From positions 1 through 53,410 of the forward strand of contig JAAYBH010000212.1 in NCBI GenBank assembly GCA_012718935.1: 53,410 nucleotides of DNA, read 5' to 3'. Both the position numbers and the translations under genes were made by a program. This document shows positions 1-53,410 of this stretch, piece by piece (the first letter of the stretch is position 1; every line of letters begins with the position of its first letter). Under the pieces are notes generated by a model, which was not told the DNA's origin, ran no database searches, and saw only the letters and a program-made list of their open reading frames with translations. Source of the stretch: Clostridiales bacterium. GTDB lineage: Bacteria > Bacillota > Clostridia > Oscillospirales > Oscillospiraceae.

Positions 1-646
1 AGTCCGGAAGCCAGGAGTGCATCGACGCGTCCGCCTGCTCCTTCTGCAGGGACGATATGAGCGTCCGGGCGTCTGTTTTAAGTGTATTGACTCTGGCAGT
101 CATCACTGCTTCGGCGTTATTCGCTTTCAGCAGTGCTTCGGCGCCCTCCTCACCAAGCCGTTCGATGAAGGCGTCCACAAGCCAGGCGGGGTGGCTGTAC
201 TGTACGGACAGCCGCTCGCGTGGCGTTGCGCCTGTCACAGCCGGCAGCTGTTCGGGCAGCTTCACGGCCATTTTTCTCAATATTGCGTTGACAAACCCTG
301 CAGCCCGGGGATTGGAGTATTTCTTTGCCAGCTCAACGCCCTCATTAACGGCTGCGTTTACAGGTATTTTCGACATGAAAACAAGCTGATAAACACAAAG
401 TCGCAAAATATCGAGAACCTGGGGTTCCATTTTTGCTGTTTTCACCGATGAGAAGGCGGAAATATAGTAATCGCAGAGCGCCAGATTTTGCCCGACTCCG
501 TAAAAAAGGCGTGCACTCAGAGCAGCGTCGCGCTCGTCTAGGTTTTCTTTGATGAGGACACTGTTTAACGCGGCGTCCGACCAGGCCCCGTTTCTGCGGA
601 CCCGAATCAGCGCTTTTAATGCTGCCTCCCTTGCGTTTACCGGCAT
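1..646 (-). CDS. rsmB: 16S rRNA m5C967 methyltransferase RsmB, N-terminal part (runs off the window)
   Basis: My own reverse-strand translation from an ATG at 644-646 gives about 215 residues with no stop before the window edge. It begins MPVNAREAALKALIRV and has the NusB-like all-alpha RNA-binding fold typical of the RsmB/Sun N-terminus, including the NPRAAGFVNAILRK stretch. The catalytic SAM-dependent methyltransferase domain lies outside the window. The start overlaps the 3' end of fmt by 10 bases, matching the def-fmt-rsmB order common in Firmicutes and implying translational coupling. The family methylates C5 of a cytosine in the 30S P-site region. The call is firm; the C-terminus is not seen. 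Confidence 0.93.
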   Translation of the reverse strand, partial: MPVNAREAALKALIRVRRNGAWSDAALNSVLIKENLDERDAALSARLFYGVGQNLALCDYYISAFSSVKTAKMEPQVLDILRLCVYQLVFMSKIPVNAAVNEGVELAKKYSNPRAAGFVNAILRKMAVKLPEQLPAVTGATPRERLSVQYSHPAWLVDAFIERLGEEGAEALLKANNAEAVMTARVNTLKTDARTLISSLQKEQADASMHSWLPD

Positions 647-1551
647 ATGGGATGACCTCTTAAATAATCTGCGGCAGGCATCCGGCGTCCGCCCGGCGCC
701 TGCAGGTCTTTGATGATGACGGTTCCGTCAGCGCAGGCGACCTCAATGCCCTCCCGGCCCGCTTGGGCAATGCTGCCCGGCGGCAGTCCGGTGTGGCGCC
801 CAGTACCGGATCCCTTAAAAACCTTGAATATCGAGCCGTCGAGCACCGTTGTGGCGACAGGCCATGGATTCAAGCCCCGGATATGGCAGAGGATTTCCCG
901 AACGCTTTTTGTCCAGTTAATGGGGCTCATTTCCTTGGTGAGCGGCGGCGCGTATGTTGCTTCCGCGTCGTTCTGCCTGGTGCGCGGCGCGTTTCCGGAA
1001 GCGATCGCCCGGATTGTTTTGCTCAAAAGCGAAGCGCCGAGTTCCGCCAGCCTTCCATACAGCTCTCCGGCCGTCTCCTCCTCTCCAATCTCCGTTGTCT
1101 TTGTGAATATAATATCGCCGGCATCCATTTCGGGCGCCATATACATGGAGGTGACACCGGTTACTGTCTCTCCGTTCAAAACAGCGTGCTGAACCGGCGC
1201 CGAGCCTCTGTATTTAGGGAGTACAGACCCGTGTATATTGATACAGCCGTACCTGGGCAGCAACAGAATCTCGGGGGGAAGGAGCTTTCCATAGGCGACA
1301 ACGGCGATGAGGTCCGGGTTCAGCTCTCGAAGCAGATCAGCCGCGGCGCCGTCTTTTAAGCTCTGCGGCTGATGGATCAATGTCTGATGCTTTGACGCCA
1401 GCTCCTTGACCGGACTTGTCCCCAGCTTCATTCCCCTGTTCTGCTGCTTGTCCGGCTGCGTCAGAACGGCGCATATATCATGCCCGTCCGAATACAGCCG
1501 TTCCAGGGACAAGGCTGCAAATGCGGGCGTACCCATAAAAACGATTCTCAT
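637..1551 (-). CDS. fmt: Methionyl-tRNA formyltransferase
   Basis: Transfers a formyl group from 10-formyl-tetrahydrofolate to Met-tRNA(fMet), making the initiator for translation in the cytoplasm. The 304-residue product has the usual length. It shows the N-terminal MRIVFMGTPAFA strand, the catalytic NIHGSVLPKYRGSAPVQ block (Asn105, His107) and the MDAGD motif around 142-146 that supplies the catalytic Asp. The C-terminal domain (about 205-300) fits the tRNA-binding OB-fold region. Its ATG overlaps the def stop by 4 bases (1548-1551), so the deformylase and formyltransferase, which act at opposite ends of the formyl cycle, are translationally coupled. Confidence 0.97.
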   Translation of the reverse strand: MRIVFMGTPAFAALSLERLYSDGHDICAVLTQPDKQQNRGMKLGTSPVKELASKHQTLIHQPQSLKDGAAADLLRELNPDLIAVVAYGKLLPPEILLLPRYGCINIHGSVLPKYRGSAPVQHAVLNGETVTGVTSMYMAPEMDAGDIIFTKTTEIGEEETAGELYGRLAELGASLLSKTIRAIASGNAPRTRQNDAEATYAPPLTKEMSPINWTKSVREILCHIRGLNPWPVATTVLDGSIFKVFKGSGTGRHTGLPPGSIAQAGREGIEVACADGTVIIKDLQAPGGRRMPAADYLRGHPICR

Positions 1552-2084
1552 GATCCGGATCCTTCGTCCATGTTTTCCTCGTGCTGCTGCCGCATTTCCT
1601 CAAGTTGCTCCGGTGACAGGATTTCAGACGCCAGCGACCGGAACAGAACGCCATCCAAATGATCAAGCTCATGACAAAAGGCCCTGGCGGTCAGCATAGA
1701 ACCCCAAACCTCAAAATAATTTCCGAATCTGTCCTGGGCTTTCACCTTAACCAGGTCGGGACGGTTCACAATGCCGTACACACCCGGGATGCTCAGACAG
1801 CCTTCCGGGCCGATCTGTTCTCCCGAAGCGGCAATAATTTCAGGGTTGATGAGTTCTATGAGCTGCTCCTCCGGCGTCGCGTCCTCCCTATCAGTATCCA
1901 TCACAAGTACGACGCGGCGAAGGACGCCCACCTGCGGTGCAGCCAGGCCGACTCCGTCGGCGTGCAGAAGCGTCTCGCGCATATCATCGATCAGCTCATG
2001 AAGCCTCGCGTTAAAATCGGTGACTGGCCTGCTCTGCTTGTTAAGTGTCGGATCACCCTCTTGCAGTATGTTTCTAAGCGCCAT
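1548..2084 (-). CDS. def: Peptide deformylase
   Basis: Removes the N-formyl group from nascent proteins at the ribosome exit. All three family motifs are present: GVGLAAPQVG (about 44-53), EGCLS (94-98, metal-binding Cys) and HELDH (138-142, two metal ligands and the catalytic Glu). I chose the ATG at 2082-2084, giving 178 residues, because a GGAGAGG Shine-Dalgarno sits about 6 bases upstream and the protein then begins MALRNIL as in the family. An upstream in-frame start at 2099 has no such site. It lies between priA and fmt. Confidence 0.97.
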   Translation of the reverse strand: MALRNILQEGDPTLNKQSRPVTDFNARLHELIDDMRETLLHADGVGLAAPQVGVLRRVVLVMDTDREDATPEEQLIELINPEIIAASGEQIGPEGCLSIPGVYGIVNRPDLVKVKAQDRFGNYFEVWGSMLTARAFCHELDHLDGVLFRSLASEILSPEQLEEMRQQHEENMDEGSGS

Positions 2085-2141
2085 ATTTATCCTCTCCACC
2101 GGCGCGTATCATGCCGGTTCAATATATTAACACAGTGTAGA

Positions 2142-4403
2142 TTAAGACTCATACGGATCAACATCGGCAAAGACGTGAATGCCTCTGAATTCCCTGTTTT
2201 TCGCAGCCTCCCGGACGACATGGGCGATCGTATCCCGGATACGCCGGTTTATTTTGCAGCTGATGGACAGCCTGTACCGATACCTGTTGTTTATTTTAGC
2301 TACAGCAGCTGGAGCCGGGCCGAGAATCTTGATTTCATCAAGATCGCGGAAATAGCCCTGCAGTGCTTGCCGCAGTTTGACGCAGCTCTGCAGTACGAGA
2401 GTTTCATCCTGCCCGGAAACCGTCAGCGCCACCAGATCAAATATCGGCGGACTTCCCGTGAGCCGCCGAAGGGCGATCTCCCTTATGTAAAAACTATCGT
2501 AATCCTGACCGGCTGCGAGCCTGATCACCTCATTTGACGGTGTCAGCGTCTGTATGACCGCCCTGCCCTGCTTGCTGCCGCGGCCTGAACGCCCCACGAC
2601 CTGCGTTATAAGTGAGAAGGTACGTTCATGAGCCCTGTAGTCGTTAATGTACAGCATTTGGTCGGCCGACAGCACGCCCACAAGCGTCACGTTCTCAAAG
2701 TCAAGACCCTTGGCTACCATTTGCGTTCCCAGGAGAATCGGTATTTTTTTCTCCCGAAAGCGCGTCAGATGCTCTTCGTGCGTGTTTGACATGGAGACGG
2801 TGTCGGCGTCCATCCGGATGATTCCTGTGCCGGGAAGCAGCTCTCCGAGCTCCGACTCAACCTTTTGCGTCCCCGCACCGATGAATTTGAGTTTTCCGCC
2901 GCAATCCGGGCAGCTGTCTCTTTCAACCTCCGAATACCCGCAGTAATGGCACATAAGGCGCCTGTTGACGGAATGGTATGTGACAGAAACGCTGCAGCGC
3001 GGACAGGTAAAGGTGTAGCCGCATTCTCCGCACGCAATCAGCGTGCTGGCCCCTCTGCGGTTGATAAATAAAATACTCTGTTCGCCGCGCTCGAGGTTCG
3101 CCCGTATCTCACCGAGTAAAATCGAGCTTATTGTACCTCCGTTCCCGTTTTTTAATTCCTTTTTCATATCGGCGATGATAACGGGCGGAAGCTCCATTTC
3201 ATTGTATCTGTTTTCAAGGCGGTAAAGGCTGTATCTTCCTTCCCCGGCGCTGTACATGCTTTCAACGGAGGGCGTCGCCGAACCCAACACAAGAAGAGCG
3301 CCGGAGCTTACGCATCTGAATTTTGCGACATCCCTTGCATGATAGCGCGGGCTGTTTTCGGATTTATAGGTGTGTTCCTGCTCTTCGTCAATAATCAGCA
3401 GCCCAAGATTTGACACGGGCGCAAAAACGGCTGAGCGCGTCCCGACAACAACGTGAACGTTTCCCGCCCTGATGCGTTTCCACTCGTCGTAACGCTCGCC
3501 AATTCCCAGCGCAGAATGCAGAACGGCGATGTTATCGCCGAAATATGAAGCGAAGGTGCTGATGAGCTGCGGTGTCAGTGCGATTTCCGGTACAAGGACG
3601 AGGGCGTCTCTGCCCTTAACCAGCACTTTTTCAATCAGCTTGATATAGATTGATGTTTTTCCGCTGCCTGTGACGCCATAAAGTAAGGCCGCTCCGGCGC
3701 TTCCGCTGTCGAGCCGCTCGCTTAAATCATTAAATACGTCTTGTTGCTCAGCATTGAGAAGGATCGGGCCGTCCGCCTGTATGGTTTTGATGGATGGGCG
3801 GCGGAATACTTCCGTTTCCTTGAGAACAATAACGCCGAGGTCCGCCAGAGCCTTCACGCTTGAGCGCGACGCGCCGGTAAAATAGCAGAGCTCCTTTACA
3901 GACGCACTGCCGATTTGAGAAAGAAGTTCCAGAATATTGGACTGCTGAGGCGCTCTCTGCTTTTTCTGTGCGGCAAACAGGCTCGCTTCCTCGGCCGGTA
4001 TATCCAGAATGGCTGTCGTCACGGTTTTATCGCCGAGACGTTTAACCCCGTCCTTAAACCACATACCCGCGGGCAGCATGGCTTTAGCCGCGCTGTAAAC
4101 CGTGCAGAAGAACCTGTCGCTCATCCATAGGGCAAGCTTCAGCTGCTCCTGGCTGAGTACAGGCTTCTCATCCAACGACGTATTGATAAATTTCAGATCC
4201 TTTTTTTTACTTTCGCCGGATATAGGCAGCTTTTCAAAACTTGTGGATAAAACAAGCCCCTCGCTTCTTCTGTTGCCCCGGCCGAACGGGATGCTGACGC
4301 GCATTCCGGGAGTGAGCTTGTCCGCAAGCACTTCCGGGACCTTATATGTATATGGCTTATCGATGTGATAGGTTGCTGCCGCCACAGCCAGCCGGGCGAC
4401 CAT
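2142..4403 (-). CDS. priA: Primosomal protein N', replication restart helicase PriA
   Basis: A superfamily 2 DNA helicase that reloads the replisome at stalled forks. The N-terminal DNA-binding region begins VARLAVAAATYHIDKPYTY. A Walker A (GVTGSGKTS) and a DEEQ Walker B follow; the family usually has DEEH. Eight cysteines in CxxC pairs near 2870-3040 form the zinc-binding insertion, starting CGECGYTFTCPRC. The helicase C-terminal core contains QVVGRSGRG. The ATG at 4401-4403 gives 753 residues. An in-frame TTG at 4422-4424, four bases after an AGAGGG box, is an alternative start adding seven residues. It sits downstream of rpoZ and upstream of def. Confidence 0.96.
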   Translation of the reverse strand: MVARLAVAAATYHIDKPYTYKVPEVLADKLTPGMRVSIPFGRGNRRSEGLVLSTSFEKLPISGESKKKDLKFINTSLDEKPVLSQEQLKLALWMSDRFFCTVYSAAKAMLPAGMWFKDGVKRLGDKTVTTAILDIPAEEASLFAAQKKQRAPQQSNILELLSQIGSASVKELCYFTGASRSSVKALADLGVIVLKETEVFRRPSIKTIQADGPILLNAEQQDVFNDLSERLDSGSAGAALLYGVTGSGKTSIYIKLIEKVLVKGRDALVLVPEIALTPQLISTFASYFGDNIAVLHSALGIGERYDEWKRIRAGNVHVVVGTRSAVFAPVSNLGLLIIDEEQEHTYKSENSPRYHARDVAKFRCVSSGALLVLGSATPSVESMYSAGEGRYSLYRLENRYNEMELPPVIIADMKKELKNGNGGTISSILLGEIRANLERGEQSILFINRRGASTLIACGECGYTFTCPRCSVSVTYHSVNRRLMCHYCGYSEVERDSCPDCGGKLKFIGAGTQKVESELGELLPGTGIIRMDADTVSMSNTHEEHLTRFREKKIPILLGTQMVAKGLDFENVTLVGVLSADQMLYINDYRAHERTFSLITQVVGRSGRGSKQGRAVIQTLTPSNEVIRLAAGQDYDSFYIREIALRRLTGSPPIFDLVALTVSGQDETLVLQSCVKLRQALQGYFRDLDEIKILGPAPAAVAKINNRYRYRLSISCKINRRIRDTIAHVVREAAKNREFRGIHVFADVDPYES

Positions 4404-4455
4404 TATCTGTTCTGACAGGGACAAAGCACCCTCTTTATTTGGATATGTGGCATTC

Positions 4456-4480
4456 AAGGGACGACCCATGGCCGTCCTTT
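4456..4480. repeat. Imperfect hairpin between rpoZ and priA
   Basis: An inverted repeat with 11-base arms, a three-base loop (CAT), one A-C mismatch and one G-T wobble. On the plus strand it is followed by TTTATTTG, so it looks like a plus-strand terminator, although no plus-strand gene lies here. On the minus strand, where transcription runs, no U-tract follows. Its arms closely match the terminator at 39445-39473. It may be a processing or pausing hairpin in the rpoZ-priA spacer. Confidence 0.4.
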
Positions 4481-4498
4481 ATTTGTATCGGGTTGACA

Positions 4499-4699
4499 TC
4501 AGCAGACTTTTTCATAATTGACGCGGATACTGCCCAAAGCGACTTCCTCAATGGCGATCGATACCGGTTTCTTTTCAAGCGGCTCACCGCTTTCCTCGCT
4601 CTTTACGGAGATCTCCCTTGCTCTCTGAGCGATAATATTAACGAGCAAATACCGGCTGTTCACCTGGTTTAAAAGCTCTGATAATGATGGATATAACAT
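4499..4699 (-). CDS. rpoZ: DNA-directed RNA polymerase omega subunit
   Basis: A 66-residue protein that helps assemble and stabilise RNA polymerase by binding beta'. The sequence MLYPSLSELLNQVNSRYLLVNIIAQRAREI matches the omega N-terminal helices, including the conserved sRY.LV...A.RAR pattern. The ATG at 4697-4699 has a GAGGAG site about nine bases upstream; longer in-frame readings upstream lack support. It is 46 bases downstream of gmk, the usual gmk-rpoZ arrangement in Firmicutes. Confidence 0.95.
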   Translation of the reverse strand: MLYPSLSELLNQVNSRYLLVNIIAQRAREISVKSEESGEPLEKKPVSIAIEEVALGSIRVNYEKVC

Positions 4700-4745
4700 G
4701 AAATGACACTCCTCTTTGCTTGTTCTCGTATTATGCGGCATGATA

Positions 4746-5309
4746 TTATTCATGTTCCATAATCTTAATAATTTCCTCTGCCGCCCTGTTGACCTTGTCA
4801 TTGACAACGACATAATCGTACGTATCTTTTTCCGCAAGCTCCATTTTCGCCCTCTCCAGTCTCTTGAGGATCTTATCCTCAGTGTCTGTGTTGCGCATTC
4901 TGAGTCTTATTTCGAGCTCATCAAGGCTGGGCGGTATGATAAAAACTGTAATTGCTTCCGGCATAGCTTTCTTTACCTGTCTGCACCCTACCACATCAAT
5001 ATCGAGAATAATGTCGTTTCCGCGGCAGAGCTGATCAAGAACAGGCTTTCGGGGCGTCCCGTAATAATTTCCGACATATTCGGCGTACTCGAGGAAATCC
5101 TGCTTCCGGATATGTTCCTCAAATTCCTCATGAGACATGAACAGATAGGAAGAACCGTTTGTCTCCCCGATTCTCGGCGGACGTGTCGTCGCGGAAACGG
5201 AAAAGTACAGGTCCTTACGAGTCTCCATGATTCTTTTGATGACGGTGCTTTTTCCTGTTCCGGACGGCGCCGATATGATATATAGTTTTCCGCAACCTTT
5301 ATCCTTCAT
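4746..5309 (-). CDS. gmk: Guanylate kinase
   Basis: Phosphorylates GMP to GDP with ATP in the cytoplasm. The 187-residue product has the P-loop [10 protein letters not shown] near the N-terminus, the GMP-binding [13 protein letters not shown] stretch and the lid region. The ATG at 5307-5309 is chosen because it places the P-loop at the normal distance from the N-terminus; the frame stays open far upstream, but that stretch overlaps remA. The start overlaps remA by 11 bases. The remA-gmk-rpoZ order is typical of Firmicutes and links purine nucleotide supply to transcription genes. Confidence 0.97.
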
Positions 5310-5574
5310 TGTCGGGAGCCTCCGTTGTCTCCTGTTCATTTTTGACGGAGAGCCTCCCGGCCACTGTTTCCGGCTGAATCGCCGACAGGATGATATACCC
5401 GCAATCCGTAATGATAACAGCACGCGTCCGACGTCCGTAGGTTGCGTCAATGAGTTGCCCCTTATCCCGCGCGTCTGATATGATCCTCTTGATCGGCGCC
5501 GATTCAGGGCTGACAACTGCAATCAGCCGGCTGGCGGATACCATATTCCCGAACCCTATATTGATCAGTTTCAC
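5299..5574 (-). CDS. remA: RemA-family DNA-binding regulator (DUF370)
   Basis: A 91-residue protein matching the RemA/DUF370 family: [21 protein letters not shown] near the start, then [21 protein letters not shown] and the GRRTRAVII strand. In Bacillus subtilis RemA activates extracellular-matrix and osmoprotection operons; its role here is not shown by sequence. The start is GTG at 5574, six bases after GGGAGG. The C-terminal tail of about 15 acidic residues is longer than in the shortest homologues and overlaps the gmk start. The position between yicC and gmk is the standard one. Confidence 0.92.
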
Positions 5575-5609
5575 GTAAACCTCCCCGGCATGTAACCTTT
5601 TTCTTCTAG

Positions 5610-6488
5610 TTATTCGATATTTTGTGCCTGCTCTCTCATCTTCTCGATTTCAGCTTTCAAGTCCACAACAATGCGCGCCATTTCAGTGTCATTTCCCTTG
5701 GAGCCGATTGTATTTGCTTCTCTGTTGAGCTCCTGAATCAAAAAATCCAGCTTTCTGCCGACAGGCTCGCGGCTTGCGAGCATAATCCGCAGCTGTTCAA
5801 TGTGACTTTTCAGCCTGACAGTCTCCTCGTTTATAGCGACACGGTCTGCGAAGATCGCCGCCTCCATCAGAATGCGGGTTGCGTCCAGTTCCTTGTTCTG
5901 CAGCACTTCTGCCATTTTCGCCTCAAGCTTCGCGCGGTATTCGGCGACGCTTTTCGGTGAGCATTCCTCAGCTTTTCTTGTGAGCTTTTCGATTTCATTC
6001 AAGCGGAGGTTCATATCCTTAGCCAGATTCTCACCCTCGCGGGAGCGCAGCGCATCAAAATCGCGCAGCGCATCCTCCAGAACAGCCACGATATCATTTG
6101 CCAAAGCATCGGTATCTGTCTCACTCTTTTCAAGCTGGAGTATGTCAGGAAACCGGGCGAATTCGATCGCACTGATATTGCCGGACAAGCCGTATTCATC
6201 GGAAAGTGTCCGCAGAACCGTCATGTAGGCATCCGCGACGGGTTTATTGATTTTCACCGTCACATTGTCTGCCTTTGATGAATCGATGTTGATAAAGACA
6301 TCGACCTTTCCCCGCGATATGCTTCGCGTAACAGCGGCCTTCAAGGCATCCTCAATCGCCGAATAAACGCGCGGCATCCGGATGTTGCAATCAAGATATC
6401 TGTTGTTGACGCTTTTGAGCTCAACTGTGATATCAATTGCTCCGGAAACCCCTTTTGCGCTGCCGTAACCTGTCATACTCTTAACCAT
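5610..6488 (-). CDS. YicC/YloC-family endoribonuclease-like protein
   Basis: A 292-residue cytoplasmic protein with the family hallmarks: N-terminal [13 protein letters not shown], the [11 protein letters not shown] block, and a helical C-terminus with [21 protein letters not shown]. Known members are divalent-metal-dependent endoribonucleases linked to small-RNA decay in Escherichia coli. The ATG at 6486-6488 follows an AGGTG site. It is 13 bases downstream of a small membrane protein gene and 35 bases upstream of remA, so it is probably co-transcribed with them. Catalytic residues were not assigned from sequence alone. Confidence 0.94.
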
Positions 6489-6501
6489 AAGACACCTGCT
6501 G

Positions 6502-7020
6502 TTATATATTCTTCCTGGTGTTTTTCGATATCCTGTAAATGTAAAAACCGATCAGTCGTGTCAGGCCGATATCAAAAGCGAGAAACGCCAGTGTTGCGAT
6601 CAGATAAACAAGGAGAACAGGTATCTCGAGGACTTTTGCGTCAAAAATAAGACTTCTGAAAAGAAACCAGATCAGGGTGAAGGCCGCCTCAAAAACAACG
6701 AGCTTCAAAGCCCAATTCGGCAGCTTCGATCGGAATTTCTCAGCCAAGCTCTTTATAACGGGATAATAGCCGAAAAACAGGACATACAAGAGAACAGCCG
6801 TCTTATCCGGCAGCAGAAGTGCGCTGATGACCGAACTGCCGATAAAAACGAATATCGCTGAGACGATACCGGTTTCAATGACGGCCGCAACAGCAAACAG
6901 CGATGCGGCAGCTGCGAAACCCAGCCGGACCGTCGGCAGGATGTTTGTCAGATAGAGAGAAATCACAGTAAGTGCCGTAAAAACGGCGGCAAGCGTGATG
7001 CGCCTTGTCTTTTTGCTCAT
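6502..7020 (-). CDS. Uncharacterised membrane protein, about five transmembrane segments
   Basis: I do not recognise a named family. The 172-residue product from the ATG at 7018-7020 has a basic N-terminus (MSKKTRRI) and roughly five hydrophobic segments, near residues 9-27, 33-55, 60-85, 105-125 and 128-150. This resembles small integral membrane proteins such as ECF-transporter substrate components, but no binding motif is visible. It begins two bases after the DnaJ-domain gene stop and ends 13 bases before yicC. It is therefore part of the cdaA-to-rsmB array and may act with the DnaJ/DUF5685 pair. That link is inference. Confidence 0.8.
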   Translation of the reverse strand: MSKKTRRITLAAVFTALTVISLYLTNILPTVRLGFAAAASLFAVAAVIETGIVSAIFVFIGSSVISALLLPDKTAVLLYVLFFGYYPVIKSLAEKFRSKLPNWALKLVVFEAAFTLIWFLFRSLIFDAKVLEIPVLLVYLIATLAFLAFDIGLTRLIGFYIYRISKNTRKNI

Positions 7021-7022
7021 GC

Positions 7023-7622
7023 TCAGAAGCAGTTGCAGCAGGCGTCTGCACAAACAAACGCCGTACAGATGTCGCAGGCGCTGCAGCCGCCCATGTGCTG
7101 GTTATATGTGTAGCCGTACGGGCTGTACGCTTGTCCCCCTCTGGACATATAGCTCAGCGCCTGCACGTATTCCTGATTACCGGGTTCCATACCGGCAGCC
7201 GTCTCGAAGTACCGGCGCGCCTCGTCCAGCCAGCCCTTCCTGTAGTACAGACTGCCCATCAAAAAGTGCCACTCCGCATTTCTGTTATCAGAGCTGCCAA
7301 GAAGCTGTTCTGCAAGGTCCAGATCGCCTGCATTTATGGCGGTACGGACCCTGGTGAATTCCGCGCTGCCGCCGGCAGCTCTTGTATAAGTACTCCCCGC
7401 GTTATATGAACCGCCGCCGGCATACGATCCGCTGCTCCGATTTTTCGTTATGACATCGTACGCTTCGTTGATCTCTTTCATTTTTTCCTGCGCAAGATCG
7501 GCAAGCGGATTATTATGGTAGTTGTCGGGGTGATACTTGCGTACCAGCTCCCTGTAAGCTTTTTTGATTTCCTCGTCAGATGCGTTTTGCGAAATGCCGA
7601 GAACGCTGTACGGATCGTTCAT
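7023..7622 (-). CDS. DnaJ-domain protein with TPR-like middle and cysteine-rich C-terminus
   Basis: A 199-residue protein. Residues about 2-65 form a J-domain with the Hsp70-stimulating HPD at 31-33 (KYHPDNY). A glycine/serine linker follows, then a helical stretch resembling tetratricopeptide repeats (about 110-165). The last 25 residues hold seven cysteines beginning GGCSACDIC, which could bind metal or be modified. It lacks the DnaJ zinc finger and client-binding domains, so it is a specialised co-chaperone and not DnaJ itself. The ATG at 7620-7622 overlaps the DUF5685 stop by 4 bases. Confidence 0.9.
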
Positions 7623-8515
7623 ATAGTTTGTCCATTCCCCTTGTTCGAGTTCGAACGCCCCGAGCGCCAGGTGCCGTTCAGCACGCGCGTACCTGCATCG
7701 GGCATTCCGAGGTAAATAATGTTGCGAAGTATCGAAGACCACGGATTCGGTGGCAACAGCTCAAAGGCCGCGCTGATCAGGCTGCATGAATGCAGGAGCG
7801 TTGTTTTGAGACTTTCCTTCTCCCCATCGGACAGTTTACCTGTTTTGACACCGAATCTTCTCGCAACGGCATTGAATCGTCCTCTTTTACAGTCCTCTTC
7901 AAGATCGTCGCATGCGTCGATGATATAAATGAATCTTCCCGTATGATACAGCAGCACTGACAGCGCCCGCTGCTTTTCGCATTCATCTGCTTCAGCGGCG
8001 AGAGCGGATGTAATGGCCGCAAACTTATCGGCACAGGCGTCGAGAGATTCGCTTTCGGAGCTTTCCAGCAGGCGTAACGCATCCATGCCTATCCGGACGG
8101 CCTTTTCAAAAGAAGCATACGTTCGGGCGGCTTTTTTATACGCTCCTTTAAGAAGAATTGAAGCGATTCTGTCACGTAACGACCGGAAAAAGCCCTCATC
8201 GGCAACGGAATCCCGCAGCTTCCACCAGGCAAGGATGACGCTGTACCCGGCGCATACCCGCAGTGCGCGCGACGTCACACAAAAGGTTTTTTTCATCAAA
8301 GGACTTGCAATGCATCTGGCGCATTTGCGGTCAGGCTTCTCATTTTCGTGCCAAAACAGCATCGCCAGAAATGTGAAGTCGTAATTGAGAATATTCCTGG
8401 AAAATGGTCCGTATTCTGCTTTCAGCGTATGACACAGCGCGCAATAGCAGGCTTTGAAGTCCTCATACTCCCTGACCTTCAGTTCTTCCTTCAGCGGTCT
8501 GATATACCCAAACAT
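7619..8515 (-). CDS. DUF5685-family protein
   Basis: A 298-residue, mostly helical protein. The N-terminus [14 protein letters not shown] followed by [13 protein letters not shown] is characteristic of DUF5685. Cysteines CYCALC (about 24-29) and a later CARC pair could form a metal site. Aspartate-rich helical segments ([16 protein letters not shown]) recall the acidic helices of all-alpha prenyl-synthase-like folds, but no catalytic motif can be claimed. The function is unknown. It overlaps the DnaJ gene by 4 bases and follows cdaR by six bases, so its product very likely works with the DnaJ-domain protein. Confidence 0.85.
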
Positions 8516-8521
8516 TCCTGA

Positions 8522-9793
8522 TTAATCCTTTGATATCGCAACAGTTATCTTATATTCTCCGACAGCACCCACATCCACATCCCCGTCAACATAAACTTTT
8601 GCCAGAACACTGTAAGTCCCGACGGTATTGCCCAATTCGCTCAAGTCCGCAACAACTCTGTAGCTGACGGGTATCTCAGTATCTCCGTTTTCATCGGGTG
8701 TGATTTTCGCAATATCGGCGGCGGAGCCGCGTATAAGAAGCTCAAGACTTTTTGTGATAACCTCTGAGGAGTAACCGGGTGTTTCGTTAGTAACATCAAT
8801 GTTATCTGTTGTAATGTGTGTCGATTCGAGTCCTGTAATCGTGACGGTCACCGAGGCTTCACTGATTCCGGCCAGATTTTTCGTACCGTTCGGCAGTACG
8901 ATCGGAAATTCCAGCGTCATGGCGTTGAGGAATTTCGTCGTATCAATCGAGCCCAGGAGTATATGGTTGATTTCATTCAGCGTTTCTGCGTCGCCGGATA
9001 CCGAGATAATGGACGGTGTAATCTTTATGTCGGTGTTCGTGTTCTCGGCGCCGGCACCGTATGTCGGATTGACGGTCAGTGGTATTTCCTTGATCATAAA
9101 AACAGGAATCACAACATTCACCGTATCCTGGCTCAATGTCAGCTTGTCCGATATGACTTCATGTCCGCTGTTATCCATCAGCGTAAACGGCAGCTTTTCC
9201 TCCACTGTCTTTGACAAATTCTCGCGCAGTACAGGAACCCATGCGTAAGAAATCTCCGATAACACCTGCTCCGGTCCGGAAACTGTGATGACAGACGGAG
9301 TCAGTTCCATAGGCTCCGCTTGATAACCTTCCGCAACACCGCCGTCATATGAACCCTTGACGGGTATTTCCTTTGTTACGAGATTGTCGACCGCTATGGT
9401 AATGTAATCAACGCTTTTTGACCAAACAAACGACGTCCAGCTGATGTCGATCGGGATACTGACCGTATAGTCAAGGGATTTCACGCCTTTTTCCTTGATT
9501 TCAGATAAATCAACTGACGCTGTGACATTATCAATTGTCAGGCGGGTTACAATATTCCGTTTGCCGGTAAATCTGAGCGTGACGGTATCCGTATTGATCC
9601 CTGTGATCACAAGGCCCCTGTCCGTCAGGTAATCCTCGTTGAGCACCTGAACCTTGACGTTCTTGACGGTGACTGTTGTATCGGGGTTTTCGATGTATGA
9701 CACATACAGCCACACCGCGACAGAGGCCAGCAACGAGAACACCATATAAAATATCCTGCTCGAGAATACTTTTTTTATACGATCTTTAACCAT
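8522..9793 (-). CDS. cdaR: CdaR, YbbR-domain regulator of diadenylate cyclase
   Basis: A 423-residue membrane-anchored protein with one N-terminal transmembrane helix (FYMVFSLLASVAVWLYVSYI). Extracytoplasmic beta-rich YbbR repeats follow; I count about four from the recurring VTVTG/VSG-type strands. In Firmicutes CdaR binds and modulates CdaA on the outer face of the membrane. Its ATG at 9791-9793 shares one base with the cdaA stop, so the two are coupled. The usual third partner, glmM, does not follow; DUF5685 does instead. Confidence 0.93.
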   Translation of the reverse strand: MVKDRIKKVFSSRIFYMVFSLLASVAVWLYVSYIENPDTTVTVKNVKVQVLNEDYLTDRGLVITGINTDTVTLRFTGKRNIVTRLTIDNVTASVDLSEIKEKGVKSLDYTVSIPIDISWTSFVWSKSVDYITIAVDNLVTKEIPVKGSYDGGVAEGYQAEPMELTPSVITVSGPEQVLSEISYAWVPVLRENLSKTVEEKLPFTLMDNSGHEVISDKLTLSQDTVNVVIPVFMIKEIPLTVNPTYGAGAENTNTDIKITPSIISVSGDAETLNEINHILLGSIDTTKFLNAMTLEFPIVLPNGTKNLAGISEASVTVTITGLESTHITTDNIDVTNETPGYSSEVITKSLELLIRGSAADIAKITPDENGDTEIPVSYRVVADLSELGNTVGTYSVLAKVYVDGDVDVGAVGEYKITVAISKD

Positions 9794-10644
9794 CAGCTCT
9801 TCACCTTAAATCTGTTGCGGATCTTGTTCCCGAAGGAGCTTGCATTGTCATCAAGAATGAGTTCGTTCCGCAGCAGCTTTTCAAATGTATCATGCGCAAG
9901 ATGCCGTTTAAGCATCCCGTTTATGGCGACAGATATGGAGCCCGTCTCTTCCGAAACGATCACAACAACGGCGTCTGTGACCTCGCTGATGCCGATCCCG
10001 GCCCTGTGGCGCATTCCGAGATCACGGCTGATGCTGGTATTCGATGTCATCGGCAACATGCAGGACGCGGCTAATATCCGGTCATCCCTCACGATGACGG
10101 CGCCGTCGTGGAGCGGTGATTTCGGATAAAAAATACTTTTAAGCAGCACATCGGACAATATGGAATCAAGACGCATCCCTGTCTTTGTATAGTCGATCAG
10201 CGTGATCTCACGCTCAAAAACGATCAGAGCGCCCGTCTTTTTCTTTGACATCTCCATACAGGCCTCAACGGTGTTTTGTATCACCGCTTCTATGGTGCCC
10301 GGCTTGATCTTTTTCCCGAATAAATAACGGAAATTGCTGCTCCCCATATGCTCAAGAAAGCGCCGAAGCTCGGGTTGGAAAAGGATGATAAGAACAAGAA
10401 CGCCGAGCTTCATGGTCTGGACGAGCAAATACGATATCACATTCAGCTGTAAGAGGCTGGACAGCCACATGACGGCAATAACAAGGATGATACCCTTGAT
10501 GACACCGCCGGAACTCGTCTTTCTGACAACAGTTATAATTTTATAGAAAAGATACGCAACGATCAGGATGTCAAGTATATCCCAAAACTTTGCGTTCATA
10601 ATCAGACTTAATATGACTCTGAAAAACTCCCTCAAAGAATCCAT
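9793..10644 (-). CDS. cdaA: Diadenylate cyclase CdaA
   Basis: Makes cyclic di-AMP from two ATP at the membrane; this messenger controls potassium, osmolyte and wall homeostasis. Three N-terminal transmembrane helices (about 21-90) precede the DisA_N cyclase domain, with the catalytic DGA (180-182) and RHR (212-214) motifs intact. I chose the ATG at 10642-10644 (283 residues), which has a GAGG about eight bases upstream. The ATG at 10651-10653 lies directly against that GAGG and is less likely. A good promoter lies at 10714-10742, making this the first gene of the long array down to rsmB. Confidence 0.96.
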   Translation of the reverse strand: MDSLREFFRVILSLIMNAKFWDILDILIVAYLFYKIITVVRKTSSGGVIKGIILVIAVMWLSSLLQLNVISYLLVQTMKLGVLVLIILFQPELRRFLEHMGSSNFRYLFGKKIKPGTIEAVIQNTVEACMEMSKKKTGALIVFEREITLIDYTKTGMRLDSILSDVLLKSIFYPKSPLHDGAVIVRDDRILAASCMLPMTSNTSISRDLGMRHRAGIGISEVTDAVVVIVSEETGSISVAINGMLKRHLAHDTFEKLLRNELILDDNASSFGNKIRNRFKVKS

Positions 10645-10688
10645 CTTTAACATCCTCAGCCCGAATTTTATCTCTCGCGAACAGCTTG

Positions 10689-10704
10689 ATGCGCATTTGC
10701 GCAT
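10689..10704. promoter_or_regulatory. Perfect inverted repeat just downstream of the cdaA promoter
   Basis: ATGCGC-ATTT-GCGCAT: two perfect six-base arms with a four-base spacer. It lies 9-24 bases downstream of the -10 hexamer in transcription direction, at about +3 to +18 of the expected transcript. A repressor there would block initiation; as RNA it would form a short hairpin at the 5' end. It was seen directly; the function is inferred. Confidence 0.45.
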
Positions 10705-10713
10705 TATTATGTC

Positions 10714-10742
10714 ATTATATTATATAAACTGAAAAATGGCAA
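10714..10742 (-). promoter_or_regulatory. SigA-type promoter of cdaA
   Basis: On the minus strand TTGCCA (10737-10742) and TATAAT (10714-10719) are separated by 17 bases. This matches the housekeeping consensus closely and lies about 70 bases upstream of the chosen cdaA start. Confidence 0.75.
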
Positions 10743-10789
10743 CGCTATATATATGAACAATCTGTATATTTGTGCTCGGTTCAGTATGT

Positions 10790-11935
10790 TTATAACAGCT
10801 TTCCGTAAAGCGTTTGGTCATGCGTGATACTCCTGACGGCAGAAATCAACACACTGATATCACGCTTAGAATTAAAGCATGAGACACTGACTCTGACTGT
10901 ACCGGTTGAGATGGTTCCTGCCGTTTTATGCGCCAGAGGCGCGCAATGGAGGCCGGCTCTGACGGCAATATCATGCGCCGCCAGGGCCTCTGCAACCGTT
11001 TCACCCGGGATACCGTCGACAATGAACGACAGTACGCCGCTTTGGCAGTACCCGTAATCGCTTCTGAAAACACGGACACCATCCAGCTTTATGAGTTCCC
11101 CTGCCGCAAAATCGATTAATTCCCGTTCATGCGAAAGAATGCTTTTTGACCCTTTTTTCAGCACAAATTCGAGTCCGGCCTTGAGGCCCGCTATGCCCGG
11201 CATATTATGCGTTCCGGCCTCAAGTCTATCCGGTAGATACTGCGGCATCTCCGGTGACAGAGAATGGCTTCCCGTCCCGCCCTGAATAAGCGTCTCGGGT
11301 GAGCGCGCGCAAAGGAGCAATCCCGTACCCTGCGGCCCGTAGAGTCCTTTATGGCCGGGCATACAGATGAATTCAGCGCCAAGCTTCTCGAAATCAATAT
11401 CAATAATACCGGCAGATTGCGAAGCGTCGATGATCAGCGGTATACTTCTTTTGCGGCATTCTTCGCTGATGCGTTCAACAGGCAATATATAACCAAAGAC
11501 ATTGGAGACGTGGTTGCAGACCACAAGTGCCGTATCATCGCTCAGCCGCTTATCAAAGGCCATGAGCGCCATTTCAGGCTCAAACAGCTCAGACCCGGCG
11601 ACCGATACCCTGGCGCCGATCGTATGGAGCGGACGTGTGACTGAATTGTGTTCATAACCTGAAATAACAATCTTTTCACCTCGCCGTGCCAGGCTTTTTA
11701 TAGCAATATTCAATGCATGCGTTGCATTGAATGTAAAAACAATATTTTCCGGTTCCCTGACATTGAAAAGCTTCGAAGCTGCCAAACGGCATTCATATGA
11801 TGTCTGCGCTGCGTCCATCGCCGCCTTATGACCTCCCCTGCCTGGACTGCTCAGGTGTCCGAAAGCCCAGGCAACGCTTTTAGGCACGCCCGGCGGCTTA
11901 AAAAGTGTTGTGGCAGCATTGTCAAGGTAAATCAT
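10790..11935 (-). CDS. Cysteine desulfurase-like class V aminotransferase (EF2568 type)
   Basis: A PLP enzyme of 381 residues expected to release sulfur or selenium from cysteine or selenocysteine. Visible are the N-terminal YLDNAATT signature, the PLP Schiff-base lysine K196 in MPGHKGLYGPQGTG, and the catalytic cysteine C331 in RAGLHCAP. This pattern fits the TIGR01977 group named after Enterococcus EF2568, which occurs with labile-selenium hydroxylase genes, more than IscS or SufS. No scaffold gene (iscU/sufU) is adjacent. Its ATG overlaps the DUF3343 stop by 4 bases (11932-11935), so the two are coupled and likely partners in sulfur or selenium transfer. Confidence 0.9.
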   Translation of the reverse strand: MIYLDNAATTLFKPPGVPKSVAWAFGHLSSPGRGGHKAAMDAAQTSYECRLAASKLFNVREPENIVFTFNATHALNIAIKSLARRGEKIVISGYEHNSVTRPLHTIGARVSVAGSELFEPEMALMAFDKRLSDDTALVVCNHVSNVFGYILPVERISEECRKRSIPLIIDASQSAGIIDIDFEKLGAEFICMPGHKGLYGPQGTGLLLCARSPETLIQGGTGSHSLSPEMPQYLPDRLEAGTHNMPGIAGLKAGLEFVLKKGSKSILSHERELIDFAAGELIKLDGVRVFRSDYGYCQSGVLSFIVDGIPGETVAEALAAHDIAVRAGLHCAPLAHKTAGTISTGTVRVSVSCFNSKRDISVLISAVRSITHDQTLYGKLL

Positions 11936-12186
11936 AGCGTGACCTCCCCATAATTGCCGTCGGCATAAAGGACGAAAATTTTAATCGGATAAAGTTCGGC
12001 GTCTCTCAAAGCGACAAGAGCGTGTGATACATGCTTGGAAGATACCTTCACGCAATAGCCGCAGCCATCGGATGCTATTAGCTGTGGTACTTTTGTGACA
12101 ATGGCCGTTATACCTGCGCGTTCAAGCGCTTTCGCCGTACGCTGCGCATACGTCAGCGAACGGCAGATTAGAAGATAATATACCAC
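11932..12186 (-). CDS. Putative Se/S carrier-like protein (DUF3343)
   Basis: An 84-residue protein with the DUF3343 pattern: a hydrophobic start, SLTYAQRTAKALERAGI, then a central SDGCGYCVKV with a CGYC pair that would carry the chalcogen. I start at GTG 12184-12186, about nine bases after GAGAGGAG. The ATG at 12447 would run through the ispF terminator and into ispF and is rejected. It is coupled to the cysteine desulfurase downstream. Pfam describes the family as a putative Se/S carrier; which element it carries here is not shown by sequence. Confidence 0.85.
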   Translation of the reverse strand: MVYYLLICRSLTYAQRTAKALERAGITAIVTKVPQLIASDGCGYCVKVSSKHVSHALVALRDAELYPIKIFVLYADGNYGEVTL

Positions 12187-12290
12187 GAAACGGCTCTCCT
12201 CTCGGGCGTTATAAATCCGGCGGCTATCGCTGCCGTTCAAAACATAATATGCCGGGGCGGACTGTTCTGTTTTGAAAGCTTTCCTGGAAT

Positions 12291-12322
12291 AAAAAATCGC
12301 CTGCCGTTTCTCACGGCAGGCG
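12291..12322 (-). terminator. Rho-independent terminator of ispD-ispF
   Basis: On the minus strand a nine-base perfect GC-rich stem (CGCCTGCCG/CGGCAGGCG) with a seven-base loop is followed by A and six Ts. It starts 15 bases after the ispF stop. Confidence 0.92.
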
Positions 12323-12337
12323 GTGCAGGATGCTATA

Positions 12338-12817
12338 TTATGCTTTGGTTTTTTCCAGGAGAACGACGGCATGTGCGCGAATTCCCGTGCCGTCGCCCGT
12401 AAAGCCCATGCCTTCCTCGGTCGTTGCCTTAACGCTGATGTTTTCAACGCCAGTTTCCATGGCGTCAGCCGTTTTAGCCCGCATTTCCGAAATATAAGGC
12501 GAAAGCCTGGGGTTTTGCAGGATGATCGTCACATCGGCATTCTTAATTTTATAGCCCCTGGCGCTGATTTCCCGGATGACATGCTTGAGCAGCTTCATGC
12601 TGTCGGCATCTTTGTACTTTTCTTCACTAGCGGGAAAGAGTCCGCCGATGTCGCCGAGTGCGAGTGCGCCCAGTAGAGCGTCCATAAGCGCATGGATCGG
12701 AACGTCGGCATCCGAATGCCCTTCAGGACCGAACTCACAGGGAATTCTGACGCCGCACAAAATGCACGGCCGCCCGGTTTTCAGGCGGTGCGCGTCATAA
12801 CCGTGGCCTATCCGCAT
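12338..12817 (-). CDS. ispF: 2-C-methyl-D-erythritol 2,4-cyclodiphosphate synthase
   Basis: Fifth step of the MEP isoprenoid pathway: cyclises CDP-ME 2-phosphate with release of CMP. The 159-residue product has the metal-binding RIGHGYDAHR (Asp8, His10), the GHSDADV...H block with the third ligand, and the ATTEEGMGFTGDGTGI signature. The length is standard. It overlaps the ispD stop by 10 bases, giving an ispD-ispF operon closed by a strong terminator. Confidence 0.97.
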   Translation of the reverse strand: MRIGHGYDAHRLKTGRPCILCGVRIPCEFGPEGHSDADVPIHALMDALLGALALGDIGGLFPASEEKYKDADSMKLLKHVIREISARGYKIKNADVTIILQNPRLSPYISEMRAKTADAMETGVENISVKATTEEGMGFTGDGTGIRAHAVVLLEKTKA

Positions 12818-13554
12818 TGGCTGTCCCTCCGCATTTGTGCAATCGCTTCCGCGTATATCATGTCGTGTGCGGTCGTCAGTTTCAAGTTTTCGCGCGAGCC
12901 CTCCGTCAGTTTCACACGGCAGCCGATGGCCTCGACAGCCATGCAGTCATCCGTTATGTACAGAGACTTGTCGAAGGCATTTTGAAGCGCGCCTTTGAGC
13001 AGCTCAGCGATAAAAACCTGCGGCGTCTGAACCTCATACAAATTGTCCCTCTCGATTGTCCTTTCCACGATGCCGTCTCTTGCATACTTGATAGTCGAGG
13101 TCACCGGAACTGCCGGAGCCGCCGCCGAAAACTTCAGCGCCGCTTCCACGGCGGTTGAGACGAGCTGCTGAGTCAGGAAGGGCCGCGCTCCATCATGAAC
13201 AGCAATAAGCTTGGAGTCGGGTAAGACCTGCATAACGCCGTTATAAACCGATTCAAGCCTCGTCTGTCCTCCGGCGATAACTTTTGATATTTTGGCAATT
13301 TGATATGCGCTGCAAATCCCGGCAACTTCATTCATTTCCGTTTCACGCGCCACAACGATAATCTCCCTGATTTCCCTGCACCTGCTGAGTGCGATCAGTG
13401 TATGCGCCAAAACAGGCTTGCCTCCGATTTCAACGAAGAGCTTATTGATCCCTTCCATTCTGGCCGAGGAACCCGCGGCTGCGACGACAGCAGAGCAAAC
13501 TGCCGCAGCAGAGCTTCCGCTTTTCTTAAACATTTTTTTCAGCCGTATTGCCAA
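12808..13554 (-). CDS. ispD: 2-C-methyl-D-erythritol 4-phosphate cytidylyltransferase
   Basis: Third step of the MEP pathway: couples CTP to MEP. The CTP-binding VVAAAGSSARM near the N-terminus, the VHDGARPF block and TPQVF are all present in 248 residues. The start is TTG at 13552-13554, preceded by GGGAGGGG about eight bases away. The next in-frame ATG (MFKKSG) would give a shorter N-terminus without a ribosome site. A terminator separates it from carD upstream, so ispD-ispF is a separate transcription unit. Confidence 0.95.
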   Translation of the reverse strand: MAIRLKKMFKKSGSSAAAVCSAVVAAAGSSARMEGINKLFVEIGGKPVLAHTLIALSRCREIREIIVVARETEMNEVAGICSAYQIAKISKVIAGGQTRLESVYNGVMQVLPDSKLIAVHDGARPFLTQQLVSTAVEAALKFSAAAPAVPVTSTIKYARDGIVERTIERDNLYEVQTPQVFIAELLKGALQNAFDKSLYITDDCMAVEAIGCRVKLTEGSRENLKLTTAHDMIYAEAIAQMRRDSQCG

Positions 13555-13593
13555 TGACCGTCCCCTCCCTCTTCAAGATTTCTGCGATATACG

Positions 13594-13619
13594 AAAAAAG
13601 CGGAGGGAAAACCTCCGCC
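13594..13619 (-). terminator. Rho-independent terminator of carD
   Basis: On the minus strand a GGCGGAGG/CCTCCGC stem with a short TTTTC-type loop runs into six Ts. It lies about 33 bases after the carD stop and upstream of ispD. Confidence 0.9.
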
Positions 13620-13651
13620 AGCAGTCAAATCCCCGCGCCTGCGGTGATCCG

Positions 13652-14128
13652 CTAGGCGAGTACTGAATTGATTCGCGTTTCGACTTCCTCGTAACTGACC
13701 TGTTGAGACAACACAATTTCAGAGATGAGTATCTGTTTTGCCGAATGGAGCATCTTGCGCTCCCCTGTTGACAGCCCTTTTTCAACGTCACGTGTCATAA
13801 GACCCTTGACGACGCGCGCAACTTCAGTTAAATCTCCGCTTTTCAGCCTCTGCATGTTTTCGCGGTATCTTCTGTTCCAATTTGAAGTCATATCAGCCTC
13901 TATATCATTAATTGAGTTCAGGAGTGTTTCTGCAGCCTCGGAATCGACAATTGGACGCACACCGATGGCCTCGCTGCTTTCTGTTGGTATCATAACAACC
14001 ATACCGCCAGAGGGCATCTTCAGGACATAATACATCCGCGTACAACCGTTTATCTTTTTTTCCTCGATACTGTCTATGATTCCCGCCCCATGCATGGGGT
14101 GGGCAATCATGTCTCCCACATGGAACAT
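13652..14128 (-). CDS. CarD-family transcription regulator
   Basis: A 158-residue RNA polymerase-binding regulator. The N-terminal RID (about 1-60) starts MFHVGDMIAHPMHGAGII and contains YYVLKMPSGG, as in the CarD/CdnL/TRCF interaction domain that binds the beta subunit. The helical C-terminal domain carries NWNRRYRENMQRLKSGD and a leucine-rich end that contact promoter DNA in CdnL-type proteins. It has its own promoter (14191-14218) and terminator, so it is monocistronic. Which promoters it acts on is not visible. Confidence 0.92.
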   Translation of the reverse strand: MFHVGDMIAHPMHGAGIIDSIEEKKINGCTRMYYVLKMPSGGMVVMIPTESSEAIGVRPIVDSEAAETLLNSINDIEADMTSNWNRRYRENMQRLKSGDLTEVARVVKGLMTRDVEKGLSTGERKMLHSAKQILISEIVLSQQVSYEEVETRINSVLA

Positions 14129-14190
14129 ACTCTACTCCCTCAATGTTTTAAATCGCAAAAAACGAATTTTAAAATAAGCAACATATATAT

Positions 14191-14218
14191 AATATACCAT
14201 TTTCTCTTGATATAGCAA
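14191..14218 (-). promoter_or_regulatory. Promoter of carD
   Basis: On the minus strand TTGCTA (14213-14218), a 16-base spacer and TATATT (14191-14196) lie about 60 bases upstream of carD, in a very AT-rich stretch. Confidence 0.6.
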
Positions 14219-14331
14219 GTGTAATAGTAAACTATTTCCCGATAATAGCTGATAAACTGCCAGAAGACTGCAAAAATTCCATATTCCAAGGCAGCTGTTA
14301 AAGGATATATATATTGTTTTTCCATTTCCGA

Positions 14332-14369
14332 TAAAAATATACCGGAAGCCGTCATGAACTGCTTCCGGT
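14332..14369 (-). terminator. Rho-independent terminator of the ispH-S1 unit
   Basis: A nine-base perfect stem (ACCGGAAGC/GCTTCCGGT) with an 11-base loop, followed on the minus strand by ATATTTTTATC. It begins 24 bases after the ispH-S1 stop. Confidence 0.85.
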
Positions 14370-14393
14370 ACCCATTATTTATACAAAATGTGA

Positions 14394-16463
14394 TTACTCG
14401 CCCTGTTCGGGCTCGGCCGCGGGAGGAGCATCCGTGTCATAAATCACCACGGGTGTTTTGTCGGATATGTCGGACGGCTCCGTTTCTCCCTCCATCAGCG
14501 CTCTGATGCTGAGAGAAACCTTATGCTTTTCGTTATCGATATCCGTGATCCTGACGTCAACAGCCATTCCTTCAGATAATATCTCAGAGGGCAGGCCGAT
14601 TCTATGGTCGGTAATCTGTGAGATGTGGATGAGCCCGTCAACGCCGGGGATAATTTCAGCAAACGCACCGAAGGGCATCAGCTTCACGACTTTGACTTCA
14701 ACCCTGTCGCCTACCTTATGCGACGCAATGAATTTTTCCCAGGGGTTTCCTTCCTTCGTTTTGTATCCAAGAGAGATCTTCTTTTTTTCCTTATCGAAGG
14801 ATAATACGAATACCTCTATCTGCTCACCAATTTTCAGTATTTCGGAGGGCTGATGAATTCTCGTCCAGCTGAGCTCGCTGACATGAACCATACCGTCGAT
14901 GCCGCCAATGTCGATAAACGCACCGTAAGAGGTCATTGATTTGACAACGCCCTGGTATTTTTTACCGACCTCGATCTCATTCCAGATCTGTTCCGCTTTT
15001 TCCCTGCGCTCTTCGTATGACACGGCGCGAATAGAGCCGACGACCCTGCGTCTGGACTGGTTTACCTCCGTGATGCGCAGTTTTACCTTCGTCTTGAGGA
15101 GGGATGTCATCGGTGTTTCCTTGGGGAGACCGGTTTGTGAAGCGGGGACAAAAACACGGACGCCTCTGACGGAGACGACAATGCCGCCCTTATTCTCCTC
15201 GGTGACAACGCCTTCAACCGTGGTTTTTTCAACCCGTGCCGTCTCAACATCGTCCCAGCTTTTAATGGAATCAAGCCGCTTCTTGGACAGCATGACTGTG
15301 CCTTCAACGTCATTGACACGCATAACAAAGGTTTCAATAGTATCGCCGATCTTTAATAAATCCTCGGCTTTTACTGTCGGATCGTCCGTCAACTCCGACA
15401 ACGGTATGTAGCCGGATTGCTTTGTACCGAGATCAACTGAAATCTCAGTCGGTGTGATCGCGGCAACAATGCCGGTCACTTTTTCCCCAGTATATAAAGT
15501 TTTTATTGATTTTTCGAGCAATTCTTCGAAGGATTCAACGGTTTCAGCAGTATCGGTGCCAATGGTCACTTCGCTGTCGCCTATCGCTGCGTTCTCCGTC
15601 GTTTCTTCGATATTCATTTCTTCACTCAACATCTGACAGACCTCCTTAATTATCCACGCCGGCGTAGAAGCGCCCGCAGTGATTCCGACCATATCAGATT
15701 CACTGAAACAAGAAATGTCAAGTTCGTCTGCTTCTTCCACAAAATAGACCTTTTCACAATTTGCTCGGCAAATTTCGGCGAGTTTCAGGCTATTTGCGCT
15801 GCACCTTCCGCCTATTACGATCATGGCGTCAACAATACGAGATATTTCCTCTGCCTCTTCCTGGCGTCTGCACGTGGCGTTGCATATTGTATCAAATATT
15901 TTGAGATTTGTACACTCTTTTTTTAGTATCCGGCAGCACGCGTCAAAGACGCGGCGCGTATTCGTTGTCTGAAAAACAACGGAGACAGGCTCGTCCCTGT
16001 TGCCTGCGGATTCATCCAGCCAGTCTTTGAGTTCGCCGGGTGTTTCAAAAATCTGGCATCTTAAACACCAGCTGGCAATGGCTTCAACCTCCGGATGGCT
16101 GCGCTGCCCGATGACTAGTATCATTCTGCCGGCTAGTGTCTCTGCCCGGACAATGTTATGGATCTTTTCAACATCCGGGCATGTTGCGTCAATAATGTCG
16201 ACGCCTGCCGATTTCAGCGCTTCAAGCTCTCCCTTGCCGGCCCCGTGTGACCGGATAATGACGGTTTCGCCGGGCAGGATGTCGGAAACGCGGGCAGCTT
16301 CTCTGACACCTTTTGCGGCCAGCGCGTCCGTTACGCTTTTATTATGAATAATCGGACCCAGGGTTATGCAGCGATTTTTTTCCTCAGAGGCTTTTTCGCA
16401 CAGACGTACGGCACGTCGGACACCAAAGCAAAAACCGGCAGATTTTGCGAGTATTATTTTCAT
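14394..16463 (-). CDS. ispH: Fused HMBPP reductase (IspH) and ribosomal protein S1
   Basis: A 689-residue bifunctional protein. Residues 1-285 are IspH, the last MEP-pathway enzyme: iron-sulfur ligands Cys12 (GFCFGVRRAV), Cys95 (DATCPD) and Cys194 (ICNATC), and substrate histidines 40, 73 and 123. A 35-residue acidic linker follows. Four S1 RNA-binding domains then span about 320-670; the third and fourth carry the YGAFIDI/FGAFAEI signature. The ATG at 16461-16463 has GGAG six bases upstream. An ATG 33 bases earlier overlaps the plsC stop by 4 bases but lacks a good site. The fusion is known in Clostridia. Confidence 0.96.
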   Translation of the reverse strand: MKIILAKSAGFCFGVRRAVRLCEKASEEKNRCITLGPIIHNKSVTDALAAKGVREAARVSDILPGETVIIRSHGAGKGELEALKSAGVDIIDATCPDVEKIHNIVRAETLAGRMILVIGQRSHPEVEAIASWCLRCQIFETPGELKDWLDESAGNRDEPVSVVFQTTNTRRVFDACCRILKKECTNLKIFDTICNATCRRQEEAEEISRIVDAMIVIGGRCSANSLKLAEICRANCEKVYFVEEADELDISCFSESDMVGITAGASTPAWIIKEVCQMLSEEMNIEETTENAAIGDSEVTIGTDTAETVESFEELLEKSIKTLYTGEKVTGIVAAITPTEISVDLGTKQSGYIPLSELTDDPTVKAEDLLKIGDTIETFVMRVNDVEGTVMLSKKRLDSIKSWDDVETARVEKTTVEGVVTEENKGGIVVSVRGVRVFVPASQTGLPKETPMTSLLKTKVKLRITEVNQSRRRVVGSIRAVSYEERREKAEQIWNEIEVGKKYQGVVKSMTSYGAFIDIGGIDGMVHVSELSWTRIHQPSEILKIGEQIEVFVLSFDKEKKKISLGYKTKEGNPWEKFIASHKVGDRVEVKVVKLMPFGAFAEIIPGVDGLIHISQITDHRIGLPSEILSEGMAVDVRITDIDNEKHKVSLSIRALMEGETEPSDISDKTPVVIYDTDAPPAAEPEQGE

Positions 16464-16492
16464 AGGAAACTCCGTTGGATACTCCGTTTTAG

Positions 16493-17095
16493 TCATTCTG
16501 CGGCTTGCTTCAGGGAGGCAATTTTCGCCATCAGCGCGTCGGCAGCTGCAGTATAGTCATTCTGTGTCATTTTCTTTTTATCGGGATTTACCAGATAAGG
16601 CTTTCCAAAGACAATCGTGTACGTATGAAACATCTTTTTGTTTCGCGGCACATACACAGGTATGATCGGCACGGACATCTGATCCGCTATCCGGACGGCG
16701 CCCCGTTTCGCCTCCGCGCCTTCCTCCGTTTTGACTCTCGTACCTTCCGGAAAAATAGCGATTTTTTCGCCTGCTTTTAAGTATGATAGGGAGTTCTTTA
16801 TAGCGCTCACGTCGTTGTGACCGCGATTTACAGGAAAGCTGCCGATGCTCCTCAGTACCGCTCCAAGAATCGGCACACGGAACAGCTCTGCTTTCCCCAT
16901 GTAATGCAGGTGATTCTCGATACCGGCGGCAAACGAGATGAGCACGGGATCGAAATTGCTGGAGTGATTGGCGCAGAATACGACCGGACCGGGCTGAATG
17001 TTTTCTCTCCCGACCTGTTTAATTTTATAAATGAAAAAAAGCATTAATCGCAGAAAGTGAAACAGTCTTCTGTAAGCGCGGTACTGACGGTTCAT
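16493..17095 (-). CDS. plsC: 1-acylglycerol-3-phosphate O-acyltransferase
   Basis: Acylates lysophosphatidic acid to phosphatidic acid at the inner membrane face. The 200-residue product has one hydrophobic N-terminal segment (FHFLRLMLFFIY), the catalytic NHSSNFDP (HX4D) motif and the FPEGTR phosphate-binding motif. The ATG at 17093-17095 overlaps the cmk stop by 4 bases. The cmk-plsC-ispH/S1 order is conserved in Clostridia and groups nucleotide, lipid and translation functions. Confidence 0.95.
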   Translation of the reverse strand: MNRQYRAYRRLFHFLRLMLFFIYKIKQVGRENIQPGPVVFCANHSSNFDPVLISFAAGIENHLHYMGKAELFRVPILGAVLRSIGSFPVNRGHNDVSAIKNSLSYLKAGEKIAIFPEGTRVKTEEGAEAKRGAVRIADQMSVPIIPVYVPRNKKMFHTYTIVFGKPYLVNPDKKKMTQNDYTAAADALMAKIASLKQAAE

Positions 17096-17769
17096 AGGTC
17101 CAGTTTCTCCTTCGCCAGCGCGCAAATGATATGAAAGCACTCGTCAAGGCTTTTCCCGGTGGTGTCAACAAGAATCGCGTCAGGCGCTGCTCTTAAGGGC
17201 GCGGCGCTGCGCTCACTGTCGTTTTTATCCCTGTACTCAATGTCCCGCAGCACTTCATCATATGTCACAGCAACCTTTTTGTCCGTCAGCTCCTTGTGAC
17301 GCCTGCGCGCGCGTTCCTCCAGCTGCGCGGTGAGGAAAATCTTCAGACCTGCGTTTGGGAGAACGACTGTCCCGATGTCTCGGCCGTCCATGATGACATC
17401 GTATTTTTCAGCCATTTCCTTCTGCATGTTTAATAAATAAGAGCGCACCGACACCATAGCGGAGACGTCGGAAGCATAAATTGACGCTTGAGGTGTCCTG
17501 ATTTCTTCCGAGACGTCCGTACCGTTCAGGATCATCCGCTGCAAACCGTCATTATCATACATCATCTCTATTTTAATATCAGGCAATAGCCGTTTCACAC
17601 CTTCTTCATACTTCGATGTCACCTTATTACGGATCGCATAAAGGCCGACAGTGCGATACAAGGCGCCTGTATCGACATAGATGAGCCCGAATTTCTTTGC
17701 CGTCAATCTCGCCAGCGTACTTTTACCCGCACCGCTCGGACCGTCAATGGCAATGCTTCTGTTTTCCAT
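17092..17769 (-). CDS. cmk: Cytidylate kinase
   Basis: Phosphorylates CMP and dCMP. The 225-residue product has the P-loop IDGPSGAGKST at 8-18, the YVDTGALYR block and the conserved DGRDIGTVVLP. The ATG at 17767-17769 has AGGAAAA upstream; the open frame continues far upstream but overlaps the flavoprotein gene and encodes nothing recognisable. CMP released by ispF and phospholipid synthesis would be recycled here. Confidence 0.97.
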   Translation of the reverse strand: MENRSIAIDGPSGAGKSTLARLTAKKFGLIYVDTGALYRTVGLYAIRNKVTSKYEEGVKRLLPDIKIEMMYDNDGLQRMILNGTDVSEEIRTPQASIYASDVSAMVSVRSYLLNMQKEMAEKYDVIMDGRDIGTVVLPNAGLKIFLTAQLEERARRRHKELTDKKVAVTYDEVLRDIEYRDKNDSERSAAPLRAAPDAILVDTTGKSLDECFHIICALAKEKLDL

Positions 17770-17830
17770 GCTGATTTTCCTTTCAATTTCTGCGAGTTGA
17801 TGAATACTGTCTAGCGCACTATGCGCGCCC

Positions 17831-19069
17831 CTATGCTTGTATGTGGCTGCCGGCGGCATATGCGGTCGACCAGGCGATCTGAAGGTTGAACCCGCCCGTG
17901 TAGGCGTCGGCGTCGATGATCTCTCCCGCAAAATACAGGCCTCTGATCCGTTTTGATTCCATCGTCGTCGGATTGATCTCACGTGTATCCACCCCGCCCG
18001 ACGTGATGATTGCCTCCTCAATGGGCCGCAGACCAATGACGTCGAGACTGAAGCATTTAAAAAGCTGCAGCAGCTTACCTCTCTGCTCTCGCGTGATGGA
18101 ATTGACCTTCGTCTCCGGCGGTATGCCGGAAAGCTCAATAAGGACAGGTATCATCATTTTACTGGCAAGGTCGCCCAGCGCGTTTGAAAAATCGCGGTTA
18201 TGGTACTTCTCAAAATCCCTCAGCAGGCGCGCATCCAGCTTTTTTTCATCCAGCGCCGGCTTCAGGTTAATGAGAATTTTGTATTTCTTGTTTTGAAAAT
18301 CGCGCATATGAGCGCTGGCCGACAGGACAAGCGGCCCGGATACGCCGAAATGTGTGAAGAGCAGTTCTCCGAAATCCTCAAAAACAGGCTTTTTACTCCC
18401 GTCACTGACAGTCAGACGGACATTTTTTAAAGAAAGCCCTTGCATTCTCCTGCAGATATCCGGCGACGCAGCAAGGGGCACCAGCGACGCCTTCGGCGGA
18501 ATAATTGTGTGGCCGAGGGCGGCCGCTATTTTATACCCGTCCCCAGTGGAGCCGGTCAGCGGGTATGAAACGCCGCCTGTACATAGTACGGCGGTCCTGC
18601 ATTCGAATATCCTTTTCGAGCCGATGACGGCGTCGACATGCCCTTCCTCAATCCGAATTGATTCCGCCGCGCCCTTTACGATTTCAGCTCCGGTCCTATC
18701 AAGATATCGGCGCAGCGCTGAGACAATATCTGCGGCCTTGTCGGAAACGGGGAAAACCCTGCCGCCACGTTCAGTCTTAAGGGGTACGCCAAGCTTTTCG
18801 AAAAGGGTGATCGTATCCTGCGCCGTAAAACTGCTCAATGCGCTCATCAGAAACCGTCCGCCCGTCGGGATGTTTTCGACGGCTTCCTGTACGGAACAAT
18901 CGTTCGTCACATTGCATCTGCCTTTGCCGGTGATACGGAGCTTCAAACCTAGGCGGTCGTTTTTTTCGAGCAGCAGCACGCGGAGTCCGCGTTCGGCGGC
19001 GACGGCCGCCGACAGCATGCCGGCGGCGCCGCCGCCGATGACAACGACGTCATGTCTCGTTTTTTTCAT
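17831..19069 (-). CDS. HI0933/YhiN-family flavoprotein
   Basis: An FAD-binding oxidoreductase-like protein of unknown substrate, 412 residues from the ATG at 19067-19069. It has the Rossmann motif VVVIGGGAAGMLSAA, the family signature LKLRITGKGRCNVTN, and a C-terminal GLYFAGEIIDADAYTGGFNLQIA block. Its start overlaps the end of the RpiR-family regulator gene by about 20 bases. A second in-frame ATG at 19082-19084 would add five residues. Upstream of cmk is a frequent location for this family. No reaction can be assigned. Confidence 0.93.
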   Translation of the reverse strand: MKKTRHDVVVIGGGAAGMLSAAVAAERGLRVLLLEKNDRLGLKLRITGKGRCNVTNDCSVQEAVENIPTGGRFLMSALSSFTAQDTITLFEKLGVPLKTERGGRVFPVSDKAADIVSALRRYLDRTGAEIVKGAAESIRIEEGHVDAVIGSKRIFECRTAVLCTGGVSYPLTGSTGDGYKIAAALGHTIIPPKASLVPLAASPDICRRMQGLSLKNVRLTVSDGSKKPVFEDFGELLFTHFGVSGPLVLSASAHMRDFQNKKYKILINLKPALDEKKLDARLLRDFEKYHNRDFSNALGDLASKMMIPVLIELSGIPPETKVNSITREQRGKLLQLFKCFSLDVIGLRPIEEAIITSGGVDTREINPTTMESKRIRGLYFAGEIIDADAYTGGFNLQIAWSTAYAAGSHIQA

Positions 19070-19913
19070 AAACTTCGTATTCATCCCATATACGCTCGAG
19101 TTTTTCAAAGTTTGAGTAGAGATCGCCTTTTGCCTTTGCGGAGGTGGCGACGATCAGGGCGTTGACCAGGCTCAGGGGCGCAACCAGCGTATCAAGGAAT
19201 GAAATCATATCGCTTCTGGCAAACAGGGCGATATCAGCCTGCTTTGCGATTGGCGATGTGTTGGTGTCCGTGATACCGATGACGCTGGCGCCCATGTCGC
19301 GGGCGTAATGCATGGCCTTGATCGTACGCCGCGAATATCTCGGGAAAGACAGTGCAATAAAGACATCCCCTGTCGAGACGCGAAGAATCTGCTCGAAGAC
19401 CTCACTGGCAGATGACCCGTTGATGACACGCACGTTGTCGAACAGAAGGTTATAATAAAAGCCCATAAAGTTTGCTAGCGCCGACGCCGATCTTAATCCG
19501 AAAATGTAGATATTTTTCGCATTAACGATCATTTCCACAGCTGTTTCGAAGTGGCTGCGGTTGGTTTCCTCCATCGTCAGCCGGATTTGTTCGATATCAG
19601 ACGACAGGACAAGAGACAAAATGTCCTGGCTGTCCATCAAATCCTTTGCGACCTGGATCCTCTGAACCGAGGTCAGTCGATTCCGGATCATATCCTGCAG
19701 CGCCCTGCGCATCTCCGGGTATCCGTCATATCCGAGCTCGGCGGCGAAGCGAACGACAGTCGACTCGCTGACATCAACGACCTGTCCGAGCCGGCTTGCC
19801 GTCATAAACGCCGCCTTTTCGTAATTCCCCAAAATATATCTGGCTATGCTGCGCTGCCCTTTGGAAAAGCTGGGAGATGCGGCTTCAATGACAGACAGAA
19901 TATCTTGATCCAT
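19050..19913 (-). CDS. MurR/RpiR-family transcription regulator
   Basis: A 287-residue regulator with an N-terminal HTH_6 domain (about 1-75; DVSESTVVRFAAELGYDGYPE is the recognition region) and a SIS sugar-phosphate-binding domain (about 125-260; IFGLRSASA and SFPRYSRRT). The family usually controls sugar-phosphate or amino-sugar genes, but no sugar operon is adjacent, so the target is unknown. It has its own promoter at 19984-20011 and a GGGAGGAG site. It is co-directional and overlapping with the HI0933 flavoprotein gene. Confidence 0.93.
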   Translation of the reverse strand: MDQDILSVIEAASPSFSKGQRSIARYILGNYEKAAFMTASRLGQVVDVSESTVVRFAAELGYDGYPEMRRALQDMIRNRLTSVQRIQVAKDLMDSQDILSLVLSSDIEQIRLTMEETNRSHFETAVEMIVNAKNIYIFGLRSASALANFMGFYYNLLFDNVRVINGSSASEVFEQILRVSTGDVFIALSFPRYSRRTIKAMHYARDMGASVIGITDTNTSPIAKQADIALFARSDMISFLDTLVAPLSLVNALIVATSAKAKGDLYSNFEKLERIWDEYEVYEKNET

Positions 19914-19983
19914 ACCTTTCTCCTCCCATGAGTAATCAGCAAGTGCACAAAGTGCCCAGGCGCTTTAATGGAATATCATACAT

Positions 19984-20011
19984 ATTATATGGCTTATGCG
20001 GCATAAAGCAA
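19984..20011 (-). promoter_or_regulatory. Promoter of the RpiR-family regulator
   Basis: On the minus strand TTGCTT (20006-20011), a 16-base spacer and a perfect TATAAT (19984-19989) lie about 70 bases upstream of the start. Confidence 0.6.
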
Positions 20012-20045
20012 GCATCAAATGCAGTTTTTACTGTGTATTCCTGCA

Positions 20046-20774
20046 TTATTTTCGGTTCGTCCGCTGCTGCTCCCCCTTAAGCTGCGCCACTTCGGCCTCG
20101 CTCAAATACCGCCAGGAGCCGATTTTGAGATTGCCGAGCTTGAGACCGCCCTCGGCAACACGTTTCAGCCGCTCAACGCTTAAACCAGCCTTCGCACACA
20201 TTTTTCTGATCTGCCTGTTCCGCCCCTCATGAATTGTAATCGAAAGTAGCGCGCCGTCGGAGGTCTTATCCAGTATTCTGACCTCAGCCGGCCTGATCGT
20301 GTAGCCGTCGATGGTCATCGGCGCGCCCAGCGGCTCGATCGCACTGTCAACATCGCCTTTAACATGCGCATGATACGTTTTCTTCTTCTCATTGGACGGG
20401 TGTGTTAAGTAATGGGTCAATTCTCCGTCATTTGTCATAATCAGCAGACCTTCTGAATCCAGATCAAGCCGCCCGACGGGATAGACGCGCACAGGGCTGC
20501 CCGTCACAAGCTCGGAAACATTTGCTCTTCCCTTTTCATCATGCATTGTCGTCACGTATCCCCGGGGCTTGTTGAGCATTATGTAAACCTTTTTCTCTGC
20601 ATTCCCCAATGGCGTACCATCGATGGCAATCACATCGGCAGCAGTATCGGCGCTTTGGCCTATCATGGCGATTACGCCGTTTACCGAGACGCGGCCGGCT
20701 TTTATCATCTGTTCCGACGCACGGCGCGATGCGACGCCGTGCGTTGACAATATTTTTTGTAGTCTTTCCTGCAT
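20046..20774 (-). CDS. rluB: Ribosomal large-subunit pseudouridine synthase (RluB type)
   Basis: An S4 RNA-binding domain (about 1-60; MQERLQKILSTHGVASRRASE) precedes the RsuA/RluB catalytic domain with GRLDLDSEGLL, whose Asp is the nucleophile. It isomerises uridine in 23S rRNA. 242 residues. I take the ATG at 20772-20774, eight bases after GAGG; an in-frame GTG three codons earlier is immediately adjacent to that site. RluB rather than RsuA is favoured by length and Firmicutes context beside scpB, but the target base is not proven. Confidence 0.93.
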   Translation of the reverse strand: MQERLQKILSTHGVASRRASEQMIKAGRVSVNGVIAMIGQSADTAADVIAIDGTPLGNAEKKVYIMLNKPRGYVTTMHDEKGRANVSELVTGSPVRVYPVGRLDLDSEGLLIMTNDGELTHYLTHPSNEKKKTYHAHVKGDVDSAIEPLGAPMTIDGYTIRPAEVRILDKTSDGALLSITIHEGRNRQIRKMCAKAGLSVERLKRVAEGGLKLGNLKIGSWRYLSEAEVAQLKGEQQRTNRK

Positions 20775-20817
20775 ATGAAACACCTCAAATTTTATATCAG
20801 ATGACCTCCGAATTCAT

Positions 20818-21954
20818 CTACCGTTTCCGCAGTGTAAGCGACCATTTGAGCTTTTCCGCAAACGTCAGCGGTATCATTTCATCCAGCTCGACGTGTTCGC
20901 CGAATAGAAGCGGAATTTCCTTTATTGTATTGCCGTTCTGCATTATGGCTAGCAGTCCGGCTGCTTCTTTCTCCGCAACGGGGGCATAAACGAATTTTTT
21001 GATCTCACAGGAAATCTCTGTCACATCCGAACGGTCATATACATAGCTGTAGTCTTCCGCCGGATGGATGCGTGCGTTTTCCTTTTTGCCCGATATAACG
21101 GGAATACTGCCGTAGGTTTGATCCTCTTTCTTGATTTGTAAGCACCCGTAATTCGCGAAAGCCCAATTGTAAAGCTTCGAATGATCATTCCAGTCATCCG
21201 GCGCCGACAGGGTGACGCAGATCAGCTGCATTCCATCGCGCTCAGTACAGGACGCGAGACTGCGGCCGGCGCTTTTCGTATATCCTGTCTTGATCCCGAT
21301 GGCCCCCTGACATTTCCAGAGCAGTTTGTTATGGTTTTTAAAGTACCGCCCTGCAATGCGGATTTGCTTCGTCGAAACGATGTCCCGAAATGTTTTATTG
21401 TTCATCGCTTCGGCAGATATGAGAGCAAGATCGCGGGCTGTTGAAAAATGATCCTTATGGTCAAGCCCGTGGGGGTTCGTGAAATGAGAATTCCGGCAGC
21501 CTATGCTCTCTGCGTATTGATTCATCAAATCTGAAAACGCGTCAAGACTGCCGGATACATGCAGAGCCAGCGCGGCAGCCGCGTCATTTCCAGATTCCAG
21601 CAGCAGGCCATAAAGTAAAGCGAGAACTGTCAGCTCTTCTCCGTGCCTGAGGTAAATAGATGAGCCTTCAATCGCCGGGAAGTCATTCTGAATGACAACC
21701 TTATCATTCACATCGCTGTTTTCAAGAACGACCAATGCTGTCAGAATCTTCGTTGTACTGGCGATACGCATATGTTTGTCGGCATTTTTCTCATATAGCA
21801 CTGTTTTACTGGAGGCTTCCATCAGGATATCCGCCGCCGCGGAAGTAGCCGGCGCTTGCGGTTGCGCAGCTGCTCCAGCGGGAACCTGAAATCCTGTCAG
21901 CAGGATCAGTGCGATGACTGCGGCGAAAATCCTTTTATTAAAACAATTTGTCAA
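20818..21954 (-). CDS. D-alanyl-D-alanine carboxypeptidase, DacF-like
   Basis: An exported penicillin-binding protein that trims the terminal D-Ala from peptidoglycan stems. It has a signal peptide (hydrophobic FAAVIALILLTGF then PAGAAA). The S11 peptidase motifs are intact: SxxK at 66-69 (STTK), SGN at 121-123, KTG at 222-224. The C-terminal region fits the beta-rich PBP5-like domain. I start at TTG 21952-21954 with GGGGTGG about nine bases upstream; another TTG at 21970-21972 is possible. The neighbour ytfJ suggests a link to sporulation, as for dacF in Bacillus. Confidence 0.92.
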   Translation of the reverse strand: MTNCFNKRIFAAVIALILLTGFQVPAGAAAQPQAPATSAAADILMEASSKTVLYEKNADKHMRIASTTKILTALVVLENSDVNDKVVIQNDFPAIEGSSIYLRHGEELTVLALLYGLLLESGNDAAAALALHVSGSLDAFSDLMNQYAESIGCRNSHFTNPHGLDHKDHFSTARDLALISAEAMNNKTFRDIVSTKQIRIAGRYFKNHNKLLWKCQGAIGIKTGYTKSAGRSLASCTERDGMQLICVTLSAPDDWNDHSKLYNWAFANYGCLQIKKEDQTYGSIPVISGKKENARIHPAEDYSYVYDRSDVTEISCEIKKFVYAPVAEKEAAGLLAIMQNGNTIKEIPLLFGEHVELDEMIPLTFAEKLKWSLTLRKR

Positions 21955-22028
21955 AAATAAGCACCACCCCAATTCAATTTAAGGCAGTGCTTATTATTAT
22001 CAGACGACCCGGATTTATCCGCTCTAAT

Positions 22029-22409
22029 TCAGTCCTTATTCATGAGCTCGCTGACCTTGTCAATCACCTCGGGGACCATTTCGATAATTCTGTCGACTGT
22101 TGACGAGGCGGGAGGCGCAATATTCAGGAGCTTAATGCTGGCGCCTTTGACAATAAGAAACGCGACAGGCACGATATTGACTCCTGCGCCGCTACCGCCG
22201 CCGAAAGCATTGTTCTGCCCCTGCTGTTGGTGCTTTGTCTGAAAATCAGAACCGCCGCTGGCAAAGCCGAAACTGACCTTGGAGATAGGAATGAGTGTGA
22301 TGCCGTCCGCGGTGACGATTGGTGAACCGACAATCGTATTGACATCGACCATCTCCCTGATTTTTTGCATCGTGGTCTCCATCAAATCACCAATTGGATG
22401 CTTGTCCAT
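22029..22409 (-). CDS. ytfJ: Spore protein YtfJ (GerW family)
   Basis: A 126-residue protein with the GerW signature: MDKHPIGDLMETTMQKIREM, VGSPIVTADGITLIPISKVSFGF, then a glycine-rich FGGGSGAG and NIVPVAFLIV. The family is made in the forespore and affects spore germination. The ATG at 22407-22409 has GGCGGG about eight bases upstream. The order scpA-scpB-DUF2953-ytfJ is typical of sporulating Clostridia, so it supports an endospore-forming lineage. Confidence 0.93.
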   Translation of the reverse strand: MDKHPIGDLMETTMQKIREMVDVNTIVGSPIVTADGITLIPISKVSFGFASGGSDFQTKHQQQGQNNAFGGGSGAGVNIVPVAFLIVKGASIKLLNIAPPASSTVDRIIEMVPEVIDKVSELMNKD

Positions 22410-22411
22410 TG

Positions 22412-22981
22412 TTAACCCGCCTTTCTGATTTTGGCTCTCATATTCTCGCTTTTGACCATGTTTTTGACGACGCCAAACACCACATAAACCGCCTCCCACA
22501 CGGCAAGAGATAATATGGCTTTGACATAGATATACGGCTCGGCTGCTTCAAAACTTACTGACGTTCGAAGATCCCTGTTTTTGATATTGAAGTTATTCTC
22601 AATCAAGGGCAAAATCATACCGTATCCTGCGCTGGCCGCACCGAAATACATTGCCGTCGCAGCTGGATCTGCGCCAGCCGCCATATAGTGGATGGACAGT
22701 TCCTTGATAAGCAGCTTGCGTTTAAGCCTTGATAACGCCTGCTTCAGCGAGGGAAGCTGAGCTTTCAGGCTTTCCAGCCGACCGGCCTTTATGACGGACT
22801 CGCGTGCTTTTTCTTTTTTTTCTTTCCGTTGTTTTTTTTTGTCGTCGGGCAGTATTCTTTTCCTAAAAGGTCCGACATACGCGCTGAGGATAAAACCATC
22901 CTCGTCATACTGCGCCAGGAGCCTCACGCGTAAAAAACAGATGAGAATAAGGAACGCCAGTATGGCCGCCGCTATGATCAT
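22412..22981 (-). CDS. DUF2953-domain protein
   Basis: A 189-residue protein with an N-terminal transmembrane helix (MIIAAAILAFLILICFL), a short beta stretch (LLAQYDEDGFILSAYVGPF), a lysine-rich charged segment and the helical DUF2953 C-terminus with ELSIHYMAAGADPAATAMYFG and a conserved FNIKNRD. The function is unknown. It starts two bases after the scpB stop and ends two bases before ytfJ begins, so it is co-expressed with a spore protein, as in other Clostridia. Confidence 0.87.
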   Translation of the reverse strand: MIIAAAILAFLILICFLRVRLLAQYDEDGFILSAYVGPFRKRILPDDKKKQRKEKKEKARESVIKAGRLESLKAQLPSLKQALSRLKRKLLIKELSIHYMAAGADPAATAMYFGAASAGYGMILPLIENNFNIKNRDLRTSVSFEAAEPYIYVKAILSLAVWEAVYVVFGVVKNMVKSENMRAKIRKAG

Positions 22982-22983
22982 TT

Positions 22984-23577
22984 TCAGACCTCCACAGCAT
23001 CCTTCAATTGCTCAAAATCAACCGTCTGTATGTTGACGATAACGTCCCCGTCTTTATCCGGCTGATCTGGTTCCGGCAGCTCCGGCAGTTCCTCCAGAGA
23101 AGTCAGGCCAAAGGTCCTGAGAAAGGCGGGCGTTGTTTTATACAGCAGCGGTCGCCCCGGAACCGACAGCCTGCCGCAAGTTTCGATAAGTTTTCTTTCC
23201 TGAAGCAGCCCTACTGTATATGAGCTGTCGACGCCGCGGACCTGCTCGATATAAAGCTTGGTAACAGGCTGGAAATAAGCGACAATGGACAGCACCTCCA
23301 ATGCCTGCTGTGACAGCTGCGGCTGTTTTCTTGTCTCAAGCGCCAGGCGAATATAATCGGCGTACTCGGGAGCGGAGCAGAGCTGAACTGCCCTGTCCAG
23401 AAAAACGAGACGCATGCCCCGCCGCTCAAAAATATAGCGGTCACGAAGGCCGGCGGCTGCTTGTGTGATGCTGTCCTCATCCGTACCGAGTACAGCGGCA
23501 ATGCGGCTGATGCTGACAGGCTCACCCGATGCGAATAGTATGCCCTCTATGATGTTTTCTATGTCATGAATTTCCAT
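22984..23577 (-). CDS. scpB: Segregation and condensation protein B
   Basis: A 197-residue partner of ScpA in the SMC condensin. It has the winged-helix start (IENIIEGILFASGEPVSISRIA) and the second winged helix with ALEVLSIVAYFQPVTKLYIEQVRGVDSSYTV, both family signatures. ScpB dimers bind ScpA and regulate the SMC ATPase. It lies 61 bases downstream of scpA. Confidence 0.95.
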   Translation of the reverse strand: MEIHDIENIIEGILFASGEPVSISRIAAVLGTDEDSITQAAAGLRDRYIFERRGMRLVFLDRAVQLCSAPEYADYIRLALETRKQPQLSQQALEVLSIVAYFQPVTKLYIEQVRGVDSSYTVGLLQERKLIETCGRLSVPGRPLLYKTTPAFLRTFGLTSLEELPELPEPDQPDKDGDVIVNIQTVDFEQLKDAVEV

Positions 23578-23638
23578 TATTTTGCCCGCCCCGCCGCGTG
23601 ATGCCGGCTGTTTATTATGTCAAGCTGTGTTTTTTATA

Positions 23639-24436
23639 TCATTCCGCCACATCATCAAAATTCGGCAGCTCGTCAATACTCGAAGCGTCAGGACCGGAGC
23701 AGTTGAGCATCAAATCCTCGTCATAACCGACGAGATAAATGGCACCTGTTCGGCATAGTTCCAGAACGGCAATGAAAACTGCGACCATTTCGGAACGGCT
23801 CCCGGCCTCGGCGATGAGGTCGCAAATCTGCACCGTGCCGCGCGCCCTGATATGTCCTAAAATTTCAGATGCCTTTTCCGTTACGGAGTATGTGATGCGT
23901 TTCGGGTATACAACCGCTTTTGCCGCGGTCAGTCCGTTCATTTCTTCCCTGTCAATCAGCTGTGCGAATGTGGAGACGAGATCAATGACGCTGTGTTCGT
24001 ATTTGTATTCGTTATCGGGCGCAAGATACTCCGGTGGCTTGACCATCAGCCCGTAACTGCTGCGGTACATCTCCGCCAGAAGGCCTGTAACAGCCTTGAT
24101 TTGCTGAAAGCTCTCGCGGCGCTGCAGCTCTTCGAGAGAACTGATGAGCTCGCTGAGTTCGTCTGTATCGTCAGTACCGGATAATAAGGTCTTTGTTTTG
24201 ATGTAAACGAGATAAGACGCCATGGCCACGAAATCGCTGGCAATTTCGAGATTCATCACAGACATCGTATCAAGATACGCCAGATACTGCTCCAGGATCA
24301 GCGATATACTGATATCCTTTATTTCGATCTTGTTCTTGCTGAGAAGCTGCAGAATCAGAGAAAGCGGTCCGGTAAAATCCTGCATCTCTCCCTTTGCTTT
24401 GACAACGTTCGACAGCGTGAAAATAGGGTTTTCCAT
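23639..24436 (-). CDS. scpA: Segregation and condensation protein A
   Basis: The kleisin of the SMC complex, 265 residues. The N-terminal FTGPLSLILQLLSKNKIEIKDI is the SMC-neck-binding helix region. A middle helical linker follows, and a winged-helix C-terminus (RGTVQICDLIAEAGSRSEMVAVFIAVLEL) binds the SMC head. It is separated from the upstream M50 protease gene by three bases. Confidence 0.95.
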   Translation of the reverse strand: MENPIFTLSNVVKAKGEMQDFTGPLSLILQLLSKNKIEIKDISISLILEQYLAYLDTMSVMNLEIASDFVAMASYLVYIKTKTLLSGTDDTDELSELISSLEELQRRESFQQIKAVTGLLAEMYRSSYGLMVKPPEYLAPDNEYKYEHSVIDLVSTFAQLIDREEMNGLTAAKAVVYPKRITYSVTEKASEILGHIRARGTVQICDLIAEAGSRSEMVAVFIAVLELCRTGAIYLVGYDEDLMLNCSGPDASSIDELPNFDDVAE

Positions 24437-24439
24437 GCG

Positions 24440-25120
24440 TCAGCTCCCGATTATTGACATCATTATTCCGTAGGAAAACCGTGTAATGTTCGACAGCCAA
24501 TTCATCACGGCGTCCGTTGCGATACTCAGAAAACCGGTCCGGTAATTGAGAAAAATCACAAATAGCAGGAGGATGAAACCGTATCGTTCATAGCGCATCA
24601 GCTTGTAATAAAGCTCATCTGACGCGACGGCAAACAGCACCTTCGATCCGTCCAGCGGCGGAACAGGGATCATGTTGAAAATACCCAAAACGACGGAGAA
24701 GGTCGCCGTAATATAAATAATGTCGAGTACAATATTACCCGCCGTGCTGTTCCTCAAAAACGGAAAAACCACACCCAGCAAAAAAAGGAAAATGACAGCC
24801 AGCAGAAAATTCGAAACAGGACCTGCAAAAGCCGTGATTGCCATGTCTCTCTTGGGCTTCTTAAAATTTCTCGGGTCGACCTGTACGGGTTTTGCCCAGC
24901 CGAAGCCGAAAAACACAAAAGCCAGCGCACCAAGGACATCGATGTGTTTTAACGGATTCAAGGTCAGCCTTCCCATGGTTTTTGCGGTACTGTCCCCAAG
25001 CTTGTGAGAGACGAATCCGTGCGCCAGTTCATGAAATACCATGCAGATGAGCACTGCTACAAGAGATACAATGCGTCCGTACCAAAAGCTCCAGTCAAGA
25101 TTTCTGAATATGTTTCCCAA
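24440..25120 (-). CDS. Site-2-protease-like membrane metallopeptidase (M50)
   Basis: A 226-residue protein with about five transmembrane helices. HELAH near residue 30 supplies two zinc ligands and the catalytic Glu, and NMIPVPPLDGSK near 148-159 supplies the third ligand. The family cleaves inside membranes, but this YwhC-type group has no assigned substrate. The start is TTG at 25118-25120, ten bases after AGGAGG. It precedes scpA in the same direction, a neighbourhood seen in many Firmicutes. Confidence 0.92.
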   Translation of the reverse strand: MGNIFRNLDWSFWYGRIVSLVAVLICMVFHELAHGFVSHKLGDSTAKTMGRLTLNPLKHIDVLGALAFVFFGFGWAKPVQVDPRNFKKPKRDMAITAFAGPVSNFLLAVIFLFLLGVVFPFLRNSTAGNIVLDIIYITATFSVVLGIFNMIPVPPLDGSKVLFAVASDELYYKLMRYERYGFILLLFVIFLNYRTGFLSIATDAVMNWLSNITRFSYGIMMSIIGS

Positions 25121-25152
25121 AAATCCGAAGCCTCCTAACTCCTCTGATTATA

Positions 25153-25743
25153 TCACCTTTTAGCAATATCTACAATCTCTTTTAGAAGCGCTTCCCTGTT
25201 CGTCCCTTTCTCTGCCGAAAAGAGGAGGACCGGTATTTCTGCCGGCAATGTGAGCGTTTCACTGATCAAATCGGTACAGGCTGCCTTTTCTGATGCGCTG
25301 AGCTTATCGCACTTATTAGCGGCAACGATCATCGGGCGGCCGGTGGCCAGAAACCATCCCGCCATCAGAACATCATCCTGGGTCGGCTTGTGGCGCGCAT
25401 CGACGATCAGAACGCCGAGGGATATCGCATCCGGCCGCGCGAAGAAAGCTTCCATCAATTTCCCCCAGCGCTGCTTTTCCGCAGCCGAAACCCTTGCATA
25501 TCCGTAACCGGGCAGATCGGTAAAATAGATTTGACCGTCTATTAAGAAATAGTTGACATGAACCGTCTTCCCCGGTGTCGCGCCGACACGGGCGAAATTT
25601 TTCCTGTTGAGAAGCCTGTTGATGACGGACGATTTTCCGACGTTGGATTTACCGGCAAAAACAACCTGCGGCAGACCGTCGGAAATAAAGTCCGAAGGCG
25701 CTGCCGCTGATTTGATAAATTTCGCATTGTGATAGTTCATCAT
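25153..25743 (-). CDS. ysxC: Ribosome biogenesis GTPase YsxC/EngB
   Basis: A 196-residue TrmE-Era-type GTPase needed for 50S assembly. It has G1 FAGKSNVGKSS, G3 TDLPGYGYA, G4 NKCDK and the conserved GWFL region. I use the ATG at 25741-25743, five bases after AGAGAAG; a second ATG follows directly. It begins 10 bases after lon ends, the usual lon-ysxC pair. Confidence 0.96.
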   Translation of the reverse strand: MMNYHNAKFIKSAAAPSDFISDGLPQVVFAGKSNVGKSSVINRLLNRKNFARVGATPGKTVHVNYFLIDGQIYFTDLPGYGYARVSAAEKQRWGKLMEAFFARPDAISLGVLIVDARHKPTQDDVLMAGWFLATGRPMIVAANKCDKLSASEKAACTDLISETLTLPAEIPVLLFSAEKGTNREALLKEIVDIAKR

Positions 25744-25753
25744 TATACTTCTC

Positions 25754-28186
25754 TTATTGCCTGATGGATGCCGTCGGTTCGGTGCGCTCATTACCGTCGC
25801 CGATCATAGGAAGATGCGGCTCCTCATTTTTCTGTATGACCTTTACTGAGGAAAAATCGAGGGCGATGTCAAGTATGTTATCGATATGATCTGCCGTCAC
25901 AAAGTTCAGCGCCCGGCGGACCGTCTGGTCGATCTCTTCAAGATCGGGCTCGTTTTCAGCGGGTATGATCGCTGTCTTGACGCCGGAGCGCAGAGCGGCC
26001 ATCGTCTTTTCCTTGAGGCCGCCAATGGCGAGAATCCGGCCCCGCAGCGTAATTTCACCTGTCATAGCCAGATCCCGGCGTACCGGTGCGCCGGTAAGTG
26101 CCGAGATAACGGCAATAGCGATGGTGATGCCGGCAGACGGCCCGTCCTTCGGAACAGCCCCCTCGGGGAAATGAATGTGAATATCCCGGTTTTTATAAAA
26201 ATCGGGATCAATGCCGAGCTTCCGGGCACGGCTTCTGATATAGGAAACGGCAGCGTGCGCCGACTCCTTCATCACTTCGCCAAGGTTTCCGGTCAGCTCA
26301 AGCTTGCCGGTACCCTCCAGAACGCTCACTTCCACATCCAGCGTTTCGCCGCCCATCGACGTCCAGGCCAGACCCTTGACAAGGCCGATTTCGTCTTTTC
26401 CTGCGATGCTCTCCGGTTTGTATTTTCGGACGCCGAGAAATTCCTCCAGCATTCCTGTTTTAATGCTGACGGTTTTTGTCTCGCCGGCGACGATTTTCGA
26501 AGCTGTTTTACGGCAGGCTGCGGCGATTTCCCGTTCGAGGAGCCGGACACCCGATTCCCTTGTATAGCTCGATATCATTTCCAAAACGGCGTCGTCGCTG
26601 ATTTTGAATTGGCGCTGATTCAGCCCGTGCTTTTTGCGCTGCTTCGGTATCAGATGGGCTTTAGCTATCTCCAGCTTCTCCATATCTGTATAACTGGAGA
26701 GCTCAATAACCTCCATTCTGTCCAGGAGCGGTCTCGGGATTGTTGCCGTTGTATTGGCCGTCGTAATAAACATGACATCAGAAAGATCGAAGGGTATCTC
26801 CAGATAGTGATCTCTGAAGGTGGCATTCTGCTCCGGATCAAGCGCCTCCAAAAGCGCTGAGGACGGGTCTCCCCTGTAGTCGCTGCCCAGCTTGTCGATC
26901 TCATCCAGCAGCAGAAGCGGATTCCGTGTACCGGCCTGACTGATGGAGGCGATGATCCTGCCCGGCATGGCGCCGACATAGGTTTTCCTGTGGCCTCTGA
27001 TCTCGGCTTCGTCATGAATGCCGCCCAGCGCGAGACGCGCCAGCTTCCTGTTCAGCGCTTTTGCGATACTAATCGCCACGGAGGTTTTACCGACGCCCGG
27101 CGGACCCACGAGGCATAGGATTGTCCCGTTTGTTTTATGCGTCAGTTGTTTGACTGCGAGAAAATCAATGATTCGGTCCTTGACCTTCGTAAGGCCGAAA
27201 TGATCTTCGTCGAGGATTCTCCGGGCTGCCGCGATATCGAGGCGTTCCTTGGAAACTGTTTTCCACGGGAGCTCGACGCAGATATCGAGATAATTCCTGA
27301 TTACTGCCGCTTCAGATGATCCGTATTGCTGTTTTTCAAGCCGGGCAATTTCACGAAGCAGCTTTTTTTCGGTCTCAGCCTCAAGCCTCAGTGCGTAGAT
27401 CTTTTTTCTGTACTCGTCGAATTCCGAGGCGCCGTCTGGCGATTCGCCCAATTCCGACTGGATCACGCGCAGCTGCTCCCGCAGGACATGATCGCGCTGC
27501 TGGCGTTCCAGCCGTCCTCTGAGCCGCTCGTCTATCTGCTGCTCGATCTCAATGATCTCAATTTCCCGAAGGAGCATATCACAGATGAGTTCCAGCCTTT
27601 TTGTCGGCGAGCACGTCTCCAGTATCAGCTGCTTCTTTTCAGGCTTCATATACATGCTCTGCGTGATGTAATCGGCGATATAACCCGGCTCCGCCGACGC
27701 ATAAATGGCGACGACGGCCTCCTTCGTCACGTTCCCCGTCATGGAGGAGTATGTGTCGAACAGACCGACACTTTTGCGGATGAGCGCCTCGATCCTCGGC
27801 GTCATTTTGTCGGCCGGCTCCTCGATAATAGGCTCTACCTCAACAAAGAAGAATTTCCTGTCACTCAGAATCTTTTTCAGCGACGCTCTTTGAATGCCTT
27901 CGACAAGCACCTTGATACCGCCGCCGGGTATCCTGAGCAGCTGTTTGATGACGCAGATCGTACCGACCTTGTAGAGGTCGCCCTCGCCGGGTGATTCCTT
28001 TGAAATATCCTTCTGGGCAAGCAGGAAGATCCTGCGCTCCCCTTCGGCCGCAACATTGAGGGCCGCAACAGACATCGGGCGTTCGACATCAAAATTCAAC
28101 AGCATATTCGGGAAAACAGACAACCCGCGCAATGCGAGCATCGGTAAGCTTTCGGTTAAGTGCATGTTGTCAATATTTTCGCTCAT
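25754..28186 (-). CDS. lon: ATP-dependent protease Lon
   Basis: An 810-residue AAA+ serine protease that degrades misfolded and regulatory proteins. It has an N-terminal substrate-binding domain starting [15 protein letters not shown], a coiled coil (about 215-290), Walker [10 protein letters not shown] at 361-369, Walker B LLLDEIDK, and the C-terminal catalytic domain with the serine in KDGPSAGIT and the lysine near [10 protein letters not shown]. The ATG at 28184-28186 has a perfect GGAGG about nine bases upstream. A promoter at 28235-28263 and the clpX terminator just upstream make it a separate start point. Confidence 0.97.
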
Positions 28187-28234
28187 GGAAGAAAACCTCC
28201 TTGCAACAACGGGCAATTCACAGGTAAAGGCCAC

Positions 28235-28263
28235 ATATGTCGGCTCATTTGTCTCATTGTCAA
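28235..28263 (-). promoter_or_regulatory. Promoter of lon
   Basis: On the minus strand a perfect TTGACA (28258-28263), 17-base spacer and ACATAT (28235-28240). The -10 box is within the palindrome ACATATGT. No CIRCE or CtsR-type heptad repeat was seen. Confidence 0.65.
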
Positions 28264-28285
28264 TTTTTTCGTTTGTCTATGCTTT

Positions 28286-28312
28286 AAGAGCCGCACCTGT
28301 TGTGCGGCTCTT
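28286..28312 (-). terminator. Hairpin terminator after clpX
   Basis: An 11-base perfect stem (AAGAGCCGCAC/GTGCGGCTCTT) with a five-base loop, eight bases after the clpX stop. Only TT of the stem and AAAG follow on the minus strand, so the U-tract is poor. It may terminate in either direction or protect the 3' end. Confidence 0.7.
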
Positions 28313-28319
28313 TCATTGC

Positions 28320-29606
28320 TCAGGAAGCGTTTATCACGTCGGGATCAAGCTGCGGCTTCGGACGGCGTACGATTTTCGGCGGTTCGAGACCCATCGCGCA
28401 ATCCTTTGTGATTATTACCTTTTCAATCTTGTTATCCGACGGTACCTCGTACATGATGCTCATCATGATGCTCTCCATGACGCTGCGCAGACCGCGCGCG
28501 CCGATCTCCATGGCGATCGCCCTGTCGGCAATGGCGCCGAGAGCGTCGTCCTCGAATTCGAGAGTGACATTGTCGTAGCCCATCAGGACCGAGTACTGAC
28601 GAGTCAGAGAATTTTTCGGTTCTTTCAGAATTCTGATCAGATCGTTCCTGTCCAGAGACTGAAGTGACGTGATGACCGGGAGACGTCCGACGAGCTCCGG
28701 GATAAGTCCGTACTTCAAAAGGTCATGAGACTGAATATTTTTCAGTATCTCGCCGACGTTCTTGTCCTTCTTGCTCTTGATCTCCGCGCCAAAGCCGATG
28801 GTTTTCCTGTCCATGCGGTTTTCGATAATTTTCTCGATCCCGTCAAATGCGCCGCCGCAAATGAACAGGATGCTTGTCGTGTCGATGCTGATGAATTCCT
28901 GATGCGGGTGTTTTCTTCCGCCCTGCGGCGGCACATTGGCGACAGTGCCCTCAAGAATCTTCAAAAGCGCCTGCTGCACACCCTCGCCTGAGACATCTCG
29001 CGTGATTGACGTATTTTCACTCTTGCGTGCGATTTTATCGATTTCGTCAATATAAATGATACCGCGCTGGGCGCGTTCCACATCAAAATCAGCCGCCTGA
29101 AGGAGTCTGAGCAGAATATTCTCAACGTCGTCGCCCACATAACCTGCTTCTGTCAGTGTCGTGGCATCGGCAATTGCAAAGGGAACCTGCAGGAATCTTG
29201 CCAGCGTCTGCGCAAGGAATGTCTTGCCGACACCGGTCGGGCCCGCCATCAGTATGTTTGACTTCTGCAGCTCTGTATCACTGCTTTTTCCAAAGAATAT
29301 CCGCTTGTAGTGGTTATAGACAGCCACAGAGAGAGATATCTTGGCCGAATCCTGCCCGATGACATAATCGTCGAGCACTGCCCTGATCTCAGCGGGCTTG
29401 GGCAAGCGTTCAACCGTATCGCCAGTTTCTCCGGATCTGACGATTTTCATGGGAACAAATTCGTCTCCGAGTATGCTTGTGCAGAGCGCGATGCATTCGT
29501 TGCAGATATAAGACGCGCCCTGTCCGGCGATGATACGGTTAACCTGATCCTGCCGCTTTCCGCAAAAGCTGCAGCGTACGATCTTGTTATCATCATATTT
29601 TGCCAT
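28320..29606 (-). CDS. clpX: ClpX, unfoldase subunit of ClpXP
   Basis: A 428-residue AAA+ unfoldase. The N-terminal C4 zinc domain (CSFCGK...CNECIALC) binds adaptors. Walker A GPTGVGKT, Walker [11 protein letters not shown], and sensor regions follow; the [11 protein letters not shown] block and the ClpP-docking area lie downstream. It is 22 bases downstream of clpP, so clpP and clpX are co-transcribed. Confidence 0.97.
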
Positions 29607-29628
29607 GTGTCAGTCTCCTAATGCTTTA

Positions 29629-30210
29629 TTAACGCTTAAAAATTACGCTGTCTATAATCCCGAATTCCTTTGCCTCCTCGGCTGTCATGAACCTGTCGCG
29701 TTCCAGCGCATCATGGATCGCTTCCACCGATTTTCCCGTATGCTGAGCGTAAAGCTGATTCAGGCGTTCCTTTGTGCGCATGATGTTTTCGGCATGAATC
29801 TGGATATCAGTCGCCTGCCCGCGAAAACCGCTGGACGGCTGATGAACCATGATTTCGGAATTCGGCAGCGCGATCCGCTTCCCCTTCGCGCCTGCGGCGA
29901 GCAGGAAAGATCCCATGCTGGCGGCCAAGCCTATGCAGATGGTGGAGACATCCGCCTTAATGTATTGCATTGTGTCATAAATGGCAAGTCCTGCCGTAAC
30001 GGATCCGCCCGGGCTGTTGATATAAAACTGAATATCCTTGTCCGGATCCTGTGCTTCAAGGTATAAAAGCTGAGCGACAACAAGACTCGCTGTGGTGTCG
30101 TTGACTTCCTCGCTCAAAAAGACGATTCTGTCATTCAGAAGCCGCGAAAAAATATCGTAAGAACGCTCTCCGCGTGACGTCTGTTCAACAACATATGGTA
30201 CCAAACTCAT
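29629..30210 (-). CDS. clpP: ClpP protease subunit
   Basis: A 193-residue serine protease forming the tetradecameric chamber. The catalytic triad is visible: Ser in [11 protein letters not shown], His in IMVHQPSSG, Asp in ALERDRFM. The ATG at 30208-30210 follows AAGGAG. The gene has its own promoter (30242-30270) overlapped by an inverted repeat. The tig-clpP-clpX-lon order is classic. Confidence 0.97.
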
Positions 30211-30239
30211 AGTATTCAACTCCTTTTGTTTACATAATA

Positions 30240-30259
30240 TCAATATAATCAAATATTGA
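30240..30259. promoter_or_regulatory. Perfect inverted repeat over the clpP -10 box
   Basis: TCAATAT-AATCAA-ATATTGA: seven-base perfect arms with a six-base spacer. It covers the -10 hexamer and part of the spacer of the clpP promoter, as expected for a repressor operator. It does not match the CtsR heptad or CIRCE consensus. Function is inferred from position. Confidence 0.45.
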
Positions 30260-30270
30260 AATCATGTCAA
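30242..30270 (-). promoter_or_regulatory. SigA-type promoter of clpP
   Basis: On the minus strand a perfect TTGACA (30265-30270), 17-base spacer and TATATT (30242-30247), about 32 bases upstream of the start codon. Confidence 0.78.
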
Positions 30271-30344
30271 TGATATTACCCAACAAAACGCGCTTGCATA
30301 CAAAAGTTAACAGTTTATTCATGATATGAGGATGGTCTATCGCC

Positions 30345-31811
30345 TCATGCCGGATTCTCTTCCGTCTTTGCTTTTTCTGCCGCTTTTTTTGGGGCCGCTT
30401 TTTTTACTGTTTTCTTTTCGGCTTTCACTGCTTCGTCAGCCTTAACCGGCTCGGCATCATCCGATTTCTCCTCCGCTTTTGCCTTTTTTGTCTTCTTCTC
30501 TTTAACGGCAGGCTCGGCTTCTTCTGCGGCCGGTTCCTCGGCGATCGCATGCTCACACACGAGCTTGGATGCGCCGCGCAGGTTCAGTTCGTTTTTAACG
30601 GTTTCGACCGGAATTGACTCCTTCGCGACCTTGACGTCCACGCCGTACCTTGAAGCCATATCCGTGTAGTACGCTTCGATATCTTCCTCCGCCGGCTCGA
30701 GCTTCTCCAGCTTTGCGATTTTTTCGAGAGCCAATGTGGTTTTTATCTGCCTGACGGCATTGGGACGTATGCTTGAACGAAAGCCCTCCGCGTCCGTCCC
30801 CATCATGTTGAGGTACATGTCAATCTCCATGCCGTATTGCGCCAGCTGCCGTTTTAAGCCCTCCATCTGATTGTCGGCGTAATCCTGAATCATGGCTTCC
30901 GGGACGTCGCATTCGTAACTGTCGGCCAGCTTGCCCAGCACCGCGTCCTCAAACGCCTTTTCTGACTCCTCTTTCTTTGCCGCCGTCAGCTTTCCCCTGA
31001 TACTATCACGGTATTCCTGAAGCGTGTCGAACTCGGACACATCCTTTGCAAACTCGTCGTCGAGCTCCGGCAGGATTTTTTCTTTTACTTCCTTCAGGTT
31101 AACCTTAAAAATAACGGGCTTTCCGGCGAGCTCCTTCTGGTGATAATCCTCAGGAAAAATAAGGTCCAGCTCCCGTTCCTCACCGACGGTCATGCCATTG
31201 ATTTTGGCTTCAAAGCCAGGGATAAACGAATTTGAGCCGAGAACAAGCTCATAATTCTCTCCCTTGCCACCCTCAAACGGTACTCCGTCAATGAAGCCCT
31301 CAAAATCGATGACGGCGGTATCGCCCCCTATCGCCGGACGGGTTGCCGTCTGGATGCGCGCATTTCGGAGCTGTACTGCAGCAATCTCACTGTCTATATT
31401 GCTTTCTTCCACCTGAACCGGCTGCTTTACCGCTGAAAGGCCCTTATAGCTTTCCAGCTGAATTTCCGGATACAGCTCCACCGAATACTTGATCGTCGCC
31501 GACTTATCGTCGTTAATATTCATATCAAGTATTTTGGGATAACCGACGGTTTTAAGGTTGGACTCGCTGACACCGTGGCTGCAAACCGCGGGCAGAATCG
31601 CATCGAGAGCATCGTTATAAAAAACGGACGCGCCGTACATCGCTTCAATGATTTTTCGGGGCGCCTTGCCTTTCCTGAATCCAGGTACCGCGATCTGGCT
31701 CTTGTTTTTTTTGTACGCTTCATTGAGTGCTTTGTCAAATTCTTCAGCTGACACCTCGACGGCCAGCTCGGCAGTTCCGGCGTCCTTTTTCTCGCAGGTT
31801 GTTACGTTCAA
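30345..31811 (-). CDS. tig: Trigger factor with an extended lysine/alanine-rich tail
   Basis: A ribosome-bound chaperone, 488 residues from a TTG at 31809-31811, nine bases after a perfect AGGAGG; the protein then begins MNVTTCEKK as in the family. The ribosome-binding GFRKGKAPRKIIE, the FKBP prolyl-isomerase domain (GDTAVIDFEGFIDG...NSFIPGFE) and the C-terminal chaperone arms are present. The last 60 or so residues are a low-complexity run of K, A, E and D, resembling histone H1 tails, beyond the usual end. The ATG at 31850 falls at the likely transcription start and is rejected. Confidence 0.95.
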   Translation of the reverse strand: MNVTTCEKKDAGTAELAVEVSAEEFDKALNEAYKKNKSQIAVPGFRKGKAPRKIIEAMYGASVFYNDALDAILPAVCSHGVSESNLKTVGYPKILDMNINDDKSATIKYSVELYPEIQLESYKGLSAVKQPVQVEESNIDSEIAAVQLRNARIQTATRPAIGGDTAVIDFEGFIDGVPFEGGKGENYELVLGSNSFIPGFEAKINGMTVGEERELDLIFPEDYHQKELAGKPVIFKVNLKEVKEKILPELDDEFAKDVSEFDTLQEYRDSIRGKLTAAKKEESEKAFEDAVLGKLADSYECDVPEAMIQDYADNQMEGLKRQLAQYGMEIDMYLNMMGTDAEGFRSSIRPNAVRQIKTTLALEKIAKLEKLEPAEEDIEAYYTDMASRYGVDVKVAKESIPVETVKNELNLRGASKLVCEHAIAEEPAAEEAEPAVKEKKTKKAKAEEKSDDAEPVKADEAVKAEKKTVKKAAPKKAAEKAKTEENPA

Positions 31812-31859
31812 AATTACTGTCCTCCTATGAACACGATGCATTTTAGGCATACTCTAAGT

Positions 31860-31888
31860 ATTTTATCAGAAGCATTTATGATTTGCAA
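31860..31888 (-). promoter_or_regulatory. Promoter of tig
   Basis: On the minus strand TTGCAA (31883-31888), 17-base spacer and TAAAAT (31860-31865), about 50 bases upstream of the TTG start. Confidence 0.65.
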
Positions 31889-31894
31889 GAATTT

Positions 31895-32608
31895 TCATCT
31901 GACTCTGACAGGTGAAAAATCGATATAATCAGCCGACACCATATGATACATTATACCTTCATATTCTCCTGTCACGGCAAATTTGTGTCCATGCCCGTGT
32001 ATATGGCCATACCAGCACTCCCTGACGCAGTGCTTTTTCATGATATCAATAAGGTCCCGGCAGATATAATTCCTGAATACAGGCGGATAATGCAGAAAGC
32101 AGATTTTCTCACGAACCTCCTGTGCGTCCGCAGACATGAGCGAAGTTTCAAGCCGCATGATTTCCCTCGCCATGATTTTTCTGTCATGTGCGCCGTCCGC
32201 TATTGAGAGAACGCCTTTCTCCTCCTCGTAAAACCATCCGCGGGTTCCGCAAACGGCGTAGTGATCGATAATGAAGCAATTATTATGAAGAATTTCAATG
32301 GTGCGGATATCGTGTCTGGAAAAAAAAGTCTTGATTTTAGAAGCCGTTGACCACCAGTAGTCGTGGTTGCCCTTTAGTATGATCTTTTTCCCCGGTAATG
32401 AATCAATAAACTTAAAATCCGCAAGGCTGCTCTCCAGGGACATGCTCCATGTGATATCGCCGCAAATAACGCAGGTATCCGAAGGCCCGATTACCGAAAA
32501 CCCTTCCTTGATTTTAGTCACATAGTTATCCCAGCTGCCGCCGAAAATATCCATGGGCTTATCGGTGCCGAGTGACAAATGCAGGTCTCCGATTGCATAA
32601 ATCGCCAT
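31895..32608 (-). CDS. Metallophosphoesterase
   Basis: A 237-residue calcineurin-type phosphoesterase. The metal-ligand motifs are in order: GDLHLS (DxH), CGDITW (GD), KGNHDYWW (GNHD), LHYPP and GHIHGHGH. No signal peptide, so cytoplasmic. The substrate is unknown; the set and length fit small single-domain bacterial phosphoesterases. The ATG at 32606-32608 has AAGGAA about nine bases upstream. The gene is divergent from the DUF1540 gene. Confidence 0.93.
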   Translation of the reverse strand: MAIYAIGDLHLSLGTDKPMDIFGGSWDNYVTKIKEGFSVIGPSDTCVICGDITWSMSLESSLADFKFIDSLPGKKIILKGNHDYWWSTASKIKTFFSRHDIRTIEILHNNCFIIDHYAVCGTRGWFYEEEKGVLSIADGAHDRKIMAREIMRLETSLMSADAQEVREKICFLHYPPVFRNYICRDLIDIMKKHCVRECWYGHIHGHGHKFAVTGEYEGIMYHMVSADYIDFSPVRVR

Positions 32609-32690
32609 CTGAAACATTTCCTTTATATTCGCCGTTCATTCGGCAGATAATAGATGAGCTATCCGACACATAATTGAAGGAGGGAACGCT

Positions 32691-32873
32691 ATGGCAGACA
32701 GCAGAAAAAGCGACGTTCTCTACGGTGTGGGCTGCGATGCTGTTCAATGCAAATATCACGGACATGACAACCGATGCTTTGCCGACAGCATCAATGTGGA
32801 ATCGTCAAGCGCGCAGCGAAGGACGGAAACTTACTGCGGGACTTTTGTGCCGCGCCCGCCACCGGATAAGTAA
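32691..32873 (+). CDS. DUF1540-domain small protein
   Basis: A 60-residue protein with the DUF1540 cysteine pattern: CDAVQCKYHGHDNRCFADSI and a last Cys in TYCGTF, four in all, likely a small metal site. It starts at ATG 32691 with a strong AAGGAGGG. It is a lone plus-strand gene in a minus-strand region, divergent from the phosphoesterase and convergent with thrC. Related proteins in Clostridia are often short and of unknown function. Confidence 0.88.
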   Translation: MADSRKSDVLYGVGCDAVQCKYHGHDNRCFADSINVESSSAQRRTETYCGTFVPRPPPDK

Positions 32874-32897
32874 GCAGCTTCAAATCCTTTATTGACA

Positions 32898-32927
32898 TCG
32901 GGGATGGTTTCGTCGCACCATCCCCGA
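32898..32927. terminator. Hairpin between convergent DUF1540 and thrC
   Basis: An 11-base perfect stem (TCGGGGATGGT/ACCATCCCCGA) with an eight-base loop, midway between two convergent stops. Neither side has a long U-tract. It probably acts as a bidirectional terminator or 3' stabiliser. Confidence 0.65.
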
Positions 32928-32950
32928 TACCCAGTGCCAAATCATACTGT

Positions 32951-34438
32951 TCAGAACAAAAAGCTCTCAACGGCTGAGCGCATGCCGTCATTCTTGACGC
33001 ACCCTTTGAAGCGGACTTCTTTTCCTCTCAAGGCTTTCAGCGGTGCTGGCCCAGCCGCGCCGGATACCTCTTCAAGCCGGTCAATCAGCTCAAGACCGCC
33101 GAAGCCGGATTGCTCACCAAGCGCACTCAGAACGCTCTCACAAAATTTGAAAGGGCTGGCCGTCGAAACAACGATTGTCTTCGTCGTATCGCCCGTCCTT
33201 AAGCGATAATCCGAAAGCACGTTGAATGCCACTGCCGTATGGGTGTCAATCAGATAGCGGTAGGTGTCAAAAACTTCCTTGATTGTCTCTTTTGTCTTGG
33301 TGTCCGAGCATTTTCCACAGTCAATATTCTCTCTGAGGCCTGCTTTTATTGCTTGAGATACCTCATACTTTCCTTCGTCGGCAAGCGCTTTCATATATCC
33401 GGCAATCAGTCGGTCGTCGTTTCCCGAAAGGTCAAAGAGCAGCCGTTCCAGGTTGCTGGAAATCAGTATGTCCATTGATGGTGAAATTGTCGTCACAAAC
33501 GCCCTGTTTTTATTATAGACACCTGTTTCGATAAACTCCGTCAGTACATCGTTGCTGTTGGAGGCGCAGATCAGCCTGCCGATCGGCAGGCCCATCTTTT
33601 TTGCATAGTAGCCGGCAAGGATGTTGCCGAAATTTCCGGTTGGGACGCAGAAATTGATGGGTTCACCCGGTATGATTCCGCCGGCTTTGACAATGTTGCA
33701 ATACGCGGATATATAATAAACGATCTGCGGCAGGAGCCGTCCCCAGTTGATCGAATTGGCCGAGGAGAGAAAATAACCTTTTTTGTCAAGCTCTGCCCGC
33801 AGGGTTTCGTCCGAAAAGATTGCCTTGACACCGGACTGAGCGTCATCAAAATTGCCGGTTACCGCCGAAACGCCGACATTTCCTCCCTCCTGCGTCACCA
33901 TCTGAAGCCTCTGAATATCAGAAACGCCGTCCTCGGGGTAAAAAACCATGATCTTTGTCCGTTTGACATCACGGAAGCCGTCTAAAGCCGCCTTGCCTGT
34001 GTCTCCGGATGTGGCAACAAGAATACAGACATCCTTTGCTTCCTCGGTTTTATCCAATGCGGCCGACAACAAATGCGGCAGCATCTGCAGCGCCATATCC
34101 TTGAAGGCGCATGTGGGCCCGTGCCAAAGTTCCAGAATCGCCGTCCGGTCGTCGATGAGACGCACAGGGGCGACATCAGGATGGTCAAAGCCCGGTTTCC
34201 CGTAGGCTTGTGAAGCGTATTCCGTCATTTCGATCTCGGAATAATCGTCCAAATAAAGCTTCATAACAAAGACGGCGAGCTCGGCGTATGTCATCCCCGT
34301 AAACCGGATAATGTCTTCCTCCGATATTGCAGGGAAAGCTTCGGGCACAAAAAGCCCGCCTTCACGCGACAGCCCCTGTGCGATCGCCCGGGCTGCCCTG
34401 AATTTTACCGTATTGTCCCTTGTGCTGAGATATCGCAT
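32951..34438 (-). CDS. thrC: Threonine synthase
   Basis: A 495-residue PLP enzyme converting O-phosphohomoserine to threonine. The PLP lysine K113 is in GPTCAFKDMALQ, and SGDTGKAAL and PTGNFGNILAGYYA bind phosphate. It starts MRYLSTRD, as in the long (E. coli-type) class. The ATG at 34436-34438 has AAAGGA upstream. No thrB or hom gene lies next to it. Confidence 0.96.
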   Translation of the reverse strand: MRYLSTRDNTVKFRAARAIAQGLSREGGLFVPEAFPAISEEDIIRFTGMTYAELAVFVMKLYLDDYSEIEMTEYASQAYGKPGFDHPDVAPVRLIDDRTAILELWHGPTCAFKDMALQMLPHLLSAALDKTEEAKDVCILVATSGDTGKAALDGFRDVKRTKIMVFYPEDGVSDIQRLQMVTQEGGNVGVSAVTGNFDDAQSGVKAIFSDETLRAELDKKGYFLSSANSINWGRLLPQIVYYISAYCNIVKAGGIIPGEPINFCVPTGNFGNILAGYYAKKMGLPIGRLICASNSNDVLTEFIETGVYNKNRAFVTTISPSMDILISSNLERLLFDLSGNDDRLIAGYMKALADEGKYEVSQAIKAGLRENIDCGKCSDTKTKETIKEVFDTYRYLIDTHTAVAFNVLSDYRLRTGDTTKTIVVSTASPFKFCESVLSALGEQSGFGGLELIDRLEEVSGAAGPAPLKALRGKEVRFKGCVKNDGMRSAVESFLF

Positions 34439-34464
34439 GCGAATGATCCTTTCTCCAGCGTTGA

Positions 34465-34824
34465 CTAAAACGCATTTTCGAGATGGTTGAGCTTCGGCCT
34501 GACCGTTTCGGTGCCGTTCGGAGCATAGATTTCGATCACATCAAATCGCGGCTGAAGCTCCGTAGCATGTCTCGTCAGCCAGAGCTCGGCTGTCTTCCTC
34601 AGCCGCTCCTGTTTGTTCCGGTCAACAAACTCGCGCGCCGCGGCAAAGCTATCGTTCTTTCTGACCTTCACCTCAACGAAAACGATATACCGCGCGTCTT
34701 TGACGATCAAGTCGATTTCGCCCCATCGGGACCTGTATCCCTGAGCAACGGAGAGGTATTTCTTTCCTTTCAGATAGTCGAGCGCAAACGCTTCGCCCCA
34801 GCTTCCCTGCAGCCTCGTGTTCAT
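34465..34824 (-). CDS. YraN-family (UPF0102) endonuclease-like protein
   Basis: A 119-residue protein with the restriction-endonuclease-like core: GSWGEAFALDYL, RSRWGEIDLIVKD and VFVEVKVR, whose Glu, Asp and Glu-x-Lys residues are the metal site. The family is related to Holliday-junction resolvases. I take the ATG at 34822-34824, six bases after GGAGG; the ATG two codons earlier touches that site. It follows rnhB by 35 bases, the usual rnhB-yraN pair. Confidence 0.93.
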   Translation of the reverse strand: MNTRLQGSWGEAFALDYLKGKKYLSVAQGYRSRWGEIDLIVKDARYIVFVEVKVRKNDSFAAAREFVDRNKQERLRKTAELWLTRHATELQPRFDVIEIYAPNGTETVRPKLNHLENAF

Positions 34825-34859
34825 GCGCATCCTCCGTCTATGTAAGAAATCGTCCGCCG

Positions 34860-35456
34860 TCAGTGCAGCTTCTTTAAGAAGGTCCTCCGGTGGACTGACG
34901 ACGGTCCGTATTCCCTGATGCGTTCGTAATGTACTGTCGTGCCGTATCCCTTGTGGATGTGAAAAGCATATTCGGGATATTCCTCGGAAAGGTCCCGCAT
35001 AAAACGGTCGCGGCTGACCTTGGCGAGTATGGAAGCTGCGGCAATTTGAGCCGACTTGCCGTCGCCGCCGACAATGCAGCGGCTGAGATATTGTATTCCC
35101 TTCGCCCGGTTTCCGTCAATCAGAGCAATTTCAGGCGTCGGTTCGAGCTTTTGTATCGCCCTGTTCATTGCCAGATACGTGGCGTTTAATATGTTCAGTT
35201 CGTCAATCTCCTGTTCGCTGGCCGATGCGACCGCGTAGGAAACCGCTTTTTCGATGATAATGCCGTAAAGCCTTTCGCGCTGGATTGCCGTCAATTTTTT
35301 AGAATCGTTCAGCCCTTCGATCATGAGACAGGGCGGCAGAATTACGGCGGCGGCATATACAGGCCCGGCAAGGCACCCGCGGCCGGCCTCATCTACACCG
35401 CACAGGATGCGCCAGCCGTCGGCAGACAATACTTTTTCATATTCCCACCAGTCCAT
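34860..35456 (-). CDS. rnhB: Ribonuclease HII
   Basis: Cleaves RNA in RNA-DNA hybrids and removes misincorporated ribonucleotides. 198 residues with CGVDEAGRGCLAGP (catalytic Asp22, Glu23), an Asp in ALIDGN and one in AASILAKVSRDR. It begins one base after the rbgA stop. The rbgA-rnhB-yraN trio is common in Firmicutes. Confidence 0.96.
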   Translation of the reverse strand: MDWWEYEKVLSADGWRILCGVDEAGRGCLAGPVYAAAVILPPCLMIEGLNDSKKLTAIQRERLYGIIIEKAVSYAVASASEQEIDELNILNATYLAMNRAIQKLEPTPEIALIDGNRAKGIQYLSRCIVGGDGKSAQIAAASILAKVSRDRFMRDLSEEYPEYAFHIHKGYGTTVHYERIREYGPSSVHRRTFLKKLH

Positions 35457-35457
35457 A

Positions 35458-36330
35458 TTATTCCCCCGATCCAGGCGGGCTTTCCAGCGTCACGCGGCCA
35501 AGACGTCCCGCCCTGAATTCATCCAGCAGAACGGCGGCCATGCGCTCCGTGTCGGCTTCACCGCCCTTAACAAGAAAACCACGGTTTTTTGCCGCCTCCT
35601 CCAGAAGCTCAAAACCGGTTTTTTCTGCTTCGGGAATGATTTTATAACGCTCCTCCAGAACTCCGGGGCTAACATCCCGCAAACGGAGCGCCAGATTGGC
35701 TGCCAGCGCTTCGCGGTCCAGAATGTCGTCCTTAACGGCGCCCGTAAAGGCGAGGTTCTCCCCTACCTCCTGGCTGTCAAATCTTGGCCAGAGTATTCCC
35801 GGCGTGTCTAATAGCTCCAATCCGGCGTCAATCGTAATCCACTGTTTCCCTCTCGTAACGCCCGGCTTGTCCGAGGCTTCCGCTGCCTTCCTTTTTGCGA
35901 TTCTGTTGATAAATGAGGATTTCCCCACATTCGGTATGCCGACAATCATCACGCGTACGACATGGCCGGCTTGACCCTTCGCCTCAAAGGCCGCAAGCCT
36001 GTCCTTAAGAAGCTCCCGGACGGCCGCAGAAAAACCCGCCGTACCTTTTCCGTTTTTTGAATCTGTTTCCAGAACGGCGTAGCTCTGCGACCTGAAGTAA
36101 GCGGCCCATTTTTTTGTGACAGCCGGATCCGCCTGGTCTGTTCTGTTGAGTATCAGAAACCGCGGTTTTCCTCCCGTCAGGCTGTCGAGGTCAGGATTCC
36201 GGCTTGAGACAGGTATCCGCGCATCGACTATTTCGCAGACCGCGTCCACAAGCTTTACCTGAGCGGTGATCAAACGCCGTGCTTTTGTCATATGACCGGG
36301 AAACCATTGTATGTTCAATTCCTGGCGCAT
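35458..36330 (-). CDS. rbgA: Ribosome biogenesis GTPase RbgA (YlqF)
   Basis: A 290-residue circularly permuted GTPase for late 50S assembly. The G-motifs run G4-G5-G1-G2-G3: LNRTDQAD, then GIPNVGKSSF, then LLDTPGILWP. It starts NIQWFPGHMTKA as in the family. The ATG at 36328-36330 begins two bases after the lepB stop (36333). The C-terminal RNA-binding helix region is present. Confidence 0.96.
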   Translation of the reverse strand: MRQELNIQWFPGHMTKARRLITAQVKLVDAVCEIVDARIPVSSRNPDLDSLTGGKPRFLILNRTDQADPAVTKKWAAYFRSQSYAVLETDSKNGKGTAGFSAAVRELLKDRLAAFEAKGQAGHVVRVMIVGIPNVGKSSFINRIAKRKAAEASDKPGVTRGKQWITIDAGLELLDTPGILWPRFDSQEVGENLAFTGAVKDDILDREALAANLALRLRDVSPGVLEERYKIIPEAEKTGFELLEEAAKNRGFLVKGGEADTERMAAVLLDEFRAGRLGRVTLESPPGSGE

Positions 36331-36332
36331 GA

Positions 36333-37046
36333 CTAAGAAACCTTCTTGTATACAGAGCCAAAACTGTTCCAGGCTCTTGAACCACTCTCGTTTTTGCCAG
36401 GAATCAGGACGAACAGGACTTTGCCGAGTATCTGTCTTGTGTCCACCATGTCGACGATATCGCTTCGGCTGTCGGCAGATGCGTTCCTGTTGTCGCCCAT
36501 GACAAATATGCAACCCTTCGGCACCGTTTTCGGCCCGACAAAACCAAGGCTTTCATGCGTGAGTTCTCTGATGTATGGTTCAACGATCTCACGGCCGTCA
36601 ATGAAGACCTTTCCGGCATCAAAATCAAAATCGATCGTCTGCCCCTCCGTTGCAATTACGCGCTTGACAAGCGGTTTATTGTAATCGTATTTGTCATCCC
36701 TGAATACGACAATGTCGCCGTATTTCGGCGTATAGAACAGATTTGACATAATGACCGTATCCCTGTCCCGAAGCGTATTAAGCATGGAGTTGCCGTCCAC
36801 GCCGATCACTCTGCCGATGAAAACAAAAATCAGTATACCGCAGAGGATAGCCGATACGATACACTGAAGCCAGTCATACAACTCCAGCCGCGTATGGTCC
36901 TCCCGGTTTTCCTGCACATTATTTTTCTTTTCAACTGGAATCTCCGGCATGACTGCTTGAAAATCCTCGTCCAAGTCATCTTCCGATTTTAAATCAATTC
37001 CGTATTTCTCTTTAAATAACTCATAATCAAAGTCGTTGTCGTCCAT
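36333..37046 (-). CDS. lepB: Signal peptidase I (second copy of a tandem pair)
   Basis: A membrane-bound 237-residue protease that cleaves signal peptides. An acidic cytoplasmic N-terminus (about 1-55) precedes one transmembrane helix (LQCIVSAILCGILIFVFIG). The catalytic Ser is in GNSMLNTL and the Lys in LVKRVIA; the GDNRN box is intact. It is a paralogue of the gene at 37150-37830, sharing YDWLQCIVSA and NLF.TPKY. Both appear active. Confidence 0.95.
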   Translation of the reverse strand: MDDNDFDYELFKEKYGIDLKSEDDLDEDFQAVMPEIPVEKKNNVQENREDHTRLELYDWLQCIVSAILCGILIFVFIGRVIGVDGNSMLNTLRDRDTVIMSNLFYTPKYGDIVVFRDDKYDYNKPLVKRVIATEGQTIDFDFDAGKVFIDGREIVEPYIRELTHESLGFVGPKTVPKGCIFVMGDNRNASADSRSDIVDMVDTRQILGKVLFVLIPGKNESGSRAWNSFGSVYKKVS

Positions 37047-37149
37047 CAGTATACCCCTTTAATCTGCTCAATAAGCCTTGATATGATTATACACATTTTG
37101 CTAACAAAAAAAAGGGGCTTTGTCTTTTTATTTGCCGGACCCTCCTCCT

Positions 37150-37830
37150 TTATACGGGGCCGATCCTGCTCCAGTCCCTTTTGGCGTCATGACCCTTCCC
37201 TGGTAACAGTATCAGATATACTTTGCCGAGAATGTCACGAACGTCGATCATACCGACACGGCTATCACGGCTGTCAGAGGAATTGTTGCGGTTGTCGCCC
37301 AATACAAAAACATGACCCTCCGGAACCGTCACCGGACCCTCAAAACCCATTTGAAGAGTCGTTGGCGTAGTAATGTAATCCTCTTTCAGTTCCGCTCCGT
37401 CAACTGAAACGACGCCTTTTTCAAAGTCGATATTCACAGACTGTCCGGCAGTAGCAATAACGCGTTTGACGATCGGCGTATCAAAAGCGTCTGATGTGAT
37501 AAAAACAATATCCTGATATTTTGGCGTAAAGAACAGATTTGACAGGATGACAGTATCGCCGTCCTCCAGAGTCTGCAACATAGACGTTCCCTTAATGGCG
37601 TCCACCTTGCCGACAAACACGAAAATCAAGATACCGGCGACGACGGCAGATACGATACATTGGAGCCAGTCATACAGGCTCATGCCCGGATCGACGGCTG
37701 CTTTTCGCTTATGATGCTCTGTGGGTTTCCCTGTGTCCGGCTCGCTGTCGGAGTAATTTATTGTATAATCCGCTATGAAATCGATATCAAAAGCCTCTTT
37801 TTGATCGTCCTGATACCCTTCATCCATCAT
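37150..37830 (-). CDS. lepB: Signal peptidase I (first copy of a tandem pair)
   Basis: A 226-residue paralogue of the downstream enzyme with the same layout: acidic cytoplasmic N-terminus, YDWLQCIVSAVVAGILIFVF helix, catalytic Ser in GTSMLQTL, Lys in IVKRVIA and a GDNRN box. The N-terminal tails and the surface loops differ most, so the two copies may differ in substrate preference or timing. Two start ATGs are adjacent (37825-37830). It follows the rplS terminator. Confidence 0.95.
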   Translation of the reverse strand: MMDEGYQDDQKEAFDIDFIADYTINYSDSEPDTGKPTEHHKRKAAVDPGMSLYDWLQCIVSAVVAGILIFVFVGKVDAIKGTSMLQTLEDGDTVILSNLFFTPKYQDIVFITSDAFDTPIVKRVIATAGQSVNIDFEKGVVSVDGAELKEDYITTPTTLQMGFEGPVTVPEGHVFVLGDNRNNSSDSRDSRVGMIDVRDILGKVYLILLPGKGHDAKRDWSRIGPV

Positions 37831-37905
37831 AACAACCCCATTAAGATTCTTTGATCAAGCAAAATGACGATACTCGTTAATAATTATATCGGCATTATTC
37901 GCAGC

Positions 37906-37933
37906 AAAAAAAGGGGCTGGAGCCCCTTTTTTA
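37906..37933 (-). terminator. Rho-independent terminator of rplS
   Basis: On the minus strand an AAAGGGGCT/AGCCCCTTT stem with a two-base apex (CC) is followed by a run of Ts. It starts at the end of rplS, overlapping its stop codon. Confidence 0.9.
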
Positions 37934-38272
37934 AATCTTTTCCTTAACTTTTGCTTTCTTTCCGACTCTGTCTCGGAGATAGTAGAGCTTTGCTCTTCTA
38001 ACCTTGCCTTTACGGACTGTTTCGACGGAAACGATTGTCGGAGAGTGTACCGGAAAAACCTTTTCACAGCCGACATTATATGAAATGCGGCGGACTGTGA
38101 TCGTTTCGTTGATACCGCCATGCTTTTTGGCGATGATCGTCCCTTCGAAAGCCTGGTTTCTTTCACGGTTTCCTTCCTTGACGCGGACTGTGACCCTGAC
38201 GGTATCGCCCACGTTCATAACCGGCAGCTCGGGCTTCATATATTTCTCGCTGAGCATTTGAACAAGATCCAT
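37931..38272 (-). CDS. rplS: 50S ribosomal protein L19
   Basis: A 113-residue ribosomal protein at the 30S-50S interface. [28 protein letters not shown] and the C-terminal [20 protein letters not shown] are the family signature. The ATG at 38270-38272 follows GGGAGG. It is monocistronic, with its own promoter and terminator; the usual trmD-rimM neighbours are absent. Confidence 0.97.
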
Positions 38273-38412
38273 AATTTTATCCTCCCTTCACATAAGACGT
38301 TCATGCCTTAAACTGTAATCAACGGTTTTTTGGGCAGCGGACCGTCCAGATGATAAACACGGTGTGTGACGCTTTGCGCCTAAAAAAGTATACGGCGCGT
38401 AAACGCTTAAAC
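38273..38412 (-). promoter_or_regulatory. Untranslated leader of rplS
   Basis: About 130 bases between the expected transcription start and the rplS start codon. It is GC-richer than the flanks and contains short complementary segments, for example CGGT near 38346-38349 against ACCG near 38325-38328. An L19 autoregulatory leader is known in Firmicutes, but I cannot match its structure by eye. Confidence 0.3.
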
Positions 38413-38441
38413 ATATTAACACGATGCTTCTGTATTTGCAA
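38413..38441 (-). promoter_or_regulatory. Promoter of rplS
   Basis: On the minus strand TTGCAA (38436-38441), 17-base spacer and TAATAT (38413-38418). Confidence 0.65.
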
Positions 38442-38567
38442 GCTTAATTTCATAAACAGAGGCTAGAACTTATATTATTTAATTTTTATGAACAATACAA
38501 AATAAACCAGAAAACATGTTATACTATAGACATCCAATACATGCGGTTTTTAAAGGGGGGTTGAGCG

Positions 38568-39425
38568 GTGAGAGCATTGATGCGGGCGATCGATAAATTC
38601 AGCCTGACGCACCGCCGCTTCGGCATACGGAGACTGATGCTGTATATCGTCATAGGGTATGCAGCCTATTATGTCATCGCCCAAATGGATTTGTCAGGCA
38701 TGTTTCTCTACTGGACGTATTTTGATCCCTCTTTGATTCTGAAAGGACAGGTATGGCGGCTTGTATCCTGGATATTCTATCCTTCAAGCGGACCAATTTT
38801 CTTTTTGGTATTGATGCTTTACTTCACCTATTTTATCGGCACATCTCTGGAACAGGAGTGGGGCACGCCAAAATTCACGATTTATTACCTTCTGTCTGTG
38901 CTGTTTAACATAATCTACGGTTTTGCCGTCTGGTTCATCAGCGGTACGAGAGTATTTCTCGTCTCCGACTACATGAATCTGTCGCTGCTGCTCGCATTTG
39001 CGACCCTCTTTCCGAATCAGACTTTTATGATCTTTTTTGTCATTCCCCTGAAAGTCAAATGGCTTGCCCTCATAGACGCCGTGTTTTTTATGTATGCTAT
39101 TGTTGCAGATTTGATCGCCGGCTGGTATTTCAACGCGTTCCTTCCGGTTGTCGCCGTCTTGAATTTCCTTATCTTCTGCTATGACGACCTGATGCATTAC
39201 CTGCGCCCTTACCGGACTGCCAGCACAAAGCAGGCCATAAACTTCAGGAAAGCGGCAAGAAGGAAAAGGCACGAGGAAGCCGCGCATCCCTACAGACACA
39301 AATGCGCCGTCTGCGGGAAAACGGACGCGGGGTTCCCAAGCCTTGAATTCCGTTATTGTTCTCGATGCAGCGGTTATCACTGCTTCTGCATCGACCATAT
39401 CAACAACCACGTGCATTTTCAATAA
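38568..39425 (+). CDS. Rhomboid-like membrane protein lacking protease residues, with zinc-ribbon tail
   Basis: A 285-residue protein with about six transmembrane helices and a cytoplasmic C-terminal CxxC...CxxC...C zinc-ribbon-like tail (CAVCGKTD, CSRCSGYHCFC). The loop GQVWRLVSWIFYP and the helix ending GTSLEQEWG match the rhomboid fold. The GxSG serine motif and the catalytic His are missing, so it is probably a pseudoprotease, like derlins or iRhoms. The GTG at 38568 follows GGGGGG. It is the only plus-strand gene in this part and has its own terminator. Confidence 0.85.
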   Translation: MRALMRAIDKFSLTHRRFGIRRLMLYIVIGYAAYYVIAQMDLSGMFLYWTYFDPSLILKGQVWRLVSWIFYPSSGPIFFLVLMLYFTYFIGTSLEQEWGTPKFTIYYLLSVLFNIIYGFAVWFISGTRVFLVSDYMNLSLLLAFATLFPNQTFMIFFVIPLKVKWLALIDAVFFMYAIVADLIAGWYFNAFLPVVAVLNFLIFCYDDLMHYLRPYRTASTKQAINFRKAARRKRHEEAAHPYRHKCAVCGKTDAGFPSLEFRYCSRCSGYHCFCIDHINNHVHFQ

Positions 39426-39444
39426 GCTTTATGAATAACTCATG

Positions 39445-39473
39445 AAGGGATGGCCAACGGCCGTCCTTTTTTT
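39445..39473 (+). terminator. Terminator of the rhomboid-like gene
   Basis: A GGGATGGCC/GGCCGTCC-type stem with a three-base loop (AAC) and one G-T wobble, then seven Ts on the plus strand, 20 bases after the stop. Similar arms occur at 4456-4480. Confidence 0.88.
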
Positions 39474-39476
39474 AGA

Positions 39477-40187
39477 TCAGATCTCCAACAGATCCTTGAT
39501 ACACTCCCCCGCCAGAATCATACCGGCGGCCGGCGGGACAAAGGAGATGCTCCCAGGAACCGAGCGCCGGGTGGTTGTTTCCTCAAGCCCGAATACCGGC
39601 TTTACCGGCTCCTCTTTTGAACAGACGACCTTCAGCTTTAAAATACCCTGTTTCTTCAGCTCCCGGCGCATGATCCGGGCCAGGGGATCACCGGAGGTCC
39701 TGTAGATATCGGTGACGCAGAGCTGCGTCGGGTCGAGCTTATTACCCGTACCCATTGAGCTGATGAGGGGTATTCCGGCTTTGCGGCACAGATCGGCCAG
39801 TATCAGCTTTGCCGACACCGTGTCGATGGCGTCCAGAACATAATCGTAGCTGGAAAAATCAAAGTTTTCAGCAGTGTCCGCCGACAGAAACACATCATAA
39901 GCTGTGACCTCGGCATCCGGGTTGATGTCGTTTATGCGCTGCTTCATAACGTTGACTTTCTTTTGCCCCATCGTTGAATGGAGCGCAATGAGCTGACGGT
40001 TTAGATTCGTGAGACTGACGACATCATTGTCCACAAGCGCAATCCTGCCGATGCCAGCGCGGGCTAGCGCTTCGGCGGCAAAGGAGCCGACGCCTCCGAC
40101 GCCGAATAGGATGACCCGGGATTGATTCAGCCTCCTGATCGCCTCATCGCCCAAAAGCATCCGCGTTCTCGAAAATTGATCCGGCAT
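39477..40187 (-). CDS. tcdA: tRNA threonylcarbamoyladenosine dehydratase (TcdA)
   Basis: A 236-residue E1-like (ThiF/MoeB) enzyme that cyclises t6A37 in tRNA. It has the nucleotide-binding ILFGVGGVGSFAAEALARAG, VDNDVVSLTNLNRQ, DAIDTVSAK, and the TcdA-typical SMGTGNKLDPT and SISFVPPAAGMILA. No ThiS/MoaD-type partner is near. The ATG is at 40185-40187; it ends four bases from the rhomboid terminator. Confidence 0.94.
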   Translation of the reverse strand: MPDQFSRTRMLLGDEAIRRLNQSRVILFGVGGVGSFAAEALARAGIGRIALVDNDVVSLTNLNRQLIALHSTMGQKKVNVMKQRINDINPDAEVTAYDVFLSADTAENFDFSSYDYVLDAIDTVSAKLILADLCRKAGIPLISSMGTGNKLDPTQLCVTDIYRTSGDPLARIMRRELKKQGILKLKVVCSKEEPVKPVFGLEETTTRRSVPGSISFVPPAAGMILAGECIKDLLEI

Positions 40188-40222
40188 ATCATTACCATCC
40201 TGATCGTAATCTTTAAGGGTTC

Positions 40223-41569
40223 TTATCCTTTGACGGCCGCCTGGAGCACTGCGTTGGCGACGGCGCCCGCGGTTTTACTGCCGGCGCCGCCGTTTTCAAC
40301 GACGACGACGAAAGCCAGCGGGGCATCCTTGTTTGTGATATAACCGACAAACCAGGCATGGGGCTGCAAGCCGCCTCCGACCTCCGCCGTACCCGACTTG
40401 GCGTAAAGTTCCAGGCCCGCGTAATTTTTTTCACCATACGACTTATATACATTATAATTCATCATTGTCGCGATTTTGTCTGCCGTCTGCCTGCTCAGCA
40501 TCCGGTGTGAGCCGGGCGGCATAAGACCGGCAAGCCCTCTTTCGTGGATGAGGCTCATATCGACGGCGTCGCCGCCGTTTGCAATCGCACCGATAAACCG
40601 CAGCATATTTGCCGGGCAGACAGTGTCGTTGTACTGTCCTATTCCGGACCAGGCCAGATCGGCTGTCTCATCTTCGGCCTTTTCAAAATTACCTGCCGCT
40701 GTCATAATCCCTTCAATGTCGGCGCTTTTCGTCAGTCCGAGGTTTTCTGCGTATCGGCCGAGCGTGTCGGCGCCGAGCTCCAATGCCAGCTGTGCGAACG
40801 TGCTGTTGCAGGACACAGCCAAAGCGTCCTCTATGGATAGCTCTCCGTGTTTTTTAGTGCAGTTGACAATATCTCCGCCGATTTTCAGACTGCCGGCACA
40901 CTCGAAAGCGCGGTCATACAGGTCCGGCATATTCTCAATTGCCGCCGCCAGTGTGATAAGCTTGAATGTGGAACCCGGCGTATAGGCGCTGGAAAGGAAT
41001 CTGTTGAGATAGACTCCCTCGTATTGATCACCGGCCTTCTCGAAATCCGGCACGTCTGTCGGGTCAAAGGTTGGTGACGAAACCATGCAAATAATCTCGC
41101 CTGTCTTGTAATTCATAACGCCAACGGTTCCTTTCCTTCCGCCGAGCGCCTTGTATGCCGCAGTGTTCAGACCGGCATCGATGGACAGGTAGAGGTCCCT
41201 CCCCTCGCCTCGGCGCGTATACGCGCCGGACACAATATTATATCCCATCAGGCGCGACGCAAAAGCCTTAAGCGCGCCCGTACCGATATTGCCCCCCAGG
41301 TCCCCTACCGCATGGAGTGTCGCTTTTCGAACCTCGGCGCTGTCGGCGTACAGTCTTTTTCCGCCGTCTGCCTCAGTCAGAACGCCGCCGTTTCTGTCCA
41401 ACACCGTGCCGACTGTCAATTCGCCGTCTGTATAGACTGTCCTGTTTGACGGAAAAGACACCCAAAGCTTTCCGTTTGCAGTATATTTATAGATGTAAAA
41501 AGACAGCCCGACCAGTACCAGGGCGCACAAAAGCAGAAGTGCGCGTGCCCTGTTGCTGACTCTTTTCAT
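40223..41569 (-). CDS. Penicillin-binding transpeptidase (PbpA/FtsI-like)
   Basis: A class B PBP of 448 residues: one N-terminal transmembrane helix (ALLLLCALVLVGLSFYIY), a short non-catalytic region, then the transpeptidase with STFK (200-203), SCN (253-255) and KSG (391-393). It is short for class B, with a reduced pedestal, as in PbpA-type enzymes of Actinobacteria. It follows the FHA-SEDS gene by 33 bases, the expected SEDS glycosyltransferase/PBP pair. Confidence 0.94.
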   Translation of the reverse strand: MKRVSNRARALLLLCALVLVGLSFYIYKYTANGKLWVSFPSNRTVYTDGELTVGTVLDRNGGVLTEADGGKRLYADSAEVRKATLHAVGDLGGNIGTGALKAFASRLMGYNIVSGAYTRRGEGRDLYLSIDAGLNTAAYKALGGRKGTVGVMNYKTGEIICMVSSPTFDPTDVPDFEKAGDQYEGVYLNRFLSSAYTPGSTFKLITLAAAIENMPDLYDRAFECAGSLKIGGDIVNCTKKHGELSIEDALAVSCNSTFAQLALELGADTLGRYAENLGLTKSADIEGIMTAAGNFEKAEDETADLAWSGIGQYNDTVCPANMLRFIGAIANGGDAVDMSLIHERGLAGLMPPGSHRMLSRQTADKIATMMNYNVYKSYGEKNYAGLELYAKSGTAEVGGGLQPHAWFVGYITNKDAPLAFVVVVENGGAGSKTAGAVANAVLQAAVKG

Positions 41570-41602
41570 CTTCCTTCACTTCCGTTTCTTAATGTGCTGC
41601 GA

Positions 41603-43474
41603 TCATTGATCCTCAACGTCATCCCCTATGAAGTCCTCATCAAATTCGAAATCAATCAACGAGGGAGCATCCGCACCTGGCTCTCCTCCGTTTTCAATTT
41701 CCCCTTTTTCTTCATGTTCATAAAATATCCTTTTTTCTTTTTTTCCGATATGCTTCGGCGTTCGAACGACAAAGCTTGCGTTCCTGCGCATATCAATCGC
41801 TTTGATAAAAGCCAGCAGTCCCCAGCACGCAACCAGGCTCGAGCCTCCTTTTGAGACAAAGGGAAACGTGACGCCTGTGAAAGGCAGAATGTCAACCGAG
41901 CCGAGCACATTCAGAATCATCTGGAAGATCAGAACAGTAACGGATGCACATGCGCCGATCACGTAAAACGAGCTGCGCACGGCACGTGAGGCGTTGATTG
42001 CATGAAATGAGAGGATAAGCAAAGCAAAAACAGCGACAGACGCAACGATCAGGCCAAGTTCCTCGCATAAAATTCCGAAGACCATATCCGTATCGGCGGC
42101 GAATATGTTCTTTAGCCATCCGTTTCCCGCACCCACGCCGAAAAGGCCGCCGCTGGCTGCCGCGGCCATCGTTCGCGTCTGCTGATAGCCGGAAGTGTTG
42201 GCATATTCCCATGCGTGTCCCCACGTGGCAAACCGGGCCGCCACATGCGGTTTGAGCGTTACGGCCATGAAACCGGCGAATCCTGCGCCGGCAACACTTA
42301 AGATCACTGTCGCCAAATCACCCGAACGTATGAAGGAAATGGCAAGGTATGCGATGAAAAAGACAAGCGCCGTACCAAAATCACCCATCAGGGCCAGCGC
42401 CATCACACAAACACCGGAGAAAGCGACAAATAAAACAAGGTTACGCCTGGCAAAAAGCCTGTCCAGCGTCGCTGCTCCGGCAAAAACAAATGAAATTTTG
42501 ACAAACTCCGACGGTTGAAAGGTGATGCCGCTAATCGTCAGCCAGTTTCTGGCGCCGAATACCGTGCCGCTCAGAAGCAGGTTGGCCCCGAGCAGAAGCA
42601 GGCCTGTGACGGCGATCGGCCATCGCAGCCTGACCGCTCTTTTCAAGTCTCTTAAAAACCAACCCATCAGAAAAAAGAATAATACCCCCGCCGTCAGTAA
42701 AGCGATTTGTTTATACAAGTCGGCCGGCGCGGAGGATGCTGCAACGCCCATCCCGATGGTGCTTAAAAAAAGTGCGATTGTCTCGACCTCAAACGCCACC
42801 CTGCGCAGGAGTCTCGTCAGCAGATAGCCAAACCATGTCAGGACGATCAAACCGGCAAAACAGACGGGGACTGCCAGGGGCAGGGCTTCATCATATGATA
42901 TACAGAGCTGCAAACAGAGGGTTATCTGAAAAAGAGTCAGAAAAAAAAGAGTTGTGAACGGCTTGACATACTTTCCGGGCTGTATCCTTTCTTCAGACTC
43001 CATGGCCTGTTCATATTTACTGATGGCGATGAATACGAGCTCGACTCCGCCCAATGTGATGATGTCGCCTGTTTTGATTTGCGCTCTTTCGGTGATCCTT
43101 TCCCCGTTGAGCATGACGCCGCCCTTTGAGTCCAGGTCATGGAGCCGCCATCGTCCTTTGACATCACGGATGACCGTTGCATGGCTGCGTGACAGTGTCG
43201 GGTACTCCATGTAGACATCGGAGGCTTTTGACCGGCCGATAATGTTCTCCCAATGATTCAATCGGATTTTAGAGCCGTTGGGCAGGCTGAGGTATCCCCA
43301 CGCTTCAAAGTCGTTTTCCTCAATCAGAAGCGACTTCACAGAACGGTAGACGATAAGGACTGCAAGAATTGGAAGGATAAACCGGATGATAAACGTAAAA
43401 TAAGAGAAAAACTCCGCTGGATTTTCCGAAATTAAAAGACGGAGCTTTTCAAGCAGCTCGCTGAGCCATTCGAT
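41603..43474 (-). CDS. FHA-domain/SEDS (FtsW-RodA) fusion glycosyltransferase
   Basis: A multi-pass peptidoglycan polymerase fused to a phosphothreonine-binding FHA domain. I propose a start at ATC 43472-43474, nine bases after AAAGGAG, giving 623 residues: a short amphipathic region, a transmembrane helix (FIIRFILPILAVLIVYRSV), FHA (about 60-150; GRSKASD and SRSH), then the SEDS core with GARNWLTI...QPSEFVK, MGDFGTALV and PFVSKGGSS. The first conventional start (GTG 43339) would cut the helix off. An acidic tail ends it. The kinase that would phosphorylate a ligand is not in the window. Confidence 0.85.
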   Translation of the reverse strand: MEWLSELLEKLRLLISENPAEFFSYFTFIIRFILPILAVLIVYRSVKSLLIEENDFEAWGYLSLPNGSKIRLNHWENIIGRSKASDVYMEYPTLSRSHATVIRDVKGRWRLHDLDSKGGVMLNGERITERAQIKTGDIITLGGVELVFIAISKYEQAMESEERIQPGKYVKPFTTLFFLTLFQITLCLQLCISYDEALPLAVPVCFAGLIVLTWFGYLLTRLLRRVAFEVETIALFLSTIGMGVAASSAPADLYKQIALLTAGVLFFFLMGWFLRDLKRAVRLRWPIAVTGLLLLGANLLLSGTVFGARNWLTISGITFQPSEFVKISFVFAGAATLDRLFARRNLVLFVAFSGVCVMALALMGDFGTALVFFIAYLAISFIRSGDLATVILSVAGAGFAGFMAVTLKPHVAARFATWGHAWEYANTSGYQQTRTMAAAASGGLFGVGAGNGWLKNIFAADTDMVFGILCEELGLIVASVAVFALLILSFHAINASRAVRSSFYVIGACASVTVLIFQMILNVLGSVDILPFTGVTFPFVSKGGSSLVACWGLLAFIKAIDMRRNASFVVRTPKHIGKKEKRIFYEHEEKGEIENGGEPGADAPSLIDFEFDEDFIGDDVEDQ

Positions 43475-43609
43475 TGTACGTCACTCCTTTCCCGCCGAAT
43501 AAAAGAAACGGGCGGACATGAAATAATCAGCCATACCGGCACAGCCTTTCCAGGCGCCGCCCTGTCGTGATTCATTTCCTGCCCACCCGCTGCATGTTTG
43601 GTATAATTC

Positions 43610-45670
43610 TTATTCCGCTTCGTTCAAGGCCTTCGCCTCTTCGATGATCTTTGCCTGAACGACGGCAGGAGCTTCCTCATAACGCTCAAAGCGAATTGTA
43701 AAGGAGCCTCTGCCCTGTGTCATTGAGCGAAGGTCGATGGCATAGCTCGACATCTCGCCCATCGGCACTTCCGCTTCGATAACCTGCATGCCGTCCGCAT
43801 CCAGACTCATCCCCATCGGGCTGCCGCGGCGCTTCGACAAATCTGACATGATGTCACCGGTATATGTGTCCGGAATGGATACGGTCAAATAGCCTATCGG
43901 CTCCAGGATAACAGGATTGGCCTGCGGGATGCCGTCTTTATATGCCAGCTGCGCAGCTGTTTTGAATGCCATTTCCGACGAATCGACGGGGTGATACGAA
44001 CCGTCCACAAGCGTCGCCTTCAGAAAAACCATAGGGTAACCGGCCAGAACACCCTTCTGGATACTGTCGCGAAGACCCTTTTCAACGGCGGGGAAAAAGT
44101 TTTTCGGAACGCTGCCGCCGAAAACATTCTCAGCAAAAATGAGATCCTCTTCTTCACCGGGCTCAAAATCGATAACGACGTCGCCAAACTGGCCATGACC
44201 GCCGGACTGCTTTTTGTGGCGACCCCTGACCTGTACTTTTTTGCGGATCTTTTCGCGGTACGCAACGCGGGCCGGTGACAGTACGACCTCGACGCCGAAC
44301 TTGTCCTTCAATTTGGAACAGAGCACATCCAGCTGAATGTCTCCCGCACCTGACAGGACCATCTGCTTCGTCTCGGCGTTATTGAAGACGCTGAAGGTTT
44401 GATCCTCCTCACCGAGCCTTGCCAAACCGGAGGCGATCTTTTCCTCCTGACCCTTTGTCTTGGGCGCAATCGCCATGGAATAGCACGGTGGCGCAAATTC
44501 AATCCCCTGTGCGGTAACGGGCTTTTTGGGATCAGCCAGCGTGTCGGCCGTCTTTGTGTCGGATAGCTTGGAAACAGCGCCGATATCGCCGCAGATAACT
44601 TCCTTTATCTCAACGCTCTTTTTCCCCTGCATCTTAAAAATATGGCCGATCTTTTCCTGTGACCCGGTTCTCGAATTGATAAGAGACATATCTGCTGCAA
44701 CCTTGCCGGACAGGACTTTGAAATAGCTGAACTTGCCATACTGGTCGGAGACCGTCTTATACACAATGGCTACCGTCGATCCGTTCGGATCGGCTGCGAT
44801 GACAGTGTCCTCTGAGCTGATTTCCTTTCGGCCGTCAAGGGGCGACGGGAACAGGTTGATAACGGCGTCCAGAAGCGGCAGCGTTCCGAGTCCGGTGAGC
44901 GCGCAGCCACAGAAAACGGGATACAGCGTCCGATCCTTCACACCGACCTTTAAGCCTGTAATGACTTCATCAACAGTAAACTGTTCTCCGGAGAAATACT
45001 TCTCCATGAGCTCCTCGCTCGTTTCAGCGACGCTTTCATTGACTGCCGTATAAAGTGTTTCAAGCTCGGATTTCATACTGTCGGGAATCGGAATCTCTTT
45101 TGTTTTTCCGCCCTCAACCGTAAAAGCTTTCCTGTTGATCAGATCAATCAGGCCTTCAACCTTTCCTGCGGCATTTTTAATCGGCGCAATCATCGGACAG
45201 ACAGATGTGCCGTATTTATCGCGAAGCGCGCTGTAAACGGCCTCGTAGTTGCCGTTTTCCTCATCAATTTTCGAAACGTAGATAGCACGCGGGAGCTTCT
45301 GCTTCTCGAGATATTTCCAGGCCTTTTCAAGGCCGACGGTAATACCGTCCTTCGCGCCGCAGACAATGATCCCGGCATCGGCGACACGGAGTGCCTCAGC
45401 AACCTCACCCGCGAAATCAAAAAAACCCGGCGTGTCAAGAATATTAATCTTGCAGTCTCTGTATTCAGAATACATCGTCGCCAGTGATATCGAAATCTGG
45501 CGTTTGATCTCCTCTGCCTCAGAATCTCCGACGGTATTACCGTCAACAATCCTGCCGAGCCTGTCCGTCTGGCCTGTTAAAAACAGCATGCTCTCGGCAA
45601 GACTTGTTTTTCCATTGCTCCCATGTCCCAGAAGAGCAATATTCCGGATTTTATCAGTGGCATAGGTCAT
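43610..45670 (-). CDS. Elongation factor G paralogue (EF-G2 type)
   Basis: A 686-residue translational GTPase. G1 is GHGSNGKTS (15-23), G3 DTPGF (79-83) and G4 SKID (133-136) where canonical EF-G has NKxD. Domains II-V follow, with a domain IV starting RVAYREKIRKK and containing GGHGQFGD, and domain V with a C-terminal SYAIDLRSMTQGRG. It is not next to rpsL/rpsG or tuf, so it is a second copy and not main fusA. A promoter lies at 45708-45736. The role is probably ribosome recycling or stress translation, unproven. Confidence 0.93.
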   Translation of the reverse strand: MTYATDKIRNIALLGHGSNGKTSLAESMLFLTGQTDRLGRIVDGNTVGDSEAEEIKRQISISLATMYSEYRDCKINILDTPGFFDFAGEVAEALRVADAGIIVCGAKDGITVGLEKAWKYLEKQKLPRAIYVSKIDEENGNYEAVYSALRDKYGTSVCPMIAPIKNAAGKVEGLIDLINRKAFTVEGGKTKEIPIPDSMKSELETLYTAVNESVAETSEELMEKYFSGEQFTVDEVITGLKVGVKDRTLYPVFCGCALTGLGTLPLLDAVINLFPSPLDGRKEISSEDTVIAADPNGSTVAIVYKTVSDQYGKFSYFKVLSGKVAADMSLINSRTGSQEKIGHIFKMQGKKSVEIKEVICGDIGAVSKLSDTKTADTLADPKKPVTAQGIEFAPPCYSMAIAPKTKGQEEKIASGLARLGEEDQTFSVFNNAETKQMVLSGAGDIQLDVLCSKLKDKFGVEVVLSPARVAYREKIRKKVQVRGRHKKQSGGHGQFGDVVIDFEPGEEEDLIFAENVFGGSVPKNFFPAVEKGLRDSIQKGVLAGYPMVFLKATLVDGSYHPVDSSEMAFKTAAQLAYKDGIPQANPVILEPIGYLTVSIPDTYTGDIMSDLSKRRGSPMGMSLDADGMQVIEAEVPMGEMSSYAIDLRSMTQGRGSFTIRFERYEEAPAVVQAKIIEEAKALNEAE

Positions 45671-45707
45671 ATATGTTTTTACACTCCTTAATAGTCTTAT
45701 GACGGAA

Positions 45708-45736
45708 ATTATACACTAATGGAAACTAAAATACAA
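45708..45736 (-). promoter_or_regulatory. Promoter of the EF-G paralogue
   Basis: On the minus strand TTGTAT (45731-45736), 17-base spacer and a perfect TATAAT (45708-45713). Confidence 0.7.
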
Positions 45737-45791
45737 TCAATTTTGTACACTTTGTCAGCCGTCCGGCTTGCCGCGCTTTGCTTGCCGCATC

Positions 45792-48110
45792 TTACTGCCT
45801 GTATCTGGCAAAACCGCAAATAATCAATGTCACAACAAGCATCGAAAGCATATAGAGAAGAAGATTGCCGGCGCGCGCGGCAGAAAATGACCCAGCCCAG
45901 CTGATTATAAACATAATAAGCATACCGGCGCAGGCCGACAGGATGGAGAAGACAGTCGCAACGAGTGCTGTTGTCCGCAGGCGTCTTCCGCCTGTGATTG
46001 ACTCAACATACGGGCCCATGCCTTCACGAATGAGAATAGCCGAAACACGCTTGGCCTCCTGCTTGGCGTTATCGGAAAGCTCATATGTATTCTGAATCGG
46101 GATATTCTCCACATCCTTGACGGGAACTTTGAATTTCTGTTCCAGCATCACAGGTGTAATGTTGAAATCCCTGACGGCAAAAAACAGCTTGACACGATAA
46201 CGCAGTACGGATATCAACGCATTTTGCACCGACTTTATCGGCACATAATTGATGGCAAAAACAGCAATCAGCCTTTTGTTGACGGCAGTAAATATGGCGT
46301 TTTTCATATTAAGGCTGGTCGGTATTCTGATCCCCATCAGATTCATGAATGCCGCCGAGCCTGTGATGACGCGCTCCCCCTTGATAATGCCGCCGATCCC
46401 GCCTTCATAGCATGCGAATTCTTCAACTCGAATCAAGTTCAGCGCCTGCTTGCCGAGCTGCTCTGAAAACAGCTTGGCAAGGCCAGAATTTGATGCGATG
46501 ATCAAGCTTCCCGTGTACCGAAGGGCTTTTTCAGGCTGTACCTCCTCAAATATTTTAATGCCTGCTATTGAGACGGTACCCGGAGGAAAGATATCCTCAT
46601 CGGTGATGCTCACGCCGTCCGTATGATACAGGTCATCCGCACCACCCCAGCCAGCGATTGCGGCGCCCGACTGCCGCGCCCTTCTGGACACGGCGCTGAA
46701 GGGTACGGAGTAGGCAAATACTGCCGTGAACGGCGCTGCCGCCGACATGATGGCCGCGAAATAATGCCAAAAGTAATGTGCGCGGCCATGGCCGACAGAC
46801 GCGTAAAAGGCAAGGACCGCCGAGATGACGATCAGAACGGGTGTCGCATACTTATAAGTAATTTCACTGATATCGGCCTGAACCAGATTATTATAAAAGC
46901 CCTCTGTGCGGCCGGTAACTTTTTTTATGATCGTACTGTCCAGCGCGCCGCACATTTCGGCAATAACGCCGGACGGCATCGTTGTGGCCTGCGCAGTTTT
47001 CATAGTTTCCGTCAGCGCTCTGTAATAAACCTTTTCCGCCCAAAGCGTAAAGGTCAGAGAAAAAGCCGATATGACGCAGTACGGCATTCCAACCGCCGTG
47101 TCTTGATTGTAAATGCTGAATGCTGCCGCCGTGATCGTCGCAAGGCAGGAAAAGAGGTTGAGCGTCTCAATGTTGGGCCCGCGTCTGATTATACTCGTAA
47201 AGCCGTCCGATAGCTTGTCAATGCTCAGCATCATAACGACAAACAAGAAAATCAGCAGAATACCGGCAGACAATATCTTATTCTGTCCCATCCCAAAGGG
47301 CAGCTGGGCGCCGGATTCAAAAACAAGCGTCAGAACCGCCATAACAACGGTCAGGATGAGGCTTGCGAAGCTTCTGACTGAATAAGAGTTGCAGCGCTCG
47401 GCGAATCTTTTCGTCGCTTCGCGGTAATCCGGTTCTTCGTAAAATTCCTCTTCTGCAACGGGTACGGATGACTCTGTGATCACCTCATCGTTGTAAATCG
47501 CTTCGTCGTCAGTTTTCGCATTTCTGCTGAATATGCCGAATATCTTTCGAAGTGATTTATTACTGTCCTCTTCAAGCCGGGTTTGTTTTTCGATGGCTGC
47601 GCTTACTTCCCTACCGATATCGTTAAGGTATCCATTGCTTTCGGTATCGGCCTTTTCACGGTATCTTTGAAACCTGATGACCTCCTGGTCCATCCCCACG
47701 GACACTTCGGCTTCTCTTATGGCGGTTTTGTCTTCTTCTGCGCGAAACAATTTGTCTTGTTCGTCTGATATCTCATCCTCACCGGGCAGAACGGCTGTTT
47801 TTCCGCTCGCGCCGTTATTTTTGGGCATCGCGCCGGACGACGCCTGTGTCCCGGCTGTCTGACCTCCTGCAACCTCCATGACGATCCTGTCTGTTTTTTC
47901 CTGCAGGACGGAAGGCGGTGTTCTCTTATCACCGGCAATATATGCTGTTCCCTTATACTCTGCCAGAATAGATTCAAGAGAGTAGCCGTCCGGTATTGAG
48001 ACGCCGTCGCCTTCATTTTCGCTGAGCAAACGGGTTTTCATTCCTTCTTCAGATGGCGGCGCGCTGACAAATAAATCGCTTGTTTCCGTATATTGCTGAT
48101 CGCGTGCCAA
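45792..48110 (-). CDS. P-type ATPase-like membrane protein without catalytic residues
   Basis: No named family recognised by name, but the layout is that of a P1B ATPase. About 240 acidic, probably disordered residues precede TM helices near 248-268, 281-301, 318-338, 343-362, 424-443, 449-472, 716-742 and 750-771, spaced 4+2+2. A small A-domain-like loop lies at 363-423 and a P/N-like loop at 473-713, where KGERVITGSAAFMNLMGI resembles the N-domain. The DKTGT, TGE, TGD and GDGxND motifs are absent. The start may be TTG 48108-48110 (GGGGG eight bases away) or GTG 48119. Residue numbers count from the GTG. Probably a pseudo-enzyme. Confidence 0.75.
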   Translation of the reverse strand: MARDQQYTETSDLFVSAPPSEEGMKTRLLSENEGDGVSIPDGYSLESILAEYKGTAYIAGDKRTPPSVLQEKTDRIVMEVAGGQTAGTQASSGAMPKNNGASGKTAVLPGEDEISDEQDKLFRAEEDKTAIREAEVSVGMDQEVIRFQRYREKADTESNGYLNDIGREVSAAIEKQTRLEEDSNKSLRKIFGIFSRNAKTDDEAIYNDEVITESSVPVAEEEFYEEPDYREATKRFAERCNSYSVRSFASLILTVVMAVLTLVFESGAQLPFGMGQNKILSAGILLIFLFVVMMLSIDKLSDGFTSIIRRGPNIETLNLFSCLATITAAAFSIYNQDTAVGMPYCVISAFSLTFTLWAEKVYYRALTETMKTAQATTMPSGVIAEMCGALDSTIIKKVTGRTEGFYNNLVQADISEITYKYATPVLIVISAVLAFYASVGHGRAHYFWHYFAAIMSAAAPFTAVFAYSVPFSAVSRRARQSGAAIAGWGGADDLYHTDGVSITDEDIFPPGTVSIAGIKIFEEVQPEKALRYTGSLIIASNSGLAKLFSEQLGKQALNLIRVEEFACYEGGIGGIIKGERVITGSAAFMNLMGIRIPTSLNMKNAIFTAVNKRLIAVFAINYVPIKSVQNALISVLRYRVKLFFAVRDFNITPVMLEQKFKVPVKDVENIPIQNTYELSDNAKQEAKRVSAILIREGMGPYVESITGGRRLRTTALVATVFSILSACAGMLIMFIISWAGSFSAARAGNLLLYMLSMLVVTLIICGFARYRQ

Positions 48111-48132
48111 AGACGTCACCCCCTACATATAT

Positions 48133-48972
48133 CTATTTTCCGGACATGCTTCTCTGTCTCAGCGCTTCATACATAATAACAGAAGCTGAAACAGAAGCGT
48201 TAAGCGATGATATTTTGCCGACCATTGGAATACGAACTCTGAAATCACAGTTTTCGAGTATAAGCCGGCTGAGCCCCGCGCCTTCCGAACCGATGACCAA
48301 GGCGGCAGGTCCGGTCAGGTCTGTCTGCCAGATGTGGCTCTCGCCGTCGGCATCGGCTCCGTAAACCCACACGCCGGCTTTCTTCAGTTCGCCAAGGGCT
48401 GCTGTTAAATTTGATACTCTTGCAACGGCAAGGTATTCCACGGCTCCCGCCGATGTTTTTGAGACCACCGCCGTCATTCCGGCGCTTCTTCTCTTTGGGA
48501 TGATAATCCCATGCGCCCCCGTACACTCTGCCGTTCTGATGATCGCACCAAGATTATGCGGATCTGATATCTCATCACAAACGATGATGAGGGGCTGTTC
48601 GTTCCTGTCTTTTGCTGTCTGAAGGATATCCTCAATGCTCACATACGCTTTTACGGAGGCCAGCGCAATAACACCCTGGTGATTCTTCGTGACGCTCATC
48701 GCGTCAAGCTTTCTCCTGTCTGCCTCCACGACGACGGTCCCCGCCTGACGGGCTTTTGACGCAATATGTCCGAGAGATGCGTCCGTCTCACCCTTGGCGA
48801 TATAAATTTTATCAATCGGCCTTCCGGCTCGAAGCGCTTCAATAACAGCGTTCCTGCCTTCGACAATGCCTTCCGACCTGTCTGCGTCAGCCTCCGAGGA
48901 TTCCTCCCGGCTGCGGTATGGATCCATATGGCGCGGAACCGGCTTCCTTTTTCTGAATGTGCCGTCGTCCAT
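48133..48972 (-). CDS. rlmB: 23S rRNA 2'-O-methyltransferase RlmB (SpoU family)
   Basis: A 279-residue trefoil-knot methyltransferase modifying G2251-type position in 23S rRNA. An N-terminal SpoU substrate-binding domain (IVEGRNAVIEALRAG) is followed by the knot with DPHNLGAIIRTAECTG, VIGSEGAGLSRL and LNASVSASVIMYEA. An extra charged N-terminal segment of about 35 residues is present. It starts 18 bases after metK ends. Confidence 0.95.
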   Translation of the reverse strand: MDDGTFRKRKPVPRHMDPYRSREESSEADADRSEGIVEGRNAVIEALRAGRPIDKIYIAKGETDASLGHIASKARQAGTVVVEADRRKLDAMSVTKNHQGVIALASVKAYVSIEDILQTAKDRNEQPLIIVCDEISDPHNLGAIIRTAECTGAHGIIIPKRRSAGMTAVVSKTSAGAVEYLAVARVSNLTAALGELKKAGVWVYGADADGESHIWQTDLTGPAALVIGSEGAGLSRLILENCDFRVRIPMVGKISSLNASVSASVIMYEALRQRSMSGK

Positions 48973-48990
48973 TTATGTTTACCCCGTTTA

Positions 48991-50151
48991 TTATAACAGT
49001 TCCTTTATCTTATCGACCATATCGAGCCGTTCCCACGGAAGGTCGAGATCGTTACGGCCAAAATGACCGTAAGCCGCCACCTGGCGGTAGATGGGATTTC
49101 GAAGTCCAAGGTAGGATATGATTCTGCTGGGCTTGAAATCAAAAAGACGACCGATAACATCTTCAATTTTCTCGTCGGAAATCACTCCCGTTCTCCGGGT
49201 ATCCACCAGGATCGAGACGGGCTGCGCAACTCCGATGGCATATGCGATTTCTATCTGGCATGCCTTTGCCAGCCCTGCCGCGACAATATTCTTTGCCGCA
49301 TACCTGGCCATGTATGCGGCGCTGCGGTCGACCTTCGTCGGATCCTTGCCTGAAAAAGCGCCGCCGCCGTGGCTTGCATACCCTCCGTAGGTGTCCACAA
49401 TAATCTTGCGCCCGGTCAGACCGGAATCTCCTACGGGTCCGCCGGTCACAAACCTGCCGGTGGGATTGACGAAGACCTTCGTATTTTTTGTAATCAGATT
49501 CGAAGGGATCACGCGCTTGACAACACATTCCAGAATGCTCTCGCGCAGGTTTTCCGTGCTTATATCGGGATTGTGCTGGGCTGAGACAACGACGGCCGGG
49601 CAGCTGATGATTTTTCCGCTGCCGTCATACTCCACCGTAACCTGGGTTTTCCCGTCAGGCCTTAAAAAACCGAGCTCACCGCTTTTCCTGACCTCTGTAA
49701 GCTTGCGCGCCAGAGCGTGCGCCATTGAAATCGGAGCGGGCATATATTCCTCGGTTTCATCGCAGGCAAAACCGAACATCATGCCCTGATCACCCGCCCC
49801 CTCCTCGCTGGAGTCGTCATAAGCGTTATTGACGCCCATAGCGATATCGGGGCTTTGCTCCTTGATTGATGTCAAAATCGCACAGCCGTTATAATCAAAC
49901 CCGAGCTCCGGGTTAACATATCCGATCTGCCTGATTGTCTCCCTGGCGATACCGGGGATATCGACGTAGGTGTTCGTTGTTATTTCGCCCATGATCACTG
50001 CCATACCCGTCGATACAACCGTTTCGCAGGCAACGCGCGCATGGCTGTCTCCGGCCAGTATGCCGTCCAGGACGGCGTCTGAAATCTGATCGCAAATTTT
50101 GTCGGGATGGCCTTCGGTCACCGATTCTGAAGTAAATATTCTGTTCGACAT
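48991..50151 (-). CDS. metK: S-adenosylmethionine synthetase
   Basis: A 386-residue enzyme making SAM from methionine and ATP, which feeds the methyltransferases here (RlmB, RsmB). [21 protein letters not shown] and [16 protein letters not shown] are intact. The ATG at 50149-50151 follows AAGGAGG. No SAM riboswitch could be recognised in the 160-base leader; a weak promoter with TATAGT at 50191-50196 is possible. Confidence 0.97.
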
Positions 50152-50319
50152 TAATAACAACCTCCTTGGGCTTTCTGTATATACCAAACAACTATAACAC
50201 ATATTAATGATAACTTAAAGAACAAATTCTTCAGATATTCATGCATAAATGACATGCCGGGGAGCCACGCTACCGTGCGATTATTAAGTATAAACCCAAA
50301 GGAATATTTTTCATGCACT

Positions 50320-50328
50320 GGTATAATT
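50320..50328 (+). promoter_or_regulatory. Extended -10 promoter of the SLH protein gene
   Basis: TGGTATAAT, an extended -10 element (TGn plus TATAAT), about 75 bases upstream of the start codon. No convincing -35 is present, as is allowed for extended -10 promoters. Confidence 0.5.
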
Positions 50329-50402
50329 CCCATTTTATAGTAAATCATAATATCGAATCCAAATATTGGACATGGATATTTGATTTGATGGAGGTTTTCT
50401 TA

Positions 50403-51404
50403 ATGAAAATGAGAAACAGCAAATCGCTCCGTACCGCGCTGTCCCTGGTACTGCTGCTCATGGCTCTCGGCTTTTTGTGGGCAGGCGTACCGGCTCTCGC
50501 AGCGGACGATATGACTGAAATCACCGTGCAGAACATGAATCCCATCGCCAAGGACCTGGAGTATGCGACTTTCAGAAACATATCGATACACGGACAGTTT
50601 TCGGCAATAGACCCGGATGGGGACGCCGTCACCTTCGAAGTATCCGGCGTACCGAAGAAGGGCACCGTAAAGGCTGAAAAGGACGGCAGCTTCATCTACA
50701 CTCCCGGAGACAACAAAAAAGGCCGTGACACCTTCTCTTATCACGCGATCGACGCAAACGGCAATATTTCAAACAAGGCGACAGTTACTATATCAATCAA
50801 CAAGCAGTCCACAAAAATCACGTATGCCGATATGGCGGACAGCAGTGCCCATTATGCCGCTCTTGTCTTGGCCGAAAAGGGCATCCTAATCGGTGAGAAA
50901 CTGGGGAACGACTTTTTCTTCCACCCGGACAGCCTTGTGACAAGGGGTGAATTTCTGGCCCTTTGCCTGGGGCTCAGCGATGCCGAAATGCTCAAAGGCA
51001 TCACAAGGACCGGCTTTGCTGACGATGGCAGTATTCCGGCATGGGCGAAACCGTATGTCTCCACTGGACTCATGACAGGCATCATCACCGGTTATAGAAA
51101 TGATAGCGGTCAGCTTGTTTTCTCGCCTCAGAAACCGATTACTTTCAGCGAGGCTGCCGTCCTCATGAATAACATGCTTGAAATCACCGATGTTGCCGCT
51201 GTCGCAGCGATGGAACAGACGACCTGCCCTGTCTGGTCATATCAGGCGGAAGCAAATCTTGAAGCGTGCAATATCATGCCGTCTATGGGCGCCTATTGCG
51301 GAATGAACGTCACCCGAGCCGAAGCTGCCGAAATGCTCGTTGCGGCTATGGACGTCATGAAGCACCGGGACGGCGGCAGTCTGCTCCTCAAATGGGCTAA
51401 CTGA
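50403..51404 (+). CDS. Exported cadherin-like and S-layer-homology protein
   Basis: A 333-residue secreted protein. The signal peptide (about 1-35; TALSLVLLLMALGFLWAGVPALA) is followed by a cadherin-like/tandem-95 beta domain (about 45-130; DPDGDAVTFEV, TYTP-like FIYTPGDN, DTFSYHAID). Two to three SLH repeats (about 135-330; FADDGSIPAWAKPYV, PITFSEAAVLMNNML, VTRAEAAEML) would bind the wall polymer. The ATG at 50403 has GGAGG about eight bases upstream. A strong terminator follows. Confidence 0.88.
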   Translation: MKMRNSKSLRTALSLVLLLMALGFLWAGVPALAADDMTEITVQNMNPIAKDLEYATFRNISIHGQFSAIDPDGDAVTFEVSGVPKKGTVKAEKDGSFIYTPGDNKKGRDTFSYHAIDANGNISNKATVTISINKQSTKITYADMADSSAHYAALVLAEKGILIGEKLGNDFFFHPDSLVTRGEFLALCLGLSDAEMLKGITRTGFADDGSIPAWAKPYVSTGLMTGIITGYRNDSGQLVFSPQKPITFSEAAVLMNNMLEITDVAAVAAMEQTTCPVWSYQAEANLEACNIMPSMGAYCGMNVTRAEAAEMLVAAMDVMKHRDGGSLLLKWAN

Positions 51405-51427
51405 CAGCGTCCGGTCTATATCAGTCA

Positions 51428-51462
51428 GCGGGGTGCGCATGCCTGTTGCGCGCCCCGCTTTT
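51428..51462 (+). terminator. Terminator of the SLH protein gene
   Basis: An 11-base GC-rich stem (GCGGGGTGCGC/GCGCGCCCCGC, one mismatch) with a nine-base loop, followed by four Ts, starting 24 bases after the stop. Confidence 0.85.
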
Positions 51463-51466
51463 GCTC

Positions 51467-51495
51467 TTTACACAGCAGCTTTAAAACTGTAAAAT
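51467..51495 (+). promoter_or_regulatory. Promoter of the HD-domain gene
   Basis: TTTACA (51467-51472), 17-base spacer and TAAAAT (51490-51495), 35 bases upstream of the start codon and just after a terminator. Confidence 0.65.
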
Positions 51496-51529
51496 ATTCC
51501 GCAGATACAGATAACGGAGGAGAACTGAA

Positions 51530-52117
51530 ATGCTATTTGATCTTTCCCGCCGCGAAGCCATGAATTTGTTGAAGAAATACAACAGGGAGCCGTTCCACAT
51601 CATGCACGCGCTAACCCTTGAAGGTGTTATGAGCTGGTATGCCGAACCCCTCGGTTATTCGGATGAAAAGGACTACTGGTCTCTTATCGGCCTACTGCAC
51701 GATATCGACTTTGAGCTGTACCCCGAACAGCACTGCCAAAAAGCGCCGGAGCTTCTGCGGGAAGCCGGCGTCTCCGAGGCTGCAATCCGCTCAATCTGCA
51801 GCCATGGCTACGGCATCTGCAGTGATGTTCAGCCGGAGCATGAGATGGAAAAGGTTCTTTTTGCCGCTGACGAGCTGACCGGCCTCATCTTCGCCGCCGT
51901 CAAGATGCGCCCTTCCCAGAGTGCCTCCGACCTGGAGGTTTCGAGCCTTAAGAAAAAATTCAAGGACAAGAAATTCGCCGCCGGCTGCTCCAGAGACATC
52001 ATCGAGCAAGGCGCCGGAATGCTCGGCTGGGACCTGGACAAGCTCTTCGATCTGACCATCCAGGCCATGCGCGCCTGCGAGGACGATGTGAAGCGGGAGA
52101 TGGAGCAGTACTCCTGA
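51530..52117 (+). CDS. HD-domain hydrolase
   Basis: A 195-residue cytoplasmic protein with the HD metal-binding pattern: His in HIMHALTLE, HD in LLHDIDFELYP, and later His/Asp residues (SHGYG, AADELTG). The family cleaves phosphoester bonds, often of nucleotides, but the substrate is unknown. The ATG at 51530 follows GGAGGAG. It is the first gene of a plus-strand unit with the next gene 30 bases away. Confidence 0.9.
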   Translation: MLFDLSRREAMNLLKKYNREPFHIMHALTLEGVMSWYAEPLGYSDEKDYWSLIGLLHDIDFELYPEQHCQKAPELLREAGVSEAAIRSICSHGYGICSDVQPEHEMEKVLFAADELTGLIFAAVKMRPSQSASDLEVSSLKKKFKDKKFAAGCSRDIIEQGAGMLGWDLDKLFDLTIQAMRACEDDVKREMEQYS

Positions 52118-52147
52118 GGCTCGAAAGAATGATCGGGAGAGATTTAT

Positions 52148-53281
52148 ATGGACCTTTCTCAATCCGTTGATTTTCTGCTTGGGAATGCCGGTGATGTAAT
52201 CAGATACCGGCTTCGTAAGGAAATTCTGCATGATCTGTCTGAGACTGAGGAAGCAAATTATCTCGACCGAATCATGCGCCTTCCCTATTATCGGCTGCTG
52301 GAAAAGTATCAGAGGCCGAATGGGTTTATCGGGGTCGGGCTACATTCTTATGATAAGTTCCAGGAGACGCCGTTTCAAGACGCGGAGAACGCCGCGCGGC
52401 TCATATCGTATTACGCCATACCGCGGACAGTCCCACTCGTCCGCAGATTCGCCGAGGCCTTACAAGATGAGCGCGTATTGGAAGAAGAGTTTTCTTTTTT
52501 GAATTCCGTATTAAAACAGTTTAAGAACCGGCACATCGGTACGGAGAGCGGTTCAAGCCTGCAGCTTCTGATCGACGCCTGTCTGGCGCTGATGGGCTTC
52601 GGGGACGACGGCTGCATTGAGAGAACGAAGAAAATCAGCTTTGACGCTATCGAAAGCGTCCTGTCGCTGAAAAGCTTCCTGGATATCACGCAATACAACC
52701 CCAATGTCCATAGAAAATACAACTACCCGTACATACTGCCCGAGACGCTGTACCCGTGCGGTTATCATCTGCAGGTGCTGTCCCATACCTATTCCTGGAG
52801 AAACACCGAAAGATTAAAGACGCTTGCCGACGCGTTGAATCACCTGAGCGCGATCACACCTGAGCCTGTGCACATCCACGTAAGAGCCGACAACAGATAT
52901 CATACGCCGTTATGGGAGCTCAGCCGGCCGATCAAGCCGTATGTAACAAATTTTACGGATTATGTCTGTTACCGGAGAGTGCTGACGGATATCGTGAAGC
53001 TCGGTATCGGCAAACAGGTCGAGGTTACGAAATTATCCGCCGAGCGCCTGCTCGACGACTTGAGGACAGACGGTATTCTGAGGCTGGCTTTTAAAGGCAC
53101 CGCTGAAAAGAGAAAATTCAAAGCCTGTCTTGAATACCCGGGACCGTACAACGATGTCAAACTGGAGCCCGATTACGATAGCGACATGAAAATCTGGTGC
53201 GACCTGACCTTTTGGGCGGTGGAGTTTTTATATTTGTATGATGTCAGTCTGATGCAATCGTCATCTATGATTCACGAATGA
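52148..53281 (+). CDS. Uncharacterised 377-residue helical protein
   Basis: I do not recognise the family. The protein is mostly helical, with no signal peptide or transmembrane segment. The start VDFLLGNAGDVIRYRLRKEI resembles the first helices of alpha/alpha-toroid (prenyltransferase- or terpenoid-cyclase-like) proteins, where a short phrase of the type GDxVIRYxxLR recurs. FIGVGLHSYDKF, NPNVHRKYNYPY and aromatic-rich segments follow. The ATG has GGGAGAG upstream. It lies between an HD protein and a lipoprotein. Fold and function are guesses. Confidence 0.75.
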   Translation: MDLSQSVDFLLGNAGDVIRYRLRKEILHDLSETEEANYLDRIMRLPYYRLLEKYQRPNGFIGVGLHSYDKFQETPFQDAENAARLISYYAIPRTVPLVRRFAEALQDERVLEEEFSFLNSVLKQFKNRHIGTESGSSLQLLIDACLALMGFGDDGCIERTKKISFDAIESVLSLKSFLDITQYNPNVHRKYNYPYILPETLYPCGYHLQVLSHTYSWRNTERLKTLADALNHLSAITPEPVHIHVRADNRYHTPLWELSRPIKPYVTNFTDYVCYRRVLTDIVKLGIGKQVEVTKLSAERLLDDLRTDGILRLAFKGTAEKRKFKACLEYPGPYNDVKLEPDYDSDMKIWCDLTFWAVEFLYLYDVSLMQSSSMIHE

Positions 53282-53332
53282 TGGATAAAATAGGCTGGAT
53301 AGCCGGCCTATATCCAAAGCACGGAGGTTTAC

Positions 53333-53410
53333 ATGAAAAAAGCAGGATTATTTGCCGCACTGGCCATCTTTATTCTGTCAGGCTGCGGAGCGGCTGTACA
53401 GTCACCGGGA
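53333..53410 (+). CDS. Lipoprotein, N-terminus only (cut by window end)
   Basis: Twenty-six codons are visible from ATG 53333, preceded by GGAGG seven bases away. A basic start (MKKAG), a hydrophobic core and a lipobox LSGC (Cys18) mark a lipoprotein signal peptide, to be lipidated and cut before Cys18. The rest lies outside the window, so the function cannot be judged. Confidence 0.85.
   Translation, partial: MKKAGLFAALAIFILSGCGAAVQSPG

Follow-up and report, generated by a model that had tools for sequence, protein, structure and literature searches.

At which codon does translation begin in a gene whose reading frame offers no ordinary start codon where one is expected? This question is raised by a gene on the minus strand of the window, the whole stretch of 53,410 nucleotides analysed here (G000:C120, from a 3.3 Mb assembly of 541 contigs), which encodes a protein with an FHA and a SEDS domain (FHA-SEDS). 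An original prediction had proposed that this gene starts at AUC.

The start site and the encoded protein

The open frame that carries both domains runs over 41603-43480 (-), directly after an in-frame TGA (43481-43483, -) that excludes any canonical start farther upstream. At the gene start the minus strand reads ...GCGGG AAAGGAG TGA CGT ACA ATC GAA TGG CTC..., in which the Shine-Dalgarno (SD) box AAAGGAG (43484-43490, -) stands nine bases before the proposed start codon ATC (43472-43474, -). The first canonical codon, and thus the choice of a gene finder limited to ATG, GTG and TTG, is a GTG at 43337-43339 (-); between the TGA and this GTG there is no in-frame ATG, GTG or TTG. Re-reading of the window sequence confirmed the coordinates that the original prediction had given for the TGA and the GTG, as well as its claims of an interval free of canonical codons and of an ATC nine bases behind a near-ideal box. 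With an assumed standard anti-SD, the SD duplex at the ATC was calculated at about -10.2 kcal/mol (-10.6 in the related genome G005) versus -1.1 kcal/mol at the GTG, and pairing may extend beyond AAAGGAG into the adjoining TGA. Taken alone, a gap of 47 codons lacking a canonical start has a chance of about 9%, on the assumption that 3 of 61 codons can act as starts; the AUC case rises above chance because of the strong SD, the recurrence of this layout in another species and the homology of the ATC to canonical starts, in combination. Among the other conserved genes of the window, none had a similar gap that was not explained by overlap with a neighbouring gene, such overlaps being judged by eye from the coordinates. 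A hairpin found just after the AUC in G000 (43459-43442) is absent from G005.

Read from the AUC, the gene occupies 41603-43474 (-) and would encode 623 amino acids, an assignment based on the stop-to-stop frame, Pfam, orthologues, a structure model and Foldseek. An N-terminal helix comes first, followed by the FHA domain and then by the FtsW/RodA (SEDS) domain. Indeed, Pfam detected FHA and FTSW_RODA_SPOVE (PF01098, 171 bits), and Foldseek returned FtsW/RodA matches (TMt 0.68-0.81) together with FHA matches. The protein falls short of the NCBIfam equivalog cut-offs for both FtsW (179 bits vs 337.5) and RodA (147 vs 336.7). Invariant acidic residues appear in the alignment, and the product is likely a SEDS-family cell-wall (peptidoglycan) polymerase, as predicted from its sequence. 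It shares its domains, by sequence and fold, with the FtsW/RodA polymerases that have class B penicillin-binding protein (PBP) partners, and a PBP gene adjoins it here; its FHA domain matches, again by sequence and fold, the FHA proteins FhaB/FipA and GarA/OdhI. In contrast to FtsW/RodA, an FHA domain and an extra N-terminal helix are fused onto the SEDS domain. Our search of the literature on FHA-SEDS fusions in clostridia found nothing specific.

The N-terminal membrane helix covers residues 19-51 counted from the ATC (43322-43420, -) and is cut by a start at the GTG. The original prediction that the interval between ATC and GTG codes for a transmembrane helix was borne out by hydropathy (Kyte-Doolittle up to 2.29), by conservation (≥90% at R31, P35 and A38 across 40 sequences) and by the structure model, in which the helix was modelled at 19-51 with a block pLDDT of 88-97 across residues 21-50 (whole model: pLDDT 84.8, pTM 0.86). 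The GTG lacks a ribosome site and splits this helix, both as had been claimed.

Start positions in relatives and start strength at the locus

The relatives of G000 belong to the Oscillospiraceae, and one of them, a Sporobacter termitidis MAG, is of the same genus. Particularly informative was G005, a separate assembly from this genus with an FHA-SEDS protein 69% identical to that of G000, the two genomes being sisters in the tree (support 100/88). Its start reads AGAGGAGTGACGCGTC-ATC-GGC-TGG, with GGAG, nine bases and ATC; the TGA is in the same place, no canonical codon follows for 34 codons, a GTG stands in the position of the G000 GTG, and additional in-frame TGAs lie upstream. Retention of the ATC in these two genomes is by itself weak evidence, because about 39% of neighbouring codons are identical between them anyway. 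The G000 ATC aligns without gaps with the TTG (L004, L035, L036), GTG (L010, L039) and ATG (L132) starts of relatives, and the GAA TGG that follows the start codon is common to G000, L036, L039 and L132. From the ATC to the GTG the frame is open and coding, with differences between G000 and G005 concentrated at third codon positions. Four other members of the genus have canonical starts for this gene, and AUC is therefore not needed for function.

Of 99 FHA-SEDS orthologues, 90 start at a canonical codon that has an SD and lies ahead of the helix, five lack a clear SD at their canonical codon and four have neither; none was seen to start after the N-terminal helix. The original prediction had named, as findings that would speak against it, orthologues beginning at the GTG without the helix or a sequencing error hiding an ATG. 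No such orthologue was seen in this set, in which the helix is conserved, and the error is unlikely since G005 carries the same SD-ATC arrangement and no canonical start. Two further orthologues also have no canonical start: the candidates are AAAGGAGATTAGTCT-ACG in L064 and, exactly where relatives have TTG, GTG or ATG, AAAGGAGGGGATGATAT-ACG in G046 (L114), so that both seem, from their sequences, to begin with ACG behind AAAGGAG. Three separate changes are needed on the tree to account for the near-cognate starts of FHA-SEDS.

The gene lies between that for elongation factor G, upstream (43610-45670, -), and that for a class-B-type PBP, downstream (40223-41569, -), which starts with ATG and matches the NCBIfam pbp2/spoVD-like models below cut-off; the order EF-G, FHA-SEDS, PBP is also found in G005. 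The adjacent PBP is likely the partner of the SEDS protein, and it served as a start-codon control at 66 loci where both genes were readable and starts were assigned by rule. A non-AUG start was found for FHA-SEDS at 32/66 loci versus 10/66 for the PBP, and the discordant pairs numbered 26 versus 4 (sign test 6e-5, a value that ignores the relatedness of the loci). This bias towards weak starts fits an FHA-SEDS protein kept low relative to its transpeptidase partner. In actinobacteria, fha, rodA and pbpA are separate genes, and the fusion beside a class-B-type PBP (window 40223-43474) resembles that set. Elsewhere in the window, 38568-39425 encodes a conserved membrane protein that is rhomboid-like by eye and has zero NCBIfam matches.

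Near-cognate starts elsewhere in the lineage

The infC gene has an AUU/AUA/AUC start and is autoregulated through IF3 in E. coli, and that of S. aureus, a further near-cognate case in Firmicutes, starts with AUA. The original prediction had invoked infC as a precedent for regulation, and the link is stronger than was then known, as the infC genes of G000 and G005 themselves start with AUC. In G000, where infC sits on another contig than FHA-SEDS, there is no canonical start at the SD of infC and the site reads AGGAGGTGCATATTT-ATC-AGC. The homologous ATC is present in G001-G005, G079, G046 and G012, so that AUC behind GGAGG extends over the genus and to three members of the family outside it (L152 for G000; L148-L151, L153-L156); in G013 (L157) infC appears, judging from the alignment, to use ACG at the homologous codon. 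In both genes a strong SD precedes a near-cognate AUH codon, and in the same genomes this codon is AUC. Unlike infC, FHA-SEDS encodes a SEDS cell-wall polymerase and not IF3, and therefore no direct feedback loop on IF3 is expected. An unusual initiator tRNA or IF3 was considered as a cause and rejected: the tRNA-Met(CAT) gene of G000 is ordinary, with the initiator stem GGGCTCATAACCC, and its IF3, equally ordinary, can be aligned along its length with IF3s of solved structure. Special machinery is therefore unneeded for an AUC start.

The base rate of such starts was estimated by comparing 750,799 bases (one contig) of G005 with 1.6 Mb of G003, which gave 334 non-overlapping reciprocal best hits, 293 of them usable at ≥45% identity. 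In G005 an APC-type permease and its paralogue likely start at AUA, and the permease of G003 at AUC, all at the same position (L276, L278, L277). A YycJ-like metallohydrolase of G005 (C28:638580-639359, minus; L288) likely has an AUU start, with ATT where G000, G001, G004 and G006 have ATG. In the PriA gene of G005 (L279), 61 codons pass without a canonical one, and a CTG behind GGGAGGGACC is the candidate start, a call of which we are less sure than of the two preceding ones; the PriA of the window (2142-4469) has canonical starts. With FHA-SEDS and infC included, near-cognate starts amount to about 5/293 conserved genes versus 6/2265 conserved genes in Listeria (PMC13068326; Fisher p ~0.005, with methods that differ between the two counts), which is only a hint of a higher rate in this lineage. 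The apparent ATA start of a histidine kinase (a_396) was dropped, as its conserved letters are, by eye, the end of an overlapping response regulator gene, and many other start-less alignments of the screen proved to be antisense shadows or to arise where genes overlap their neighbours. A conserved ORF (GTEELGHLEM...; G005 C28:86957-87430 minus, G003 C1:1228816-1229364 minus), presumably spore-coat CotJC-like, seems to be without its N-terminal part in both genomes, and its upstream sequence differs between them.

Published work provides a frame for these observations. Annotated switches to near-cognate codons are very rare, with one AUG to AUU among 61,358 ancestral AUG starts (PMC5622118). 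In two Clostridium species, AUC, AUU, AUA and CUG gave 5-20% of AUG activity behind one 5' UTR, and alternative starts gave 40-100% behind another, versus 0.04-3% in E. coli, so that the near-cognate penalty may be milder in clostridia (PMC9680021). Non-canonical AUU and AUA starts reached about 10% of AUG in S. aureus in poor medium, and the starts of ccpN (AUA, S. aureus and B. subtilis) and cvfC1 (AUU, S. aureus) were mapped by ribosome profiling (PMC13009471). These two genes resemble FHA-SEDS in combining a conserved non-canonical start with a strong SD, at about 10% of AUG in reporters, and differ from it in codon and product. The ATC start of Listeria monocytogenes rnhC (PMC13068326) likewise represents a fixed AUC in a conserved Firmicutes gene; it belongs to another gene and lineage and was confirmed by experiment, whereas that of FHA-SEDS is predicted from sequence. 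Finally, extra IF3 in vitro lowered the yield with weak third-base pairs (PMC10158994).

Probable initiation at AUC and its possible role

Taken together, FHA-SEDS is very probably translated from the AUC at 43474-43472, because the layout is conserved, the start position is homologous, the helix is conserved and the SD is strong. Translation from the GTG at 43339-43337, either alone or as a second isoform, would yield a 578-residue protein without the helix; although this GTG comes first among the canonical codons and has a counterpart in the same position of G005, it has no SD (-1.1 kcal/mol) and cuts through a helix upstream of which the orthologues begin, and we rejected it as highly improbable. 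The fragmentation of G000 leaves room for single errors, and a wrong base might have turned an ATG, GTG or TTG into ATC, or an indel might hide the start; that G005 has the same ATC, spacing and missing canonical start, in a frame that is open and coding up to the GTG with mostly third-position differences, makes this even less credible. The faintest prospect is that ribosomes reach the frame by reading through the TGA or by shifting frame after starting upstream. G000 does have a short in-frame ATG stretch before the TGA and an out-of-frame ATG just after the ATC, but G005 has several in-frame TGAs upstream and a CTG replacing the out-of-frame ATG, and both readthrough and frameshift from a neighbouring ATG or GTG were rejected as not conserved.

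At the AUC, the strong SD would place the ribosome on 43474-43472, and the ordinary CAU initiator tRNA would read the codon with the first two pairs kept and the third base mismatched. In the resulting 623-residue protein, the N-terminal helix would anchor the FHA domain ahead of the SEDS polymerase. Initiation at AUC may be weaker than at AUG and may hold FHA-SEDS low relative to its PBP partner, and a shortage of IF3 might raise the FHA-SEDS level along with that of the AUC-started infC. Such a regulatory role (lower expression, IF3 sensitivity) is plausible from the published data and the weak-start bias, and we put it at about an even chance. Somewhat short of even is the likelihood of a view that accepts the AUC start and disputes its function only, in which the codon is a neutral relic of start codons drifting under relaxed recognition. 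The other near-cognates of G005 (permease AUA, YycJ-like AUU, PriA CUG), their frequency beside that of Listeria and the good tolerance of such codons in clostridia (PMC9680021) speak for drift; a hint that weak initiation is under selection comes from the weak-start bias of FHA-SEDS against the neighbouring PBP and from the fact that near-cognate codons arose three separate times in the family. It is conceivable, though rather doubtful, that a few genes of the genus (infC, FHA-SEDS, the APC permease and others) form an unannotated group whose AUC, AUA or AUU starts make them react jointly to the amount of IF3 or to the fidelity of initiation.

To conclude, the comparative evidence gives good support to the AUC start of FHA-SEDS as a further case of the near-cognate starts known in Firmicutes, and a likely cell-division or elongation polymerase would join the short list of conserved AUC-start genes. 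A gene finder that accepts only ATG, GTG and TTG would cut its product short inside the first helix, and there is a hint that near-cognate starts concern perhaps 1-2% of the conserved genes of this lineage. Conservation in two species, together with the AUC of infC, makes it possible to test directly if the amount of IF3 governs genes beyond infC. If true, an IF3-responsive set of AUH-start genes would tie cell-wall synthesis to the condition of the translation apparatus.
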